A stretch of 64,000 nucleotides of DNA from Candidatus Binatia bacterium (GTDB lineage: Bacteria; Vulcanimicrobiota; Vulcanimicrobiia; Vulcanimicrobiales; Vulcanimicrobiaceae): contig DATKHY010000007.1 in assembly GCA_035544215.1 (NCBI GenBank), positions 248,001 through 312,000 on the forward strand, in the 5' to 3' direction. Numbering within the stretch: the stretch's first letter is position 1; each line of letters starts with the position of its first letter. The notes below the pieces were generated by a model that worked only from the letters and a program-made list of their open reading frames with translations, ran no database searches and was not told the origin of the DNA. Shown here piece by piece: positions 1 to 64,000 of the stretch. The position numbers were made by a program, and so were the translations under genes.

Positions 1-334
1 CCTCAAGGACTCCCGGTACGACTACGACCTCGGACAGCTCGCCGAGCTCTGGACGCACGCGAGCGTCGTGCGCTCGTGGCTTCTCGAGCTGCTGGTTCTG
101 GCGTTCAAGCAAGATCCGGATCTCAAAGACATTCGCGGCTACGTCGAGGACACGGGCGAGGGCCGTTGGACAGTAGAGGCGGCGATCGACGAGAACGTGC
201 CGGCGCCAGTCATCACCCTTTCGCTGCTCGCGCGCATGGCGTCGCGACAGGACGAGTCCTTCAGCGCGAAGGTCGTTGCGGCGCTGCGCAACCAATTCGG
301 CGGGCACGCCGTCAAGAGCGAGGCGCATGCCTGA
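1..334 (+). CDS. gnd: 6-phosphogluconate dehydrogenase, decarboxylating (C-terminal part)
   Basis: This is the tail of an NAD(P)-dependent 6-phosphogluconate dehydrogenase, the oxidative pentose phosphate enzyme that makes ribulose-5-phosphate, CO2 and NAD(P)H. The frame is open from base 2. It shows the family's helical C-terminal hallmarks: YDYDLGQLAELWTHASVVRS, then LLVLAF and DTGEGRWTVEAA. The stop is TGA at 332-334. The N-terminal Rossmann domain lies outside the window. Only the last ~110 residues are present, so the YqeC/GndA subtype cannot be decided, although the DTGEGRW segment is diagnostic of the family. The 3' end overlaps zwf by 8 bases, which points to translational coupling. 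Confidence 0.93.
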   Translation, partial: LKDSRYDYDLGQLAELWTHASVVRSWLLELLVLAFKQDPDLKDIRGYVEDTGEGRWTVEAAIDENVPAPVITLSLLARMASRQDESFSAKVVAALRNQFGGHAVKSEAHA

Positions 335-1889
335 CGATAAGCTCGCGACGGCGACGCGCTCGACGGGCGACGGCGCCGCCGTCAATCCGCTGCGCGAGGG
401 TCTAGTGTCGGATCGCATCACGAACCCGTGCAGCGCCGTCTTCTTCGGCGCCAGCGGCGATCTGTTCAAGCGTATGCTGCTGCCGGCCGTCTACGCGATG
501 CGCTTGAACGGGACGCTCCCGACGGACTTCGCCCTCGTCGGCTTCGCGCGTACAGCGTACGACAACGACGGCTTTCGCGCGTACTGCCGCAAGCAGCTCG
601 AGCTCTTCATGCCGGAGGGGCAGAAGCCGCAGGGCGAGCTGTGGGACGATTTTGCGCGCAGGATCAGCTACGTCACGGCCGACTTCAACGACACTCGGCA
701 CTTCACGGCGCTGAAAGACCGCCTCGCGGAGAATGACGAGCAGCTCGGCACCGCCGGGAACCACCTGTTCTACCTCGCGACGCCGCCGCCGGTCTTCCCG
801 GAGATCATCAAACACCTCAAGCGGTCCGGGCTCGAAAAGAGCGACACGGGCTGGACGCGAGTGGTCGTCGAGAAGCCGTTCGGAACCGATCTCGAGTCGG
901 CGCGCGTGCTGCAGAGCGCGATCGAGGCGGTCTTCCCCGAAAACGAGATCTACCGCATCGATCACTACCTGGGCAAGGAGCCGGTGCAAGACATCCTCGC
1001 GCTGCGCTTCGCCAACACGATCTTCGAGCCGATCTGGAACCGCAACTACGTGCAGAACGTCCAGATCACGTCGGCCGAATCTCTCGGCGTCGAGCTGCGC
1101 GGCGCGTATTACGATCACGCCGGCGCTCTGCGCGACATGATCCAGAACCACGTCATCAACCTGCTGGCCTTGGTCGCTATGGAGGCGCCGATCTCGTCGG
1201 CCGCCGACGACATCCGGGACGAGAAGTACAAGGTGCTCGCCGCGATCACGCCGTCGGCGCACGCCGCGGTGTTCTCGATGTCGGCACGCGGGCAGTACGG
1301 CCCCGGGACGATCGACGGACACGGCGTCAAGGGGTATCGCGAGGAGCCGGACGTCGCGCCCGACTCCAACACGGAGACGTTCGCGGCGGTCAAGTTCTAC
1401 ATCGAAAACTGGCGCTGGGCGGGCGTTCCGTTCTATCTGCGCTCCGGAAAGCGGTTGTCGCGCAAGGTCTCCGAGATCGCCGTCACATTCAAGCCGATCC
1501 CGCATCGCTTCTACGGCGAGTCGACCGACCGGATCGAGCCGGACGTGCTCGTGATCAAGATCGAGCCCGACGAGGGCATCTCGTTGCGCTTTGAGGCCAA
1601 GATCCCCGGCCCGAAAGAGCACGTGCGCAGCGTCTACATGGACTTCAACTACGGCACCGGCTTCGGCGTGCAGTCGCCCCCGGCATACGAACGGCTGATC
1701 GGGGACGTCATGCTCGGCGACCAGACGCTCTTCACGCGCTGGGACGCCGTCGAGCGCGCCTGGGAGATCGTGACGCCGATCCTCGAGGTTTGGCAGAACA
1801 CGAAGGACTTTTCGTTCCCGAACTACGCCGCGGGAAGCCAGGGACCCGAGAGCGCGCACGCGCTCTTCCCCGACTGGCGACACCTGTGA
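327..1889 (+). CDS. zwf: Glucose-6-phosphate 1-dehydrogenase
   Basis: The enzyme oxidises glucose-6-phosphate to 6-phosphogluconolactone with NADP+ and feeds NADPH to biosynthesis. The protein of 520 residues has the nucleotide-binding motif GASGDLFKR near residue 40 and the active-site signature RIDHYLGKE at residues 210-218, with the catalytic His in the usual place. Length is normal or slightly long for the family (about 490-510). I chose the ATG at 327, which lies inside the end of gnd, because an upstream in-frame ATG at 276 would add only an out-of-frame reading of gnd. The residues before the Rossmann motif (about 30) form an extra, non-conserved N-terminus. The stop overlaps the GTG of opcA. 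Confidence 0.97.
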   Translation: MPDDKLATATRSTGDGAAVNPLREGLVSDRITNPCSAVFFGASGDLFKRMLLPAVYAMRLNGTLPTDFALVGFARTAYDNDGFRAYCRKQLELFMPEGQKPQGELWDDFARRISYVTADFNDTRHFTALKDRLAENDEQLGTAGNHLFYLATPPPVFPEIIKHLKRSGLEKSDTGWTRVVVEKPFGTDLESARVLQSAIEAVFPENEIYRIDHYLGKEPVQDILALRFANTIFEPIWNRNYVQNVQITSAESLGVELRGAYYDHAGALRDMIQNHVINLLALVAMEAPISSAADDIRDEKYKVLAAITPSAHAAVFSMSARGQYGPGTIDGHGVKGYREEPDVAPDSNTETFAAVKFYIENWRWAGVPFYLRSGKRLSRKVSEIAVTFKPIPHRFYGESTDRIEPDVLVIKIEPDEGISLRFEAKIPGPKEHVRSVYMDFNYGTGFGVQSPPAYERLIGDVMLGDQTLFTRWDAVERAWEIVTPILEVWQNTKDFSFPNYAAGSQGPESAHALFPDWRHL

Positions 1890-2851
1890 GCATCGATCTC
1901 GCCCCGGTGCTAGACGAGCTCAACGAACGCTCGCGCGAGCGCGGCAGCGACGTGCAGGGCGCCCTCATGACGCTCGTCGTCTTCTTCGAGGACGCGGCGA
2001 TCGGCGAGCTGGCTCGCGACCGGATTCACACGCTTGCGTCCAAGCATCCGGCGCGCGTGATCGTCCTCGACGGAACGCTGGGTCCGGACGTCGCGCGCAT
2101 GGAGGCCGGCGATTGGATCGAGCTCGGCGCGAAGGACTGCTCGGCCGACACGCTGCGCTCGGCAATCGCGGCGCTGCGGCTGCCCGAGGCTCCGCTGGTG
2201 TTGCTGTGGATCGCGCCCGGCATCGGCGACGACCCGCGCTTCGCCACGCTGTCCGCTGCGGTGCAGACGGTCGTGTATAACAGCTCCCTCGTGGACAGCG
2301 GGCACGAAGCGCTATGCGAGCTGGTCGAGTACGTCGAACATCACCCGCGACTGCCGCTCGCGGACATCGCGTACCTGCGCCTGGCGCCGTGGCAAGAGAG
2401 CATCGCCATCTTCTTCGACGGCAAGGACGTCCAGGAGCTCTTCGACCTGTGTCGCGTCGAGATCGCCTGCGGCTCGGAGCCCGAGGGATTCTACCTGCTG
2501 GGCTGGCTCGCCAGCCGCCTGCAGTGGAAGCCGTGCTCGGAACACTCGCTCCTCACGCGTCGCGGCAACGAGATCGAATTCGAGATCCGGCGCGAAGGCG
2601 AGCCGCGCAGGATCTCGTGCGTCGCGCTCAGCTCCGCACACTCGAAGTTCGTCGCCGAGGTCGATAAGAAAGCGGAGACGATCCAGCTTAGCGTGACGGG
2701 CTCCAGCAAACATCCGAGGCGCTATCGCGCGATCAGCAACCCCGGCATCGCCGCGTTGCTGGAACGGGCGATCCTGTGGGGTCAGAACGATCGAGTTTTT
2801 GCGGATTCACTCAGCGCGGCAGGCGAAATCCTCGCGTGCGGAAGGAGATAA
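1886..2851 (+). CDS. opcA: Glucose-6-phosphate dehydrogenase assembly protein OpcA
   Basis: OpcA is a soluble partner of Zwf in cyanobacteria and actinobacteria, needed for its assembly or activity. Family assignment rests on the order zwf-opcA-pgl, on length (321 residues) and on OpcA-like segments such as the 'VLLWIAPG' stretch and the central 'YLRLAPWQESIAIFFDG' region. The GTG start at 1886 overlaps the zwf stop as GTGA, so the two products are probably made in step. Two bases separate its TAA stop from the next start, and the Shine-Dalgarno sequence for pgl (GAAGGAGA, 2841-2848) lies in its last codons. Presence of OpcA separates this organism from most proteobacteria, where Zwf works alone. 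Confidence 0.88.
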   Translation: MSIDLAPVLDELNERSRERGSDVQGALMTLVVFFEDAAIGELARDRIHTLASKHPARVIVLDGTLGPDVARMEAGDWIELGAKDCSADTLRSAIAALRLPEAPLVLLWIAPGIGDDPRFATLSAAVQTVVYNSSLVDSGHEALCELVEYVEHHPRLPLADIAYLRLAPWQESIAIFFDGKDVQELFDLCRVEIACGSEPEGFYLLGWLASRLQWKPCSEHSLLTRRGNEIEFEIRREGEPRRISCVALSSAHSKFVAEVDKKAETIQLSVTGSSKHPRRYRAISNPGIAALLERAILWGQNDRVFADSLSAAGEILACGRR

Positions 2852-2853
2852 CG

Positions 2854-3597
2854 GTGTCGGCTCGAGGCGAGATGCACGTCTACCGGGATCCGGCGGCGCT
2901 CGCGCGCGCGCTGGCGGACTACGTCGTGGCGACGGCCGGGCTCGCGATGGCGGAGCGCGGCGTTTTCCGAATCGCCCTATCCGGCGGCCATACGCCGCAA
3001 ACGACGTACGAGGTGCTCGGGCGGGAGCCGCTGCGGGCAGAGATCTCCTGGAGCGACACGTTCATCTATTTCGGCGACGAGCGGTGCGTCCCGCCGAACG
3101 ACGAGCAATCCAACTACCGGATGGTCCAGCGCGCGCTGCTCCAGCACGTTCCCATTCCGCCGGCGAACGTCCATCGCATTCGCGGCGAGATAGATCCTGG
3201 ATTGGCGGCCAACGAATACGGCTCCATCTTGCGCGCCGATCTCGGGAACGCGCCGCACTTCGACCTGATGCTGCTGGGCCTCGGCAAGGACGGACACACG
3301 GCATCACTCTTTCCCGGCATGGCGCCGGACATGGACAACGCGGCGTTGGTTCGTGCAGTTTATGCCGAGGCGGACGCGATGTGGCGCGTGACGATCACGC
3401 CCAAGGTCATCAACATGTCGCGCAGCGTCGCGTTCGCCGTGCAGGGCTCGGACAAGGCTGAAATTCTCGCGCAGGTGTGCGAAGGTTCGTACGATCCGAC
3501 GCAATATCCCGCGCAAATCGTGCAGCCGGAATCGGGACGGCTGGCATGGTTCGTCGACGAGCTCGCCGCCGGCATGCTGCGAAAGAAGACTCACTGA
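2854..3597 (+). CDS. pgl: 6-phosphogluconolactonase
   Basis: The enzyme hydrolyses 6-phosphogluconolactone to 6-phosphogluconate, completing the Zwf-Pgl-Gnd route. The 247-residue protein belongs to the DevB/SOL type of the NagB-like fold. It shows LSGGHTPQ near residue 44, the FGDERCVPP motif near residue 74 and LGLGKDGHTASLFPG near residue 140, all hallmarks of the family. A GTG start at 2854 is preferred because GAAGGAGA sits 5 bases upstream, and an earlier in-frame ATG at 2776 lies well inside opcA. With gnd, zwf and opcA it makes a complete oxidative pentose phosphate operon. Confidence 0.95.
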   Translation: MSARGEMHVYRDPAALARALADYVVATAGLAMAERGVFRIALSGGHTPQTTYEVLGREPLRAEISWSDTFIYFGDERCVPPNDEQSNYRMVQRALLQHVPIPPANVHRIRGEIDPGLAANEYGSILRADLGNAPHFDLMLLGLGKDGHTASLFPGMAPDMDNAALVRAVYAEADAMWRVTITPKVINMSRSVAFAVQGSDKAEILAQVCEGSYDPTQYPAQIVQPESGRLAWFVDELAAGMLRKKTH

Positions 3598-4415
3598 AGC
3601 GGCTCGTCCTCAACGCCGACGATTTTGGGGCCGCCCCGGAGGTCAACGAGGCGGTGGAGCGCGCGCATCGCGACGGAGTGCTGCGCTCGGCGAGCCTGAT
3701 GGTCGGCGCGCCCGCCGCGGCCGACGCCATCGAGCGCGCGCGGCGGATGCCCGGCCTCGCGGTAGGTCTGCACATCGTGCTCGTCAACGGACGCCCCGTG
3801 CTGCCTCCCGAATGCGTTCCCGATCTCGTGGACGAGCGCGGCGAGTTTCTCGTGGACCTGGTGCGTGCGGGATTCCGCTTCTTCTTGCGCCCCGGCATAC
3901 GCGCTCAGCTGGCCGCGGAAGTTCGCGCGCAGTTCGAGCGGTTCGCCCGGGCGGAACTCGCCCTGGATCACGTCGACGCCCAATCCCACATGCACGTCCA
4001 CCCGACGGTCTTCGGCCTGATCATGCGCATCGGCCGCGAGTATGGGATGCAAGCGATTCGCATCCCGCGTGAACCGTTAGGGACGACGCGCAGCATCGGG
4101 CCGTGGCTCTGGCTAATGCGGACCCGCGCACGCCGCGCGGGGATCGCGTGCAACGACTACGCGTTCGGCGTCACGGAGGCCGGCACGCTCACCGAGCAGC
4201 GAGTCTTGGAGCTGATCGAGGCGCTCCCCGACGGTGTCACCGAGATCTTCTTCCATCCCGCCACGGGTGCGTTCAGCGGCGCCGACCGCGGCACCGAGCG
4301 CTACGCGTGGGAGGGCGAGCTCGGCGCGCTGACCAGCCCGCTCGTGCGCGACGCAATCGCGCGTAACGGCATCGTCAGTACGACGTACGGCGAAATCGCG
4401 AGCGACCGAGTTTGA
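3546..4415 (+). CDS. hpnK: HpnK-type hopanoid glycan deacetylase (YdjC/ChbG family)
   Basis: YdjC-fold carbohydrate deacetylase, most like HpnK, which removes the acetyl group from N-acetylglucosaminyl bacteriohopanetetrol made by HpnI. Visible metal-site motifs are LNADDFG (Asp-Asp), HVDAQSHMHVHP (His pair) and a late FHPA. The conserved protein begins about KRLVLNADDFG. The first standard start in frame is ATG 3546, inside pgl, which adds 16 Arg-rich residues. A CTG at 3594 with GAAAGAAG 5 bases upstream would give a conventional N-terminus, and I cannot decide between them. The stop overlaps hpnI as TTGA. The pairing with an HpnI-like glycosyltransferase supports the hopanoid role over chitooligosaccharide deacetylation. 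Confidence 0.85.
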   Translation: MVRRRARRRHAAKEDSLKRLVLNADDFGAAPEVNEAVERAHRDGVLRSASLMVGAPAAADAIERARRMPGLAVGLHIVLVNGRPVLPPECVPDLVDERGEFLVDLVRAGFRFFLRPGIRAQLAAEVRAQFERFARAELALDHVDAQSHMHVHPTVFGLIMRIGREYGMQAIRIPREPLGTTRSIGPWLWLMRTRARRAGIACNDYAFGVTEAGTLTEQRVLELIEALPDGVTEIFFHPATGAFSGADRGTERYAWEGELGALTSPLVRDAIARNGIVSTTYGEIASDRV

Positions 4416-5509
4416 TCCTCTTCATCGTCGGCATCGCCGGTGCGGCGTATCTCGGCGCGGCTGCAGCTTGCCTCATCGCCTTCGCGTTACGGCCCCTGGA
4501 GACGGCTACGGAGTTTCTTCCGACGGTCACCATCCTGAAGCCGATTGCGGGACTCGAACCGGAGCTGTACGAGAACCTGGCGTCGTTCTGCACGCAGGAC
4601 TACGAAGAGTGGCATCAGGTCGTGCTGTGCTTGCACTCGCGCGAGGATCCGGCGCTGGCCGTCGCCGAGCGGATCGCTTCAGATTTTCCGTCGCGCACGG
4701 CGATCGCGATCGGGGAGGCGGCGGGAATGCTTAATCCCAAGATCGCGAACCTGGCGAAGCCCGGAGTCGAGCTGCGCGGCGAGATCGTCGTCATCGCCGA
4801 TAGCGACGTGCGCGTCGGGCGCGACTACCTGCGCGCGCTCGCGGCGTCGTTTGCGTCGGAGCGCGTCGGGGCAGCGACGTGCCTCTACTCCGGGATGCCG
4901 GGCCCCGGATCGATCGCCCGTCTCGGCGCGCTCTACATCGAAGACGGATTCGCGCCGTCGGTCTTAGTGGCGCTCGGGATCGGGAGGCTTCGCTTCTGCC
5001 TGGGGGCGTCGATGGCGGTGCGGCGGAGCCTGCTCGAAGCGATCGGTGGACTCGCCGCCCTGGGTCAGCATCTCGCTGACGACCACCGGCTAGGCGAGCT
5101 CGTCGCAGAGAGCGACCGGGAGGTCGTGCTGTCGCGCTACGTGGTTAGCACGGCCGTTACCGAGACGACGCTGCGCGACCTCTGGCTGCATGAGCTGCGC
5201 TGGGCGCGCACGAACCTCGCGCTAGCGCCGGCGGGCTACCTTTTCTCGTTCGTGACCTACGCGCTGCCATTCGCGCTGATTTATCTGGCGGTGTCGCGCA
5301 ATCTCGCGTGGGGCATCCCGTTGCTCGCCGTGGTCGCGGGGCTGCGCGTTGCGGTGCACTGCCTCGCGCGCTGGGCGCTGCGCGTCCGCAGACCCGGCGA
5401 CCTCGCGCTCATCGTTCCTCGCGACTTCCTGAGCCTCGCGGAGTGGGTCGCGAGCCTGCTCGGCCGAGCCGTGCGCTGGCGCGCGAAAGAGTACCCGAGG
5501 GTGACGTGA
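4412..5509 (+). CDS. hpnI: HpnI-type hopanoid glycosyltransferase (GT2/GT21-like)
   Basis: Membrane glycosyltransferase of the ceramide-glucosyltransferase type (365 residues). In characterised systems HpnI adds N-acetylglucosamine to bacteriohopanetetrol and HpnK then deacetylates it. The sequence shows an N-terminal membrane helix (residues 1-25), the nucleotide-sugar site ILKPIAG, a D-x-D-like VVIADSDVRVG, the catalytic LADDHRLGE, and ELRWAR in place of the Q/RxxRW motif, followed by two or three C-terminal membrane helices. The start is TTG at 4412, on the hpnK stop (TTGA). Its GTGA junction with the next gene continues the coupled operon. Substrate is inferred from the hpnK neighbour. 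Confidence 0.85.
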   Translation: MILFIVGIAGAAYLGAAAACLIAFALRPLETATEFLPTVTILKPIAGLEPELYENLASFCTQDYEEWHQVVLCLHSREDPALAVAERIASDFPSRTAIAIGEAAGMLNPKIANLAKPGVELRGEIVVIADSDVRVGRDYLRALAASFASERVGAATCLYSGMPGPGSIARLGALYIEDGFAPSVLVALGIGRLRFCLGASMAVRRSLLEAIGGLAALGQHLADDHRLGELVAESDREVVLSRYVVSTAVTETTLRDLWLHELRWARTNLALAPAGYLFSFVTYALPFALIYLAVSRNLAWGIPLLAVVAGLRVAVHCLARWALRVRRPGDLALIVPRDFLSLAEWVASLLGRAVRWRAKEYPRVT

Positions 5510-6858
5510 GGTTCGACCGCTGGTCGTGGCTGACGGTCGCGCTCTTCGTTCTGCTAGCCGGCGCCTACATCTATCTGGGAAGCTGGCGCTACAATATATT
5601 TCGCGCGGGGGTAGACGACTGCATCTTCACGCAGGTCGCTAGCAGCCTGCTGACGGGGTTCTCATCGACGATCGAGGGCTCCGTCAATCACTTTCTCGTG
5701 CACTTTTCGCCAATCTTGGCGATAGCGACGCCCTTTGTTAAGGTCTTCAACGGCGCGCGCGGGTTAATCGTCCTACAGTGCCTGCTCGCCGCCGCGACGA
5801 TTTTCCCATTATGGTCGATGGCGGCGTCCCGTTTACCGAAGTGGTTAGCCTTCGCTACGACGCTCGTCGCGGCAACGTATCCGCCCCTGAGCGCAGCGGC
5901 CGTCGGGGACTTTCACGAGCTGGCTTTTACGCCGCCGCTTGCCGCCACGCTGGTTTGGGCAGTCGACCGCAAGGCGTGGCGAATCGCCATCGCGGCCGCC
6001 GTCGCGCTCGCCATGGTCAAAGAAGACCAGTTTATCAGCTTGGCGTTTATCGGCATTGCCGTCGCGGTGATGGGTCGAAGCGACCGCGCGACGCGAACGT
6101 GCGGCCTCTGGATCACGTCGATCGGAGCGCTCGCGGCCGCATTGTATTTCGGCGCGGTACGCCCACTCGTCAACCCGCACTTTCCGTACTTCGCGCTGCA
6201 CTTTTACGAGTGGTGGCGCTTCCCCGCGACGACAGCGGGGTTCGTGGCGCCGTCGTCGCCTCTGCGCGTCCAGTACCTCTTCGACGCTCTGCTGCCGTTG
6301 GCGTTTCTTCCGCTGCTCTCGCGGTACATGCTCTTCGCGCTGCCCGGTTTGGCCGAGGTCCTGCTCTCGCACGAAGGGATTACCATGTCGCTGGGCGCGC
6401 ATTACACGGCGACCTGGAGCGGCTACCTGCTGTGCGCGTTCGTCGACGGCATGGCGCGCGTCTATCAGCGCCGGCCGGTCGCCGCAAAAGGCACGCTCGC
6501 GTTTGCGCTCGTGGTGTCGCTTTGGACGTCGCGCTATCACAGCCCGATCGATCCTGCGTTTGCGCTCTACCGTGAGCCGAATGCGGCGGACAGAATACGC
6601 GACCGCGAGTTGTCGGCGCTGCCGCGCGACGCCAGCCTCGGAAGCGGTCCATGGGTGCTGCCGCACGTTGCGATGAACCCGCGGGCCACGGTAGCGATGA
6701 CCGAGGGTGAGGAATACCTCGTGTTCGACCACTTCACCGACCCTTCGTATTGGATCGCCGCGGATCACCCGACTATACTGCGGCTGACGCGGACTCGAGA
6801 GTACGCGCAAGTTTACAACGGAGCCGGAATCGTCGTGCTGCAGCGCATGGATCGCTGA
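5506..6858 (+). CDS. DUF2079 polytopic membrane protein
   Basis: This is an integral membrane protein of 450 residues with roughly ten hydrophobic helices. It matches the DUF2079 family by its N-terminal pattern: DDCIFTQVASSLLTG, then a 'GSVNHFLVHFSPIL' stretch just before the second helix cluster. The family is distantly related to GT-C type membrane glycosyltransferases, but its reaction is unknown. The GTG start at 5506 overlaps the hpnI stop by 4 bases. An upstream in-frame start at 5308 would only read hpnI out of frame. Its position as last gene after hpnK and hpnI makes a role in glycosylating or moving a membrane lipid plausible, as inference only. Confidence 0.8.
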   Translation: MRFDRWSWLTVALFVLLAGAYIYLGSWRYNIFRAGVDDCIFTQVASSLLTGFSSTIEGSVNHFLVHFSPILAIATPFVKVFNGARGLIVLQCLLAAATIFPLWSMAASRLPKWLAFATTLVAATYPPLSAAAVGDFHELAFTPPLAATLVWAVDRKAWRIAIAAAVALAMVKEDQFISLAFIGIAVAVMGRSDRATRTCGLWITSIGALAAALYFGAVRPLVNPHFPYFALHFYEWWRFPATTAGFVAPSSPLRVQYLFDALLPLAFLPLLSRYMLFALPGLAEVLLSHEGITMSLGAHYTATWSGYLLCAFVDGMARVYQRRPVAAKGTLAFALVVSLWTSRYHSPIDPAFALYREPNAADRIRDRELSALPRDASLGSGPWVLPHVAMNPRATVAMTEGEEYLVFDHFTDPSYWIAADHPTILRLTRTREYAQVYNGAGIVVLQRMDR

Positions 6859-6884
6859 CGCAGCGCGTCACAAACCAGGCTTCC

Positions 6885-6901
6885 ACTTGTTAAGGACAAG
6901 T
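6885..6901. promoter_or_regulatory. Inverted repeat upstream of the 6922 gene
   Basis: ACTTGT and ACAAGT form a perfect inverted repeat around a 5-base centre, in the 63-base gap after the DUF2079 gene. It lies 20 bases before the ATG at 6922, just ahead of the ribosome site TAGGAGG (6908-6914). It could be an operator or a small leader hairpin. There is no T-run after it, so it is not an intrinsic terminator. No convincing -35/-10 pair is visible. Confidence 0.35.
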
Positions 6902-6921
6902 AAGACATAGGAGGCCCCGCC

Positions 6922-7644
6922 ATGAGCTACTCGCGCGCCGCCCATTTCGAGATCGCCCTCGTCTCATTGATCGCCCTGGCAGGCCCTATTACTGGACGGG
7001 CCGCGAGCCTGCCGTACGCGCAGATGGCCCCGCTGAGCCAGTACCTTAGCGCGGACCGCCAGGCTGAGATAGACCTTGCGCGCAGTGCCGCGCCTCCGGC
7101 GATTTCACTGCACGCGACCGTCCTCGTGTTCACGCCACAGGGCTACGCAACCGCCGAGCACGGTACCAACGGCTTCACGTGTGTTGTGGAACGCTCGTGG
7201 AACGATCCGTTCGATGACGCTGAGTTCTGGAACTGGAAAATGCGGGCGCCCGTCTGCTACAATGCGCCGGCCTCGCGCACCGTGCTGCAATACACGATCT
7301 TTCGGACAAAAATGGCTTTAGGCGGCGTCAGCAAGAGTCAGATGCTCGACCGCCTGCGGAGCGCTATCGCGAACGGAGAGTTGCCCCCGGCGGAGGGGGG
7401 TTCCATGGCGTATATGATGTCGAAGGAGCAGTACCTGAACGACGATGCCAAGTCGTGGTATCCCCACGTGATGTTTTACGCGCCGAGAGCAGATGCCGCA
7501 AATGACGGAGAGAGCTGGGGTGCGGATCGGCGAGGCTCTCCCGTGGTTTTCGATTCGTCGCACCACGTAAACCCCGAGCCGTTTACGGTCTTCTTCGTCC
7601 CGGTCGCCCATTGGTCGGACGGATCACTCGGGCCGGGCACGTAA
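6922..7644 (+). CDS. Exported protein of unknown function
   Basis: The 240-residue protein starts at an ATG with a good ribosome site (TAGGAGG, 7 bases upstream). Residues 1-28 look like a Sec signal peptide ending near GRAAS. The mature part has no motif I can tie to an enzyme. It contains two cysteines (CVVERSW and APVCYN) that could form a disulfide, and Trp/Tyr-rich segments such as FWNWKM and YMMSKEQYL. The C-terminal third (VMFYAPRAD, VFFVPVAHW) looks beta-rich. It is transcribed alone, with 62 bases before it and 71 after. I do not recognise a function. Confidence 0.7.
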   Translation: MSYSRAAHFEIALVSLIALAGPITGRAASLPYAQMAPLSQYLSADRQAEIDLARSAAPPAISLHATVLVFTPQGYATAEHGTNGFTCVVERSWNDPFDDAEFWNWKMRAPVCYNAPASRTVLQYTIFRTKMALGGVSKSQMLDRLRSAIANGELPPAEGGSMAYMMSKEQYLNDDAKSWYPHVMFYAPRADAANDGESWGADRRGSPVVFDSSHHVNPEPFTVFFVPVAHWSDGSLGPGT

Positions 7645-7715
7645 TCGGTTTAGCGCCGTAAGCGAGACGCTGCCGCTCGTTGCGATTCGCGCAGCGATGT
7701 ACTATCTTTAGGGCA

Positions 7716-8927
7716 GTGGCAAAGGCAACATTCGTCATCGTCGGCGCCGGCGTTGCCGCTGCGACCGCCGCAGCCACGTTGCGGTCCAGCGGTTTCGACG
7801 GACGTTTGGTGATGGTCGGACAGGAGGCCGACCCGCCGTACAATCGGCCCACTCTTTCCAAAGAGCGCCTGCGTAACGAAATCGGCGATGCAAAGGCCCT
7901 ATTTCACCCGCTGGACTACTACCGCTCGAAAGAGATCGAGCTGCTTCTGGACCAGCGAGTGCGGCACCTCAACGTTGCCGAGCACTCGATCCAGCTTGCG
8001 AACGGCGACACGCTCGGCTATGACAACGTGCTCGTCACAACAGGGGCTCACTTGCGCCGTCTCAACGCGCCCGGAGAGCAGCTGCCGGGGGTCTATTATT
8101 TGCGGAGTCTTGCTGATGCACGCGTGCTGAGCCAGGTGCTCGCGCAACGTCCGCGCGTCGTGGTCACGGGCACCGGGTTCATCGGATGCGAGGTGGCCGC
8201 ATCTGCGAGAACCGTCGGCTGCGACGTCACGCTGGTCGGCAACACGCCGCCGCTCGCTCACGCGCTCGGCTCCGAGATCGGCGCGCTGTACGTGCAGTAC
8301 CATCGTGCGCAGGGCGTCGACGTCCGCACCGGAACCTTCGTCGCAAGCTTCGAGGGGAGCGGCCGTCTCGAACGAGCCGTGCTCCAGGACGGGAGCCGCG
8401 TGGATTGCGACGTGGCCGTGATCGGCATCGGGGTTGAGCCTTCGTTCGAAATTCTAACGAACACACCCGTGGAAGTGGGCGGCGGCGTCCTCGTCAACGA
8501 GTTTTGCCAGACGAGCGTGCCGCGCGTGTTTGCGGCCGGAGACGTGGCATCGTCGTGGAATCCACGCTACGCAAAGCGTCTACGGGTCGAGCACTTCGAC
8601 AACGCTCAGCATCAAGCCATCGTCGCCGCCAAGGCGATGCTTGGGCCGACCAATCCGTACGACCCCATTCCGTCCTTTTGGTCGGATCAATTCTCATACA
8701 GCTTGCGGTATCGCGGCGACGCACACCAGTGGGATTCGGTCGCGTTCCGCGGAGACACCCAAGCCGGCTCATTCAGCGCGTTCTACGTCAAAGGCGGCGC
8801 CGTTCAGGCCGTCTGCAGCGTCAATCGCTATGCAGAAAACTATGGTGCGCAGCGCCTCATCGGCAAGCACGTCGAGCCGCGCCTACTGGAAGACGACAAT
8901 GTCAACGTAAAGGAGATTGACGTCTAA
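7716..8927 (+). CDS. FAD-dependent ferredoxin-type reductase
   Basis: Pyridine-nucleotide disulfide oxidoreductase-like flavoprotein of the ferredoxin reductase (BphA4/putidaredoxin reductase) group, about 403 residues. Residues 5-12 form the FAD site (FVIVGAGVA). The motif PYNRPTLSKE is typical of the group, VVTGTGFIGCEVA is the NAD(P)H site, and VFAAGDVA near residue 275 is the second FAD motif. The last ~85 residues fit the reductase C-terminal domain (PSFWSDQFSYSLRY). The GTG at 7716 directly precedes the FAD motif. An in-frame TTG at 7680 would add 12 residues. A methyltransferase gene follows after 3 bases. No ferredoxin or oxygenase gene is adjacent, so the electron acceptor is unknown. 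Confidence 0.88.
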   Translation: MAKATFVIVGAGVAAATAAATLRSSGFDGRLVMVGQEADPPYNRPTLSKERLRNEIGDAKALFHPLDYYRSKEIELLLDQRVRHLNVAEHSIQLANGDTLGYDNVLVTTGAHLRRLNAPGEQLPGVYYLRSLADARVLSQVLAQRPRVVVTGTGFIGCEVAASARTVGCDVTLVGNTPPLAHALGSEIGALYVQYHRAQGVDVRTGTFVASFEGSGRLERAVLQDGSRVDCDVAVIGIGVEPSFEILTNTPVEVGGGVLVNEFCQTSVPRVFAAGDVASSWNPRYAKRLRVEHFDNAQHQAIVAAKAMLGPTNPYDPIPSFWSDQFSYSLRYRGDAHQWDSVAFRGDTQAGSFSAFYVKGGAVQAVCSVNRYAENYGAQRLIGKHVEPRLLEDDNVNVKEIDV

Positions 8928-8930
8928 ATC

Positions 8931-9557
8931 TTGCGCGATCGGCAGCCAACCAGTCACGAGCGGCGCGCCGGAGTGCCGTGGGATGCGTCCTATCAGGATG
9001 GCCCCGCGCCGTGGGACACGGGCCGGCCGCAACCGGCAATCGTGCGTTTGGCATCCGGGAATGCATTCGCCGGAACGGTTCTCGATGCAGGCTGCGGTAC
9101 CGGCGAGAACGCCCTCTTAATCGCCTCGCTGGGATCATCCGTTCTCGCCGTCGACGTGGCCGAGACAGCGCTTACGATCGCCCGGGCGAAGGCCGCCGAC
9201 CGCAGAATCACAGTCGAGTTCGCCGCAGCCGACGCGCTCCGGCTGCAGCGCCTGGGGCGCAAGTTTGAGACGGTGCTGGACTGCGGATTGTTTCACACCT
9301 TCGACGGCCACGAGCGAGCCGCATACGCTGCGAGCCTAGCGTCGGTCACCGAGCACGGCGGAACGTTGTACGTGTTTTGCTTCAGCGACATTGGTCGAGG
9401 TGTTGGCCCGCATCCCGTTACTCAGGCCGAACTGCGAGCGGCGTTTGTGCGCGCCAACGGATGGAACGTCTCCGCCATCGACGCGGAGCGGATCCAGACG
9501 AGATTCCACGGTGAGGACGGCGCACCGGCCTGGTTCGCTACGGTCAAACGGATCTAG
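8931..9557 (+). CDS. Class I SAM-dependent methyltransferase
   Basis: Small-molecule-type methyltransferase of 208 residues. Motif I is VLDAGCGTGEN near residue 45, followed by VLAVDVAETAL (acidic ribose-binding residue) and the motif IV/post-I segment VLDCGLFHTF. The N-terminus (VPWDASYQDGPAPWDTGRPQ) resembles the tellurite-resistance/thiopurine methyltransferase-like group. The start taken is TTG 8931, three bases after the reductase stop; GTG 8973, right before PWDASYQDG, is a credible shorter start. It is probably co-transcribed with the flavoprotein. The substrate cannot be inferred. Confidence 0.82.
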   Translation: MRDRQPTSHERRAGVPWDASYQDGPAPWDTGRPQPAIVRLASGNAFAGTVLDAGCGTGENALLIASLGSSVLAVDVAETALTIARAKAADRRITVEFAAADALRLQRLGRKFETVLDCGLFHTFDGHERAAYAASLASVTEHGGTLYVFCFSDIGRGVGPHPVTQAELRAAFVRANGWNVSAIDAERIQTRFHGEDGAPAWFATVKRI

Positions 9558-9594
9558 GTCGCTCCGCAATATGGAGGCACGGGCAACGAGAACG

Positions 9595-9996
9595 TCAAGA
9601 TTTGGACTTCGGTTTGCTTTTGGATTTTTTGGAAGCTTCGCGGTTAATAGAGATCGCAGCCAACACGAGACCCTTCAGAGCGCCCTCGTTGATCTTATCC
9701 TTTTCGAATAGATCGATGGCGCGCCTCTGGTTCCCGTCGAGGCTGGCGTTGAACAGTTTCTTGGGATCCGGCAGAAACGCGCCCTGCTGAAAGGTAAGCT
9801 TCACCTTGCCCTTGAGCGGGTTGGCGCACGCGATGATCCCATCGTGATACCAAACTGGAGTGCCCATCCACTTCCAATCCTCGACCACCGCTGGGTCCGC
9901 TTCTTTGATGACCCTGCGTATTTCGGAAAACGTGTCGTGACGCCAGTCGTCCAGTTCCGAAATGAGCTCGTCGATCTTTTGCGATGGACTCTTCAT
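9595..9996 (-). CDS. DUF1801 domain protein
   Basis: This 133-residue protein matches the DUF1801 (YdhG-like) fold. Characteristic features are the N-terminal helix with IDELISELDDW, 'VVEDWKWMGTPVWYHDG' and the strand KVKLTFQQGAFL. The C-terminal tail is Lys/Ser-rich (KKSKSKPKSKS), unlike the typical family end, and may bind nucleic acid or simply be disordered. Family members have no agreed biochemical activity. Its ATG overlaps the stop of the upstream VOC gene (ATGA, 9993-9996), so the pair is co-translated and probably downstream of the sigma factor gene. Confidence 0.8.
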   Translation of the reverse strand: MKSPSQKIDELISELDDWRHDTFSEIRRVIKEADPAVVEDWKWMGTPVWYHDGIIACANPLKGKVKLTFQQGAFLPDPKKLFNASLDGNQRRAIDLFEKDKINEGALKGLVLAAISINREASKKSKSKPKSKS

Positions 9997-10337
9997 TTCG
10001 GGAACTGGCGGAGGCCGATGGTCGTTCCGTTGGGATCCTTGAAACTTGCCACCAACAGCCCCTGGGCGACGTCGGTGACGTCCCGAACCTTCTCTGCTCC
10101 GGCCGCGAGGAGGGTCGCTAATGCCGCGTTGATATCGCTGACGGTCACGTATACGAGCGCTCCAGATTGGTCGGGCTGCGCTGCCTGAGGAACGAGCCCA
10201 AGCTCCATGTCTCCGGATTTGAAGCCGACGTAGTACGGGGTGTCGGCGTACGGCTCGGTACCGAGCAAGGTAGCGAAGAACTCCTTTGTCTTGGCAATGT
10301 CCGAGGCGGGGTAGATGACGAGGCTGACCGGGTTCAT
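9993..10337 (-). CDS. VOC (glyoxalase/bleomycin-resistance fold) protein
   Basis: The 114-residue protein is a single vicinal-oxygen-chelate domain: an N-terminal strand (VSLVIYPASD), a helix with KTKEFFATLLG, and the second module ending in FKDPNGTTIGLRQF. Such proteins are often metal-dependent lyases or binding proteins. The usual N-terminal metal-site His is not evident (SLVIYP), which argues against glyoxalase I activity. The gene is 62 bases downstream of the ECF sigma gene and overlaps the DUF1801 gene by 4 bases. VOC and DUF1801 proteins commonly sit near ECF sigma factors, which fits a small regulon. Confidence 0.85.
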   Translation of the reverse strand: MNPVSLVIYPASDIAKTKEFFATLLGTEPYADTPYYVGFKSGDMELGLVPQAAQPDQSGALVYVTVSDINAALATLLAAGAEKVRDVTDVAQGLLVASFKDPNGTTIGLRQFPK

Positions 10338-10399
10338 CTTGTCTCCTATTTCGGAAGGGTTTGCCAGGGTGACGAAATCCGGCGACGAGATGTGACCGA

Positions 10400-11245
10400 C
10401 TAGAGCCCGAGTATTTGGCGCACGCGGTCCGGCCGCGAGATCACGTAGATCTCGCGAATCCGCTTGCCTGCGACGACGAATCCCATCACCGACAATGGTT
10501 CGCCGTTGGGAAGCCAGGACACGATTCCGGGCGTCCCGTTGACGATCACCGGCTCGGTACCTTGAATCACTTTGGAGAACCCGACCGCCGATGAAGCAAC
10601 CGCCTGCGCTCCACGGATTCCCCTCAGGGCGGGTTCGCGATCGGCGCGCAAGAGAACGTCGGGATCGAGCACCGCTACTAGCGCTTCAAAGTCGCCCTCG
10701 CGAGCAGCCGCGATGAACGCGTCGACGACCGCGCGCCGTTGGGCAAAGCCGGCGTTCGGAGGCGCTGCTCCCTGCACTCGGCGACGCGCGCGGCTCGCCA
10801 GTTGCCGGGCTGCAGCCGGCGACCGGTCCACGATCGGCGCGATCTCCTCGAACGGCATCGCAAACATGTCGTGCAGCACGAACGCCAGCCGCTCCGAGGG
10901 AGTGAGGCTGTCGAGGACGACGAGGAGTGCCAAGCCGACGGAATCCGCCGTCAGCACCTCGTCTTCGGGACTCTCCTCGCGGGTGACGATGAAGTCCGGG
11001 ATCGGCTCGAGTGGTTCTTCGTTCTTCGCGCGCCGAGCGCGCAGCATGTCGACGCAGATCCGACTCACGACCGTCGTCAGCCAGCCGCCGAGATTCTCGA
11101 TGCCGCTGGTTTCTCGCTGGCTCAGCCGCAGCCAGGCCTCCTGAACGGCGTCGTCCGCATCGTCGAGCGAGCCGAGCATCCGGTACGCGACGCCCCTCAA
11201 ATGCGATCGGTTCTCTTCGAACCGATCCGCCAGCCACGTCGTCAT
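10400..11245 (-). CDS. ECF sigma factor with SnoaL-like C-terminal domain (ECF41/SigJ type)
   Basis: The 281-residue sigma factor has region 2 with FEENRSHLRGVAYRMLGS and DADDAVQEAWLRL (residues 8-42), the GGWLTTVVSRICVDMLRARR segment, and region 4 at about residues 105-165 (LTPSERLAFVLHDMFAMPF, then a helix-turn-helix with RSPAAARQLASRARRR). After residue 170 comes a SnoaL/NTF2-like domain (VDAFIAAAREGDFEALVAVLDPDV) ending in WLPNGEP. This layout is that of ECF41 factors, where the C-terminal domain controls activity in place of an anti-sigma factor. The terminal NPDKL-like motif reads RPDRVR here. No anti-sigma gene is adjacent. ECF41 targets often include a neighbouring oxidoreductase or decarboxylase gene. 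Confidence 0.9.
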   Translation of the reverse strand: MTTWLADRFEENRSHLRGVAYRMLGSLDDADDAVQEAWLRLSQRETSGIENLGGWLTTVVSRICVDMLRARRAKNEEPLEPIPDFIVTREESPEDEVLTADSVGLALLVVLDSLTPSERLAFVLHDMFAMPFEEIAPIVDRSPAAARQLASRARRRVQGAAPPNAGFAQRRAVVDAFIAAAREGDFEALVAVLDPDVLLRADREPALRGIRGAQAVASSAVGFSKVIQGTEPVIVNGTPGIVSWLPNGEPLSVMGFVVAGKRIREIYVISRPDRVRQILGL

Positions 11246-11302
11246 CTACTTCTATTTTCGCGCTGTGACGGCCGACACCCGGTGTGGAACGCTCAGCCGA
11301 TC

Positions 11303-13141
11303 TCAGGGCGACGTGCGGAGGGCTTTGGAGCCGAGGGTTTTTAGGTTGACGCCGTTGGCTTCGAGAATCGTGCCCTCGACGCGCTGCAGCTCGACCACCG
11401 CCTTATTCAGATCGGTCTGCGCCTGCAGCTCGCGACCGCGCGCGGCGGCAAGCTGCACCTGCCGCTGCAGCACTAGGAACGTCGTGGACGTACCGTTGTG
11501 GAACTTGCGCACCTCGCTGTTATACACGGCTTCCGCGGATTGGCGCGACTGGCTCGCGGCGTAGAGCCGCGAGAGCGCCGACTGGTAGCTTTGTAGCGCG
11601 TCGCGGGCTTCAGAGCCGATGCGCTGATTCAGGCCTTCCGCCCCAACCGCAGCCTGCTGCTCCTCTTGATTCGCTACCTGTTTGAGACCGCGCGCGAAAG
11701 CGTTCTCCAGCGGAATGTTGACGTTGAACGAAATGTTGAACGCCGGATAGCGCCACGCCCACATGTTTGCCGTGGCCTGCCCCATCTTGCCGATCGATAC
11801 CGGGGGCGGCGTCGGGCAAACGCCGCCCGGAAGCCCGCATCCGTTCGATTCGAAGCTCGGTACCGGCGCGAGGACGCCGGCGAAACCGTTGCTCTGATAC
11901 TGCACCTGAAGATCGGCCTGCGGAAGCAACTGATTCTTCGCATAGGCTTCGTCGACGTCGGCCTGCCGGATCTGGTCCCGCGCTTGCCGCACCTCGGGCC
12001 GAAACTGCGCAGCCAACGCCACGATGGATGACAGATCTTCGACCGTGGGGAGCTGCTGTACCGGGGACGACGGCACGACGTTGGCGCGCCAGATCGGATC
12101 GTCGGGATCGGAGACGATCAGGCTCTTCAGCTGATTTTGCAGCTTCGATACCGTCTCGAGCGCAGCGAACACGTCGCTCTGGAAGGTCGCCACTTGACTC
12201 TGCGCCTCGACCGCGGTCACCGGCGGCGCCGCGCCGCGTCGCGCGATTCGCACGATGCTCTGCTCCTGCAGCGCCGCCTCTTTGAGCGCCTCTTCCTGGA
12301 TGGCGACGTTGCGCCAGGCTGCGACGAGGTTCCAATAGGCGTCGGCGACTTGCGCGATCGTGCTCGAGGCGTCGACGAGCTCCTGCGCCTCCTGCGAATC
12401 GGCCGTAAGGAGCTGAAGTTTGAGTGCGCGCTTCGCTTCGTTCATCCCGAAATTGCGCAGCAAGGGCTGCGTCACCGCTAAATTTAACGACGACTGATAG
12501 TACGGATTGAACGTGTTGATGATCGTGTTGTTGATGGTGCGAGTGCGCGTGATCCCGGCGCTATACGTCGTACCGTTGACGAGCTGTCCCGAGAACGATC
12601 CCTGGAAGTTGTATTGATGCTGGATGATATTGCCGGGTCCTGCGGTCTCGCACGGGAAGGGCAATCCCGTGAAACCCGTGCACGTGTACAGTCCCGGATT
12701 GCCGGGACCCGCGAAAAAGAGATTTTCCGGCGGCGTGACCGAGAAATTCGACGACGGCTCGAGCTGGAGCTGCGTGTCGAAGGCGGATTTGGCCTCCGTG
12801 ATGCGGTAGCGGGCGATGCGCGCGTTCGAGGACGAGATCGCAAGGTTCGGGTTTTGCAGAAGGGCCATCGCGACGGCGTCCTGCAGCGAGATCCCGACGA
12901 AGGGCTGCTGGGTGACGCCCACGATCGCGGGGGAACTCGGCTGAGCGGCGGGTGCACGATATCCCGGCGCGACGCTCGGCACCGGAGCCACGCTCGCCGA
13001 CGGTATCGGCGTCGGCAGCATCGCTCGCTTCGGCAGGTTGTCGTCCACCTGCGCGGAGATCGGCTCGAGCGGAAACATGGCAGCGGCGAGCGCGGCGACT
13101 GCGAGAGCGACGGATAGCGTCCGGGCCTTGGAGTATCTCAC
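11303..13141 (-). CDS. TolC-family outer-membrane efflux channel, copy C
   Basis: Last gene of the efflux operon, 612 residues, GTG start, four bases after copy B. It has a signal peptide (to about residue 30), a Pro-rich linker with SVAPGYRAPA, and VGVTQQPFVGISLQDAVA entering the first TolC repeat. The two coiled-coil repeats are clear (ELVDASSTIAQVADAYWNLV; GSEARDALQSYQSALSRL), and the pattern ATFLVLQRQVQLA-like 'TTFLVLQRQVQLAAARG' occurs near the end. It aligns over its whole length with copies A and B. Two segments differ greatly: near residues 140-165, with an extra Cys pair (YTCTGFTGLPFPC), and residues 430-445 with C435 and C442 before PTPPP. TolC works as a trimer spanning the periplasm and outer membrane. 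Confidence 0.92.
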   Translation of the reverse strand: MRYSKARTLSVALAVAALAAAMFPLEPISAQVDDNLPKRAMLPTPIPSASVAPVPSVAPGYRAPAAQPSSPAIVGVTQQPFVGISLQDAVAMALLQNPNLAISSSNARIARYRITEAKSAFDTQLQLEPSSNFSVTPPENLFFAGPGNPGLYTCTGFTGLPFPCETAGPGNIIQHQYNFQGSFSGQLVNGTTYSAGITRTRTINNTIINTFNPYYQSSLNLAVTQPLLRNFGMNEAKRALKLQLLTADSQEAQELVDASSTIAQVADAYWNLVAAWRNVAIQEEALKEAALQEQSIVRIARRGAAPPVTAVEAQSQVATFQSDVFAALETVSKLQNQLKSLIVSDPDDPIWRANVVPSSPVQQLPTVEDLSSIVALAAQFRPEVRQARDQIRQADVDEAYAKNQLLPQADLQVQYQSNGFAGVLAPVPSFESNGCGLPGGVCPTPPPVSIGKMGQATANMWAWRYPAFNISFNVNIPLENAFARGLKQVANQEEQQAAVGAEGLNQRIGSEARDALQSYQSALSRLYAASQSRQSAEAVYNSEVRKFHNGTSTTFLVLQRQVQLAAARGRELQAQTDLNKAVVELQRVEGTILEANGVNLKTLGSKALRTSP

Positions 13142-13145
13142 ACGC

Positions 13146-14960
13146 TTACCGCGCCAGCGCCTGGCTTCCGAGCGTCCGCAAGTCGACGCCGTTGTCCGTC
13201 AGGATCGAGCCGTCGACGCGATGCAGCTCGACGATGGCTTGATTGAGATCGGTCTGCGCATCGAGCTCCTGACCGCGGGCCTGCGCGAGCTGTACCTGCC
13301 GCTGGAGCACCAGGAACGTCGTCGAGGCGCCCGCGTGGAACTTCCGCACCTCGCTCGCATACACGGCTTCGGCCGCCTCTCGCGAGCGCCGCGCCGCATC
13401 GAGGCGCGAGAGAGACGACTGATACGCCTGCAGCGCTATCCGCGCCTCGGCGCCGATGCGCACGGCTACGCCTCGCATGAGGATCGCTGCTTGCCGAGTC
13501 TCCTCGGCCGCGACGCCGCGCTCGCCGCGGGCTAAGTTAGCCTGAAGCGGGTAGCCGACGATCAGCGCGACGTTGAAGGTCGGAAAGTACGCCGCCCACA
13601 TGTTGTGATAGGCGAACGCCATCGTGCCCTGCGTCTGCGGCGGCGGCGTCGGACATGCGCTCAACGCGGACGAATTGAAGCACACGCTCGACAAGAACGC
13701 CGGAACGGGGGCCAGCAACCCCGCGAAGCCGTTGCTGAGGTACTGCGCCTTGACGTCGCCCTGCGGCAGCGACTGGTTCTTCGCAAGCGCTCGATCGATA
13801 TCGGCTTGATGTGCCTTGGCTTGCGCCTGCAACACCTCGGGCCGGTGCTGCCGCCCCTCGGCCACGATCGTGGCCAGGTCCGACGGCGTGGGCAGCTGCA
13901 AAACGGACGTCGAGGGAACGAGGTTGGCGCGCCAGATCGGATCGCCGGCGTCGGTCATGACGAGACTCTTGAGCTGGTTTTGCAGCTCGGAGACGTTCTG
14001 CAGCGCCGAATACACGTCGTCGCGGAACGTTTCGACCTGCGTCTCCGACTCGACCGCGTCGACGTTGGCTCCCTCGCCGCGCCGCGCGAGGCGCACGTTG
14101 CTCTGTTGCTGGGCGATGGCCTGCCCCAATGCCTCTTCCTGAATCGCGACGTTGCGCCACGCCGCGACGAGTTGCCAATAGGTGTTCTCGACCTGCGCGA
14201 TCGTATTCGATGCGTCGATCAACGCCTGTGCCGCCTTCGCCTCCTCGTTCACGAACGCCAGCTTCAGCTGACGCTTGTTGGCGTTCATGCCCGCGTTCTT
14301 CAGCAGCGGCTGCGTCACAGCGAGGTTGAGCGTCGCGATGTAATACGGGTTGTAGGCGTCGAAGACGGTGTTGTTATAGGTGCGGCTCTGCTGGATGCCG
14401 GCCTGGTACGTCATGCCGTTCTCGGTCTGGCCGCCGACGCCGTACTGGAAGGCCGACTGGTGCTGGATGATGTTACCCGGACCGGTCGTGAAGATCACAC
14501 CCGGCGTCGAGTTGGGCCCGGGCGAATACCTCCCCACTTCGCCCGGACCTGCCACGAAAGCGTTTTGCGGCGGATTCACGGTGAAGCTCGACGACGGCTT
14601 GAGCTGCAGCTGCACGTCGTACGCGCCCTTGGCTTCCACGATCGTATAGCGCGCAACGCGCACGTTCGACGCAGAAACGGCCAGATCCGGATTCTTCAGC
14701 AGCGCCATCGCAATCGCGTCTTGCAGCGAGATGCCGACGAACGGCTGCTGCGTCACGCCGACGACGTGCGCCTCCGTCGGCGCCACTTCTGGCGCGCGAT
14801 AACCGGGCGCAACGCTGGGCACGACCGGCAGGCGCGGCGATGGAACCGCGGGAGGAAGTTGTGCCGACGTGGGAGGCTGGGCCGACGTGGGCTGCACCGG
14901 CAGCGTCGCGAGCGCCGTGACAGCGATCGCTACGAAGGCGGGAACGACGGGCCGTTTCAC
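13146..14960 (-). CDS. TolC-family outer-membrane efflux channel, copy B
   Basis: Middle of three tandem paralogues, 604 residues, GTG start at 14960, 12 bases after copy A. The signal peptide ends near PTSAQ. The following linker repeats PTSAQPPTSAQLPP, a short internal duplication absent from the others, before SVAPGYRAPE and VGVTQQPFVGISLQDAIA. The body keeps both alpha-barrel repeats and the TTFLVLQRQVQLAQARG segment. The variable loop near residue 150 reads RYSPGPNSTPGVIF. The second variable loop has C427 and C436 before PTPPP. Sharing of rare long motifs with A and C shows descent from one gene by duplication in place. Confidence 0.92.
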   Translation of the reverse strand: MKRPVVPAFVAIAVTALATLPVQPTSAQPPTSAQLPPAVPSPRLPVVPSVAPGYRAPEVAPTEAHVVGVTQQPFVGISLQDAIAMALLKNPDLAVSASNVRVARYTIVEAKGAYDVQLQLKPSSSFTVNPPQNAFVAGPGEVGRYSPGPNSTPGVIFTTGPGNIIQHQSAFQYGVGGQTENGMTYQAGIQQSRTYNNTVFDAYNPYYIATLNLAVTQPLLKNAGMNANKRQLKLAFVNEEAKAAQALIDASNTIAQVENTYWQLVAAWRNVAIQEEALGQAIAQQQSNVRLARRGEGANVDAVESETQVETFRDDVYSALQNVSELQNQLKSLVMTDAGDPIWRANLVPSTSVLQLPTPSDLATIVAEGRQHRPEVLQAQAKAHQADIDRALAKNQSLPQGDVKAQYLSNGFAGLLAPVPAFLSSVCFNSSALSACPTPPPQTQGTMAFAYHNMWAAYFPTFNVALIVGYPLQANLARGERGVAAEETRQAAILMRGVAVRIGAEARIALQAYQSSLSRLDAARRSREAAEAVYASEVRKFHAGASTTFLVLQRQVQLAQARGQELDAQTDLNQAIVELHRVDGSILTDNGVDLRTLGSQALAR

Positions 14961-14972
14961 GATCGCGCGACC

Positions 14973-16811
14973 CTATTGCGCCAGCGCGTGCGTGCCGAGC
15001 GTCTGCACGTCGACGCCGTTGATGCTGAGGATCGTCCCTTGCACGCGCTGGAGCTCGACGATCGACTCGTTGAGCTGCGTCTGCGCCTGCAGCTCGGCGC
15101 CGCGCGCTTCCGCGAGCTGAACCTGACGCTGGAGGACCAGGTACGTCGTCGACTCGCCGTTGCGGAACTTACGAGCCTCGCTCGCGTAGACGGTCTCGGC
15201 ATCCTCGCGCGCACGCCGTGCCGCGTTCAGCTTGGAGAGAGCGGAGTCGTAGCTCTGCAGCGCGTTGCGCGCCTCCGCGCCGATGCGCTGCTCGACACTA
15301 GCCAAAGCAACCTTCGCCTGCGTCGTCTCCTCGCTCGCGACGCCGCGCAGGCCGCGCGCGACGCGCCCCTGGATCGGATAGCCGACGATCAAGGCGATGT
15401 TGAACGTCGGAAAGTAGCCGGCCCACATGCTGTGATAGGCAAAGGCCATTTTTCCTTGGGTGTTGGGCGGCGGCGTCGGGCAGGTTTGCAGCCCGAGTCC
15501 TCCGCCTTGTGGGGCTCGCGCCGCTGTGCAGTAGCCCAAGATAAACGCGGGCACCGGCGTGAGCAGGCCGGCGAATCCGTTGCTCTCGTACTGCGCCTGG
15601 ACGTCGGCCTGCGGCAGCGATTGATTCTTGGCGAACACGACGTCGATGTCGGCGGCGAGGCGCTTATCCTGGGCCTGCCGGACTTCCGGTCGATGCTGTT
15701 GCGCCTGGGCAATCACGTCAGCGAGCTGGCTCGCCTTCGGGAGCTGCTGCACCGACGTCGAGGGCACGAGATTCGCATCCCAAACCGGATCCCGCGCGTT
15801 GGCCGCGACGAGGCTCTTAAGCCGGTTCTGCAGCTGCGAAACGGTCTGCAGCGCGGAGTAGACGGCGTCTTGGAAGTTCGATACTTGAGTCTGCGACTCG
15901 ATCGCCTCGATCGGCGCCGCGGCGCCTCGCCGCGCGAGCCGCACGTTGCTCTGTTGCTGCGCGACGGCCTCCGTCAGCGCGGCCTCCTGGATCGCGACGT
16001 TGCGCCAGGCCGCGACGAGATCCCAGTAGGTGTTTTCGACCTGCGAGATCGTCGTCGACGCGTCGACCAGGGTCTGGGCCGTGGCGGCGTCGGAGTTGAT
16101 GAAGGCGAGCTTGAGCTGGCGCTTTGCCGAGTTCATGCCGAAATTCTTGAGCAGCGGCTGCGTGACCGAGAGGTTGAGCGACGCGAGATAGATGGGGTTG
16201 TACGCGTTGAAGACGGTGTTGTTGTAGGTGCGCTGCTGCGTGATCGAGCCGCTATAGGTCGTCCCATTGACCGTCTGACCGTTGACGCCGTACTGAAAAC
16301 CCGACTGATGCTGAATGATGTTGCCGGGACCGGTCGTGGACGTCGGCACCGGCCCGGGGTAGCGGCCTAGATCGCCCGGACCCGCTTCGAGGAAGTTGAC
16401 CGGCGGATTGTCGGAGTAGCTCGACGACGGCTGCAGGTGCAGCGCGACGTCGAACGCGCCCTTGCTCTGGACGACGTTATAGCGCGCCACCCTGAAGTTC
16501 GATGCCGAGACCGCGAGGTTCGGGTTGCGCAGCAGCCCCATCGCGATGGCGTCCTGCAGCGAGATGCCGACGAACGGCTGCGCCGTGACGCCGACGATCG
16601 CCGGCGCGCCCGGTGTCACGCGCGGCGCCGCATAGCCCGGCGCGACGCTCGGCACGACCGGAAGCAGCAGCGACGGCGTCGCGCTCGGAACGACGGCGCG
16701 GCTCGGAAGCGCGTCATCTTGCGCGGCGATCGGGTGCGCGGGCAGAACCGCCGCCGCGACGGCCATAGCGGCGACGAGCGCGGGAAGCGCTCGATTCTTC
16801 GCCGATCTCAT
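14973..16811 (-). CDS. TolC-family outer-membrane efflux channel, copy A
   Basis: First of three paralogues, directly coupled to the MFS pump gene (its ATG overlaps the pump's TGA, 16808-16811). The 612-residue protein has a signal peptide (cleavage near AAQDD), a Pro-rich linker with SVAPGYAAPR, VGVTAQPFVGISLQDAIA, and two TolC repeats (LVDASTTISQVENTYWDLV; GAEARNALQSYDSALSKL). Variable loop 1 reads DLGRYPGPVPTS between AGPG and TGPGNIIQHQ. Variable loop 2 has C428 and C444 before PTPPP. Closest coupling to the pump suggests this may be the ancestral partner. It acts as the outer-membrane exit duct of the EmrAB-like system. Confidence 0.93.
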   Translation of the reverse strand: MRSAKNRALPALVAAMAVAAAVLPAHPIAAQDDALPSRAVVPSATPSLLLPVVPSVAPGYAAPRVTPGAPAIVGVTAQPFVGISLQDAIAMGLLRNPNLAVSASNFRVARYNVVQSKGAFDVALHLQPSSSYSDNPPVNFLEAGPGDLGRYPGPVPTSTTGPGNIIQHQSGFQYGVNGQTVNGTTYSGSITQQRTYNNTVFNAYNPIYLASLNLSVTQPLLKNFGMNSAKRQLKLAFINSDAATAQTLVDASTTISQVENTYWDLVAAWRNVAIQEAALTEAVAQQQSNVRLARRGAAAPIEAIESQTQVSNFQDAVYSALQTVSQLQNRLKSLVAANARDPVWDANLVPSTSVQQLPKASQLADVIAQAQQHRPEVRQAQDKRLAADIDVVFAKNQSLPQADVQAQYESNGFAGLLTPVPAFILGYCTAARAPQGGGLGLQTCPTPPPNTQGKMAFAYHSMWAGYFPTFNIALIVGYPIQGRVARGLRGVASEETTQAKVALASVEQRIGAEARNALQSYDSALSKLNAARRAREDAETVYASEARKFRNGESTTYLVLQRQVQLAEARGAELQAQTQLNESIVELQRVQGTILSINGVDVQTLGTHALAQ

Positions 16812-18349
16812 TCCGTCAAGGCGACGCCGATGCGCGGCCGGCGCAGCAGAAAGACGAGCGGCGCAAGGCCCAACGTGATGACGGCCACCCAGCGCGACGT
16901 ATCGGCGTAGGATTGGACCGCGGACTGCGCCGAGACGAGGATGCGCAGCCGCTCCATCGTCACGGGGTTCTGCGTGCCGCCCTGACCGAGCACGAACTGC
17001 GCGGTCGGCAAGTGGGCCAGCGTCTGCGTCGAGGCGAGCTCCGTCTGGTGGATCGTGAAGCCGCGAACCAACAGCGTGATGAGAATTGCCGCCGCCAGAC
17101 TCCCGCCGATCTGGCGCGACAAGTTGAAGAACGCGGCGGTCGCCGGAACCTCTTTGTCGGGCACGCTGCCGATAACCGAAACGGAGAGCGGCACGAAGAT
17201 CTGAGCGAGCCCGATGCCGCTGAGGATCAGCGGCGCCACCAGGCTATGAAAATCCGAGACGGGCGTCGTGATACTCCCCAGCCACCAGTTCGAGATCGCG
17301 AGCAAGACGAACCCGAGCAGAGCCTGCAGCCGAGGGTCCACGAGGCCGCGCTGCGTCAGGATCGCCGTCAACGGCGTAAAGAAGAGCACGGCGCCCGCGC
17401 GGATCATGACCGTCGCTCCGGAGAGCGTCGCAGTGAAACCGAGCGAATTGATCAGATACTGCGGCAAGATGATGATCGACCCGTACAGGCTCACGCCCAG
17501 GACCGCACCGAGGATGCTCCCGGCCGCTACTTGGCGCAACTTCAGGACGCGCAGATCGACGACTGGAATTGCCGATCGCAGCGTCCACCACACGAACGCG
17601 GCGAGACCGACGACCGAGGTAAGCGTAAACCAGCGAATTCGCGCGTCGTCGTACCAGTCGTATTGCTGACCGTTCTCGAGCACGAATTGCATCGAGCCCA
17701 GGCCGATGCACAGCAGGGTCAGCCCGATCCAATCGAGCTTGCGATAGTGCCCTTCTTGCGGATTGCGCAGGAAGTTGTAGATCAGCGTGGCCGCAACGAT
17801 GCCGATCGGGATGTTGATGAAGAAAATCCAGTGCCAGTTCCAGTTGTCGGTGATCCACCCGCCGATGACGGGCCCCAGCGCGGGTCCGACGATGACGCCC
17901 AGCGCGAACACGCCCTGCGCCTTGCCCTGCTCTTTGATGCCGTACGTGTCCCGAAGGATCGCCTGCGACGTTGCGATGAGCCCGCCGCCGCCGAGGCCCT
18001 GAATCAACCGCCAGAAGACGAGCTGCCCGAGACTGTTCGAGAGTCCGCACATCAGCGACGCCGCGGTGAATAAACAGATCGAGCCGAAGAAATACTGGCG
18101 CCGGCCGAAGCGCGCGGCGAACCAGGGGTTGAGCGGAATCACGACGACGTTGGCGATCAGATAGGCCGTGACGACCCAGGCCCCGAGGTCGACGCCCACG
18201 CCGAAGTTGCCCTGGATGTTCGGCAGCGAGACGTTGACGATCGTTACGTCGATGATTTCCAGCAGCGTCGCGGTGATGACCGCAATACTGATGATTGCCC
18301 TGCGCGCGCCGTGCTCGACGACCGGGCTCTCGAACGTGCCCCCGAACAT
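16808..18349 (-). CDS. DHA2-family multidrug MFS transporter (EmrB-like)
   Basis: Inner-membrane proton-driven drug efflux pump of 513 residues with about 14 predicted helices. Helix 1 carries the DHA2 motif (EIIDVTIVNVSLPNIQ), helix 5 carries the antiporter motif C (GVIVGPALGPVIGG), and WITDNWNWHWIFFINIPIG is the standard EmrB/QacA segment. The start ATG at 18349 is 5 bases after the EmrA stop. With EmrA and a TolC it would form a tripartite pump moving substrates straight out of the cell. Substrate range cannot be read from sequence; the TetR gene in the same operon suggests induction by a ligand. Confidence 0.94.
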   Translation of the reverse strand: MFGGTFESPVVEHGARRAIISIAVITATLLEIIDVTIVNVSLPNIQGNFGVGVDLGAWVVTAYLIANVVVIPLNPWFAARFGRRQYFFGSICLFTAASLMCGLSNSLGQLVFWRLIQGLGGGGLIATSQAILRDTYGIKEQGKAQGVFALGVIVGPALGPVIGGWITDNWNWHWIFFINIPIGIVAATLIYNFLRNPQEGHYRKLDWIGLTLLCIGLGSMQFVLENGQQYDWYDDARIRWFTLTSVVGLAAFVWWTLRSAIPVVDLRVLKLRQVAAGSILGAVLGVSLYGSIIILPQYLINSLGFTATLSGATVMIRAGAVLFFTPLTAILTQRGLVDPRLQALLGFVLLAISNWWLGSITTPVSDFHSLVAPLILSGIGLAQIFVPLSVSVIGSVPDKEVPATAAFFNLSRQIGGSLAAAILITLLVRGFTIHQTELASTQTLAHLPTAQFVLGQGGTQNPVTMERLRILVSAQSAVQSYADTSRWVAVITLGLAPLVFLLRRPRIGVALTE

Positions 18350-18354
18350 GCGTC

Positions 18355-19632
18355 CTACTTCACGCGGACGTAGGTCTCGACGCTCATCCCGGGCCGCAGC
18401 GGCTTGTCGGCCCGCTGGTCGTCGATCTCGACGCGTACGGGGATGCGCTGTGTCACCTTGACGAAGTTTCCGCTCGCGTTCTGAGCGGGCACGAGCGCGT
18501 ACGTGTTTTCCGAGGCCGGATTGATCGAAGCGACGTGCCCGTGGAACGTCACGCCCTTGTACGCGTCGACGTGGATTTCGACGGACTGCCCCACCTGCAT
18601 CCGGCCCATCTGCGTTTCCTTGTAATTGGCCGTGATGTAGACTTTGTGCGGGACGATCGTCAGCAGCGTCAGGCCTGCACCGATCGTCTGTCCGACCTCC
18701 GCGCTCTTCTGCCCGATGTAGCCGTCTGTGGCTGCGTAGATGCGCGTGTAGTTGAGATTCTGCTTCGCGAGATAGAGCTGCGCCTGCGCGCCCTCGACCT
18801 GGCTAGGATCGGCCGCCTGCGCCAGCTTACCCTGCGCGGTCGTCAACGCGCCCCCGGCCGCGGCTACGCCCGCCTGCGACGCGGTGACGCGGCTCTGCGC
18901 GGCGGCGACGTTGGCCTCCGCGGCGGTGACCTGATCCTGCGCGGCGCGCAGCTGCGCGGCCGCGCCGGCGTCCTGGGCGCGCGCCGCGTCGAGCGTCTGT
19001 GAGGCGACGTCGCCGGTGCTCACGAGTGAGGTCGCGCGCGAAAGGTCCGCCTGGGTCTTGTCGTACGCCTGCGCGGCGGCCGGCACTTGCGCCTGCGCCG
19101 CGCGGAGCTGACTCTCGGCCTGCGCGACGCCGGCCTCGGCCAGGGGCACCTGCGCCTGAACGTTCGCGATTTGACCGCTGGCCTGCGAGACGCCGCCCTG
19201 GCCCTGCTGCGTCGTGGTGTGCTGGTTCGCGAGCGCGAGATCGTATTGCGCCCGCGCCTGCCGCAACCTCAGGATCTCGTCCTTGTTATCGAGGACGATC
19301 AACAGTTGCCCGCGGTGCACCGGCTGATTCGTGTCGACCAAGATCTGATTGATGCGCTCGGGAATCTTGCTCGTAACGGCGACCTCGTCCGCCGCGACGT
19401 GGGCGTCGTCGGTCCCTTCATGCAAGAGCATGAAGTTCAGCCAGGGCAGGCCCCAGATGAGCGCCGCGATCACCACGACGACGGCGACGATCCCGAAGAC
19501 GACGCGCCGGCGCGGGCGCGCGCGTGGCGCTTCGGCCTCGGGCACCTCGGGCTCTCGGCGTTCGACCCGCGTCGGCCCATTGGCTTCACGCCGCGGGACG
19601 GTCTTTTGCTGATCTTGCTCGCGGGTATCCAT
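18355..19632 (-). CDS. HlyD/EmrA-type periplasmic adaptor
   Basis: Membrane fusion protein of 425 residues. Residues 1-50 are cytoplasmic and charged, residues 51-70 are a single membrane helix (VVFGIVAVVVVIAALIWGLPW), and the periplasmic part starts with HEGTDDAHVAADEV, the usual EmrA barrel start. A biotinyl-lipoyl domain is split by a long Ala/Gln-rich coiled-coil hairpin (about residues 130-300, with repeats of AQAQVPxAxAxVAQAES type), followed by YTRIYAATDGYIGQKS and a beta-barrel domain. The ATG at 19632 has AAGGAAA upstream and overlaps the tetR stop by one base. It bridges the MFS pump and TolC. Confidence 0.93.
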   Translation of the reverse strand: MDTREQDQQKTVPRREANGPTRVERREPEVPEAEAPRARPRRRVVFGIVAVVVVIAALIWGLPWLNFMLLHEGTDDAHVAADEVAVTSKIPERINQILVDTNQPVHRGQLLIVLDNKDEILRLRQARAQYDLALANQHTTTQQGQGGVSQASGQIANVQAQVPLAEAGVAQAESQLRAAQAQVPAAAQAYDKTQADLSRATSLVSTGDVASQTLDAARAQDAGAAAQLRAAQDQVTAAEANVAAAQSRVTASQAGVAAAGGALTTAQGKLAQAADPSQVEGAQAQLYLAKQNLNYTRIYAATDGYIGQKSAEVGQTIGAGLTLLTIVPHKVYITANYKETQMGRMQVGQSVEIHVDAYKGVTFHGHVASINPASENTYALVPAQNASGNFVKVTQRIPVRVEIDDQRADKPLRPGMSVETYVRVK

Positions 19633-20255
19633 TACCGTTTCCTTACTCCATTGAGAAATACGTCGATGTAGAAGCGCAACGCGGTATCGGCGTCGCCGCT
19701 GTGGAGCAGCGAGTCCGGAAACTTCTTGCGGCCGAGGGCGTGCATAAAGACAAGCCCCAGGAACACCGCGGCCAGCTTCTGAGGTTCGCCGACCAGCTCG
19801 CCGCTTTCGACGCGACGGCGCATGAAGTCGATGAGCACCGCCAAGATGGCGAGCTGCGGGCGCCACGTCGTCTCCGCGAAGATGTCCTTCTCGTAATCTT
19901 GCTCCACGAGCGACCAGCGAATCATGTCCTGCAGCGCCTCGAAGCGTGCGAACATCGTGCGCGCGAGCACGAGCAGGTCGTCGGCGAGCGGCCCGGTGCA
20001 CTGCGCCGCGACGTCCGCCAGCTGGACGTAGCCGCAAAAGTGCTGCGCGCAGGCGACCAGCAGCGCTTCCTTCGTGCCGAAGTGTCGGAAGAGCGTGGCC
20101 TCGTTGACGCCGGCGACGTCCGCGATCTCGCGCGTCGTGGCGCCGCGCTTGCCCTTGCGCCCGATCACCTCGCGCGCCGCCGTGAGGATGCGTTCGCGGG
20201 TCTCTTCTGGGGATGCCGAGCGGCCGGCCTCGCCGAGCTTGCGCGTCTCGATCAT
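19632..20255 (-). CDS. TetR/AcrR-family transcriptional regulator
   Basis: The 207-residue regulator has an N-terminal helix-turn-helix: RERILTAAREVIGRKGKRGATTREIA, then VAGVNEATLFRHFGTKEALL (residues 18-62), a near-consensus TetR DNA-binding domain. The C-terminal ligand domain is all-helical and family-specific. The ATG at 20255 is set by the overlap with the stop of the upstream gene (ATGA); longer in-frame readings lie inside that gene. It sits second in the operon it probably represses, and two palindromes flank the operon's -10 element (20931-20992). The effector is unknown, most likely a pump substrate. Confidence 0.92.
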   Translation of the reverse strand: MIETRKLGEAGRSASPEETRERILTAAREVIGRKGKRGATTREIADVAGVNEATLFRHFGTKEALLVACAQHFCGYVQLADVAAQCTGPLADDLLVLARTMFARFEALQDMIRWSLVEQDYEKDIFAETTWRPQLAILAVLIDFMRRRVESGELVGEPQKLAAVFLGLVFMHALGRKKFPDSLLHSGDADTALRFYIDVFLNGVRKR

Positions 20256-20923
20256 TTCGCGCCTGCCCCGGAGACGCCGATCGGAACGTTGGTCTGATAG
20301 GTGCCGTACGACGCGTCCGCAACGGCGTGCACGTGTGGGATGTCGATCGTCGCGTGCTGCTGCGCCAGCACCGAATAGAGTCCCTCGGTGCGATAGTACT
20401 GCGTCATCGTGATCTTGCCGCCGCTCGTGTAATACCACTCCATCTGTAACAGCGCGTAGCTGTAGAGGTCCACGTACGCGAGCGTGTGGTCGAGGATGTC
20501 GCTGTGGATCTTTTTCGTCAGACGCAGGACGATCGTCGGCCGCCCGTGCAGCCAGCTCGTGCCGTCGACGGTGACGTTCTGGTTCTTCTCCCATGCGCGC
20601 GGGTTGCCGATGTCGTCGAAGAGCCGCGCGAAGCCGCGCGCGTAGCCCGGAACGCGATCGAAGTCGACGACGTAGAAGTCGGGTCGCTTGTAGTACTCGG
20701 TTCCGTCGAGCTTGGGCGCGAGAAACGGGAAGTTAAGCATGCGCACGTCCACGTGGACGCGGGCGCGATACGACTGCAGCGACGGATTGCGCTGCGTCAT
20801 CCGGTTCAGCACCGTCCAGGGGTTGGAGGGCTGCTCGGGCGCGGGTGGCGTGTCGGCGAAGACGCTGCCCGCAGAGACGGTCAACGCGAGCGCCAGCGCG
20901 CCGCTAAACTTCACCAGACGCAT
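20252..20923 (-). CDS. Exported LolA-like protein, first gene of the efflux operon
   Basis: The 223-residue protein has a signal peptide (MRLVKFSGALALALTVSAGS, cleavage near VFADT). The rest is beta-rich and resembles the LolA/outer-membrane lipoprotein-sorting fold: NPWTVLNRMTQRNPSLQSYRA, EYYKRPDFYVVDF, and YVDLYSYALLQMEWYYTSGG. Two ATGs follow GGAGGG: 20926 touches it, while 20923 lies 3 bases after it. A more upstream in-frame ATG at 20983 is ruled out because the promoter -10 (20955-20960) lies downstream of it. Co-transcription with a tripartite pump suggests an envelope role, perhaps handling a lipid or the pump itself. Confidence 0.68.
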   Translation of the reverse strand: MRLVKFSGALALALTVSAGSVFADTPPAPEQPSNPWTVLNRMTQRNPSLQSYRARVHVDVRMLNFPFLAPKLDGTEYYKRPDFYVVDFDRVPGYARGFARLFDDIGNPRAWEKNQNVTVDGTSWLHGRPTIVLRLTKKIHSDILDHTLAYVDLYSYALLQMEWYYTSGGKITMTQYYRTEGLYSVLAQQHATIDIPHVHAVADASYGTYQTNVPIGVSGAGAK

Positions 20924-20930
20924 CATCCCT

Positions 20931-20992
20931 CCGCAAGTGGGTACTTGCACGCAGAGCGTAGCACGCGCCGGGGTTGAATGCAAGTGCTTGCA
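20931..20992 (-). promoter_or_regulatory. Efflux-operon promoter with two TetR-type palindromes
   Basis: On the minus strand a -35 TTGCAT (20978-20983), a 17-base spacer and a -10 TACGCT (20955-20960) are preceded by TG one base upstream of the -10 (extended -10). The start would be near 20948, giving a leader of about 22-25 bases. Palindrome 1, TGCAAG-CA-CTTGCA (20979-20992), overlaps the -35. Palindrome 2, GCAAGT-ACCC-ACTTGC (20931-20946), lies over the start region. Both are built from GCAAG/CTTGC half-sites. This is the expected position for autorepression by the operon's TetR. Confidence 0.75.
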
Positions 20993-21015
20993 CGCACCCG
21001 CCTGGTTGGCCGGAG

Positions 21016-21330
21016 TTACCGCTCCGGGCGGTGGTGGCGGTGGTGCCGGAAGGGCTGGCGGGCCGGCTGGTAGCCCTCGGCCTGAGCCTGCGAGAGGCAG
21101 AAATATTTACCGTGTTTGGTCTTCCCGTAGAGCCGGTCTCCCTCGACGAGGTAGACCTTGGGGCTGCTCAGCGCCCAGACCGGCGACTCCCCGTTGCAAT
21201 CCATGGACGGCGCCGGCGCGGGAGAGGCATTTACTCGCGAGGCGTTACCGCCGCTCGACTTATTGCCGCCGCAGGCGGTGAGCGCGACCAGTGCGATGAG
21301 CGAAAATGCTGCGGCTGCGGCGCTCTTCAT
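21016..21330 (-). CDS. Small lipoprotein with KVYLVEGDRLYG-type C-terminal motif
   Basis: The 104-residue protein begins with a lipoprotein signal (SLIALVALTAC, lipid-attachment Cys at about residue 20), then a Gly/Ser/Ala/Pro-rich linker. The C-terminal domain reads SPVWALSSPKVYLVEGDRLYGKTKHGKYF and ends AEGYQPA. This is a widespread small motif, 'VW.N..S.VYH..G..YG.TK.GKYM.E..A...GYRPA', found in many exported proteins of unknown function. The ATG at 21330 overlaps the hutF-like stop (ATGA). The tail is His/Arg-rich. Despite overlapping the hut gene, it has no evident tie to histidine use. Confidence 0.72.
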   Translation of the reverse strand: MKSAAAAAFSLIALVALTACGGNKSSGGNASRVNASPAPAPSMDCNGESPVWALSSPKVYLVEGDRLYGKTKHGKYFCLSQAQAEGYQPARQPFRHHRHHRPER

Positions 21331-22619
21331 ATGACGCGCTTCGCGATTGCGCCGACTTCGTCCCGGGCGCGTCGAACGAGCGGCGACGGCTCGCCGACGT
21401 AGACGCGGCGGCCGCCGGCGAACGTCGCCTGCACCCACGAGTCGTCGCCGCGATAGACGAGCGCGTTGAGCGCCGGCGACCACGGATCGATCCGCGAAGC
21501 ATCGAGCACGACGTAGTCGGCGGGCTGGTGCGCGATCAGATCACCGCCGGCGACGCGCAGCGCTCGCGCGCCCTGCGCGGTGCCGAGCTCGAACGCGTGC
21601 CGTGCGTCGAGAGCCGCGCCGTCGAGGTACAGGATCTTCTGCAGCAGCGCCGCCGCGCGCATTTCGTCGATCAGCGACGGGCGCACGTCGGCGTCGGTAC
21701 CGAGCCCCATCGGCACGCCCAGCGACCGCAGCCGAGCGACGTCGCAGATGCCGTCGCCGAGGTATTGGTTGGTCATCGGGTTGTGGATCACGCGCGCCCC
21801 GCTGCGCGCGATACGCTCGCGATCGTCTTGCGAGATGTAGATCGCGTGGATCGCGACGGTGCGCTCGTTCAGGGCGCCGAGCTCGTCGAGCAGCTGCACC
21901 GGGCTGCGGCCTGCGGCGGCCTGCGTCGCATCGCCCTCGTAGGGCGCCTCCGCGACGTGGACGTGCAGCATGCAGTCGCGCTCGCGCGTGAACTCGGCGG
22001 CCGCGCGGATCATGTCGTGCGACGCCGCGTGGAGCGAGTGCGGCGCGACACAGACGTTCGCTTCCGGGTAACGTTCCATCAACTCGCGGGTCCGCTGCGC
22101 GGCGAGGTCGATGCTCTCGCGAAACTCTCGCGGCGCATACTCGGCGTCCATCCACGTGCGCGCGAGGACGAGTCGGATGCCGGTGTCGCGCGCAGCGCGG
22201 ATCGCCGCCTCCGCGGCCGCGTTGCCGGCGCCGTTGAGATAGAAGAACTCCGCCACCGTCGTGATGCCGCCGGCGAGCATCTCGCCGAATGCGGCCGCGA
22301 AGGTCCAGTAGACGTCGTCGGGCTCGAGGCGCGGCACGACGCGGTAGAGCGCGTCGCTGCGCCACTTCGCGAACGGCCAGTCGTCGGCCCAGCCGCGCAG
22401 CAGGATCTGATACGCGTGACTATGCCCGTTGATGAAGCCGGGCACGACGAGCCGATCGCTCGGGAACGAGCGCGCATCGAGATCGCGCGCGGCGTCGCGC
22501 ACGTCGCGAAAGTCGCCGGCTGCGACGATCGTGCCGTCGCGCACGACGAACGCGTAGTCTTCGCGCAGCTCGCCGCCGACCAGGGCGCGCGCGCAGCGCA
22601 CGAGCTCGCTAACTGCCAT
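21327..22619 (-). CDS. hutF: Amidohydrolase, probable formimidoylglutamate deiminase (HutF-like)
   Basis: Metal-dependent amidohydrolase of 430 residues. It has the first metal motif NGHSHAYQ, the third metal His in LHVHVAEAPYEG, AIHAIYIS, NPMTNQYLGDGI and a catalytic Asp in GLGTDADVRPS. In the five-step pathway HutF converts N-formimino-L-glutamate to N-formyl-L-glutamate. The gene lies right after hutI with an 11-base overlap, which supports that role. Related deaminases (methylthioadenosine or guanine deaminase) are the alternative. The ATG at 22619 lies inside a repeat element. The HutG-type deformylase needed next is not in the window. Confidence 0.75.
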   Translation of the reverse strand: MAVSELVRCARALVGGELREDYAFVVRDGTIVAAGDFRDVRDAARDLDARSFPSDRLVVPGFINGHSHAYQILLRGWADDWPFAKWRSDALYRVVPRLEPDDVYWTFAAAFGEMLAGGITTVAEFFYLNGAGNAAAEAAIRAARDTGIRLVLARTWMDAEYAPREFRESIDLAAQRTRELMERYPEANVCVAPHSLHAASHDMIRAAAEFTRERDCMLHVHVAEAPYEGDATQAAAGRSPVQLLDELGALNERTVAIHAIYISQDDRERIARSGARVIHNPMTNQYLGDGICDVARLRSLGVPMGLGTDADVRPSLIDEMRAAALLQKILYLDGAALDARHAFELGTAQGARALRVAGGDLIAHQPADYVVLDASRIDPWSPALNALVYRGDDSWVQATFAGGRRVYVGEPSPLVRRARDEVGAIAKRVI

Positions 22620-23868
22620 CCTGAGCCCGTCGAAGGACAATGGGAAGCCCTGCTTTGACGACCATTGCGGCGAGGTTGCCGCCGAACTGCCAGCCGAACT
22701 CGTCGGGCGAGCTGATCTGCAATGCGACGAAGTCGGCTCGGTCGCCGGCGCGCATGCGTCCGGCGCCGATGCGTAAAGAGTGTGCTGCCGCGCGCGTCAC
22801 GGCGTAGAGCGCCTCGGCGGCGCTCAGGCCGAAGATCGTGCGGCCGAAATACGCGACGGTCTGCAGGTTGAAGCACGGTGAGGTTCCCGGATTGTAGTCG
22901 CTCGCGAGCGCGACGATGCCGCCTGCCTCCAGCAGCTCGCGCACCGGCGCATGGTGTGGAAGGCCGAGATACGCGATCGTTGAGGGGCACGCGACGGTCA
23001 CGATACCGCGCTCGGTTATGGCGCCCACATCGTACTTTCGAATAAAGTTGCAGTGATCGACGGCGTCGACGTCGAGCCTCGCCGCCATCTCGGCCGCACC
23101 GCCGTAGGCCATCTCGTCGCAGTGCACCCGCAGGCGCATCCCATGCAGTCGCGCCGCGTCGAGGTACCGCCGCGTCTGCTCCGGCGAAAAGAAGCCCGGC
23201 TCGCAGAACGCGTCGGCGTACGCGGCGCCATGCGCGGCGGCAGCGGGGATGACCTGGTCGATCAGATAGTCGACAAACGGCTCTTCGCGGATGAACTCGG
23301 GCGGCAGCGCGTGCGCGCCGAGGAACGTCGGCACGAGTCGCGGGGAATCCGGATCGTCGCGATGCTGTGCGATTAGGTCGAGCAGCGCCGACTCGCCGGG
23401 CTTGTGCAATGCGTAACCCGTCTTCGTCTCGAGGGTCGTCGTGCCGTGCGCTAGGATCGTGCGCAGCCGCGGGCCCACCGTGCGTTCGTAGAATTCGGCC
23501 GGGTCGAGCAGCGCCTGGCGGGTTCGCTCGATCGTGTACGCCATGCCGAGTGGCGGCGGCTCGCCGCGCAGCCGCGCGGCGAAATCCGGCTCGCGATCTC
23601 CGGCGAAGAGCGGATGCGCGTGCGCGTCGACGAGTCCCGGCACGATCACGCAATCGCGGAGGTCGATTATGTCATCCTGAGCCTTGTCACCCTTAGCTTG
23701 TCGAAGGGCTGAGGACGGCACGACCTCGCGAATGCGGCCGTCTTCTACCACGATCGCGGCGTCGTCCATGCGCCCGAGTGAATCGAAATCGATTCCCGCT
23801 TGCGCCGCGTCGGTGTCGCAGGTGACGACCGTCTTTGCGCGGACGACGAACCCGTGAGGCTGGGCCAC
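22609..23868 (-). CDS. hutI: Imidazolonepropionase
   Basis: HutI opens the ring of 4-imidazolone-5-propionate to give N-formimino-L-glutamate. The 419-residue amidohydrolase has the metal site DAHAHPLFAGDRE near residue 80, the substrate Tyr/Thr region TTTLETKTGYALHKPGE, the Zn ligand in VHCDEMAYGG, and ALASDYNPGTSPCFNLQ with the late metal Asp. Residues 51-66 (PSSALRQAKGDKAQDD) do not belong to the family pattern. They are the translation of a repeat element inserted in frame just before the metal motif. The last ~10 residues also come from a repeat. Both sites are near or outside the barrel, so activity is probably kept. Confidence 0.95.
   Translation of the reverse strand: MAQPHGFVVRAKTVVTCDTDAAQAGIDFDSLGRMDDAAIVVEDGRIREVVPSSALRQAKGDKAQDDIIDLRDCVIVPGLVDAHAHPLFAGDREPDFAARLRGEPPPLGMAYTIERTRQALLDPAEFYERTVGPRLRTILAHGTTTLETKTGYALHKPGESALLDLIAQHRDDPDSPRLVPTFLGAHALPPEFIREEPFVDYLIDQVIPAAAAHGAAYADAFCEPGFFSPEQTRRYLDAARLHGMRLRVHCDEMAYGGAAEMAARLDVDAVDHCNFIRKYDVGAITERGIVTVACPSTIAYLGLPHHAPVRELLEAGGIVALASDYNPGTSPCFNLQTVAYFGRTIFGLSAAEALYAVTRAAAHSLRIGAGRMRAGDRADFVALQISSPDEFGWQFGGNLAAMVVKAGLPIVLRRAQDGS
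22615..22637. repeat. CTTCGA...CAGGATG repeat, copy at the hutI/hutF junction
   Basis: On the minus strand the element reads CCTTCGACGGGCTCAGGATGG, a member of the dispersed CTTCGA-n-CTCAGGATGAC repeat family. It spans the overlap of hutI and hutF. In the hutI frame it encodes the last residues (LRRAQDGS), which lie beyond the normal HutI end. In the other frame its ATG is the hutF start. Confidence 0.7.
23671..23717. repeat. CTTCGA...CAGGATGAC repeat inside hutI
   Basis: The minus strand reads CCTCAGCCCTTCGACAAGCT, then AAGGGTGACAAGGCTCAGGATGAC, a two-arm member of the repeat family. It is read in frame within hutI as residues 51-66, between the N-terminal beta-domain and the metal-binding segment. 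Confidence 0.75.
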
Positions 23869-23930
23869 AGCGCGTGCATCCGCCGCGGCGGTCGCGGCGC
23901 CCTCCAGACCTCACTTGAATTGCGCGGTTA

Positions 23931-24521
23931 CTAGAGCTTGATCTCGCCGGCCGAGGCCGCGAGAAACCGTTCGATGCGGTAGCGCAGCTCCGCGCGTCCG
24001 ACGCCTCCGACCAAGTCGCAATAGAGGTAGCCCTTCGGGGTCACGAAGAGCGTCACCGGAAAGTTAAGGTCGGACTGCCTCCGTGCACCGACCTCCAGCG
24101 CCGTAACGAATGAGCCGTCGGCATCCATCGCGATAGGGAACGTGATGCCGTAGCGCTTCCGAAATGCGCGCACGGTATCGTCTTTTTCGCTGCTGTTGAT
24201 TCCAACGACGGCGAGGCCGCGTGCGGCGTAGTCCGCCGCCGCTTCGATGACGTAGGGCATTTCTCGGTTACAAGGACCGCACCAGGTTGCAAAGATGTTT
24301 AACAAGACGGCCTGACCGCGATACTTCGCCAGATCGAAATCCGGGCCGTCCAGGACGCGCATATTCAAGCCCAAAGGCCGGTCGTACGGGAGAGCGGGGC
24401 TTACGTCGCACTCGCTCCACTTATCGGATGCTGGAGCCGGCGATCCGGTCGGCGACGGCAATGGCGACGCGCCGCTCGTGAATGCAAACGCAAGCAGTTT
24501 GAGAAACTCGCTCCGATCCAT
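23931..24521 (-). CDS. TlpA-like thioredoxin-fold protein, exported
   Basis: Periplasmic thiol-disulfide oxidoreductase of 196 residues. Residues 1-32 form a signal-like N-terminus rich in Ser/Pro (SPLPSPTGSPAPAS), which may include a membrane anchor. The active site ATWCGPC sits in NIFATWCGPCNREMP at about residues 75-90, and the cis-Pro loop is NFPVTLFV. The insertion SSEKDDTVRAFRKRYG before the cis-Pro is typical of TlpA/ResA proteins. The start ATG is 24521; longer readings run into the divergent GNAT gene. TlpA/ResA proteins reduce cytochrome c apoproteins or other exported thiols. No cytochrome gene is adjacent, and it splits the hut genes without an obvious link. Confidence 0.88.
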   Translation of the reverse strand: MDRSEFLKLLAFAFTSGASPLPSPTGSPAPASDKWSECDVSPALPYDRPLGLNMRVLDGPDFDLAKYRGQAVLLNIFATWCGPCNREMPYVIEAAADYAARGLAVVGINSSEKDDTVRAFRKRYGITFPIAMDADGSFVTALEVGARRQSDLNFPVTLFVTPKGYLYCDLVGGVGRAELRYRIERFLAASAGEIKL

Positions 24522-24584
24522 TCGCTCGTGGAGATTGTCGCGCGGCGGCGAAACTCCTTGGCCGTGGCAACGAAGCCGGCGTCC

Positions 24585-25097
24585 ATGAGGATTCGCCCCG
24601 CGACCCTCGCTGACGCGGGCGGAATCGCTCGCGTGCACGTGGCCGCATGGCAGGACAACTATCGCGGACTGATCGCCGACTCGATCATGGAAGTTCGAAC
24701 GATTGAGCGGCGGCAGGCGCTCTGGCTAAAGGTGCTGAGCGAAGCTATTGCGCTGGTCTTCGTAGCCGACGACTGCCGCACGGTCGCCGGCTTTGTGAGC
24801 GCGATACCGCTGACTCCGCCGATGGACGGCTTCGACGCTTACTTGCAGGCGATCTACCTCCGATCGGAGTCGAAGTCACAGGGCATCGGCAGGGCGCTGG
24901 TGCGGGCAGTAGCCGGGGCGCTCACCGCAAAGGGCTGCTCGAATCTCGTGTTGCGGACGCTGCGGCTCGGTGACGCGCGCGGCTTCTATGAACGGCTCGG
25001 CGCGCGTCTCGTTCCGAATGGCTTCGCCCTCGACGCAGGCACGTTCGACGACGTGGTGTACGCGTTCGACGAGCTTAACCGGCTAATTGTCGATTAG
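24585..25097 (+). CDS. GNAT-family N-acetyltransferase
   Basis: The 170-residue protein is a single GNAT domain. It begins MRIRPATLADAGGIARVHVAAWQ, the classic family start, carries the acetyl-CoA site as SKSQGIGRALVRAV near residue 105, and ends with ARGFYERLGARLV. The sequence 'WQDNYRGLIAD' places it in the group often annotated as RimI-like or phosphinothricin-type acetyltransferases. I chose ATG 24585; an upstream in-frame start at 24528 adds a charged stretch overlapping the promoter region of tlpA. Its substrate is unknown. It is divergent from tlpA, with a 63-base shared gap. Confidence 0.88.
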   Translation: MRIRPATLADAGGIARVHVAAWQDNYRGLIADSIMEVRTIERRQALWLKVLSEAIALVFVADDCRTVAGFVSAIPLTPPMDGFDAYLQAIYLRSESKSQGIGRALVRAVAGALTAKGCSNLVLRTLRLGDARGFYERLGARLVPNGFALDAGTFDDVVYAFDELNRLIVD

Positions 25098-25112
25098 CTA
25101 CCCCGTCTCCGT

Positions 25113-25150
25113 CCTTCGAGACGCGCGCTTCGCGCGCTCCTCAGGATGAC
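25113..25150. repeat. CTTCGA...CAGGATGAC repeat with GC hairpin
   Basis: The plus strand reads CCTTCGAGACGCGCGCTTCG, then CGCGCTCCTCAGGATGAC. The centre can fold (GCGCG around CTT). It fills the 61-base gap between the converging GNAT and hutU genes, where a hairpin could end transcripts, although no T-run follows. Confidence 0.7.
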
Positions 25151-25158
25151 ATTGGGAG

Positions 25159-26817
25159 TCAGAGGCGCCAGTCGATGCCTTTCGCCTCCGCGGTTTCTAT
25201 GGCGATCTCGTAGCCGGCGTCGGCGTGGCGCACGACGCCCATCCCGGGATCCGTGGTGAGCACGCAGGCGAGGCGCTCGCGGGCTTCGTCGCTGCCGTCC
25301 GCGACGACGACCATCCCAGCGTGCAGGCTGTAACCGATGCCGACGCCACCGCCGTGGTGGAAGCTCACCCAGTGTGCGCCGGCTGCGGTGTTGAGCAGCG
25401 CGTTGAGGACCGGCCAGTCGGCGATCGCGTCGCTGCCGTCGCGCATGCCTTCGGTCTCGCGGTATGGCGAGGCGACGCTGCCGGTGTCGAGGTGGTCACG
25501 CCCGATCACGATCGGCGCCTTGATCTCGCCGCTTCGCACCAGCTCATTGAACGCGAGGCCCGCCTTGGCGCGATCGCCGTAGCCGAGCCAGCAGATGCGC
25601 GCCGGCAGTCCCTGGAATGCGACGCGCTCGCGCGCGAGCCGGATCCAGCGGGCCAGCGATGCGTTTTCCGGGAAAAGCTCGAGCAGCTTGGCGTCACAGC
25701 GCGCGATGTCGGATTCGTCGCCCGATAGCGCGACGAAGCGAAACGGGCCTGAGCCGCGGCAGAACAGCGGCCGAATAAACGCGGGCACGAATCCTGGGAA
25801 CGCGAAGGCGCGGGCGAAGCCGGCGCGCTGCGCCTCCGTGCGGATGTTGTTGCCGTAATCGAACACGACCGCGCCGGCGTCAAGATACCGCACCATCGCC
25901 CGCACATGCACGCCGCAGCTCTCCAATGCGCGCCGCTGATACTCGTCGGGATGGCTTTTGCGCAGCGCGTACGCCTCCTCCAGCGTCACGCCGGCCGGCA
26001 CGTAGCCGTCGAGCAGGTCGTGCGCGGACGTCTGATCGGTCACCGCGTCGGGACGGACGCCGAGATCGTACAATGCCGGGAATTCCACCGCGGCGTTCCC
26101 TTCGTAGCCCACCGATAGCGCCTGGCGGGCGCGGCGCGCTCGCTCGACCTCGCGCAGCGCCTCGTCGCGCGATGCCGCGACGCGATCGAGGTAGCGCAGC
26201 TCGCGGCGGCGCTCCAGGCGGGACCGATCCACGTCGACGATGAGACACACGCCGCCGTTCATCGTCACCGCGAGGGGTTGCGCGCCGCCCATTCCGCCGA
26301 CGCCGGCGGTCAACGTGACGCGCCCTTGCAGCGAGCCGCCGAAATGCTGGCGGGCGAGCTCGGCAAACGTCTCGTAGGTTCCCTGGAGGATGCCCTGCGT
26401 GCCGATGTAGATCCACGAGCCGGCCGTCATCTGGCCGTACATCGTCAGTCCTTTGGCTTCGAGCTCGCGAAAGACGCTCCAATCCGCCCACTTGGGTACG
26501 AGATTCGCGTTGGCGATCAAGACGCGCGGTGCACGCGCGTGCGTCTTCCAGACGGCGACGGGCTTGCCGCTCTGCACGACGAGCGTCTCGTCGTTGGATA
26601 GGCGTCGCAGCGTCCGGACGATGGCGTCGAAGGCCTCCCACGAGCGCGCCGCGCGTCCGTTGCCTCCATACACGACGAGGTCGTCGGGCCGCTCGGCGAC
26701 CTGCGGGTCGAGATTGTTCATCAACATGCGCAGCGCCGCTTCTTGCGGCCATCCCTTACACGAAAGCTCGATGCCGCGCGGCGCGCGGACGGCGCGAGCT
26801 CCAACGACGGTACTCAT
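25159..26817 (-). CDS. hutU: Urocanate hydratase
   Basis: HutU converts urocanate to 4-imidazolone-5-propionate using tightly bound NAD+. The 552-residue protein is full length for the family. Typical segments are [12 protein letters not shown] and [15 protein letters not shown] near the N-terminus, [13 protein letters not shown], the NAD-binding [14 protein letters not shown] (about residue 185), '[12 protein letters not shown]', the active-site region [20 protein letters not shown] with its conserved Cys, and [15 protein letters not shown] near the C-terminus. The ATG at 26817 is followed directly by normal family sequence. It lies between the TonB receptor and the GNAT gene and shares the hut pathway with hutH and hutI. 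Confidence 0.97.
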
Positions 26818-26830
26818 GTGCGTCTCTTCG

Positions 26831-26903
26831 CCCTTCGACGGAGCCTGTCCTGAGCATCACGCCCGTCCTTCGACCGCGGTACTCCGTGCCTCGCTCAGGA
26901 TGA
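26831..26903. repeat. Compound CTTCGA...CAGGATGAC repeat upstream of hutU and the receptor gene
   Basis: Two arms are visible on the plus strand: CCCTTCGACGGAGCCTGTCC, continuing TGAGC, and CCTTCGACC, a spacer, then GCTCAGGATGAC. It occupies most of the 115-base divergent gap between hutU and the TonB-dependent receptor, so it sits where both promoters or leaders should be. Confidence 0.7.
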
Positions 26904-26932
26904 CAAAGTTTGAACCCAACGAAGAAAAGTCC

Positions 26933-29900
26933 ATGAGAAGCGCGCTGCGGAGTTTTCTTTTCTGTCTTGCGGTGGCCGGCGGGTTTGTTTTCGCTTCGGC
27001 CCCGGTTCTGGCGGGAACGACCGGGACGCTAGCCGGAATCGTAGTGAACAGCTCGGGAGCGCCCTTGGCGGGCGCGCTCGTCACGGCCGCCAGCCCGTCG
27101 CAGACGGTCACCGTCACGACGGACGCATCGGGGCGCTTTACGTTCCTGTCGCTGGCTCCGGACACGTATTCGATCTCGGCCGGGAAGCAGGGCTTCGAGA
27201 CAGCGTCGATCACCGGCGTTTCGGTGTTCGCGGATCAGGTTCAAACGCTCCGGGTTACGCTCGCACCGTCGCTTAAGACGATTGCCCGGGTGACGGCGCG
27301 CTCGACGATGGACCTAGTCAAGCCGGGAACGACGACGGACGTCTACTCGGTCAACTCGACGGTGACGCAGGCTGCGGCCGGCGTGGGCGGCGGTGGTAAT
27401 CTCAACAACGCATATTCGGCCATCGCGACGGTCCCCGGCGTCTTCGTGCCGCCCAACCAACAAGGCTGGGATCAGACGGTCTATATCCGCGGCGGCAACT
27501 TCGACCAGGTCGGCTACGAGTTCGACGGGGTGCCGGTGAACCGCTCGTTCGACAACTATCCGGGTGGCACGGCCGGAACGCTCGGCCAGCAAGAGTTACA
27601 GGTTTACGCGGGCGGCGGAACCGCGGGCGAGAGCGCGACCGGCCTGGCCGGTTTTATCAATCAGGTCATCAAGACGGGGACCTTCCCCGGATACGCTACC
27701 GCTAGCGGCGGGATCGGAAGCACGACGTACTACCACAACCTGCAGTTCGAGGTCGGCGGGGCGACGCCGAACCGAATGTTCTCATATTATCTCGGTGTCG
27801 GCGGTTACAATCAGGATTACCGCTACCTCGATCAGTTCAACGGCTCGAACCTAGGACTCGTCTGGGGCTATCCGGCGATCGCGTTCAACACGACGAGTCT
27901 CTACTTCGGCGGCGTCTATCCGATCTGCGGCTACATCCCGCCTACGGGCAACAACTATTACAACGGCCCCAACCCGTCGCCGATTTGGGATCCGTTTACG
28001 CTCAGCCCCGGACAGTTCGGTTACGAAAAGCGGCCCGTCAACACGCTCAACAGCGGGGGCCTCGGCAACGATCCCGGCTGCTATCAAACCATCACGCCGG
28101 CGTACTCGGCGTTCGGCGTATCCAACCTCGCCGACCGTGAGAGCGTCGCCAACATCCATATCGGCGTGCCCCACCACCGCGACGCGGGACGCGACGACAT
28201 CCAGGTGCTGTACAACATCACCTCCCTGCAGACGCAGTTCTACAGCTCGCAGAACGATCTGGGACCGAACATCATCACCCAGCTCAGCGAACTCTTCAAC
28301 AACAACAAGCACGCATCGTATCCGGTTCCCGAGGTCTGGCCGGATTTCGTCACCTGGCCGAGCGGAACGAGCTTCGGACAGAGCGCCGTTGGCCTATCGC
28401 CCATTCCCTACTTTGCGCCGAGCTCGCCGGGAAACCGCTGCGCGAACGTCAACCCGTACCAATTCCCGGGAACGGCGCCGATCATTCGCGGTGCGTGTCC
28501 GGGCGGAAAGTGGTCGGCGGTGCCGCCCGACAACCGCGACTCGTACTGGAACAACGCCGGGATCGCTAAGATCCAATATCAGCACAACATGGGATCGAAC
28601 GCCTACTTCAGGATCTACGGCTACTCGTTCTACTCGGACTGGCTGCAGGCCAGCGCGCTCAGCTACGGCACGCCGTTCTTCGGCTTCGGCGCGCTCAGCT
28701 ACGATTACGAGCTCGAGTCGCACACGCGCGGCCTTTCGTTCTCGTTCGCCGACCAATTGAGCTCGCAGCATCTCTTCACGTTCGACACGAACTACACGAC
28801 CGCAACCACGAACCGCTACAACAGCACGATGTTCAACAACGGCCTGGGCACCAGCGCGACCAGCCTCACCAACGGTAAGGAATGTTTCGCGATGTACACC
28901 GGCAGCGTGTATCCGGGCGGGCAGGTATATAAGGCCGGCCAGCCGGCGCCGTGCAACAGCAACTTCGGCAACGGCTACAGCACCCTCACGAGCGGCAGCT
29001 TCGGCGATCCTATCGACGCCGGCGTATGCGCGCAAAGCTACAACTGCTTGACGAAGCTGCCCGCCGGCGCCTCGTGGCAGGTGACGTATACGGGCAACTC
29101 CGGCTTCGTCAACAACGTCGTTCCGAATTTCACGGCGATCGCGCTGCAAGACTTGTGGACGCCGACCGACAGGCTCAACGTCAATCTGGGCCTGCGCGAC
29201 GAGATCTACGAATACAACCTCTCGAACACGTCCAACAACGGCCAGAACTTCTGGTTCCTGGCCGGCCAGCGCGAGTTCTGCTACAACCCCGTGACGCTCG
29301 CGCCGTATTTCATCCCGCAGCCGCCGGCCAGCGGACAGCCGGCCGTGCCGTTCATCGGCTTCAACTGCCCGATCGACCGGTCCATCCCGGCGCACCCGGT
29401 GCAGACCGTGCATCCCGACGGCCAAGATGGGCACCTGCTGCTCAGCAACAGCTACACGCCGACGCTGGCCGACTACGCGTTCACGCCGAGCCTCGGAGCG
29501 ACGTACACGCTCAACCCGGACACGGTGCTACGTTTCTCGGCGGGCCGGTACGCGCAAGAGCCGGAGACCTACCAAGTTCAGTACAACGCCAAGGACAACA
29601 ACCTCGCCTACGACCTCTTCCAGGCGTTTTGGCAGTACGGCTACACGACGCCGAAGCACGATCCGCTCGTGCAGTATTCCGACAACTACGACGCGTCGTA
29701 CGAGCGGCGGTTCAAGGGAACCGATATGTCGATCAAGATCACGCCGTACTATCGCTACGCGACCAATCAGATCTACAGCATCGGACTCCCCTTCGGCCTT
29801 TCGGGGGGCCTCAACACCGGGGTCGAGCGCGTCGACGGCTTCGAGACCGAGTTCACCAAGGGCGACTTCAACAAGAACGGGCTGTCGTTCCTGATTTCGT

Positions 29901-30832
29901 ACACATACACGAACGCCGCCGAGCGGTGGGCCAACTATCCCGGCACGACCCTGAACCCCATCGATCCCTACAATCAGGACATCGCCAACTACAACGGCCT
30001 GACCAAGGCGGGCGGCGGATCGCGCTGCTACGAGAACGACAGCGTCGGCAACGTCTATCCCGACCCGAAGTGCATCCAGCTCAAGCCCGGCTACAACCCG
30101 CCGATCTCAAATCCGTATTACGGCATGCCGTCGCAGCCGCTGCTCGATCGCAATGGCTGGTACCCCGTCGGCTTGGATTTCGCCTACCTCTCTCCGAACG
30201 TGCTTACTGCGCTCGTGAACTACCGGCACAATCGCTTCTATATCACGCCCGCGCTGACGTTCAACGAAGGATCGCTCTACGGCAGTCCCGGCGATGTCTT
30301 AGGCAACGACCCGCGCGTGTGCGCCGGGAACTCCGCAGGCTTCATCAACTCGCCGATCCACACGAAGAATCCGCTGCAGGCCGACTACACGACCTGCTTC
30401 CTGTCCGCCACGCAGAACGGCACGTCGCCCGGCGAGTTCTTCATCCCTAACCCGGAGACGGGCACCTTCGACGGATTCGGCGCTTTCCGTCAGCCGAACC
30501 AATTGAACTTCGGCCTCCAGATCGGCTATCAGCTCACGCCGCGGGTGAGGGTCAACGCGCTCTTGGCCAACCTAGTGAACGCGTGCTTCGGCGGCTCGTC
30601 CGAGCCTTGGACGAAGCAGTTCCCGCCGAACAGCTACACGTGCGGCTATCAGTCGAACTTCTACTACGTCTCGAACTTTTACAACGGGACGTCGCCGAAC
30701 GACCGCGGGGCCAACGGCGTGCCGCTCAACGCGGCGTTCAAGCAGCCGTTCATTCCGTCGTACGCCGATACGAACGCGTTCGTGCTGCCTAACCCGTTCA
30801 ACGCGTATCTGCAGTTCAATATCACGTTGTGA
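26933..30832 (+). CDS. TonB-dependent receptor with carboxypeptidase-regulatory-like N-terminus
   Basis: Outer-membrane receptor of 1299 residues. It has a signal peptide (residues 1-29, FASAPVLAG), a CarboxypepD_reg-like beta-sandwich (GTLAGIVVNSSGAPLAGALV to about residue 115), a plug domain (AYSAIATVPGVFVP, VYIRGGNFDQVGYEFDGVPV) and a long 22-strand-type barrel rich in Tyr/Asn ending in AYLQFNITL. Such receptors import large or scarce ligands with energy from TonB-ExbBD. The ATG 26933 is preceded by GAAGAAAAG. It is transcribed divergently from hutU and converges on hutH with an 11-base overlap, so it sits inside the hut locus. An uptake role for histidine-rich peptides or a related ligand is only a guess. 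Confidence 0.92.
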   Translation: MRSALRSFLFCLAVAGGFVFASAPVLAGTTGTLAGIVVNSSGAPLAGALVTAASPSQTVTVTTDASGRFTFLSLAPDTYSISAGKQGFETASITGVSVFADQVQTLRVTLAPSLKTIARVTARSTMDLVKPGTTTDVYSVNSTVTQAAAGVGGGGNLNNAYSAIATVPGVFVPPNQQGWDQTVYIRGGNFDQVGYEFDGVPVNRSFDNYPGGTAGTLGQQELQVYAGGGTAGESATGLAGFINQVIKTGTFPGYATASGGIGSTTYYHNLQFEVGGATPNRMFSYYLGVGGYNQDYRYLDQFNGSNLGLVWGYPAIAFNTTSLYFGGVYPICGYIPPTGNNYYNGPNPSPIWDPFTLSPGQFGYEKRPVNTLNSGGLGNDPGCYQTITPAYSAFGVSNLADRESVANIHIGVPHHRDAGRDDIQVLYNITSLQTQFYSSQNDLGPNIITQLSELFNNNKHASYPVPEVWPDFVTWPSGTSFGQSAVGLSPIPYFAPSSPGNRCANVNPYQFPGTAPIIRGACPGGKWSAVPPDNRDSYWNNAGIAKIQYQHNMGSNAYFRIYGYSFYSDWLQASALSYGTPFFGFGALSYDYELESHTRGLSFSFADQLSSQHLFTFDTNYTTATTNRYNSTMFNNGLGTSATSLTNGKECFAMYTGSVYPGGQVYKAGQPAPCNSNFGNGYSTLTSGSFGDPIDAGVCAQSYNCLTKLPAGASWQVTYTGNSGFVNNVVPNFTAIALQDLWTPTDRLNVNLGLRDEIYEYNLSNTSNNGQNFWFLAGQREFCYNPVTLAPYFIPQPPASGQPAVPFIGFNCPIDRSIPAHPVQTVHPDGQDGHLLLSNSYTPTLADYAFTPSLGATYTLNPDTVLRFSAGRYAQEPETYQVQYNAKDNNLAYDLFQAFWQYGYTTPKHDPLVQYSDNYDASYERRFKGTDMSIKITPYYRYATNQIYSIGLPFGLSGGLNTGVERVDGFETEFTKGDFNKNGLSFLISYTYTNAAERWANYPGTTLNPIDPYNQDIANYNGLTKAGGGSRCYENDSVGNVYPDPKCIQLKPGYNPPISNPYYGMPSQPLLDRNGWYPVGLDFAYLSPNVLTALVNYRHNRFYITPALTFNEGSLYGSPGDVLGNDPRVCAGNSAGFINSPIHTKNPLQADYTTCFLSATQNGTSPGEFFIPNPETGTFDGFGAFRQPNQLNFGLQIGYQLTPRVRVNALLANLVNACFGGSSEPWTKQFPPNSYTCGYQSNFYYVSNFYNGTSPNDRGANGVPLNAAFKQPFIPSYADTNAFVLPNPFNAYLQFNITL

Positions 30833-32351
30833 GGCGGTGCCCGATCGCCGCCTCCGCTGCGTCGGTCAGTCGCCCGGACGCGATCAGCTCGCGCGCGGCG
30901 GCGATGTCTGGCGCCGGCGCGCGATCGTCGGTCCACGGCGCAATCCGCTCGCGGACGGCCGCGTAGGCGGCCTGCGTCCCGGCGCCCGAGCGCAGCGGGC
31001 GTCGAAAATCGGTCGCCGCGCAGGCGGCGAGGAGCTCGCAGGCCAGCGCACCCTCGACGTTGTCGAGCACGCGCGGTAGGTTGTTCGCCGACGTCATGCC
31101 CATGCTGACGTGGTCTTCCTGGCCCGCCGACGTAGGAATGGAATCGACGCTCGACGGCCACGCAAGACCCTTGTTGTCGTTGACGAGCGCAGCGGCGGTG
31201 TACTGCACGAGCATCAGCCCAGACTGTAAACCAAGCCGCTGCGTGAGAAAGAGCGGCAAGCCGCGATCCTCGGCGTTGAGCAGCAGGTAGAGCCGCCTCT
31301 CGCCGATCGACGCGAGCTCGCTGACGGCGAACTTTAAGAAGTCAAGCACGAGTGCGACCGGCTCGCCGTGGAAGTTGCCGCCCGAGAGAAACTCGCGATC
31401 TTCCGGGAAGACGAGCGGATTGTCGGTGACGGAGTTGGCCTCGATCTCGGTGACGCGGCGCACGTGCGCGATCGAGTCGCGCACCGCACCGTGCACCACC
31501 GGGATGCAGCGAAACGAGTACGGGTCCTGGACGCGCTCGCACTCCGCGTGCGACTGCACGATCTCCGAGCCGGCGAGCAACGCGCGCAGGTTGCCGGCCA
31601 CGCGCTCCTGCCCGGGGTGGGGCCGCAGGTCGTTGATCCGCCGGTCGAAGACGCGCTCGCTGCCGAGGTAGGCTTCGAGTGAGAGCGCGCCGATAACGTC
31701 GGCCGCGGCCACGAGCCGTTCGGCACGCAAAACGCCCAAGCCGGCAACGGCGGTCATCACCTGCGTTCCGTTGATGAGGGCCAGCCCTTCCTTCGCGCCG
31801 AGCTCGATCGGTTTGAGGCCGGCGCGCTCGAGCGCGACGACGCCCGGCAGCCGCTCACCGTGATAGAACGCCTCGCCCTCACCGATCAGTACGAGCGTCA
31901 TGTGCGCGAGCGGAGCGAGGTCGCCGCTCGCACCGACGGAGCCCTGGCTCGGCACGACCGGCGTGACGCCGCGGTTGAGCATGGCGACGATCGTGTCGAG
32001 CGTCTCCGGCTTGACGCCGGAGTGACCGGCCGAGAGTGAGTTCGCGCGCAGCGCGCCGGTAGCGCGCACGACCGGGATCGCAAGCGGCTCGCCCGTTCCC
32101 GCCGCATGGCTGCGCACCAGGTTGAGCTGCAGCTCGACGGCCTGCGCGGGATCGACTGAGATGTTGGCCAGACGCCCGAAGCCGGTCGTGACGCCGTAGA
32201 TCGCCTCGCCGCTTGCGAACTGCGCGTCGACGAACTCACGAGCGCGAACGACGCGGGCACGCGCCGCTGCCGCGATCTCGACCGGGGCGCCCTGCGCGAT
32301 CGCCTCGAGAGCCTCGAGAGTGAGGCGATGGCCGTCGAGCTCGACCGTCAC
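30822..32351 (-). CDS. hutH: Histidine ammonia-lyase
   Basis: First enzyme of histidine breakdown, releasing ammonia and urocanate. The 509-residue protein carries the Ala-Ser-Gly triad at 141-143 (GASGDLAPLAH), which self-cyclises to the MIO prosthetic group. It also has the conserved YGVTTGFG near residue 52 and QEDHVSMG. The start is GTG 32351, overlapping the TGA of the preceding gene (GTGA), so it is coupled to that unknown gene. Its stop overlaps the end of the TonB receptor gene running the other way. Together with hutU, hutI and a hutF-like gene it gives histidine to N-formylglutamate. Confidence 0.97.
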   Translation of the reverse strand: MTVELDGHRLTLEALEAIAQGAPVEIAAAARARVVRAREFVDAQFASGEAIYGVTTGFGRLANISVDPAQAVELQLNLVRSHAAGTGEPLAIPVVRATGALRANSLSAGHSGVKPETLDTIVAMLNRGVTPVVPSQGSVGASGDLAPLAHMTLVLIGEGEAFYHGERLPGVVALERAGLKPIELGAKEGLALINGTQVMTAVAGLGVLRAERLVAAADVIGALSLEAYLGSERVFDRRINDLRPHPGQERVAGNLRALLAGSEIVQSHAECERVQDPYSFRCIPVVHGAVRDSIAHVRRVTEIEANSVTDNPLVFPEDREFLSGGNFHGEPVALVLDFLKFAVSELASIGERRLYLLLNAEDRGLPLFLTQRLGLQSGLMLVQYTAAALVNDNKGLAWPSSVDSIPTSAGQEDHVSMGMTSANNLPRVLDNVEGALACELLAACAATDFRRPLRSGAGTQAAYAAVRERIAPWTDDRAPAPDIAAARELIASGRLTDAAEAAIGHRLTT

Positions 32352-32824
32352 AAGGTCGCCCAGTTCGGATGCGGCATCGGCGCGTAGGGCGGACCGTTCT
32401 GAATCACGATCGTCTCATGATCGCGGAGCCGAATCGCGCGCGGATCGTGTCCCTGCCAGCGCTTGCCGTCGACCCAGATGGTCAAGCGTTGGCCGCGCTG
32501 AGCGCTCACGGGACCGGCCTGGGTCCAACTCAGCTCCGGACCCCAGATATCGAAGAACTGGCCGAGGTTGAAGCTGCGGCGCACCGGCGATTCGATGTGG
32601 ATGAATCCGTCCGTATTATGCGTGTGCAGCCAGTAAAGGCAGCCCGCCGCTTGCGGCATCCCGATTCCGGCCGGTATAGTGACCGCCCGCCCGCGATCGA
32701 AGATGGCCAAGTAGGTGTGAATGTGCTCGGCTGCACCTTCCTGTCGATCGCAGTGAACGCCGTCGATCGGCAGGCCTCCGAAAAAACTCTGAACGACCAT
32801 GATGGGCGCGATCAAAAACTGCAT
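32348..32824 (-). CDS. Conserved protein of unknown function coupled to hutH
   Basis: The 158-residue protein has a distinctive His/Cys pattern: GVHCDRQEGAAEHIHTYLAI, AAGCLYWLHTHNTDGFIHIE and FFDIWGPELSW, then a small beta domain (RLTIWVDGKRW, HETIVIQNG). The clustered HxH and C-H residues suggest a metal site like that of cupin or carbonic-anhydrase-like folds, though I cannot name a family. I chose ATG 32824 (MQFLIAPIMV). A GTG at 32923 would extend it by 33 residues but would cross the candidate ncRNA promoter. The GTGA overlap with hutH implies a function linked to histidine or urocanate use. It could also be a general envelope protein. Confidence 0.6.
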   Translation of the reverse strand: MQFLIAPIMVVQSFFGGLPIDGVHCDRQEGAAEHIHTYLAIFDRGRAVTIPAGIGMPQAAGCLYWLHTHNTDGFIHIESPVRRSFNLGQFFDIWGPELSWTQAGPVSAQRGQRLTIWVDGKRWQGHDPRAIRLRDHETIVIQNGPPYAPMPHPNWATL

Positions 32825-32855
32825 GGGCGTAGCTTCGTGTGCATAACGGAAAAAA

Positions 32856-32919
32856 CTTGTGGACAGCTTGTGAATTGCCCGTGTGGCGCCTTGTCGCGGC
32901 GTCGTCACCGTGTTACGAT
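32856..32919 (+). promoter_or_regulatory. Sigma70-like promoter with upstream phased direct repeats
   Basis: A -35 TTGTCG (32891-32896), a 17-base spacer and a -10 TACGAT (32914-32919) with TG one base upstream of the -10 give a near-ideal extended promoter. Transcription would start near 32926. Upstream, CTTGTG occurs twice at 32856-32861 and 32867-32872, exactly 11 bases apart, the spacing of tandem response-regulator half-sites. No protein gene follows in a fitting position, so the promoter points to the RNA at 32926-33131. Confidence 0.6.
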
Positions 32920-32925
32920 TCACGA

Positions 32926-33131
32926 GCTTCGAGCTTCAATCGAAGTGCGACGCATGTATCGTTCGCGACCAATGCAAAATGCGTGACACACCGCGATGAG
33001 CGGCGTTCCGCAGCAACGGTCAAACCGCCGGTCGACGTCAGTGGGGCCCTCTAACGAGGTAGCCAAACAGGCGAGGCGCAGGTGAGTGAATACGTCGGAG
33101 CCCGTCGAGCAATCGGCGGGTTTCGTTATTT
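32926..33131 (+). ncRNA. Candidate structured non-coding RNA, about 205 nt
   Basis: This gap has no convincing protein gene but runs from a good promoter to an intrinsic terminator. Simple hairpins visible in order are CTTCGA/TCGAAG (32927-32945), ACGCAT/ATGCGT (32950-32984), CCGC/GCGG (32991-33003), CGGT-CAA-ACCG (33017-33027), CCTC-TAAC-GAGG (33048-33059), GCC-AAACA-GGC (33062-33072) and the terminator stem. A 10-codon reading frame (ATG 32954, stop 32984-32986) is the only notable ORF. I could not match it to 6S, SRP, tmRNA or RNase P signatures. It is transcribed away from the hutH operon. Confidence 0.45.
33098..33131 (+). terminator. Intrinsic terminator
   Basis: The stem CCCGTCG (33101-33107) pairs with CGGCGGG (33114-33120), including one G-T pair, around the loop AGCAAT, and is followed by TTTCGTTATTTCG. 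It closes the candidate RNA and lies 76 bases before the converging WYL gene's stop. Confidence 0.65.
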
Positions 33132-33206
33132 CGCTCGCCTTCTCAGATTTTTCGGCGCGTGGTTCGCGCGGCGGCTCGGACGCTCGTCGCGGCACCTCCT
33201 GTGCTA

Positions 33207-34193
33207 TTAGTTGGCGGGGTACTTGGTGGTGATTTCGCGGGTGAGCGCGGCGATACGGGTGCGGGCCTCCGGGGGATCGAGGATCTCCGCTTGCGCGCCC
33301 CAGCCGAGCGTCCAGCGCACGAGCTCGTCGACATCGGCGACGTAGTAGACGATCTCGACCGATCCATCCGGGCGCTGCTCGACCTCGCGCTCGGCGACGA
33401 TCCGCGCCGCCGCGGCGGCCTTCGCGACACGCGGCGCGAATCTAACGCGCACCGGTGTCGTCTGCTCGCCGTGTAACACGCCGCTGATGGAGGCGGCGGC
33501 GTAGGCCTCGATGCTGAAGTCCGCGGGCCGCGTGAACGTGCGCGCCAGCACGAGCGGCTCGCTCACGCTGTCGACGGCGAACGTGCGCATGTCGCGCCGC
33601 TTGTGATCGTAGGCGACGCAGTAGACACGTCCCGCGTTGATGATGAACCCGTAGGGATCGGCCGTACGCGTGGTCGCGTTGCCGTCCTTGTCGCGATATC
33701 GGAAGCGCACGCTACGCGAGGCGCGCTCGGCCGACGACAGTAGCGCGAAGGCGCGCTCACCGCGCTTGTCCAGCCGAATCTCGGAGAGCCGAAAGGCGAC
33801 GGGCGAGCCGGCCTCGATCCGCGCGCGCGCTCCGCTGCTCGCGCTGCCGACGAGCTTCTCCGCCACGTCGTCGATGGACGCGCCGATCGTTCCGCCGATG
33901 CTAGCCCCGAGCGAGCGCAACGCGACGAGACCGAAGAGCTCGCCGCTGGATAGATCGAGCCGCTTGAGGCTGTAGCCGTCCGCGAAGCGATACGCGTTGG
34001 CCGCGCGATCGAAGTACAGGGGGAATCCCGCGTCGGTCAGGATGGCGAGGTAGCGGCGCAGGCTGCGCGTGCTCGGTCGCCGGCCGCCTTCGGCGACGCG
34101 GTCCTTGAGGTCTTCAAAGGAGTGGCGTGCCTGGTCGATCGCGTTGAGCAGGCGCACGAGCAAGACGACTTTCGACTCGCCCTCGCCGATCAT
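33207..34193 (-). CDS. WYL-domain transcriptional regulator
   Basis: The 328-residue regulator has an N-terminal winged helix (VVLLVRLLNAIDQARHSFEDL, STRSLRRYLAILTDAGFPLYFD, residues 8-65), a linker, and a WYL domain at about residues 155-235. That domain includes SRSVRFRYRDKDGN, DPYGFIINAGRVYCVAYDHKR and DMRTFAVDSVSE, with the WYL triad replaced by a V-Y-C variant. A C-terminal WCX extension (VRFAPRVA, WTLGWGAQAEIL) follows. Such proteins sense oligonucleotides or other ligands and often regulate stress or DNA-damage genes. Its ATG overlaps the stop of the exported-protein gene upstream (ATGA), placing it last after clpC. Confidence 0.9.
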   Translation of the reverse strand: MIGEGESKVVLLVRLLNAIDQARHSFEDLKDRVAEGGRRPSTRSLRRYLAILTDAGFPLYFDRAANAYRFADGYSLKRLDLSSGELFGLVALRSLGASIGGTIGASIDDVAEKLVGSASSGARARIEAGSPVAFRLSEIRLDKRGERAFALLSSAERASRSVRFRYRDKDGNATTRTADPYGFIINAGRVYCVAYDHKRRDMRTFAVDSVSEPLVLARTFTRPADFSIEAYAAASISGVLHGEQTTPVRVRFAPRVAKAAAAARIVAEREVEQRPDGSVEIVYYVADVDELVRWTLGWGAQAEILDPPEARTRIAALTREITTKYPAN

Positions 34194-35731
34194 CGCGATT
34201 GCGTGTCGGCCGCGGGCTTCGGGAAACAGCCGTCTGGAGCGTTGATCGGCGGCGCGCTCGGCCGCGGCGGCGTCGCCGTGAGGCCGATCTCCACCGGATA
34301 GAACGAGCCGCCGTCGGTCATCGTCTGCACGACCGAGTGGTACGTCTGCCCGGGCGCGAGCTCGAACGCCGAGATCTGATACGGCGCCGATTCGCGTACG
34401 CAGCCGAGCTCGACGAGATTGTCGTCGACGATGAATGCGCCGCGCGCGGGACCTGCCAGCGGCTTGAAATAGAGGTACGCCGAGGCCGACGTCGCGCCCG
34501 CGTTGGTCATCGTCAGGTCGATCGTGTGGGAGACGCCGTAGTCGCCGTAGTCGTGGCCCGTCGCGCCGGTATCGACGCTGGGCGGAGTCGGGTCGGTGTC
34601 GCCGATCACGACTGTCGAATCCGCGGCCCCCGCCGCGTAGTTGAGGCTCTCCGTGCCGAAGCCGCCGATGGCGAAGACGCCGGTGCGGTGGTGCCCGTCA
34701 CCCGGGAGTACGGGCCCGTCGAGCAGCGTGCGCGGATCGATCCCTGCCGAGGCAGCCAAAACGGTGACCGTCACCGGTCCGCCTGAGAGCACGCGCAGGT
34801 CGACGGTTCCGGAGACGAGCTGCTGCGCCGCCATCGTCACGTCGGCCAAGAGATATGGCTGCGCCTGCGGGAGCGTGACGACGATCCCTTCGCCGCGCGT
34901 CTTGGTCAGCATGAAATTTTTCGTCAGGGTCTGGCCGACGTGCATCACGTCCATGTTCGGCCCCGCCGCAGCCGCGACGAGCTGCACCGACGCCGGATCG
35001 GCGGCGGCGCTACTAAGGACGACGAGCAGGCGGCGCGGGTCCGCGACGTCGTCGTGGTAGTAGTAGAGCCGCGTGGGCGTGGCGGAAACGGTGCCACGGA
35101 AGAGGACGCCGTCTTGCGCCACATGCTCCGGATCGTCGTCGTAGAAGAGCACGCCGGGCTGGAACGGCGCTTCTGCGACGCTCTGCACGGTGACGACCGT
35201 CGAGCCGGTCTGATCGAAGTATTCTCCGTTGCCGGTGATTTGTACCGGCACCGAGAGCTGCGCGCTTTGCCCCGGCGCGAGCTGCGAAGGAACGGGGGCA
35301 GGCGTTCCGACGGTCACCCGCGCGTCCGGCTGCGCTTGGGTGATGCCCGAGACCCAGCGCGCTACCTCGGAGGTCAGCCAGTCGGGATCCAGCGGACTGC
35401 CGGTAACGCTGAGCGTCGTCTGCGGCACGATCGTGCCGGCGTTGAACGCCACGCGAATCGCGATCGACGCTCGAGCACCGTTCGCGTCGACGAGGTGTAG
35501 CACGTCGCTGCCGGTCGCCTGAGTCGCCGTGATCGTGACGCTGGTTCCGTCGGGGCTGACGCTCGCGTTGACGAGTCGCTGATCGAGCGTCGCCTGCAGC
35601 GGCGCGGTCGCGCCCGTCAGGGTGACGACCTGCTGCTGCGCGGGATTGAGATTCACGCTGCTCGCTGAGGCGCTCAGCGCGGGACCGGGCGTGAGCTGCG
35701 CCAGGAAGATTCCTAGAAGCAGCGCGTGCAC
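34190..35731 (-). CDS. Exported beta-rich protein of unknown function
   Basis: The 513-residue protein has a short signal peptide (GTG start, VHALLLGIFLAQLTPGPALSA). It appears built of beta-sandwich modules: an N-terminal Ig-like repeat (QVVTLTGATAPLQATL, SVTITATQ), a middle part with VLFYDDDPEHVAQDGVLFRG and YYYHDDVADP, and a C-terminal part with HTIDLTMTNAGATSASAYLYFKP that looks like a filamin-type domain. No enzyme motif is seen. It begins 27 bases after clpC and overlaps the WYL gene by 4 bases. A surface or adhesion-like role is the simplest guess. Confidence 0.65.
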   Translation of the reverse strand: MHALLLGIFLAQLTPGPALSASASSVNLNPAQQQVVTLTGATAPLQATLDQRLVNASVSPDGTSVTITATQATGSDVLHLVDANGARASIAIRVAFNAGTIVPQTTLSVTGSPLDPDWLTSEVARWVSGITQAQPDARVTVGTPAPVPSQLAPGQSAQLSVPVQITGNGEYFDQTGSTVVTVQSVAEAPFQPGVLFYDDDPEHVAQDGVLFRGTVSATPTRLYYYHDDVADPRRLLVVLSSAAADPASVQLVAAAAGPNMDVMHVGQTLTKNFMLTKTRGEGIVVTLPQAQPYLLADVTMAAQQLVSGTVDLRVLSGGPVTVTVLAASAGIDPRTLLDGPVLPGDGHHRTGVFAIGGFGTESLNYAAGAADSTVVIGDTDPTPPSVDTGATGHDYGDYGVSHTIDLTMTNAGATSASAYLYFKPLAGPARGAFIVDDNLVELGCVRESAPYQISAFELAPGQTYHSVVQTMTDGGSFYPVEIGLTATPPRPSAPPINAPDGCFPKPAADTQSR

Positions 35732-35758
35732 GTCAACGCTCGGCGGCGGTCGGGATTC

Positions 35759-38260
35759 TTACGTGACGGCGGGTTCCGACGGCGGAGGCGCCGCGGGCGG
35801 CTCTACCGACGGAATCTTGGCGTACTTCAGCTTATCCGGATCGTCGGGATCGACGTCGGCCAGGATGTGATCGCCCGAGCCGAACACGCCCTTGAGCATC
35901 TCCTCCGCGATCTCGTCCTCGACCATGCGCTGAATCGCGCGGCGCAGCGGACGCGCGCCGAACTGTGGATCCCAGCCTTTCCGGGCGAGCAGCGATTTCG
36001 CGGTGTCGGTCACCTTGAGCTCCATCTCCTGGGCGCGGACCTCGCGGATGACCTTCTCGAGCTCGAGCGTCACGATCTTTTCGATCTGTTCGCGCGTGAG
36101 CTGATGGAAGACCAACACTTCGTCGACGCGATTGAGGAACTCCGGACGGAACGTCTGCTTCACTTCCTCCAGCACGCGGTTCTTCATGCGCTCGTACGCC
36201 TTGGCTTCGTCTTCGCCCGAGAGCTTCTGCGGACGGAAGCCGATGTCGGTGGTAGTCGTCATGCCGGTGGCGCCGACGTTGCTTGTCATGATGATAACCG
36301 AGTTCTTGAAGTCGACTTGGCGCCCCTGAGAGTCGGTCAGGCGGCCGTCCTCCAGAACCTGGAGCAGCAGATTGAAGACGTCCGGATGCGCTTTCTCGAT
36401 CTCGTCGAGAAGGACGACCGAATATGGCCGCCGCCGCACCGCTTCGGTGAGCTGGCCGCCTTCCTCATAGCCGACGTATCCGGGCGGCGCGCCGACAAGC
36501 CGGCTGACCGAATACTTCTCCATGTATTCCGACATGTCGATGCGGATCATGGACTCTTCGTCGTCGAACAGAAACGCCGCGACGCTGCGCGCAACCTCGG
36601 TCTTCCCGACGCCGGTCGGGCCGAGGAAGATGAACGAGCCGATCGGACGGTTCGGATTCTTCAAACCCGCGCGCGAACGACGAATCGCGCGCGTGATCAC
36701 TTGGATCGCTTCTTCTTGGCCGACCACGCGCTCGTGCAGCAACTCGCCCATCTTGAGCAGCTTCTCCGTCTCGGCTTGGGCCAGCCGGTGCACGGGAATC
36801 CTAGTCCACGACGCGACGATCTCGGCGACGTTCTCCGCGGTGACCTTGAGAGTTCGCTCGCCCTGCGTTTTACGATCGCGCCACTCTTGCTCGAGATTGG
36901 CCTTCTCTAGGCGCAGCTTTTCTTCTTTATCGCGAATCGAGGCCGCCTTGTCGAACTCTTGGTTCTTGACGACGGCTTCCTTTTCGGCGATCAGCTGGCG
37001 CAGCTGTGCGTCGGCTTCGCGAATCGCCGGAGGCGGCAGCGTCGCTTGCAAACGAACGCGCGACGACGCCTCGTCGATCAGGTCGACGGCTTTGTCGGGT
37101 AGGAAGCGGTCGGTGATGTAGCGGTCGCCGAGACGCGCGGCGCTGACTAGCGCCTCGTCGGTGATCTGTACCTTGTGGTGCGCCTCATAGCGGTCGCGCA
37201 GCCCTTTGAGGATCTCGATCGTCTCCTCGACGGTCGGCTCGCCGACCATCACGGGCTGGAAGCGCCGCTCTAACGCGGAGTCTTTTTCGATGTGCTTGCG
37301 AAACTCGTTGAGCGTCGTAGCGCCGATGCACTGCAGCTCGCCGCGCGCGAGTGCCGGCTTGATGATGTTGCTGGCGTCGATCGCGCCTTCGGCCGCACCC
37401 GCGCCGACGAGCGTGTGCAGCTCGTCGATGAAGAGGATGATCTCACCGGCGGCGCCGCGGATCTCATCCATGACGCGCTTCATGCGCTCCTCGAACTCGC
37501 CGCGATACTTCGTGCCGGCGACGAGACCCGCGAGGTCGAGCGTGATGACGCGGCGGTCGCGTAGCGGCTCGGGGATGTCGCCCTTGACAACGCGCTGCGC
37601 GAGGCCCTCGGCGATGGCCGTCTTGCCGACCCCGGGCTCGCCGATCAGTGCGGGATTGTTCTTCGTGCGGCGCGACAGAATCTGAATGACGCGCTCGATC
37701 TCGGAGTTACGCCCGATCACCGGGTCGAGCTTGTTGTCGCGCGCCAGCGTGGTGAGGTCGCGGCCATACGCATCGAGCGTTGGGGTCTTGCTCTTACCCT
37801 TGGGGGCGGCGGGCTGGCCCTCGGCCCCGAGCAGCGACGTCGTCTGCACGCGTACCTTCGCGGGATCGACGCCGAGGTTGGTGAGGACGCGCGCGGCGAC
37901 GCCTTCGCCCTCGCGGATCAAGCCGAGGAGCAGGTGCTCGGTCCCGATGTAGTTGTGATTGAGCTGCCGTGCCTCTTCGAAGGCGAGCTCAATCACGCGC
38001 TTGGCGCGCGGCGTGAAGACCATCTCTTGCTGGACGGTCTGGCCGCCGCGTCCGACGATGGCCTCGACTTCTTGGCGGACCTTGGAGAGATTGACGCCGA
38101 GCGACTCCAGCACCTTAGCGGCAAGGCTCTCGCCCTCGGAGATGATGCCAAGCAGAATATGCTCGGTTCCAATGTAGTTGTTACCGAGGCGCTGCGCTTC
38201 TTCCTGAGCAAGCACAATGCTGCGCCGCGCTCGCTCGGTGAAGGGCTCCCACATCGACAT
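35759..38260 (-). CDS. clpC: ATP-dependent Clp protease ATP-binding subunit ClpC
   Basis: Hsp100 unfoldase of 833 residues that feeds substrates to ClpP. Two Clp N-terminal repeats occupy residues 1-150 ([40 protein letters not shown]). The first AAA domain has GEPGVGKT near residue 213 and [16 protein letters not shown] segment ([20 protein letters not shown]), characteristic of ClpC over ClpB, lies near 430. The second AAA domain has [15 protein letters not shown] near 555 and [14 protein letters not shown]. The ATG at 38260 has GGAAGAG upstream; an internal ATG at 38254 is an alternative. No clpP or mcsB is nearby. Confidence 0.96.
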
Positions 38261-38284
38261 CGCTCTGGCTCTTCCTTTCCTTCC

Positions 38285-38290
38285 TTTATA
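38285..38290 (-). promoter_or_regulatory. Possible clpC promoter -10 element
   Basis: The minus strand shows TATAAA 24 bases upstream of the clpC ATG, in an otherwise GC-rich gap shared with the divergent DUF59 gene. The -35 at the right spacing (ACCGCT) is poor, so an activator or alternative sigma factor may be needed, or the call may be wrong. Confidence 0.35.
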
Positions 38291-38382
38291 GACTCTACCC
38301 GCCCCAGAGCGGTTTCGTGACAGGGGGCTTGGGCCCCGGTTGGAGCGGAGGTTTGCCGTACGAGCCGCGGAACCTCGCAACC

Positions 38383-38694
38383 ATGCCCACCGTCGAACAG
38401 GTTCGCGAAGCGCTCGTCGACGTCAAAGATCCCGAGCTCAACCTCGGCATCCTCGATCTCGGGTTAGTCTACGACATTACGGCCGAGGGAGCAAACGGCG
38501 AGGACGTCACCGTGATGATGACGCTCACTTCACCGATGTGTCCGGTGGGCCCGATGTTCATGCAATCGGTAAAGGATCACGTGCTCGCGATCGACGGCGT
38601 CAAAACCGCCAACGTCGAGATCACCTTCACGCCCCCGTGGGACCCGCACACGATGGCGTCCGACGACGTCAAGGCGCTCCTGGGGATTTGGTGA
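38383..38694 (+). CDS. DUF59/MIP18-family iron-sulfur assembly protein
   Basis: The 103-residue protein is a single MIP18/PaaD/SufT-type domain: [25 protein letters not shown], then [18 protein letters not shown] with the conserved Cys near residue 51, and [10 protein letters not shown]. Family members help load Fe-S clusters or act in ring-hydroxylase assembly. The ATG at 38383 directly begins the domain. An in-frame start at 38317 would add 22 Gly/Arg-rich residues. It is transcribed divergently from clpC and convergently with the peptidase gene. No suf or paa genes are adjacent, so the general Fe-S role is preferred. Confidence 0.9.
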
Positions 38695-38717
38695 TTTCGA
38701 AGCAATCACCCGCGGAA

Positions 38718-40955
38718 TTAACGTGAAGTGTTGAGGCGCGGGAAAATGCGGGTTGGGATGCCGCGGAATGCCGGATCGCCGCATTGCCACAACAAGAACG
38801 CGTACTCATCGGTGAGCAGCTGCTCGCTCTGCGTGCGCGAGGCGGCGAGGAATCCGTGGCCTGCGTCGTAGTCGACTCGTAACAGGATCGGACGGCCGCT
38901 CGTCGTCGAGGTTTGCAGACGGGCGGTCATCTTCGCAAGCTCCCACGAGGAGACGCGCGGATCGTTGTAGCCCGTGATCAGCATGACGGCCGGATACGGA
39001 GTTCCGGGCACGACGTGCTCGTAGGCGTCCATTGCGTAGAGCGCCTTGAAACCTACTTCGTTCTTGACGGTGCCGAACTCGGGTGTGTTCGGCGGTCCGT
39101 TGGGCGAGAATTCCTGACGCAGCGCGTTGCTCGCGCCGACGACGTCCAAGGCGGCGGCGAAGAGGTGCGGGTCCGTCGTGATGGCGCGGCCGATCGTGAT
39201 GCCTCCCGCGCTCGTGCCCTCGCCCGCGAGGTGCGCCGACGACGTGTATTTGTGCGCGATCAGCCAGCCGCCGCAGGCGATGAAGTCTTGCCACGTATGC
39301 GGCTTCGTTGCGATCATTCCGGCCTGGTGCCAGGCCTCGCCGTACCAGCCGCCCCCGCGCGGATGACATACGGCGAACACGCCGCCGCGTTCGAGCCAGG
39401 CGATGCGCGTGGCGCTGAACCCCGGGTTGAGCTCGATCCCATACGCGCCGTAGCCTTCGAGATACGCCGGGTGCGAGCCATCGAGCTTGAGACCCTTACG
39501 ATAGACGATCGACAGCGGAACCATCGTCCCGTCCGCGCTGCGTGCCTGGACCTCCGACGACGTGTACGGCGACGTGTCGACGTTGGCAATCTCCTTGAGG
39601 TGCGTGTCGGCAACGTTGCCCTGCGCGTCGACGACGTAGTAGAGCAGTGAATGCGTCCAACCGGTCAATCCAAACACCGCGCCGGCGACGCGGGGATCGG
39701 TCGCTATCGCATTGATCGAGCCTTTGAACGGCAGTTTGACGGTTGTCGAGGCGCCCGGCGCGCCGTCGGCGGCCAGCATCACGCGCGTGATGCGCCCGAA
39801 ACCCCCGTCGCGCGAGAGCACGTATAAGCCGTCCGAGGCGACGCCCAGCGACTCGACGACGGAGCGGCTCGCGGGAATGACGAGCCGCGCCGCGGCGACG
39901 TTGGGGGCCGCGAGCGACGTCGCGACGATCTTAAACGCCGGCGCGTTCTTATGCGTCTGCAGATAGATCGTCGAACCCTTGAGGTCGTAACCCGTGACAT
40001 CGTCGTCCGTGGTCGCAACCGGTTCCCAGGCAGTGCTGGCGTCGGCCGTGGCGACGTGTGCCGCGTAGATCGTCTGTTCGTTCTTCACGCCGTGCGCGAT
40101 GACCGCGAGCGTGTAGTTCGAAGCGGGCGAGTAGACCATGATCGGAAAATCCGTGAGGCCGAACGGTATCTTCGGGTTCACTCCGTATCCGAACACGGCA
40201 GGATCGCTGTCGGGATCGCGGCCGAGCACGTGCAGGTACGCGACCGCGCGCGTCTCCTTGTCGTTCTCCGACTCGCCCGGCTTCAGCTTGGGGAAGCGTA
40301 CGTAATAGAACGACCTGTTATCGGGCAGCCAGCTCGTGACGCCGAAGTAGTACGCGCGGTCGATCGCGTCGGGAAGGACTTGACCCGTCGCAGTCTCGAC
40401 GACGTGAACGACCGCCGCCTCGGAGCCGCCCTCCGAGATGCCGTATGCGACGCGGTCGCCGTCGAGCGACGGCAGGAAGTAGTTGATCGTGTAGTGCTTA
40501 CCCGTGGTCGCCAGCGCCTGGGGATCCACGAGGACGCGCTCGGCGCCGCCAGAGATGTTGCGCACGTAGAGCTTGGGCGAGTTGTCGCCCGGATTGAGCT
40601 TTTCGTAGAAGTAGTACGGCCCGTCGATCGTTACACCCGTGACGCTCGCGCCCGCGTTGTCGAGCACTTTGATACGATCGAAGAGCTGCTGGCGTGCGGG
40701 GCCGAGGCGGCCGAGGACCGCGCGCGCGTAGGCGTTTTGGTCCTTGAAGAAGTTGATGACGACCGGATCCTGCATGTTCTCGAAGTAACGGTACGGGTCG
40801 GTGACGGACGTGCCGTAGATCGTCTCCGCCACTGGCCGCGTGGGCGGTACCGGCGGCGGGTTCGGGAACGTCTGGGCCGCCGGCGCGGCGTGGAGCGCGC
40901 CGGCCGCGGCAAGCCCGAGGGCGAAGACAAAAACGAAAAGAACGCAACGCAACAT
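38718..40955 (-). CDS. Prolyl oligopeptidase family serine peptidase (S9A), exported
   Basis: This peptidase, 745 residues, hydrolyses short peptides after proline or a related residue. A signal peptide covers residues 1-24 (FALGLAAAGALHAAPA), so it acts in the periplasm. The propeller domain begins PVAETIYGTSVTDPYRYFEN, a strong S9A marker. The alpha/beta-hydrolase triad can be placed: Ser582 in GTSAGG, Asp665 in GYNDPRVS and His700 in DAGHGF. ATG 40955 is chosen because upstream in-frame sequence lies inside the divergent carboxylase gene. With the hut locus and the TonB receptor it suggests a peptide-consuming lifestyle. Confidence 0.95.
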   Translation of the reverse strand: MLRCVLFVFVFALGLAAAGALHAAPAAQTFPNPPPVPPTRPVAETIYGTSVTDPYRYFENMQDPVVINFFKDQNAYARAVLGRLGPARQQLFDRIKVLDNAGASVTGVTIDGPYYFYEKLNPGDNSPKLYVRNISGGAERVLVDPQALATTGKHYTINYFLPSLDGDRVAYGISEGGSEAAVVHVVETATGQVLPDAIDRAYYFGVTSWLPDNRSFYYVRFPKLKPGESENDKETRAVAYLHVLGRDPDSDPAVFGYGVNPKIPFGLTDFPIMVYSPASNYTLAVIAHGVKNEQTIYAAHVATADASTAWEPVATTDDDVTGYDLKGSTIYLQTHKNAPAFKIVATSLAAPNVAAARLVIPASRSVVESLGVASDGLYVLSRDGGFGRITRVMLAADGAPGASTTVKLPFKGSINAIATDPRVAGAVFGLTGWTHSLLYYVVDAQGNVADTHLKEIANVDTSPYTSSEVQARSADGTMVPLSIVYRKGLKLDGSHPAYLEGYGAYGIELNPGFSATRIAWLERGGVFAVCHPRGGGWYGEAWHQAGMIATKPHTWQDFIACGGWLIAHKYTSSAHLAGEGTSAGGITIGRAITTDPHLFAAALDVVGASNALRQEFSPNGPPNTPEFGTVKNEVGFKALYAMDAYEHVVPGTPYPAVMLITGYNDPRVSSWELAKMTARLQTSTTSGRPILLRVDYDAGHGFLAASRTQSEQLLTDEYAFLLWQCGDPAFRGIPTRIFPRLNTSR

Positions 40956-40965
40956 GGAGGCGTAT

Positions 40966-40995
40966 TTGTTGGCGTGGCTCGCGCTGCCCTTTATG
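40966..40995 (+). promoter_or_regulatory. Possible promoter of the carboxylase operon
   Basis: TTGTTG (40966-40971), an 18-base spacer and TTTATG (40990-40995) form a moderate sigma70-like pair in the 78-base divergent gap. The start near 41002 would leave a 32-base leader with AAGGTGAG (41023-41030) ahead of GTG 41034. Confidence 0.4.
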
Positions 40996-41033
40996 AAGGA
41001 TGACAACGGTGGCAAGGTGTGCAAGGTGAGCGC

Positions 41034-42587
<1,554 letters not shown>

Positions 42588-42607
42588 GCTGAAGCGAGGA
42601 GATTGCG

Positions 42608-43162
42608 ATGCCCGATGACATCGAGGTCGAGACCGACAAGCTGCAAGAGCAGGTCGACGACGCGCGCGAGGAAGGCGAGCGTGCCGCGCCGTGGCTGCGT
42701 TGGGTGGGGCTGGGCGCGGCGATCTTTGCTGTGGTGGCGGCGGTCTCGGCGCTGCGCGCCGGCGATCTAATCAACGAGGCGACGATCAATCAAATCAAGG
42801 CATCGGACACGTGGGCCGAGTACCAGGCCGCGCGGTCGAAAGAGCACCTGTACACGATCGCGGTCGACAATCTGACGGACAGCGGATCGAAGAACGCGGC
42901 CCGGTTGCGCGCCTATCGCGGCGAGGTCGCCAATGAGGCGTCGAAGGAAAAGCCGCTTCAGACCGAGGCGCGACGGCTAGAGGAGGAATCGGTCGCAGAG
43001 ATCGAGCGGCACCACGCCTTCGAGTATGCGGTCGCGCTGCTGCAGGTGGCGATCGCCTTGGGAGCGGTGGGCGCGCTCGCGCGCTCCAAGCTCGCATGGT
43101 ACGTTAGTCTGGTGGCCGGCGTGGTGGGGATCACCTTCTTTTTTAGGGGCTTTATGTTGTGA
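42608..43162 (+). CDS. DUF4337-type membrane protein
   Basis: The 184-residue protein starts at ATG 42608 with GAGGAGA upstream. Its first 28 residues are acidic, then a membrane helix (LRWVGLGAAIFAVVAAVSALR), a ~90-residue charged, likely coiled-coil periplasmic or cytoplasmic loop (WAEYQAARSKEHLYTIAVDN), and two C-terminal helices ending FFFRGFML. This arrangement matches DUF4337, a family without known function. It sits between the carboxylase beta gene and fabI, and its stop overlaps the fabI GTG (GTGA), so it is probably co-translated with fabI. Confidence 0.82.
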   Translation: MPDDIEVETDKLQEQVDDAREEGERAAPWLRWVGLGAAIFAVVAAVSALRAGDLINEATINQIKASDTWAEYQAARSKEHLYTIAVDNLTDSGSKNAARLRAYRGEVANEASKEKPLQTEARRLEEESVAEIERHHAFEYAVALLQVAIALGAVGALARSKLAWYVSLVAGVVGITFFFRGFML

Positions 43163-43938
43163 AACTGCTTGACGGTAAACGCATCTTGGTGACCGGAGTC
43201 GCGAATCGCTGGTCCATTGCGACGGGCATTGCCCGCAAGCTGCACGAACACGGCGCGCAGATCGCGCTCGCGTACCAAGGGGAACGCGTCAAGGACGAGG
43301 TCGAAAAACTCGGCGCGGAGCTCGGCGGCGCATCGGCCTTCGAGTGCGACGTCTCGAACGACGAATCGCTCGCCGCGATGTGCGAGGAGCTGCTCAAGCG
43401 GTTTGGCAAGATCGACGCGCTCGTCCACTCGATCGCGTACGCCAACAAGGAAGACCTCGTCGGCAAAGTGTTCGAAACCTCGCGCGGCGGCTTCTCGCTC
43501 GCGCTCGACGTCTCGTCGTACTCGCTAATCGCGCTCGTTCAGGCGCTGCGCGAGGCGCTCAACGACAACGCTTCGATCATGGCGCTCACGTATCTCGGCG
43601 CGACGCAGATCGTTCCCAACTATAACCTGATGGGAATTGCCAAGGCCGCGCTCGAGGCGGCGATGCGCTACCTCGCCTTCGACCTCGGCGACCGCGGAAT
43701 CCGCGTCAACGCGATCTCTGCCGGCCCGATCAAGACCGCGAGCTCGCGCCAAGTCGGCGGGTTCTCACGGATCCTCGACGTCGTGCCCAAAGTCGCGCCG
43801 CTGCACCGGAACGTCACGCCCGGGGACGTCGGCGATATGGCGGTCTTTCTCGCCTCCGACCTCTCGAGCGCCGTGACGGCCGACGTGCACTTCGTCGACG
43901 CCGGCTATCACGCAATGGGGCTCTTCGCTCTGGGATGA
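43159..43938 (+). CDS. fabI: Enoyl-[acyl-carrier-protein] reductase FabI
   Basis: NADH-dependent enoyl reductase completing each round of fatty acid elongation. The 259-residue short-chain dehydrogenase-like protein has the FabI-specific nucleotide site TGVANRWSIATGIA instead of the classic GxxxGxG, the VHSIAYA strand, and catalytic Tyr145, Tyr155 and Lys162 in YLGATQIVPNYNLMGIAK, matching E. coli 146/156/163. The GTG start lies on the previous stop. Lying between two acyl-CoA carboxylase subunits, it may link carboxylation of acyl-CoA to lipid synthesis. It is the usual target type for triclosan-like inhibitors. Confidence 0.96.
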   Translation: MKLLDGKRILVTGVANRWSIATGIARKLHEHGAQIALAYQGERVKDEVEKLGAELGGASAFECDVSNDESLAAMCEELLKRFGKIDALVHSIAYANKEDLVGKVFETSRGGFSLALDVSSYSLIALVQALREALNDNASIMALTYLGATQIVPNYNLMGIAKAALEAAMRYLAFDLGDRGIRVNAISAGPIKTASSRQVGGFSRILDVVPKVAPLHRNVTPGDVGDMAVFLASDLSSAVTADVHFVDAGYHAMGLFALG

Positions 43939-43986
43939 TCGATCTGCCCCTCCGACGCCGCCGCTTCGCCTCGCTGCGCTCGTAAA

Positions 43987-45669
43987 ATGTTCGGCAAGAT
44001 CCTGATCGCGAACCGCGGTGAGATCGCGGTGCGGATCATTCGCACCGCGCGGGAGATGGGCGTCGAGACGGTCGCGGTTTACTCCGACGCCGATCGCGGC
44101 GCTTTGCACGTCGAGCTCGCCGACGAGGCGTGCGCCCTCGGCGCCGCCGCGCCGTCGCAGAGTTACCTAAACGCCGAGAAGCTGATCGACTGCGCGCGGC
44201 GATCCGGCGCGGAGGCGATCCATCCCGGCTACGGCTTTCTGGCGGAGAACGCCGCGTTCGCCCGCAGCGTCGTCGAGGCCGGCCTAACCTGGATCGGGCC
44301 GCACGCCGACGCTATCGACGCGATGGGGAACAAGCTCCGCGCGCGCCATCTCATGCACAAGGCCCACGTGCCGATCGTGCCGGGCGCGACCGAGAGCGTG
44401 CCCGACGTGCGCGCCGCGCGAGCCGCGGCGGAGACGTACGGATTGCCCCTCGCGCTCAAGGCCGCCGGCGGCGGCGGCGGCAAGGGGCTGAAGATCGCGC
44501 GCTCGATCGACGAGGTCGAGCCGGCGTTCGAGACCGCGCGGCGCGAGGCCGAGGCATACTTCAAGAACGGCACGATCTACGCCGAGCGCTATCTCGAGAA
44601 TCCCAAACACGTCGAGCTGCAGCTTCTTGCCGACAAGCACGGCAACGTCGTGCACGTGGGCGAGCGCGACTGCTCGCTGCAGCGGCGCCATCAAAAGCTC
44701 TGGGAAGAGGCGCCCGCGCGCGTATCCGACAAGGTTCGCGAGGCGATGCGCGAGGCCGGCGTGCGCGCCGCGAAGGCCATCGGCTACGACTCCGTCGGCA
44801 CGATGGAGTGCCTGGTCTCGGGCGACGCGTTCTACTTCTTGGAGATGAACACGCGCATCCAGGTGGAGCACACCGTCAGCGAGATGATCTCCGGCCTCGA
44901 TCTCGTCCGCGAGCAGATACGCGTGGCGGCCGGCGAGCGGCTCGGCTACGGCCAGAGCGACGTGCGCTTCCGCGGCTTCGCGATCGAGGCGCGCGTCAAC
45001 GCCGAAGATCCCGCGGAGAATTTTCGCCCGGCGCCGGGAACGATCACCGCATACCGCGAGCCAGGCGGCCTCGGCGTTCGCGTCGATTCCGCGGCGTATC
45101 CGGGCTGGACTATCCCCGAGCAGTACGATTCGCTCATCGCCAAGCTCGTCGTTTGGGCGCCGGATCGTGACGAGGCCATCGCGCGGCTGCGCCGGGCCAT
45201 CGACGAGTACGTGGTCGAGGGCGTGCCGACCACGCTGCCGCTGCTGCGCGCATTATGCGACTACGCGCCGGTCGCCGATGCGACGTACGGCACGGCCACG
45301 CTCGAAGCGTACGCGGAGACGTGGCGCGAGGCGGTCGCGAACGGACTCGCCCCCTCCGCGCGCAAGCGCAGCGTGGCGTCCGTCCCCGCTCGGGCCGCCG
45401 CGCGCCGGCTCGCGCCGCGCCTGGGCGCGATCCGCAAGCGCAGCGCCGCGGCCAGCGGCAACGACGTGACCTCGCCGATGCACGGAATCATCGTCGAGCT
45501 CGGCGTCGGCATCGGCGACGCGATCGCAGAGGGTCAGGTCGTTGCCGTCGTTGAGGCTATGAAGATGATGAACGAGATCCGCGCGCAACGCGCCGGAACC
45601 GTAACCGCGATCCACGCCGGCCCCGGATCGAGCGTCGAAAGCGGCACGTCGCTGATTACGCTGTCGTAA
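43987..45669 (+). CDS. pccA: Acyl-CoA carboxylase alpha subunit (biotin carboxylase plus biotin carrier)
   Basis: Fused subunit of 560 residues: biotin carboxylase N-domain (KILIANRGEIAVRIIRTARE), ATP-grasp with KAAGGGGGKGLKIA near 160 and EMNTRIQVEHTVSE near 290, C-terminal lid, an Ala/Arg-rich linker, and a biotinyl domain with EAMKMMNE, where Lys526 carries biotin. It lacks the ~100-residue BT linker domain of mitochondrial-type PccA, so it is the shorter, actinobacterial AccA-like form. It pairs with the beta subunit at 41034. Together they could carboxylate propionyl-CoA, and perhaps acetyl-CoA, as shared alpha subunits do elsewhere. Confidence 0.94.
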   Translation: MFGKILIANRGEIAVRIIRTAREMGVETVAVYSDADRGALHVELADEACALGAAAPSQSYLNAEKLIDCARRSGAEAIHPGYGFLAENAAFARSVVEAGLTWIGPHADAIDAMGNKLRARHLMHKAHVPIVPGATESVPDVRAARAAAETYGLPLALKAAGGGGGKGLKIARSIDEVEPAFETARREAEAYFKNGTIYAERYLENPKHVELQLLADKHGNVVHVGERDCSLQRRHQKLWEEAPARVSDKVREAMREAGVRAAKAIGYDSVGTMECLVSGDAFYFLEMNTRIQVEHTVSEMISGLDLVREQIRVAAGERLGYGQSDVRFRGFAIEARVNAEDPAENFRPAPGTITAYREPGGLGVRVDSAAYPGWTIPEQYDSLIAKLVVWAPDRDEAIARLRRAIDEYVVEGVPTTLPLLRALCDYAPVADATYGTATLEAYAETWREAVANGLAPSARKRSVASVPARAAARRLAPRLGAIRKRSAAASGNDVTSPMHGIIVELGVGIGDAIAEGQVVAVVEAMKMMNEIRAQRAGTVTAIHAGPGSSVESGTSLITLS

Positions 45670-45679
45670 ATCGCTGGAA

Positions 45680-47314
45680 TCAGGGCGGCGCGTTCGTTGA
45701 TGCTGCACGCGAGGCGTGGATTGTTTGACCGTTTTGGTAGAGCGTCAGCCCGTCGACTGCACCGGAAGCGTTGCGCCCGAACGTGATCCGCGCCTCGACC
45801 ACCTTGAGGTAGAACTCGTCCTTTGCCGACGCGTAGACTTGAATAGCGGGCTGACTCGTTAGCTGCACGTAGAGCGCGTCGCCGCGCTGCGTGACCGTGA
45901 ACGCCCCGCCGTCGAGCGGATACGTGCCGACGTATTGCTGCAGTGTCGCGCGATCGAGCGCAACCGCGGGCGGAAACGCCGGCGGCAGCTGCGCGACGAC
46001 GGGCTTGCCCTGCTCGCCGAGGCGCACCGCCGGGATCGTCTCGCCCGCCTGGATCAAGCGCAGCCCCACGATCGCGTCGGTGGCGCGCAAAAATTTGAAC
46101 GTCGCATCGACGGCCTGCGAATAGTACGTGTCCCGGCCGACTTGCTGATAGGCCGCGCCGAGCTGCGGCAGCACCGCGATGGCCAACTGGTTGGGCTCCC
46201 GGGTCGTCGCCACCCGGAACGTGAAGCCGCCGCTCGCGTTGCAGTAGACGCCGTCGTACGCTTTCGGATCGGTGTCCGACGCCGCCACCGACGACGGGCA
46301 AACCGCGATCGGATAGCTCGGTACCAACACGTGCGCCGCGATATCGGTGACCGCCGGCCCGTTGCTGAGCACGGCCACGCCCATTTGGCGGTCGCGCGAG
46401 ATCGCGAAGTCGGCGTGAAAACCGAGCGTGTCGCCGGCGTGGCTGGTGGTTCCGGTATTGGGATTGATATTCCACACGAGCCCGATCTGGTGGCCGGGGC
46501 TCCCCTGCGCGCGCGGCCGCTGCGCGAAGAGGCAGGTGCGCGCGAGCGGTCCTTGGCCCATATTGCAGCGCAGGTATTTCAGCATGTCGGTCACGTTGGA
46601 GTAGATGCCGCCGGCCGGGAGGATGGACTGAGCATGCCATGTCGTCACGACTTGCCCGCTCAAATCATGCCCCGCTGCGAGCAGCGCGGGGTCCGATGCC
46701 GGTGACTCCGCGAAGCCCGTCTCGCTCATGCCGAGCGGATCGAGCACCGTGTTACGCACGAGCGTCGTATACGGCACCTTCGCGCGATTGGCAAGCAACT
46801 GCCCGAGCAGTCCGATTCCATAGTTCGAATACTCGTACGACGAACCGGGATCGCGCGTAAGCGCGTAGCCGTTGAGGAACGCGTACATGTTGGCGACGGT
46901 ATAGTCCGCGTAGGGATCGTCGCCTGCGACGTCGTTCATGTTCGTCGGTAGGCGCGGCAGCCCGGAACGCTGCTCGGCCAGATTGAGCAGCGTGATGGCC
47001 TTGCCGTCTTTGCTCGGAGCGCGAACGCCCGCGGGCAGATACTTCGAGATCGGGTCGCTCAAACGGACCTCGTTGCGGAGCACCATCGCGGCGAGGGTCG
47101 TGGCGGTGAACGTCTTCGTCACCGAGCCGATCTCGAAGAGCGTGTGCGCGTCGACCGCGCTGCCGTTTCCGGCGTTACCAGCGACGTAGACGCGCGTGAC
47201 GCCGTGATCGATCACGCCGACGGCGATGCCCGTGCCGGGCACGGCCGCGGCGCGCGCGTCGAGCGCCGCCTGCAGCGAGAGCGCCGCCAAGAGCGGCGCG
47301 ACACAGCCGAGCAT
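45680..47314 (-). CDS. Exported serine hydrolase (class C beta-lactamase fold)
   Basis: Penicillin-binding-protein-like hydrolase of 544 residues. A signal peptide is at the N-terminus ([20 protein letters not shown]). The catalytic SxxK is GSVTKTF near residue 65, the YxN motif is YSNYG near 160, and a late [10 protein letters not shown] supplies the KTG-like element (HxG). The C-terminal ~170 residues form a lipocalin-like beta domain ([20 protein letters not shown]), common in this group. Likely substrates are peptides, esters or wall fragments rather than antibiotics. ATG 47314 is chosen because longer readings enter the divergent mutase gene, whose ATG is 61 bases away. Confidence 0.88.
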
Positions 47315-47375
47315 GCGTGCGCCTTGGCGCCCCGGCGGCGGGCGCCCTGCCCGAGCGCGGCGTAGTACGCCAACG

Positions 47376-48953
47376 ATGGCGCGCGATATCAACGCTTCGG
47401 GCATTCCGCTCGAGAGGGTCTACGACGAGGTCGACGGACAGCCGCACGAGCTCGGGGAGCCCGGCGCGTTTCCTTACGGCCGCGGCATTCGCCCCGATAT
47501 GTATCGCGGACGCCTCTGGACGATGCGTCAATACGCCGGCTTCGGCACGGCAGCGGAATCGAACGCGCGCTACCGCTATTTGCTCGAGCGCGGGCAGACC
47601 GGCCTCTCAGTGGCATTCGACCTGCCGACGCAGCTCGGCCTCGACTCGGACGCGCCGCTCGCGCGCGGCGAGGTCGGCAAGGTCGGCGTGGCGATCGACT
47701 CGATCGACGAGATGGAGACGCTGCTTTCCGGCGTTCCGCTCGATAAGGTGACCGTATCGATGACGATCAACGCGCCCGCCGCGATCCTGCTGGCGCTCTT
47801 CTTAGCGGTCGCGCGCCGGCGCGGCGTCCCGTTCGATAAGCTGGGCGGCACGGTGCAGAACGACGTGCTCAAGGAGTACGCGGCGCGCGGCACCTACATC
47901 TATCCGCCCGAGCCCTCGATGCGCCTCGTGACCGACGTGATGGCCTACTGCGCGAGTGAGGTGCCGCAGTGGAACACGATCTCCGTCTCCGGCTACCACA
48001 TCCGCGAGGCGGGCTCGACGGCGGTTGAAGAGATCGCATTCACGCTGGCCAACGCAAAGGCGTACCTGAACGCGGCGCGCGACGCCGGCATCGCGCTGGA
48101 CGAGGTTGCGCCGCGCATTTCCTTCTTCTGGAACTCGCACAACGACTTCTTCGAGGAGATCGCCAAGTTCCGCGCGGCGCGCTACTTGTGGGCACATATT
48201 ACGCGGGACGAGTTCGGCTGCCGCGATCCGCGCTCGCAGATGCTGCGCTTCCACGCGCAGACCGGGGGCTCCACGCTGACCGCGCAGGAGCCGGAGAACA
48301 ACGTCGTACGCGTCGCCTTACAGGCGCTCGCAGCGGTGCTCGGCGGCGCGCAGTCGCTGCACACCAACGGCAAGGACGAGGCGCTCGCGCTACCGACCGC
48401 CGACAGCGCCAAGACCGCGCTGCGCACGCAGCAGATCATCGCGTACGAGTCGGGCGTGGCCGACGTCGTCGATCCGATGGCGGGATCGTATTACCTCGAG
48501 ACGCTCACCAACGCGCTCATCGAGCGGGCGACGCACTTGATCGGCGAAGTGGACGCGATGGGCGGAAGCATCGCGGCAATCGAGAGCGGCTGGATGCAGC
48601 GGCGGATCGCGGAATCCGCGTACCGCGCGCAGCAGGCCATCGAACGCGGCGAGCAGGTGGTGGTCGGCGTGAATCGCTTCGCGGAGGCGTCCGACGGAGC
48701 GGCGATGCCGCTGCAGCGCGTCGACGAGCGCGTCGAACGCGAACAGGTGGAGCGCCTCGCAGCGTTTCGCGCGGCACGCGATCCCGGCGCGGTCGAAGCG
48801 AACCTCGCCGCAGTGCGTGCGGCGGCCGCGAGCGATGAGAACCTGATGCCCCGCTTCGTCGATGCCGTGGACGCCGGCGCGACGCTCGGCGAGCTGTGCG
48901 ACGTGCTGCGCGACGTGTTCGGAACGTATCGCTCCAAAGAGGTCGTCGCGTAA
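47376..48953 (+). CDS. Methylmalonyl-CoA mutase, large (catalytic) subunit
   Basis: The 525-residue TIM-barrel subunit interconverts methylmalonyl-CoA and succinyl-CoA. Marker segments include [40 protein letters not shown], '[20 protein letters not shown]', [15 protein letters not shown] and [14 protein letters not shown]. The protein ends without the B12-binding DxHxxG domain, so it needs a separate cobalamin-binding small subunit, which is not in this window. ATG 47376 starts the conserved region. It is followed after 3 bases by the epimerase gene, making a propionyl-CoA to succinyl-CoA module with the carboxylase genes. Confidence 0.94.
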
Positions 48954-48956
48954 TTG

Positions 48957-49370
48957 ATGGAAATTGACCACGTCGCGATCGTCGTCAAGGATCTCGACGC
49001 AACGCTGCGGCTCTACACGCAGACGCTCGGCTTCAAGGAGATCTATCGCGAGGTCATCTACGATCAGCGAGTAGAGGCGGTCGGGCTGGAGGCCGGCGAA
49101 TCGCACGTGGAATTGCTGCTTCCCTTAGACGAGAATTCGGCGATCGCGCGCTATCGCGGAGAGGCCGAGACGAAGCTGCATCACACGGCGTACCGCGTGG
49201 CCGACATCGAGCGCGCGCTCGAGGAGCTGCGGGCCAAGGGCGTTCGTCTGATCGACGAGCGTCCTCGCAAAGGGGCGAACGGCAGCACGATCGCGTTTCT
49301 CCATCCGAAGGCGACCGCGGGCGTGCTCATCGAACTCTGTCAGCCGCATCCGGTACGTACTCACACCTAA
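48957..49370 (+). CDS. mce: Methylmalonyl-CoA epimerase
   Basis: The 137-residue VOC-fold enzyme converts (S)- to (R)-methylmalonyl-CoA for the mutase. It begins MEIDHVAIVVKDLDATLRLY with the first metal His. It has VGLEAGESHVELLLP (Glu ligand), KLHHTAYRVADIERAL with the second His, GANGSTIAFLHPKATAGVLIEL with the last Glu, and a normal C-terminus. The match to the family is essentially full length. ATG 48957 is used; TTG 48954 would add one residue. It completes the propionate pathway with pccB, pccA and the mutase. Confidence 0.93.
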   Translation: MEIDHVAIVVKDLDATLRLYTQTLGFKEIYREVIYDQRVEAVGLEAGESHVELLLPLDENSAIARYRGEAETKLHHTAYRVADIERALEELRAKGVRLIDERPRKGANGSTIAFLHPKATAGVLIELCQPHPVRTHT

Positions 49371-49391
49371 GCGGGAAAGCCTAACGACTGC

Positions 49392-50168
49392 TTGATTTCG
49401 GGAACGCTCGATCGGCGCCGGCGCGCGCTGTTCTGGTCGACGCTCGCGTCGGCCACAATCCACCTCATCGTCTTGACGCTGCTTTTCTACGCCGTGTCGC
49501 GGATCTTGATTACCCGCGGTACCAAGGAGATCGTGTCGCAAACCAACGTCACGTCAGTCGAGCGGCTCGTCCATCCCAAAGAGGCGACGGTGGCGCCGCA
49601 ACCCCACCGGACGATTCGGCGGCAAGAGTCGGCGCCGGCGAAAATCGAGCCCCACGAGCTGGCGCGCGTGGTCAAGACCGCTGCCTCACCGGAGCCGCCG
49701 CAACGTCCGACCATCCCGTCGACGATCGAGCGCGACACGGCCGGCTACGCCAAGGAGGTCGCCAAGCTCAACGCTCTCGACGATCCGCGCGCGATCCCCA
49801 CGATCGATCCCGGCACGCGCGGGTCGACGATGAAGAGCTACGCCTTCAACATTCCCTCATCGTTGCGCGGTTCGGACGAAGGCAACGGCATCATCACGCC
49901 GACGCGGGCGTGGCACGAGAACGGGCGCGACTGCTACTACGGACGTTACGACTTCACGTATCCGGACGGTGCGATGGAGAGCGGCGACATCGTGTGGCCG
50001 TTCTGCTTCGATCCGGGCTCCGATCCGTTCAAGGAGCCGCCACACCCGATTCCGTTCCCGCTGCCGCCGGCCGGATTCAGACTCTCATCGGACGAGCAGC
50101 TGCCGGCGATCGAGAAATCCGTGTACCAGCAGTGGGCGAGCGAGACGGGCGCGCCGTCAACGCCGTAG
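49392..50168 (+). CDS. TonB-like membrane-anchored protein of unknown function
   Basis: The 258-residue protein has a cytoplasmic Arg-rich start, one membrane helix (ALFWSTLASATIHLIVLTLLFYAVS, residues 12-36), and then a Pro/Lys/Thr-rich periplasmic stretch (residues 60-130), the layout of TonB/TolA-type energy transducers. The C-terminal part (YAFNIPSSLRG, NGRDCYYGRYDFTYPDGAMES, IVWPFCFDPG) has two Cys and no evident TonB C-terminal fold. The start is an uncertain TTG at 49392. It converges with the marC gene, overlapping by 12 bases. A partner role for the TonB-dependent receptor is possible but unproven. Confidence 0.6.
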   Translation: MISGTLDRRRRALFWSTLASATIHLIVLTLLFYAVSRILITRGTKEIVSQTNVTSVERLVHPKEATVAPQPHRTIRRQESAPAKIEPHELARVVKTAASPEPPQRPTIPSTIERDTAGYAKEVAKLNALDDPRAIPTIDPGTRGSTMKSYAFNIPSSLRGSDEGNGIITPTRAWHENGRDCYYGRYDFTYPDGAMESGDIVWPFCFDPGSDPFKEPPHPIPFPLPPAGFRLSSDEQLPAIEKSVYQQWASETGAPSTP

Positions 50169-50789
50169 CAACGGGGTCTGCGCGAGTCCGTTGAGCACGA
50201 ACTGCACCGCGAGCGCCGCGAGGATGATGCCGAGGATGCGGCTGATCACGTGGATGCCGGTCTTGCCGATCACGCGGAGCAGCAGCGCGGAGGCCCGCAT
50301 GCACAGCCACGTGACGATCAGCGCCACAGCGTAGGCAGCGGCGACGACGAAGAGCTCCGCGCGGTCCCCGTGCGAAAAGTTGACCAGGAGCAGCACCGTC
50401 GCGATCGTTCCGGGGCCGGCGATCATCGGAACGGCGAGCGGAAAGACCGCGGGGTTCTCGCCCTCGGCGGCCTCGCGCTCCTCGGCGTCGGTCGCCTTCG
50501 CGCCGGTGGGGCGGGCAAAGAGCATGTCGATCGCGATCAGAAACAGCAAGATCCCGCCGGCGATCGTGAACGCCGGCAGCGTGATGCCGAGATAATCGAG
50601 GATGATTCGGCCGACGACGCCCATGAACAAGATCACTCCGGCCGCGACAAAGACGGCCTGGTCGATGACTTGATTGCGCCGCTGCGGCGACATGCGCGCG
50701 GTCGAGCCCAGCGTCATTGGGATCATGCCGATCGGATCGATGATCGTGAACGCGGTGGCGAACGCCGTGGCGACGAAGCGAAAGTCCAT
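50157..50789 (-). CDS. MarC-family integral membrane protein
   Basis: The 210-residue protein has six hydrophobic helices and MarC/YchE hallmarks: FTIIDPIGMIPMTLGST near the N-terminus, GGILLFLIAIDMLFAR, and FPLAVPMIAGPGTIATVLLL. Members were once linked to multiple antibiotic resistance, and some act on neutral amino acids, but the function is generally unknown. The loop between helices 3 and 4 is acidic (TDAEEREAAEGE). The ATG at 50789 is 50 bases from the divergent oxidase gene start. Confidence 0.9.
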   Translation of the reverse strand: MDFRFVATAFATAFTIIDPIGMIPMTLGSTARMSPQRRNQVIDQAVFVAAGVILFMGVVGRIILDYLGITLPAFTIAGGILLFLIAIDMLFARPTGAKATDAEEREAAEGENPAVFPLAVPMIAGPGTIATVLLLVNFSHGDRAELFVVAAAYAVALIVTWLCMRASALLLRVIGKTGIHVISRILGIILAALAVQFVLNGLAQTPLLRR

Positions 50790-50839
50790 GGTGCGACGAC
50801 AGGGTATCGTTTACTGAAGGCAAACGTCAAGGCTCCGCT

Positions 50840-51991
50840 GTGAATTCCGTCGCTCGCGCCGTGAACATCGAGGATCTGCGCCGCCTCGCGAAACGCCGAT
50901 TGCCGCGGGTCGTGTTCGACTACATCGACGGCGGAAGCGGCGCCGAGGTCACGATGCGCGAGAACTGCCGCGTCTTCGAGACGGTGACGTTCCGGGCGCG
51001 CAATGCCGTCGCGCGCATGGAATGCCACCTGCAGACCACCGTTTTGGGAACGCCGCTCGCGCTGCCGTTTCTGTTCGCGCCGGTCGGAAGCAGCCGCATG
51101 TTCTTCCCGCGCGGCGAATGCGTCGCAGCCGAAGAGGCGGGGAAGGCCGGAACGATCTACACGCTGTCTACGCTCTCGGGCTGCGCGCTCGAGGACGTCA
51201 AGGCGGCCGCAACGGGACCGGTCTGGTATCAGCTGTATCTGCTCGGCGGACGCGAGGCCGCCATCAGCGCGATTGCGCGTGCGCGCTCCGCGGGTTATCG
51301 CGCGCTCGCCGTGACGATCGACACCGCCGTCGCCGGGCAGCGCGAGCGCGACTTGCGCAACGGCGCCTCCGAGTTGGTCAGCGGCAATCTGTGGCGCATG
51401 CTGCCGCACGTGCCGCAGCTGCTCGCTCGTCCGCGATGGCTGCTCGATTTCTGGCGCGACGGCGGCATGATGAAGTTTCCCAACGTCATCATTCCCGGCG
51501 AGGGCGTGATGGCGTACGAGGACGTCGCCGCCGCGCTGGAGCGCTCGACCGTCTCGTGGGACGACATGGGATGGATCCGCGACGCGTGGCGAGGGCCGAT
51601 CGTGATCAAGGGCGCGCTGAGCGGCGAGGACGCGCGACGCGCGCTCGACGTCGGCGCGGAGGCGATCGTCGTGTCGAATCACGGCGGCCGCCAGCTCGAC
51701 TCCGTATCGTCGACGTTGCGCGCGCTGCCGGAGGTCGTCGAGGCCGTCGGCGGGCGCGCCGAGGTGCTGCTCGACGGCGGCATCCGCCGCGGCAGCGACG
51801 TCGTGAAGGCGCTGTGCCTCGGCGCACGCGCCGTGCTGATCGGGCGCGCCTACGCGTACGGCCTCGGCGCGGGAGGCGGCGCGGGCGTCGCGCGCGCGAT
51901 CGAGATCTTGCGCAGCGACATCGTTCGCACGCTGCGTCTGCTGGGTTGCCTCGACGTGACCGCGCTCGACCGATCGTACGTCGAGTTCTAA
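50840..51991 (+). CDS. FMN-dependent alpha-hydroxyacid oxidase/dehydrogenase
   Basis: TIM-barrel flavoenzyme of 383 residues from the lactate/glycolate oxidase family, converting L-2-hydroxyacids to 2-oxoacids. Diagnostic elements are VFDYIDGGSGAEVTMREN (FMN and substrate Tyr), FLFAPVGSSRMFFPRGE, YTLSTLSG, WYQLYL, PIVIKGALSGEDA with the catalytic Lys, VSNHGGRQLDS with the base His, and VLLDGGIRRGSDVVKAL, GARAVLIGRAYAYGL for phosphate binding. The start is GTG 50840. Whether it is an oxidase or a quinone-linked dehydrogenase cannot be read. It is followed by the DprA-like gene after one base. Confidence 0.9.
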   Translation: MNSVARAVNIEDLRRLAKRRLPRVVFDYIDGGSGAEVTMRENCRVFETVTFRARNAVARMECHLQTTVLGTPLALPFLFAPVGSSRMFFPRGECVAAEEAGKAGTIYTLSTLSGCALEDVKAAATGPVWYQLYLLGGREAAISAIARARSAGYRALAVTIDTAVAGQRERDLRNGASELVSGNLWRMLPHVPQLLARPRWLLDFWRDGGMMKFPNVIIPGEGVMAYEDVAAALERSTVSWDDMGWIRDAWRGPIVIKGALSGEDARRALDVGAEAIVVSNHGGRQLDSVSSTLRALPEVVEAVGGRAEVLLDGGIRRGSDVVKALCLGARAVLIGRAYAYGLGAGGGAGVARAIEILRSDIVRTLRLLGCLDVTALDRSYVEF

Positions 51992-51992
51992 C

Positions 51993-52559
51993 GTGTACGT
52001 GCGCGGCGCGCTGCCGAAGGGCGGCGTCGCCATCATCGGGAGCCGCGCGCCACCGCCCGAAGCAGCTGCGTTTGCCTACGAGCTCGCGTTTCGGTTAGGC
52101 GAGCCGGTTGTGGCCGGGCTCGCGCTCGGCATCGACGCCGCCGCGCATCGCGGCGCGCTCGCCGCGGGCGTTCCCACCGTCGCCTTCGTCGGCTACGGAT
52201 TCGGGTGCACGTATCCGCCCGAGCACGCCGCGCTGGAAGAGGAGATCGTCAGCGGCCGCGGCGCGATCGCTACGCTTCTTCCGCCGGGAACGCCGGCGTC
52301 GGACGAGGCTTTGGTCGAGCGGGATCGGCTGCAGGCGGAGCATTCGCGCGCGGTCGTGCTCGTCTGCACCGAAATCGGCGGCGGCGCCATGCATACGATG
52401 CAGTTCGCGCGCGAGTTGGGGCGTCTGCGGTTTGCCGTGACGCCTCCCGCCGGCGCGGAAACGTTGCGCGAGTGGGCCGGGAACCTGGCGTGCATTGCCG
52501 ACGGCGCCACGCCGCTACCGTTTGATGTCGGCGCTGCCGTTGTCGCGCTTAAAGGTTAG
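51993..52559 (+). CDS. Short DprA/Smf-like protein
   Basis: The 188-residue protein covers only the Rossmann core of DprA. It has AIIGSRAPP, the motif AGLALGIDAAAHRGALAAG (like the family SGLARGIDxxAH), GYGFGCTYPPEH, and GGGAMHTMQFARELGR in place of the usual 'SGTLxTA..A'. There is no SAM-like N-terminal or winged-helix C-terminal domain, so it is much shorter than competence DprA (300-400). It may bind ssDNA, or it may be a LOG-like nucleotide-binding relative. The start is GTG 51993, one base after the oxidase stop. It converges with the DUF4127 gene, overlapping by 11 bases. Confidence 0.78.
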   Translation: MYVRGALPKGGVAIIGSRAPPPEAAAFAYELAFRLGEPVVAGLALGIDAAAHRGALAAGVPTVAFVGYGFGCTYPPEHAALEEEIVSGRGAIATLLPPGTPASDEALVERDRLQAEHSRAVVLVCTEIGGGAMHTMQFARELGRLRFAVTPPAGAETLREWAGNLACIADGATPLPFDVGAAVVALKG

Positions 52560-54060
52560 GGGCGAGGCCGACGTCGATCGAGGTCTCGAAGGTGCGGCTC
52601 CACGGCAGGCCGAGCTGCATCGCGGCGATGTGGTAGCCGGGGTCGAGCTGCGCCAGGATCTTGAGCGCATAGCTCCAGAGCAGCGCGCGGTCGCGCTGCG
52701 ACGTCGCGGCGGCGAGGTCGGGCGTCAGGAGCGTGTGGTCCGCGATGCCTTGCGCGGCCAGCGTCGCGTTGAGGTCGGGCCGCACGAAGTCGTGGTACGC
52801 GTAGTCGTCGAGGAACATCGTGAAGGTGTACGTGCGGTGCGCGAGGTCGTCGTAGGTGCCCATGCGCCGGCCGGCGCCGGCGGCGATCGCCTCGGCCAGG
52901 GCGGTGCCGACCGTGTTCGCGTTGGTGTTCCAGGAGGAGTAGGCGTCGAGCTCGCGCGACACGTCCGACGCCAGCAGCAATTGCGCGAACGCCGCCTGAT
53001 CGCGGTACGACTTCAGATAAGATAGGTCGGCGACAGCGACGGAGCGTCCCTGCGCTACCGTAGCGGCCATTGCGCTCACGAGCTGCGCATCCTGCGCGGG
53101 GGTGGTTCCCGGAACGCGCACGTAGAGCACGATGTCGGTGCGATCGTCGTCGCGCACGCCGCCGCAAACGCCGATCAGCGCGCCGATCGCCGTCGAGATC
53201 GGGGCGTACTCGATCGGATCCTGATACGATGCGCCGTCCGGAGTCGAGTAGCGCACCGCGATGTGCGGCGTCCAGTTCGCGGCGCGCGCGATCGCGTTGG
53301 CCATCAGCGCGGAGCCGAGCTCGTCCGCGCCCGGCTCGATCGACGCACGGCCCGCGAGATTCGCCGTCGCGAGATCCTGCTGCAGCAACTGCACGTCACG
53401 CACGTGCAGGCCGACCGGGCCGGCGTCGTCCTGGCCGAGGACGAGCCGGTCGATCGTCCCGTCCGCCGTGAGTTTCAGCAAGAGTCGATCGGCGGCGAGA
53501 TTGCGCCCGCGCGTCGCCATGTATTCGTCGAAGGTCGGCTCGCCGATCAACTCGCGCAGATGCTGCGCGCGCGCGGCCTCGCTCGGCAGCGGCGGGTCGT
53601 GCAGGTTCGCGTAGTCCTGCAGATACGACCAGACCGGATAGGGCGCGAAAAACGGCGTGCCTGCGGGAATGCCCGTCGGCGCGAGGCGCATGATCGTGCC
53701 AAACGCGCCGATCCACGCGCGCGGCCGGCGCGTGCGGAGATGCGAAAACTCGCGCAGGCGGAACTCCACATCGGCGTACGTCGGCCCAGGAACGCGCGAG
53801 GCCGTGAGCCCGCCGTAGGCCAGCATGTCGGTTGAGACGACGAACGCGTTCGTCTCCCTTTTGGCGGCCTCGTGATTGAGCCACGCGATGATCGCGTCCG
53901 AGCGACCCGCCGTAAGGAAGCGCCCCTGTAGGTCGCGCGGCGGCGCTTCGACCGTTATTCCGGCGATGCGCCCGAGCATGACGGGGAGCTGCGAGGTCAC
54001 CGGGCGGTCGTCGATCGGCACGAACGCGATCGTCGCGAAAAGCAGCGCGAGAAAAGGCAT
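52549..54060 (-). CDS. DUF4127 family protein
   Basis: The 503-residue protein begins with a short hydrophobic start, then FVPIDDRPVTSQLPVMLG, the DUF4127 signature, and later VLGQDDAGPVGLH, DELGSALMANAIA and LSYLKSYRDQ. Members are single-chain, often exported proteins in bacteria that recycle cell wall or use glycans, without known chemistry. Acidic and His residues in conserved places (PIDDRP, GQDDAG) could form a metal or sugar site. The ATG at 54060 overlaps the murQ stop by one base (TAATG), which ties it firmly to the MurNAc-recycling genes. Confidence 0.88.
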   Translation of the reverse strand: MPFLALLFATIAFVPIDDRPVTSQLPVMLGRIAGITVEAPPRDLQGRFLTAGRSDAIIAWLNHEAAKRETNAFVVSTDMLAYGGLTASRVPGPTYADVEFRLREFSHLRTRRPRAWIGAFGTIMRLAPTGIPAGTPFFAPYPVWSYLQDYANLHDPPLPSEAARAQHLRELIGEPTFDEYMATRGRNLAADRLLLKLTADGTIDRLVLGQDDAGPVGLHVRDVQLLQQDLATANLAGRASIEPGADELGSALMANAIARAANWTPHIAVRYSTPDGASYQDPIEYAPISTAIGALIGVCGGVRDDDRTDIVLYVRVPGTTPAQDAQLVSAMAATVAQGRSVAVADLSYLKSYRDQAAFAQLLLASDVSRELDAYSSWNTNANTVGTALAEAIAAGAGRRMGTYDDLAHRTYTFTMFLDDYAYHDFVRPDLNATLAAQGIADHTLLTPDLAAATSQRDRALLWSYALKILAQLDPGYHIAAMQLGLPWSRTFETSIDVGLAPNL

Positions 54061-54944
54061 TAGATCAGGTCGCGCAACACGCCGCCAGAGGCTCCGAGCA
54101 GCTCCTGCGCTTTTTGCGCATCGACGCCGCGCCGCTCCATCACGATAGCGACCTTCACGCGGCCGCCGGCCGCGTCGAGCAGCTCGCGCGCGCGCTCTTC
54201 GCCGACGCCCGCGACCTCGCACACGAGGCGCAGGGCGCGGCGGCGCAGCTTTTGGTTGCTCGCGACGACATCGACCATGAGGTTCCCGTGCACCTTGCCG
54301 AGGCGCACCATCACGGCCGTCGACAGCGCGTTGAGAGCGATCTTCTGCCCGGTTCCGGCTTTGAGCCGGGTAGATCCCGCCAGCGCCTCGGCGCCCGTGT
54401 CGAACGCGACGCAGATCTCCGCTGCGCGCGCGAGTGCCGAATCCACAACGCTCGTGAACGCGATCGTCAACGCGCCCATCGCACGCGCGCGTTTCACCGC
54501 CGCGACGACGAACGCCGCGCCTCCGCTCGCCGACAGACCCACGACCGCGTCTTCGGGAGCGCAGCGTTCGCGCGCGAGCGCATCGCCGGCGGCGCTGTCG
54601 TCTTCGGCGCCTTCGATCGCGTTGACGAGCGCGGGCAAACCGCCTGCGACGTGCGCCTGCACGAGGTGCGACGCGGTGCCGAACGTCGGCGGCATCTCAG
54701 ATGCGTCGAGCGTCGCGATGCGGCCGCTGCTCCCCGCGCCGACGTAGTGTAGACGCCCGCCGCGCGCGAGGCGCTCTGCGATCGCATCGGCGACCCGCGC
54801 CAGTGTGTCGGATTGCGCGAGGACGGCGTCGACAGCGGCGCGATGGTCGGAGACGAGCGTCTCGACCAGCGCACGCGTGTCGAGCTGGTCGAGTCCGGCG
54901 GTTCGCGGATTCGTCGCCTCGGTCGGAGGCAGATCGTCCGTCAT
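54060..54944 (-). CDS. murQ: N-acetylmuramic acid 6-phosphate etherase
   Basis: MurQ cleaves the lactyl ether of MurNAc-6-phosphate, giving GlcNAc-6-phosphate and lactate. The 294-residue protein starts TEATNPRTAGLDQLDTRALV, then shows the SIS-domain sugar-phosphate site LHYVGAGSSGRIATLDASEM, 'GLSASGGAAFVVAAV', STRLKAGTGQKIALNALSTA and a C-terminal UBA-like helix bundle, all usual for MurQ. ATG 54944 lies 4 bases after the anmK stop. A GTG at 54959 is an alternative start. Together with AnmK it turns anhydro-MurNAc into GlcNAc-6-P. Confidence 0.95.
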   Translation of the reverse strand: MTDDLPPTEATNPRTAGLDQLDTRALVETLVSDHRAAVDAVLAQSDTLARVADAIAERLARGGRLHYVGAGSSGRIATLDASEMPPTFGTASHLVQAHVAGGLPALVNAIEGAEDDSAAGDALARERCAPEDAVVGLSASGGAAFVVAAVKRARAMGALTIAFTSVVDSALARAAEICVAFDTGAEALAGSTRLKAGTGQKIALNALSTAVMVRLGKVHGNLMVDVVASNQKLRRRALRLVCEVAGVGEERARELLDAAGGRVKVAIVMERRGVDAQKAQELLGASGGVLRDLI

Positions 54945-54948
54945 GTCG

Positions 54949-56100
54949 TCAACTCGCACGGCACTCCGCCGCAGTGCGCGCCAGCAGCTCGCTCAGCCGC
55001 CACGGTGCGATCGCTCCGAGCGCGACCGAGCGGCGCGCGCCGGTCGCGGCGGGCACATTGCTCGCGCGGCCGCGCAGCGTCTCGTAGCCCAGAACCGCGA
55101 ACGCGATCGCCTCTTTGGCATCGGCAGGTAATCCCATCGCATCCGAGCGTTCGACGCGCGCGCCCTTGAGCCGTGCGGCCAGGCGCGCGAGGAGCGTCGG
55201 ATTGTTCGCGCCGCCGCCGCCGGCGATGACACGCGCGCCGGCGAAGCGTTGGCGCTCGATCGCGTCTGCAACCGTAGCGGCTGTGAGCTCGGCGAGCGTC
55301 GCGGCGCCGTCTTCGATAGAGAGCTTTGCGAGCGCGCGCTCGTGACGTGCGAGAAACTGCGCGCCGAACCGCTCGCGTCCGCTCGTCTTGGGCGGCGGCG
55401 CCGCGAAGTACTCGTCGGCGAGCATCGCGGCCAGCAGCGCCTCGTCGACGCGGCCGGTTGCGGCGAGCGTGCCCTCGCGATCGAACGATTGTGCCCCGTT
55501 CGTGCGCGCGCGCACGAACGCGTCGAGCAACATGTTGGCGGGGCCGGTGTCGAAGGCGACGGCTTCTTCCGGCGCCGCGCCCTTGCGCAGCATTGTCACG
55601 TTGGCGATGCCGCCTAGGTTCAACGCGACGCGATCTTCCTCGGCGCTCGAGAGCAGAACCGCGTCGACGCGCGCGACCAGCGGCGCGCCCTGCCCACCGG
55701 CCGCGCAGTCGGCGCTGCGAAAATCGTAGCAGACCGTGGCTTCGACGGCCTCGCGAATCGCGAACGGATCGCCGATCTGCAGCGTCACGTGCGCCGGTCC
55801 GTTGTGCCAGATCGTTTGACCGTGCGATGCGACGTAATCTATCGCGTCCGATCCCGCCATCGAGCGAGCCGCGCTCGCGTACGCGTCGCCGAGCGCGCGA
55901 TGCAGCCGTGCGACGCTTTCCACGTTCCCTTTGTTGGGCGGCAGGACGGCGAGCAGCTCGTCGCGCAGCTTGGGCTCGAACGGATACGTTTCGAAGCGCC
56001 GCAGGTTGATGCGATAGCCCGCGCCACTGGGCACGAGGCTCACCAGCGCCGCGTCGATGCCGTCGAGCGACGTGCCGCTCATCAATCCAATGGCACGCAT
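54949..56100 (-). CDS. anmK: Anhydro-N-acetylmuramic acid kinase
   Basis: AnmK opens and phosphorylates 1,6-anhydro-MurNAc released from wall turnover, giving MurNAc-6-P for MurQ. The 383-residue kinase has the characteristic start AIGLMSGTSLDGIDAALV, ASHGQTIWHNG, FRSADCAAGGQGAPLV, LNLGGIANVTM, AFDTGPANMLLDA with the catalytic Asp, and AGGGGANNPTLLARL. The ATG at 56100 overlaps the end of the upstream hydrolase gene by 19 bases, so the genes are translated together. It is normal length for the family. Confidence 0.96.
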   Translation of the reverse strand: MRAIGLMSGTSLDGIDAALVSLVPSGAGYRINLRRFETYPFEPKLRDELLAVLPPNKGNVESVARLHRALGDAYASAARSMAGSDAIDYVASHGQTIWHNGPAHVTLQIGDPFAIREAVEATVCYDFRSADCAAGGQGAPLVARVDAVLLSSAEEDRVALNLGGIANVTMLRKGAAPEEAVAFDTGPANMLLDAFVRARTNGAQSFDREGTLAATGRVDEALLAAMLADEYFAAPPPKTSGRERFGAQFLARHERALAKLSIEDGAATLAELTAATVADAIERQRFAGARVIAGGGGANNPTLLARLAARLKGARVERSDAMGLPADAKEAIAFAVLGYETLRGRASNVPAATGARRSVALGAIAPWRLSELLARTAAECRAS

Positions 56101-57125
56101 TGTACCAGTCCTTCGTAGAACGAGGCGCGGAGATCGCGGGCGTCTCCGGCGCGGCCGAAGTAGACGCCGTTAGTCAACAACACGCCCTGAAGATCGCGCA
56201 CCGGATCGGCCCACACACACGTGCCGACGAAGCCGGTGTGTCCGAATGAAGAGAAATCCATCCAGCGGCCGCAGGAGTTTTCGTCGGTCGTCTTCAGCGC
56301 CCACCCCAGGCCGCGGCGCAGCACGGGATCGTCGGCCTGCAGCGACGTCGCCTCGCGCGCGAGCTCGCGCGGCAACAGCGTCTCGCGGCGTCCGCGCAGC
56401 GAGCCGAGATAGCACTCCGTGAGTGCGGCGACGTCGGCCGCGGTGCCGAAGAGGCCCGCGTGGCCGGCGACTCCGCCCATCAGGTAGGCCTTCTCGTCGT
56501 GCACGAAACCCTGGACGCGTCCGCGCCAGCCGTCGTCTTCCGTCGCGGGAATGTCCAACCGTTGCAGAAACGGCGGACGAAACATCGGCGTCGGAGTGAA
56601 CGACGCGCGCGCCAGCGCCGCAAGGGATCGGCCGTACGTGCGCTCGAGAACGACGCCGAGCGCGATGAAGCCGAGGTCGGAGTAAATCACGCGCTCACCC
56701 GGCTTGGCGATGAGGTCGGAGCCAAGCGCGAACGCTTCGACGTTGCGATCCAGGATCGCGCGATAGTCCGCGCCGGAGTTCATGCCCGACGTGTGCGCCA
56801 ACAACATGCGCAGGCTGATCGCCGCGTGGGGGCGTTTGCTCCACTCGTGAATGACGCGCGACAAGGGTTCGTCGAGCTCTAGCATTCGGGCGGCGACGGC
56901 CTGCAGCGAAAGCGTGGTGACGAAGAGCTTGGTAAGTGAGGCGAGGTCGAAGAGCGTGTCGGCGTAAACGGCGCGGCCGAGCTCGTCCTCGCGCGTGACG
57001 CCATATGCGCGCTCGAAGATCAACTTCCCACGGTGCTCGACGCGTGCGACCGCGCCGGTAAATTCGACGCCACGCGCACCTTCTAGGATCCGATCGACGC
57101 TCTCCGACAGGCTCAGGGCAGCCAC
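56082..57125 (-). CDS. Serine hydrolase (class C beta-lactamase/PBP4-like fold)
   Basis: The 347-residue hydrolase has the catalytic SxxK as ASLTKLF near residue 63, the second motif as YSDLG near 147 (Asp instead of Asn), a third element FGHTGFVG, and GVAGHAGLFGTAADVA. Proteins of this type often sit next to nagZ, anmK and murQ and are thought to trim peptides from muropeptides. No clear signal peptide is visible, so it may act in the cytoplasm on recycled fragments. The start is GTG 57125. It is upstream of anmK with a 19-base overlap, and a 160-base gap precedes it. Confidence 0.88.
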   Translation of the reverse strand: MAALSLSESVDRILEGARGVEFTGAVARVEHRGKLIFERAYGVTREDELGRAVYADTLFDLASLTKLFVTTLSLQAVAARMLELDEPLSRVIHEWSKRPHAAISLRMLLAHTSGMNSGADYRAILDRNVEAFALGSDLIAKPGERVIYSDLGFIALGVVLERTYGRSLAALARASFTPTPMFRPPFLQRLDIPATEDDGWRGRVQGFVHDEKAYLMGGVAGHAGLFGTAADVAALTECYLGSLRGRRETLLPRELAREATSLQADDPVLRRGLGWALKTTDENSCGRWMDFSSFGHTGFVGTCVWADPVRDLQGVLLTNGVYFGRAGDARDLRASFYEGLVQCVPLD

Positions 57126-57285
57126 ACAGCCATCGCGCGAATTATCGGCGACCGGCGAAACGAGACCTGCGGAGTACCGGAACGGGGCGTAGGCGCGTCG
57201 ACGCTTGGGATCCCTTCGCGGCGATTAGAACAGGGCGAGCCGTCCGCATCGGCCAATCCAACGGGTCGTGGAGTACTAAGACGCG

Positions 57286-58140
57286 TTGAGGAGCTTCGCT
57301 ATCTTCGTTTTCTGCGGTTGCGCTATGGTGGCGGCGTGCCTTGTGTCGGCGAACGCAGCGACCGAGTTCTGCCCCGCGAACGTGACACATCTCGAATCCA
57401 CGTCGCCCGATCGCGAGGCGACGACGTATCATTACCAGCTGCAGGCGCTCGCACCGCGGGTCGTTGACGGCACGTTCATCGCGGACACCGACGCTGGGTG
57501 GTTCACCTGGGTTCAGCAGGCGGTGCAACTCACGCGCACGACCTATATGAGCGCCTCGTGGTCGCTGAAGTATTGGTTCCACGTCGCAGAATCGCCAGAA
57601 CTAACCGTTGTGTTTCCGCAAGCCGTTGCGATTCGACACTTCTGGGTTGCGACGGCGCGGTCGCAGGGTGACCGGTTCTTCGACTGGGATTCGCGCGGCG
57701 TGGTGACGTGCGAGCCGCCGGACTTCGCGAAATCGAAGCATCCTGAAAACGTTAAGGTGACCCGTAGCCCCCAAGCGGGTGATGAGACGCCGGCGCCCGC
57801 ACCCCCGCCCGCGAATGCCGTCGTTGGGGTGGCGCCGTTTCCGCCCCCGAGCTGCGTCCAACCGTTCATTTCCGCGACGGTGACCGACGCGGTGCAGCCG
57901 GATTTCCCTGCGATCCTCGTGGACCAGGGGCTCAGCGGTGTCGCCATCTCGATAATCGCCATTGCCCTCGATGAGCATGGGAAACTCGTCGACGCATGGG
58001 TTTGGGCCAGCTCCGGCTGTCCGCCGATGGACGATGCAGCCCTCAAGGCTGCGCGGCGATCGAAATACACCGGGGCCACGTCGTACTGCCTCCCCGTGAG
58101 CGCGACGTATTTGTTCCGCGCCGATTTTGAACCTCGTTAA
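57286..58140 (+). CDS. Exported protein with TonB-type C-terminal domain
   Basis: The 284-residue protein has a signal peptide (FAIFVFCGCAMVAACLVSANA; a Cys in this region could also make it a lipoprotein). A first domain of about 130 residues lacks a known motif, then comes a Pro-rich linker (PAPAPPPANA). The end resembles the TonB C-terminal fold (QPDFPAILVDQGLSGVAISI, ALKAARRSKYTGATSYC). TonB-like domains on proteins without an N-terminal membrane helix are common in this type of bacterium and have unknown roles. The start is TTG 57286. It interrupts the minus-strand wall-recycling genes. Its last 22 bases are duplicated in tandem. Confidence 0.72.
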   Translation: MRSFAIFVFCGCAMVAACLVSANAATEFCPANVTHLESTSPDREATTYHYQLQALAPRVVDGTFIADTDAGWFTWVQQAVQLTRTTYMSASWSLKYWFHVAESPELTVVFPQAVAIRHFWVATARSQGDRFFDWDSRGVVTCEPPDFAKSKHPENVKVTRSPQAGDETPAPAPPPANAVVGVAPFPPPSCVQPFISATVTDAVQPDFPAILVDQGLSGVAISIIAIALDEHGKLVDAWVWASSGCPPMDDAALKAARRSKYTGATSYCLPVSATYLFRADFEPR

Positions 58141-58163
58141 AGCCGATTTTGAACCTCGTTAAA
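58120..58163. repeat. Tandem 22-bp duplication at converging gene ends
   Basis: The 22-base unit GCCGATTTTGAACCTCGTTA followed by AA occurs twice without a gap (58120-58141 and 58142-58163). The first copy holds the stop of the 57286 gene, and the second reaches into the stop of the nagZ-like gene (58159-58161). Confidence 0.9.
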
Positions 58164-59595
58164 TTGGAAGAGTGCCGGCGGGGAGGCTGGCGCCGAAGAG
58201 CACGTCAGCGAGGCCGCCGATAGAGGCCTCGTCGTCGCCATACGCAGCGACGAGGTGGCGCGCGCTCGCGAACAGCCCCACGTCGAACGGTTCGAGCAAC
58301 GAGACGACGAGCGCATCTGGATAGCGCTGCAAGATGTCGCCTATCGCTGCAGCCTGCTGCGGATAGAGATGCGCGCGCCGCGCGAGCAGGATGGCGCGAC
58401 GTTGCGAGCGCGCGAGAGCGTCGAGTATGCCGCGCACCTCGGTTTCGTTCGGCGCGATCGGCACGTCGAGGGTCTCCATCGCCGGCGCCTCGCGATCCAG
58501 CGTCGCCGCGGTGCCACCGAACGACACCGCGATCGATGCGAGCGGGTCGGCGTGCGCGATGCCGCGCAGCAGCGTCACGGCGCGGCGCGCGATCTCGCGG
58601 CCCAAGCCTGGATGCGGCGGGAACGTGTCGAGTGGAAGCGGCTGCGATCCGGCCTGGCGCAGCGTCTGCACGCGCGTGAAGGCTTCTTCCAATCGCGCCG
58701 ACAGCAGGCGCCCGCGGTCAACCGCAGCGACGATCGCCGCGACAGCATCGTTCGCGGCGCCGAGATCGTGGCTGAACACCAAGAGGTCCGCGCCCGCCGC
58801 GAGGGCCTCGACGGCGTTCGCCTCCGCGCCGCGCCGCGCGACCGCGTTCATCTCCAAACAATCGGTCGCGAGCGCGCCACGAAATCCGAGCTCCTCGCGC
58901 AGAAGCGCGGTCGCGATGCGCTGCGATAACGTCGCCGGATAGAGCGCGTCGAATTCGCGAGCCATGACGTGCGCGCTCATCATCGCGGGCGCCTGACGTG
59001 CGACCGCGGCGAATGGAACGAGGTCGCGCTCGCGCAAAGTAGCTTCGGCGGCCTCGATCATCGGCAGCGCCTCGTGCGAATCGACCGCCGTCGAGCCGTG
59101 GCCGGGAAAGTGCTTGTAGCAGGAGAGGATGCCGCCGTCGTGCAGCCCGCGGCCGAACGCGGCGCCGAGCTCCGCGACGCGTTGCGGATCGGCGCCGAAC
59201 GAGCGCGTGCCGATCACCGTGTTGCGCGGATCCAGCGCGAGGTCGAGCACCGGCGCGAAGTCCAGCGTGCAGCCGGCTCGGCGCAGATCGAATGCGGTCT
59301 GCTGGCCGGCGCGGCGCGCGAGCTCGAGATCGTCCGCGGCGCCGAGCGCCATCATCGGCGGCATCGGCTCGACGCCTTCGTGTAACCGCGCGACGCGGCC
59401 ACCTTCCTGATCGATCGCGATAAGCGCTTCGCCGTCGCGAGCACGCAGCTCGTCGGTGAGCGCGCGAACCTCGGCCAGCGTCGCTTCGCGCGCGAACAGC
59501 AGGTAGCCGCCGAAGCGCGGGAAGTCGCCGGCGAGGCGCGCACCGGCAATGCCGGCGACGACCACGCCGCGCGCCAGCGCCGCCGTATCGGTCAT
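58159..59595 (-). CDS. nagZ: Glycoside hydrolase family 3 beta-N-acetylhexosaminidase (NagZ-like)
   Basis: NagZ-type enzyme that frees GlcNAc from GlcNAc-anhydroMurNAc fragments, supplying AnmK. In 478 residues it shows IAIDQEGGRVARL, 'TLDFAPVLDL', the His-Asp dyad loop CYKHFPGHGSTAVDSHEALP that marks NagZ-like GH3 enzymes, and the nucleophile Asp in LATDCLEMNA. It is longer than the ~340-residue NagZ of enterobacteria: the extra C-terminal ~130 residues form the second (alpha/beta sandwich) GH3 domain seen in Gram-positive NagZ. No signal peptide is seen, which suggests cytoplasmic recycling. Its ATG overlaps the ABC ATPase stop (ATGA). Confidence 0.93.
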   Translation of the reverse strand: MTDTAALARGVVVAGIAGARLAGDFPRFGGYLLFAREATLAEVRALTDELRARDGEALIAIDQEGGRVARLHEGVEPMPPMMALGAADDLELARRAGQQTAFDLRRAGCTLDFAPVLDLALDPRNTVIGTRSFGADPQRVAELGAAFGRGLHDGGILSCYKHFPGHGSTAVDSHEALPMIEAAEATLRERDLVPFAAVARQAPAMMSAHVMAREFDALYPATLSQRIATALLREELGFRGALATDCLEMNAVARRGAEANAVEALAAGADLLVFSHDLGAANDAVAAIVAAVDRGRLLSARLEEAFTRVQTLRQAGSQPLPLDTFPPHPGLGREIARRAVTLLRGIAHADPLASIAVSFGGTAATLDREAPAMETLDVPIAPNETEVRGILDALARSQRRAILLARRAHLYPQQAAAIGDILQRYPDALVVSLLEPFDVGLFASARHLVAAYGDDEASIGGLADVLFGASLPAGTLPI

Positions 59596-60560
59596 GCGAG
59601 CGCGATCCCGGTTGCGCGGTCGAAACGGCGCACGTGCTGCGCCGGAAGATCGAGCCCGACGAGCTCGCCGATTTGCGCGCGGCGCGAAGCAGCTACGCGA
59701 ACGACCACCGCGCCGCGCTGCGTCGCGACCTCGAGGTACGCGTCCGCGCCCGTCGGCTCGCGGCGCGCGATCCGGCCGCGCAACGCGCCGTCGCCGTCTA
59801 GCTGAACGTGCTCCGGCCGGATGCCGACGATCGCGTCGCCGTCGGAGAGCAAATTCATCGGGCGTTCGCCGAGGAATTGCGCCACTGCGATCGTGCGGGG
59901 AGAGTCATAGACGCGCTGCGGCTCGCCGACGTCCTCGATGCGCCCCTCGACGAGCACCGCGAGCGCGTCTCCGACGCTCATCGCCTCGACGTGATCGTGC
60001 GTTACGTACAGGATCGGACCGGCGAAGCGCTGTCGGACGCCGATCACCTCATCGCGGACCGAGCGTCGCAGCGACGGATCGAGGTGCGCGAGCGGCTCGT
60101 CCAGCAGCAGCGCGAGGGGATCGGAGAGGAGCGCGCGCGCGATCGACGCGCGCTGGCGTTCGCCGCCCGAGAGGTGCCGCGGGCGCCGGTCGAGGTGTTT
60201 GTCGACGTGCAGCGCAGTCGCAGTTGCCGCGACGGCATCTTCCCGCGAGCCCCGGCGCTGCGCGAAGCGCAGATTCTGACGCACGGTCATGCTCGAAAAC
60301 AGCGCGTCGTCCTGAAAGACGAGCGCGATGCGGCGATCCTGCGGCGGCAGCGTCGCGACCGATTCGCTTCCCAGCCGCACGTCGCCGCTGCGCACGGGCA
60401 GAAGCCCCGCGATCGCGCGCAGCAGCGTCGTCTTGCCGGCCCCCGAGGGGCCGACCACCGCGAGCGTCTTGCCGGCGGCGACGTCGATCGAGACGCGATC
60501 CAGCGCCGGCGTACTGCGCGCCGCATAACCGGCAACGAGCGCCTCGGTTGCAAGCCGCAT
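59592..60560 (-). CDS. ABC transporter ATP-binding protein, sugar-type (MalK/UgpC-like)
   Basis: The 322-residue ATPase has Walker A VVGPSGAGKTT (residues 36-46), Q-loop VFQDDALF, signature HLSGGERQRASIARAL, Walker B ALLLDEPLAHLD and the switch TVTHD-like 'YVTHDHVEAM'. After residue 225 a C-terminal TOBE/regulatory domain begins (RPMNLLSDGDAIVGIRPEHV), as in MalK, MsiK and UgpC. No permease or binding protein is adjacent, so it may serve several importers elsewhere, as MsiK does. Coupling to nagZ through an ATGA overlap suggests uptake of wall sugars. Confidence 0.92.
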   Translation of the reverse strand: MRLATEALVAGYAARSTPALDRVSIDVAAGKTLAVVGPSGAGKTTLLRAIAGLLPVRSGDVRLGSESVATLPPQDRRIALVFQDDALFSSMTVRQNLRFAQRRGSREDAVAATATALHVDKHLDRRPRHLSGGERQRASIARALLSDPLALLLDEPLAHLDPSLRRSVRDEVIGVRQRFAGPILYVTHDHVEAMSVGDALAVLVEGRIEDVGEPQRVYDSPRTIAVAQFLGERPMNLLSDGDAIVGIRPEHVQLDGDGALRGRIARREPTGADAYLEVATQRGAVVVRVAASRRAQIGELVGLDLPAQHVRRFDRATGIALA

Positions 60561-60565
60561 CGATG

Positions 60566-60859
60566 CTACGCGCGATCGAGCGCGGCGTACTCCGCGCGAG
60601 CCGCGGCATCTCCGGACCGCGCGCGCTCGACGACGTCGCGCAGCCGCACCACGGCCGCGTCGTCCGCCTTCTTCCCGCCGAGAACCAGGCGTAAGGCGAT
60701 CAGCGACAGATCGGGCGTGCGCGCTCCGAGCCGCTCCATTCCCTCATAAAACGGCGCCGCACCGGGAGCTTCGGGCCGGCGCCGGAGCAGGTCGCGCACG
60801 ACCTCGGCTTTCGGGGGCGAACAGTCGAGAAGATAGCCGTCGAGCAACTCGAACTCCAT
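60566..60859 (-). CDS. Small protein of unknown function
   Basis: The 97-residue protein begins MEFELLDGYLLDCSPPKAEV and is otherwise helical and charged (VVRDLLRRRPEAPGAAP, DVVERARSGDAAARAEY). A longer start ATG lies 6 bases upstream (60865). It is 5 bases ahead of the ABC ATPase gene on the same strand and probably begins that operon. Its start codon lies only a few bases from the divergent protease ATG at 60864, so the promoters must lie inside the coding sequences or overlap them. I do not recognise a family. Confidence 0.55.
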   Translation of the reverse strand: MEFELLDGYLLDCSPPKAEVVRDLLRRRPEAPGAAPFYEGMERLGARTPDLSLIALRLVLGGKKADDAAVVRLRDVVERARSGDAAARAEYAALDRA

Positions 60860-60863
60860 CGGC

Positions 60864-62321
60864 ATGGGGTTCGCCGCTCGGATGGGTTTGCTCTTCGCGC
60901 TGCTTGCGGCGACGCTCGGGGCCAGCCGGAACGAAAACGGCGTCGTCCGCCTGCTCGAGCAGATGCGCGGCGCAAGCGGCCCCGTCTGGCAGGCCCACAT
61001 CGTCTCCGTGGCGCGGTTGAATTTCAACGGAGCGGCGGCCGTCGTCTCGACCGACAGCGAGGGCCTGCGCGTGTTGGTGCGCCACTGCATCGGCGAGCTC
61101 TGCGACGGCACGTACTTCGACGGCCAGCGGATCTACTCGTTCAATATGAACGGCACGATGGTCGCGTCGTCACAGCAGCTCGAGCCGTTTCTCCGGTCGC
61201 TGCGTATCGTCGCCTCGCTGGATTTCCTCACGCCAACGTTTATCGGGCGCGGCGGCCGAGTCGGCGCGGCCGCCACCGATTCCGTCAACGGGAAGCCCTA
61301 CCGCACTTTCGTGATCGGCGACTCGAGCTCGGTGCCGTTGCGGCTGTTCGTCGATCCGCAGAGCGGTCTGGTGCGCTTCGCCCGCTCGCTGGATGGGCGC
61401 GATACGTTCGAGTATCGCGGCTACCGGCGCGTGGGCGCGTTCGTGCTCGCCTTCGAGGTGCTGCACAACGGACGCGTCTTTGAGCGCTACGACGACCGCG
61501 CCGCGGTATCGTCGGGGTTTCATCCCCCGCGCGGGCTGGTCCCATCGTTCAGCGGCGTGCCCGACGCAATTCCCACCGATCAGAGGGCGGTGACGCCGAT
61601 CGTCGACTGCATCATCGGCGGCATCGCCGTGCGCTGCCTGGTGGACACGGGCAACTCCGGCCTCTCGATGAGCACCGAGCTCGCGAGCCGCCTGGGCGCT
61701 CCGGTGGTGGGGACGTATCAGGTACGCGGATTGGGCGGCTACTCGACCCAGGTGGTTCGAGCCGGACCACTGCGCATCGGCAACGCCACTTATCCGGAGG
61801 CGTACTATATCGTGCTCAACGATCTGCGCCGCTACGGTTACGACGCCGTGCTCGGCGCGGATCTCCTAAGCGCTTCGGGTATCGAGATCGACAGCGCCGC
61901 GCACGTCGTGCGTCTGCAGGCTCCGCCGCTGCAAAACGCGATCACGGTGCCGCTTACGTTCGAGCACTTCGTTCCGATCGTGACGGTCGGGCTCGGTGAA
62001 ATTCAGGCGCAGCTTGCAGTAGATACGGGCGACGAGTCGAATGTCAACCTTGGGTACGAATTTTATGCCAAGCATCCGGGACTGTTCAGCGTCACCCAGC
62101 GCCGCGCCGTCGGTGGAATCGGCGGCAGTAGCATCGAGATGATCGGCGAAATACCCGAGGTGCGAATCGGGGACTACCGCACGGGTCCGCAGCGCATCGG
62201 CGCGACGCAGACGTTGGCTGGCACCGCTTTCGGCCATCTCGGAGCCGCCTTTCTGGATCAGTTCCTCGTCCAACTCGACTACGGCGCGAGCGAGCTGCGC
62301 CTCGTTCCGAGGCGAGGTTAA
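60864..62321 (+). CDS. Two-domain retropepsin-like aspartic protease, exported
   Basis: The 485-residue protein starts with a signal peptide (MGLLFALLAATLGASRN if the inner ATG at 60882 is used). Residues 25-230 form a beta-rich unknown region. Two retropepsin-like domains follow, each with its own D-T-G: LVDTGNSGLSM (Asp261) with GADLLSASGIEID, and AVDTGDESNVNL (Asp387) with GAAFLDQFLVQLDY. A single chain with two catalytic D-T-G lobes resembles pepsin-like or fused gag-protease-type enzymes and could form an internal dimer. The second site has acidic DE after DTG, which may alter activity. Confidence 0.82.
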   Translation: MGFAARMGLLFALLAATLGASRNENGVVRLLEQMRGASGPVWQAHIVSVARLNFNGAAAVVSTDSEGLRVLVRHCIGELCDGTYFDGQRIYSFNMNGTMVASSQQLEPFLRSLRIVASLDFLTPTFIGRGGRVGAAATDSVNGKPYRTFVIGDSSSVPLRLFVDPQSGLVRFARSLDGRDTFEYRGYRRVGAFVLAFEVLHNGRVFERYDDRAAVSSGFHPPRGLVPSFSGVPDAIPTDQRAVTPIVDCIIGGIAVRCLVDTGNSGLSMSTELASRLGAPVVGTYQVRGLGGYSTQVVRAGPLRIGNATYPEAYYIVLNDLRRYGYDAVLGADLLSASGIEIDSAAHVVRLQAPPLQNAITVPLTFEHFVPIVTVGLGEIQAQLAVDTGDESNVNLGYEFYAKHPGLFSVTQRRAVGGIGGSSIEMIGEIPEVRIGDYRTGPQRIGATQTLAGTAFGHLGAAFLDQFLVQLDYGASELRLVPRRG

Positions 62322-62324
62322 GCG

Positions 62325-62891
62325 ATGACGGCGTCCGCGCTTCGCCGCCTCCGCGGATTCGCCGTCTTCATCGTCTCCCTCTCCGCCGGAACGAACGGCG
62401 CGCACGCGATGGCGCTGGATCGCTGCACGGTCGTCGCCGCACAGATGATGGACACCGTCGACTCCGACGACGCGCGCCCCGGCGACTTCTTCCGTTTCGA
62501 GACCGTCAACGCCGTGACCAACGGCGCGGACGTGGTGATTCCTCAGCGGACGATGGGCTACGGCATCGTCGCCGTCGCGTCGCCGGCGGGCCACCACGAT
62601 GCGCGCCCGGGAGTGCTTGTGCTGGAGCCGCGCTTTCTGATGCTGCCCGACGGCCGACGCCTCGGCGTCGTGCTCGATCACAACACGGACGCGCTGGACA
62701 AGGCCGGTCCGACCGACGGGATACCCGGCTACCTCGGCGCAATCCCGATTCCCGGCGTCGGCGCCGCCGTCGGCCTCTTTAATTACTTCCGCAAGGGCAA
62801 GAACATCGTGGTGCCGCGCGGCGCCATGTTCGCGCTCTTCCCGAGCGACGATCCCTCGGTCGAGCGCTGCCAAGACCACCCCGCATACTAG
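62325..62891 (+). CDS. Exported protein of unknown function
   Basis: The 188-residue protein has a signal peptide (FAVFIVSLSAGTNGAHA) and a compact beta-rich domain: GDFFRFETVNAVTNGADVVI, YGIVAVASPAGHHDARPGVL and LEPRFLMLPDGRRLGVVLD. This resembles exported domains around a GYGIV/GV pattern seen in several bacterial families, with no known role. It ends with KGKNIVVPRGAMFALF. Two Cys (DRCTVV and ERCQDH) could form a disulfide. ATG 62325 lies 3 bases after the protease stop, so the two are co-transcribed. Confidence 0.66.
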   Translation: MTASALRRLRGFAVFIVSLSAGTNGAHAMALDRCTVVAAQMMDTVDSDDARPGDFFRFETVNAVTNGADVVIPQRTMGYGIVAVASPAGHHDARPGVLVLEPRFLMLPDGRRLGVVLDHNTDALDKAGPTDGIPGYLGAIPIPGVGAAVGLFNYFRKGKNIVVPRGAMFALFPSDDPSVERCQDHPAY

Positions 62892-62917
62892 CGCGCGAAC
62901 AGTAGCGGCGCTTGCGA

Positions 62918-64000
62918 ATGCCGAGCGGGTTTCGGACGTTCCCATCCGCGGAGGCGTTGCGCCGGCCGCAGTTTGGGCTGCCCGATCTGGTCGTGATCGT
63001 CGGCGCGCTGGCGCTGCTCGTTGCGCTCGCGCGGGTCGGCTCCGGGACACTCGTGGCGTTCGTTCCGCAGAAGCATCTCGTTCCGCACGTCGATCTCGAT
63101 CCGCGTCTGCTGCCGTACTACGCGGCCCGCTCGACGCTGCGCATGTTCGTCGCGCTGATCTGGTCGTTGATCTTCACCTTCGCGTACGGATACGCGGCGG
63201 CGCACAGCCGGCGGGCCGAGCGTGTGCTGATCCCTCTGCTCGACATCTTGCAATCGGTCCCGGTGCTGGGATTCCTGACGATCACCGTCACGGGATTCAT
63301 CGCGCTCTTCCCGGGCAGCTTGATCGGGCTGGAGTTTGCGTCGATCTTCGCGATCTTCACCGCCCAGGTCTGGAATATGACGTTCTCCTTCTACCAATCG
63401 GTGCGGTCGATCCCGAAGGAGCTCGAGGAGACGGCCGAGCTCTACCGCCTGTCGCTCTGGGAACGCTTCGCCAAGATCGAGGTGCCGTTCGGGATGGTGG
63501 GGCTCGTTTGGAACGCGATGATGAGCTTCGGCGGCGGTTGGTTCTTCTTGGCCGCGAGCGAAGCGATCAGCGTCGCCAACTCCAACTACACGCTCCCCGG
63601 GGTTGGATCGTACGTCGCGGCGGCGGTCGTACAAAAGAACCTCCCCGCGCTCGTGTGGGCAGCACTCACGATCGCGATCGTGATCGTGATCGTCGATCAG
63701 CTCTTCTGGCGCCCCGTCGTCGCGTGGTCCGACAAGTTTCGCTTTGAGCAAAGCGCGGCAGCCAGCCAGCCGGCATCCTGGGTCTACGACATCCTGCGCG
63801 GGGCCCGCATTCCGAGGCTCGTCGGGCGCGCGTTGGCGCCCGCCGGCGAGGCCGTCGATCGTGCGTTGTCGCGAATGACCCCGGCGCGCGAGCGCCTGAG
63901 CACCGGCGAACGTCACGTTCTCGGCGATCGCGTTTTCAACGCGATTCTCGTCGTGGCGCTCCTGCTGCTGGTGTTCTACGTCGCCCGCTTCATGCTGACG
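62918..64000 (+). CDS. Duplicated-permease ABC transporter (COG4986-like), 5' part
   Basis: The frame starts at ATG 62918 (TTG 62912 is also possible) and stays open to the window end, giving at least 361 residues. It has a first permease domain: helices around LVVIVGALALLVALARVGSG, MFVALIWSLIFTFAYGYAAA, LDILQSVPVLGFLTITVTGF and the EAA loop ELEETAELYRLSLWERFAKI, then helices to about residue 275. A second helical segment begins near residue 330. This fits the anion-type (nitrate/sulfonate-like) ABC permeases in which two permease domains are fused. The substrate is unknown and no binding protein gene is seen here. Confidence 0.85.
   Translation, partial: MPSGFRTFPSAEALRRPQFGLPDLVVIVGALALLVALARVGSGTLVAFVPQKHLVPHVDLDPRLLPYYAARSTLRMFVALIWSLIFTFAYGYAAAHSRRAERVLIPLLDILQSVPVLGFLTITVTGFIALFPGSLIGLEFASIFAIFTAQVWNMTFSFYQSVRSIPKELEETAELYRLSLWERFAKIEVPFGMVGLVWNAMMSFGGGWFFLAASEAISVANSNYTLPGVGSYVAAAVVQKNLPALVWAALTIAIVIVIVDQLFWRPVVAWSDKFRFEQSAAASQPASWVYDILRGARIPRLVGRALAPAGEAVDRALSRMTPARERLSTGERHVLGDRVFNAILVVALLLLVFYVARFMLT

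Follow-up and report, generated by a model that had tools for sequence, protein, structure and literature searches.

A conserved stand-alone structured RNA gene in Candidatus Eremiobacterota with DnaA-box-like sites upstream of its promoter

What lies in the 382-nt gap between the ORF158–hutH genes and the gene for a WYL regulator? The gap is part of the stretch of 64,000 nucleotides analysed here (the window). The initial annotation had placed in it a stand-alone, roughly 205-nt non-coding RNA that has a promoter and a terminator. The features of the locus are collected in Table 1. The hutH gene (HAL, PF00221) is on the − strand and is directed away from the gap, and the 158-aa protein (52–66% identity) is encoded beside hutH in most relatives. 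A short dispersed repeat of about 30 bp (GCTCGGACGCTCGTCGCGGCACCTCC...), at window positions 33174–33204, is unrelated to the RNA; it has one more copy in the same genome (C7:638789) and is found in several relatives, with up to 97% identity.

Table 1. Features of the gap and its flanking genes, in window positions.
Feature	Positions	Strand	Basis or remark
Conserved 158-aa protein, no Pfam match, followed by hutH	32348–32824	−	Context; divergent neighbour, start codon at 32824
Box 1, TGTGCATAA (reverse complement TTATGCACA)	32838–32846	+	Exact match to DnaA-box consensus TTATNCACA
Box 2, TTGTGGACA, DnaA-box-like	32857–32865	+	Near 1.7 bits per position in both classes; starts −57/−58 from the −10
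Box 3, TTGTGAATT, DnaA-box-like	32868–32876	+	11 bp past box 2; starts −46/−47 from the −10; conserved in both paralogs
−35 element, TTGTCG	32891–32896	+	Sequence; TTG conserved in homologs
Extended −10, TGt-TACGAT (TG 32911–32912; TACGAT 32914–32919)	32911–32919	+	Sequence; GTGnTACGAT conserved in homologs
ncRNA gene	32926–33131	+	Homology, covariation, fold z-score; start inferred about 7 nt past −10, end at the terminator's T-rich tract
P0, 5′ hairpin, CUUCGA...UCGAAG	32927–32945	+	97.7% of cells paired, 29 sequences
Core: P1 (32954–32959 with 33090–33095) and P1b, three-way junction to P2 and P3	32954–33095	+	R1 model, covariation
P2 arm (GACC...GGUC) with distal helices	32967–33021	+	Helices 3–6 of the 50-sequence alignment
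P3 arm, conserved internal loops (CGUCAGU-GG / CAAACAGGCGAG)	33026–33084	+	Helices 7 and 8; invariant columns
Intrinsic terminator hairpin and T-rich tract	33096–33131	+	Stem 33096–33125, then TTATTTCGCT (TTATTT)
WYL+WCX transcriptional regulator	33207–34193	−	Context; convergent neighbour, same neighbour in relatives

In a DNA search of relatives, the gap sequence turned up in about a dozen genera and, within the genus, in 16 of the 17 further species sampled; the raw tally of 14 genera counts weak matches to the 33174–33204 repeat. For the remaining species (G017), only a second paralog was found. Common to the homologs, once aligned in one orientation, are the boxes upstream, the extended −10, the 5′ hairpin, the core, and the terminator. 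Neither the frame nor the length of the longest internal ORF is constant from homolog to homolog. Thus, a peptide gene is disfavoured, there being no conserved frame, which agrees with the earlier remark that the gap holds no credible protein. At nearly all loci of the window's type (class I), the WYL gene converges on the RNA and the ORF158/hutH genes diverge from it; in G052, another ORF is located between the RNA and the WYL gene. A leader for hutH or for the WYL gene, which the annotation had also discounted, does not fit this orientation and these neighbours and was rejected.

The proposed promoter, TTGTCG-17-TACGAT with an extended −10, is present in the sequence and is conserved in the homologs. 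The −10 hexamer is TACGAT or TACCAT in 30 of 38 class I copies, and TAGCAT or TACCAT in 20 of the 23 copies of the second paralog (class II), while the spacer, 17 nt in the window copy, is mostly 17–18 nt across both classes. A simple consensus scan did not report the window promoter because only 8 of its 12 positions match. The T-rich intrinsic terminator is likewise borne out, as 13 stem pairs are kept in relatives, 11 of them with two-sided changes (helix 9). By both sequence and conservation, the RNA has its own promoter and its own terminator.

The predicted + strand RNA (32923–33131) has a folding energy of −86.5 kcal/mol, compared with −72.8 kcal/mol in shuffled sequences (z = −3.3; one of 200 shuffles folded equally well). 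For the − strand of the gap there is no fold signal relative to shuffles, z = 0.19. RNAalifold with the MAFFT alignment gave 48 pairs, 27 of which have compensatory changes. In the model-independent alignment, two-sided changes are seen in 27 of 48 pairs versus 9.8 in shuffles, none of 500 of which reaches 27, and 96.9% of the cells are paired versus 27–39% after the partners are slid. Furthermore, when 50 sequences were aligned to the model, 37 of the 43 core pairs had two-sided changes, although the fit to the structure biases this alignment towards it. On the + strand, 1344 cells pair, and the paired cells that are G–U number 171. Read on the − strand, only 1186 cells pair, 158 fewer, because the 171 G–U pairs turn into C–A. 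This asymmetry shows that the RNA strand is +, and an RNA on the − strand is ruled out by the fold z-score and the G–U asymmetry together.

From its 5′ end, the RNA has the hairpin P0, the closing helix P1/P1b with a three-way junction that leads into P2 and P3, and lastly the terminator. Conservation is highest in the P3 arm. Least certain are the inner helices of P2 (helices 4 and 5 in the 50-sequence alignment), where about 60% of cells are paired. A kink-turn-like pattern (GACGA...CCGAG), recognized as a sequence pattern, occurs in the middle of P2 in 27 of 62 copies, namely in class II and some class I copies, and is absent from the window copy. Conserved secondary structure with covariation, the mark of a structured non-coding RNA, was thus found, and from these sequence comparisons it is nearly certain that the gap carries a stand-alone structured RNA gene. 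The annotation had named a lack of conservation or covariation in relatives as the result that would count against it; both are present, and its stand-alone RNA of about 205 nt is well supported. The element begins further upstream than the annotation had it, with conserved boxes from 32838.

A pattern scan of public genomes places the hosts in the phylum Candidatus Eremiobacterota. Pattern matches in other phyla failed to score with the covariance model, and viral sequences gave no match. The covariance search found matches in 56 of the 117 genomes of the class and in 60 of the 149 genomes of the phylum, these being mostly metagenome-assembled genomes and the model E-values rough. All of the non-marginal matches belong to the window's own family (f1), where the RNA is present in 18 genera when marginal coding-like matches are left out (weak model matches L099 and L119–L122 were discarded as coding-like). 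The other genera of this family and the two other families of the class gave only chance-level scores, even with laxer filters. As many genera of the same family have no convincing copy, including the single-contig genome G025, this is not a housekeeping RNA. As far as we have searched, the RNA is confined to one mostly uncultivated family of the Eremiobacterota.

The window's own genome has a second copy, at C7:1254749–1254892 on the − strand, with the same anatomy. Model R1, built without class II sequences, gives it 34.7 bits (E = 5e-5); the later scores of 68 and 83 bits are from models that include class II. The core of the window copy has 131 bits with R1, a model that contains this copy. 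The promoter, 5′ hairpin, and terminator of the second copy, all of which are outside the core model, agree with those of the window copy. Genomes with the RNA often have two copies of it, and a permissive search of six well-assembled genomes gave exactly two strong copies in each. In the FastTree phylogeny, the class II copies from five genera (g1, g10, g13, g26, and g37) form one clade; thus, the duplication into class I and class II looks old. In the genus, the class II locus is between nadA, which is divergent, and an OPT transporter gene, which is downstream and co-directional. Tandem copies of the RNA are found by hutH in one relative (L096; G018:C171:13330–13458 and 13683–13820), each with its own boxes and terminator, and a tandem copy in G018 groups apart from the class II clade.

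What controls the synthesis of these RNAs? The consensus TTATNCACA and the action of DnaA as a transcription factor are established (e.g. PMC4447404). Boxes 2 and 3 match this consensus only in the TGTGGA half. Counted from the −10, two TGTG-type boxes are present in both paralogs and nearly all genomes, one starting at about −57 to −59 and the other at about −46 to −48, and most genomes have a third at about −77 to −79. The position of box 1 is conserved in both paralogs. The box positions have 0.9–1.7 bits each, compared with 0.2–0.5 in the surroundings. DnaA boxes, one exact and two partial, are thus located at a conserved promoter-proximal position. Eight genomes contain 15 matches to the pattern YTGTGGA-N4-YTGTGNA, of which 11 are at these RNA loci, and none to its reverse. 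The box 2–3 pair is found only three times in the window's own genome, twice at the RNAs. A pair wider by 1 bp occurs six times, four of them a few hundred bases upstream of dnaA (the own genome included); of the other two, one is in G008 and one is elsewhere. The sequence upstream of dnaA, CTGTGGACAAGCTTGTGGAG, is closely similar to the window's TTGTGGACAGCTTGTGAA. It is quite likely, judging from these sites, that transcription of both paralogs is set through the three boxes by DnaA or a protein of the same site preference.

We propose that the gap encodes a stand-alone structured RNA, about 205 nt long and served by a sigma-70-type promoter and an intrinsic terminator, which would be under DnaA control and act in trans. 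We estimate the probability of this overall reading at about 60%. DnaA, or a protein that shares its site preference, would bind the three boxes, which are helically phased and precede the −35, and would thereby set the transcription of both paralogs, so that the level of the RNA would follow the replication or cell-cycle state. The RNA may then act in trans, chiefly through a protein bound to its conserved internal loops, for which the P3 arm and, in many copies, the kink-turn-like P2 are candidates. It is conceivable, at somewhat less than even odds, that this two-member family, with synthesis set directly by DnaA through the phased three-box array, forms an RNA arm of cell-cycle control in the Eremiobacterota.

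The boxes and the RNA could be explained in other ways. The boxes might constitute a replication origin or a DnaA-titration site similar to datA or DARS, with the RNA an origin transcript or incidental. An exact DnaA box such as box 1 is rare, with 12 in the 3.23-Mb genome, and several relatives have additional boxes upstream. However, dnaA is 1.1 Mb away and has boxes of its own, and the coarse GC skew minimum of G011 is near dnaA rather than at the RNA, so that an origin at the RNA was rejected. Furthermore, the constant distance from the boxes to the −10 at two unlinked paralogs argues for promoter control over either an origin or a titration site, which leaves this explanation improbable. 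Nor do we favour a cis-acting leader or riboswitch with an attenuator terminator, which is equally improbable. Such an element is upstream of the gene it regulates and co-directional with it, whereas the window copy and nearly all class I copies run towards a convergent gene, and the terminator is always a full, separate hairpin. Because class II in the genus directly precedes the OPT gene in the same direction, as it also does in G060, a leader role is possible for that copy; however, in g26 and g37 class II is away from OPT, which is not adjacent there. Least probable of all is a divergent member of a known RNA family. The phylum is deep branching, and model sensitivity drops at such distance. 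However, Rfam 15 gave no match in the whole window at gathering scores, consistent with the lack of any family signature in the initial annotation, and relaxed thresholds gave only chance-level matches in the gap, none near any gathering score. Three divergent representatives of the RNA also had only chance-level Rfam matches at relaxed thresholds, the distribution is patchy, unlike that of a housekeeping RNA, and there is a separate 6S candidate elsewhere in the genome. A known Rfam family was therefore rejected.

The more serious alternative concerns the mode of action. With the same gene and promoter, the RNA could be a trans-acting antisense sRNA in which conserved unpaired stretches pair with target mRNAs, possibly cell-cycle mRNAs. 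The size, the terminator, and the stand-alone locus are compatible with this, unpaired conserved stretches are at hand (AAAC between P2 and P3, and CAAACAGGCGAG), and EcpR1 (PMC4414408) and CcnA (PMC8959179) are precedents for cell-cycle sRNAs. However, the conservation is located in a closed fold with internal loops rather than in a single open seed. Complementarity of the RNA to the dnaA start is no better than in controls, as 150 of 200 shuffles were as good, the shuffles being a rough control that kept triplets. An antisense sRNA is thus rather unlikely, though not negligible. The closed fold, the conserved internal loops, and the kink-turn-like pattern make protein binding somewhat likelier than simple antisense, though by a slight margin, and action in trans mainly by protein binding through the internal loops is itself a tentative suggestion.

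How does this RNA compare with known systems? 6S RNA (RF00013) is also a stand-alone bacterial RNA of about 200 nt, and two copies of it are found in some bacteria. However, 6S RNA is one long hairpin with a central bubble, whereas the window RNA has a three-way junction, and the RF00013 covariance model gave no match to the window RNA above the cut-off. A possible divergent 6S RNA is located elsewhere in the own genome (L124; G000:C7:1357182–1357367, − strand), with 36.3 bits and E = 1e-5, below the Rfam cut-off. CcnA of Caulobacter crescentus (PMC8959179), which we liken by description only, is a small non-coding RNA with a promoter believed to be under a master regulator of the cell cycle, CtrA in that case; unlike the window RNA, it is alphaproteobacterial, is located at the origin, and base-pairs with the ctrA and gcrA mRNAs. 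EcpR1 of Sinorhizobium meliloti (PMC4414408) is a conserved sRNA of the stem-loop type with a link to DnaA and to the cell cycle. However, loop pairing by EcpR1 represses dnaA mRNA, whereas DnaA is the proposed upstream regulator of the window RNA, for which no pairing with dnaA was detected. Orphan structured RNA motifs from comparative genomics (e.g. PMC2864571) are similarly defined by covariation with no assigned function; the window RNA differs in its phased DnaA-box-like array and old paralog pair, and in having no Rfam match.

The kind of gene, a stand-alone structured bacterial ncRNA, is already known, while the family, the paralog pair, and the phased array of DnaA-box-like sites are, within the tests made, new. 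The RNAs are best read as a new family of trans-acting structured RNAs that is probably under DnaA control. A limited search of open-access papers found no described RNAs in Candidatus Eremiobacterota, and a well-supported RNA family is now added to a phylum for which this literature gave no descriptions of regulatory RNAs. Should the proposed DnaA control be correct, the replication initiator would be tied directly to a structured RNA, which would offer a way to test cell-cycle regulation in a lineage that is mostly uncultivated.

The box pair is also seen at other loci. Downstream of the third pair in the own genome (L126; G000:C3:9294) there are a hairpin resembling a terminator and a small ORF, and this RNA is absent there. 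In another genome (L128; G042:C5:22093), the same pair precedes an ORF that resembles minC by eye, which suggests that the element may mark cell-cycle promoters.
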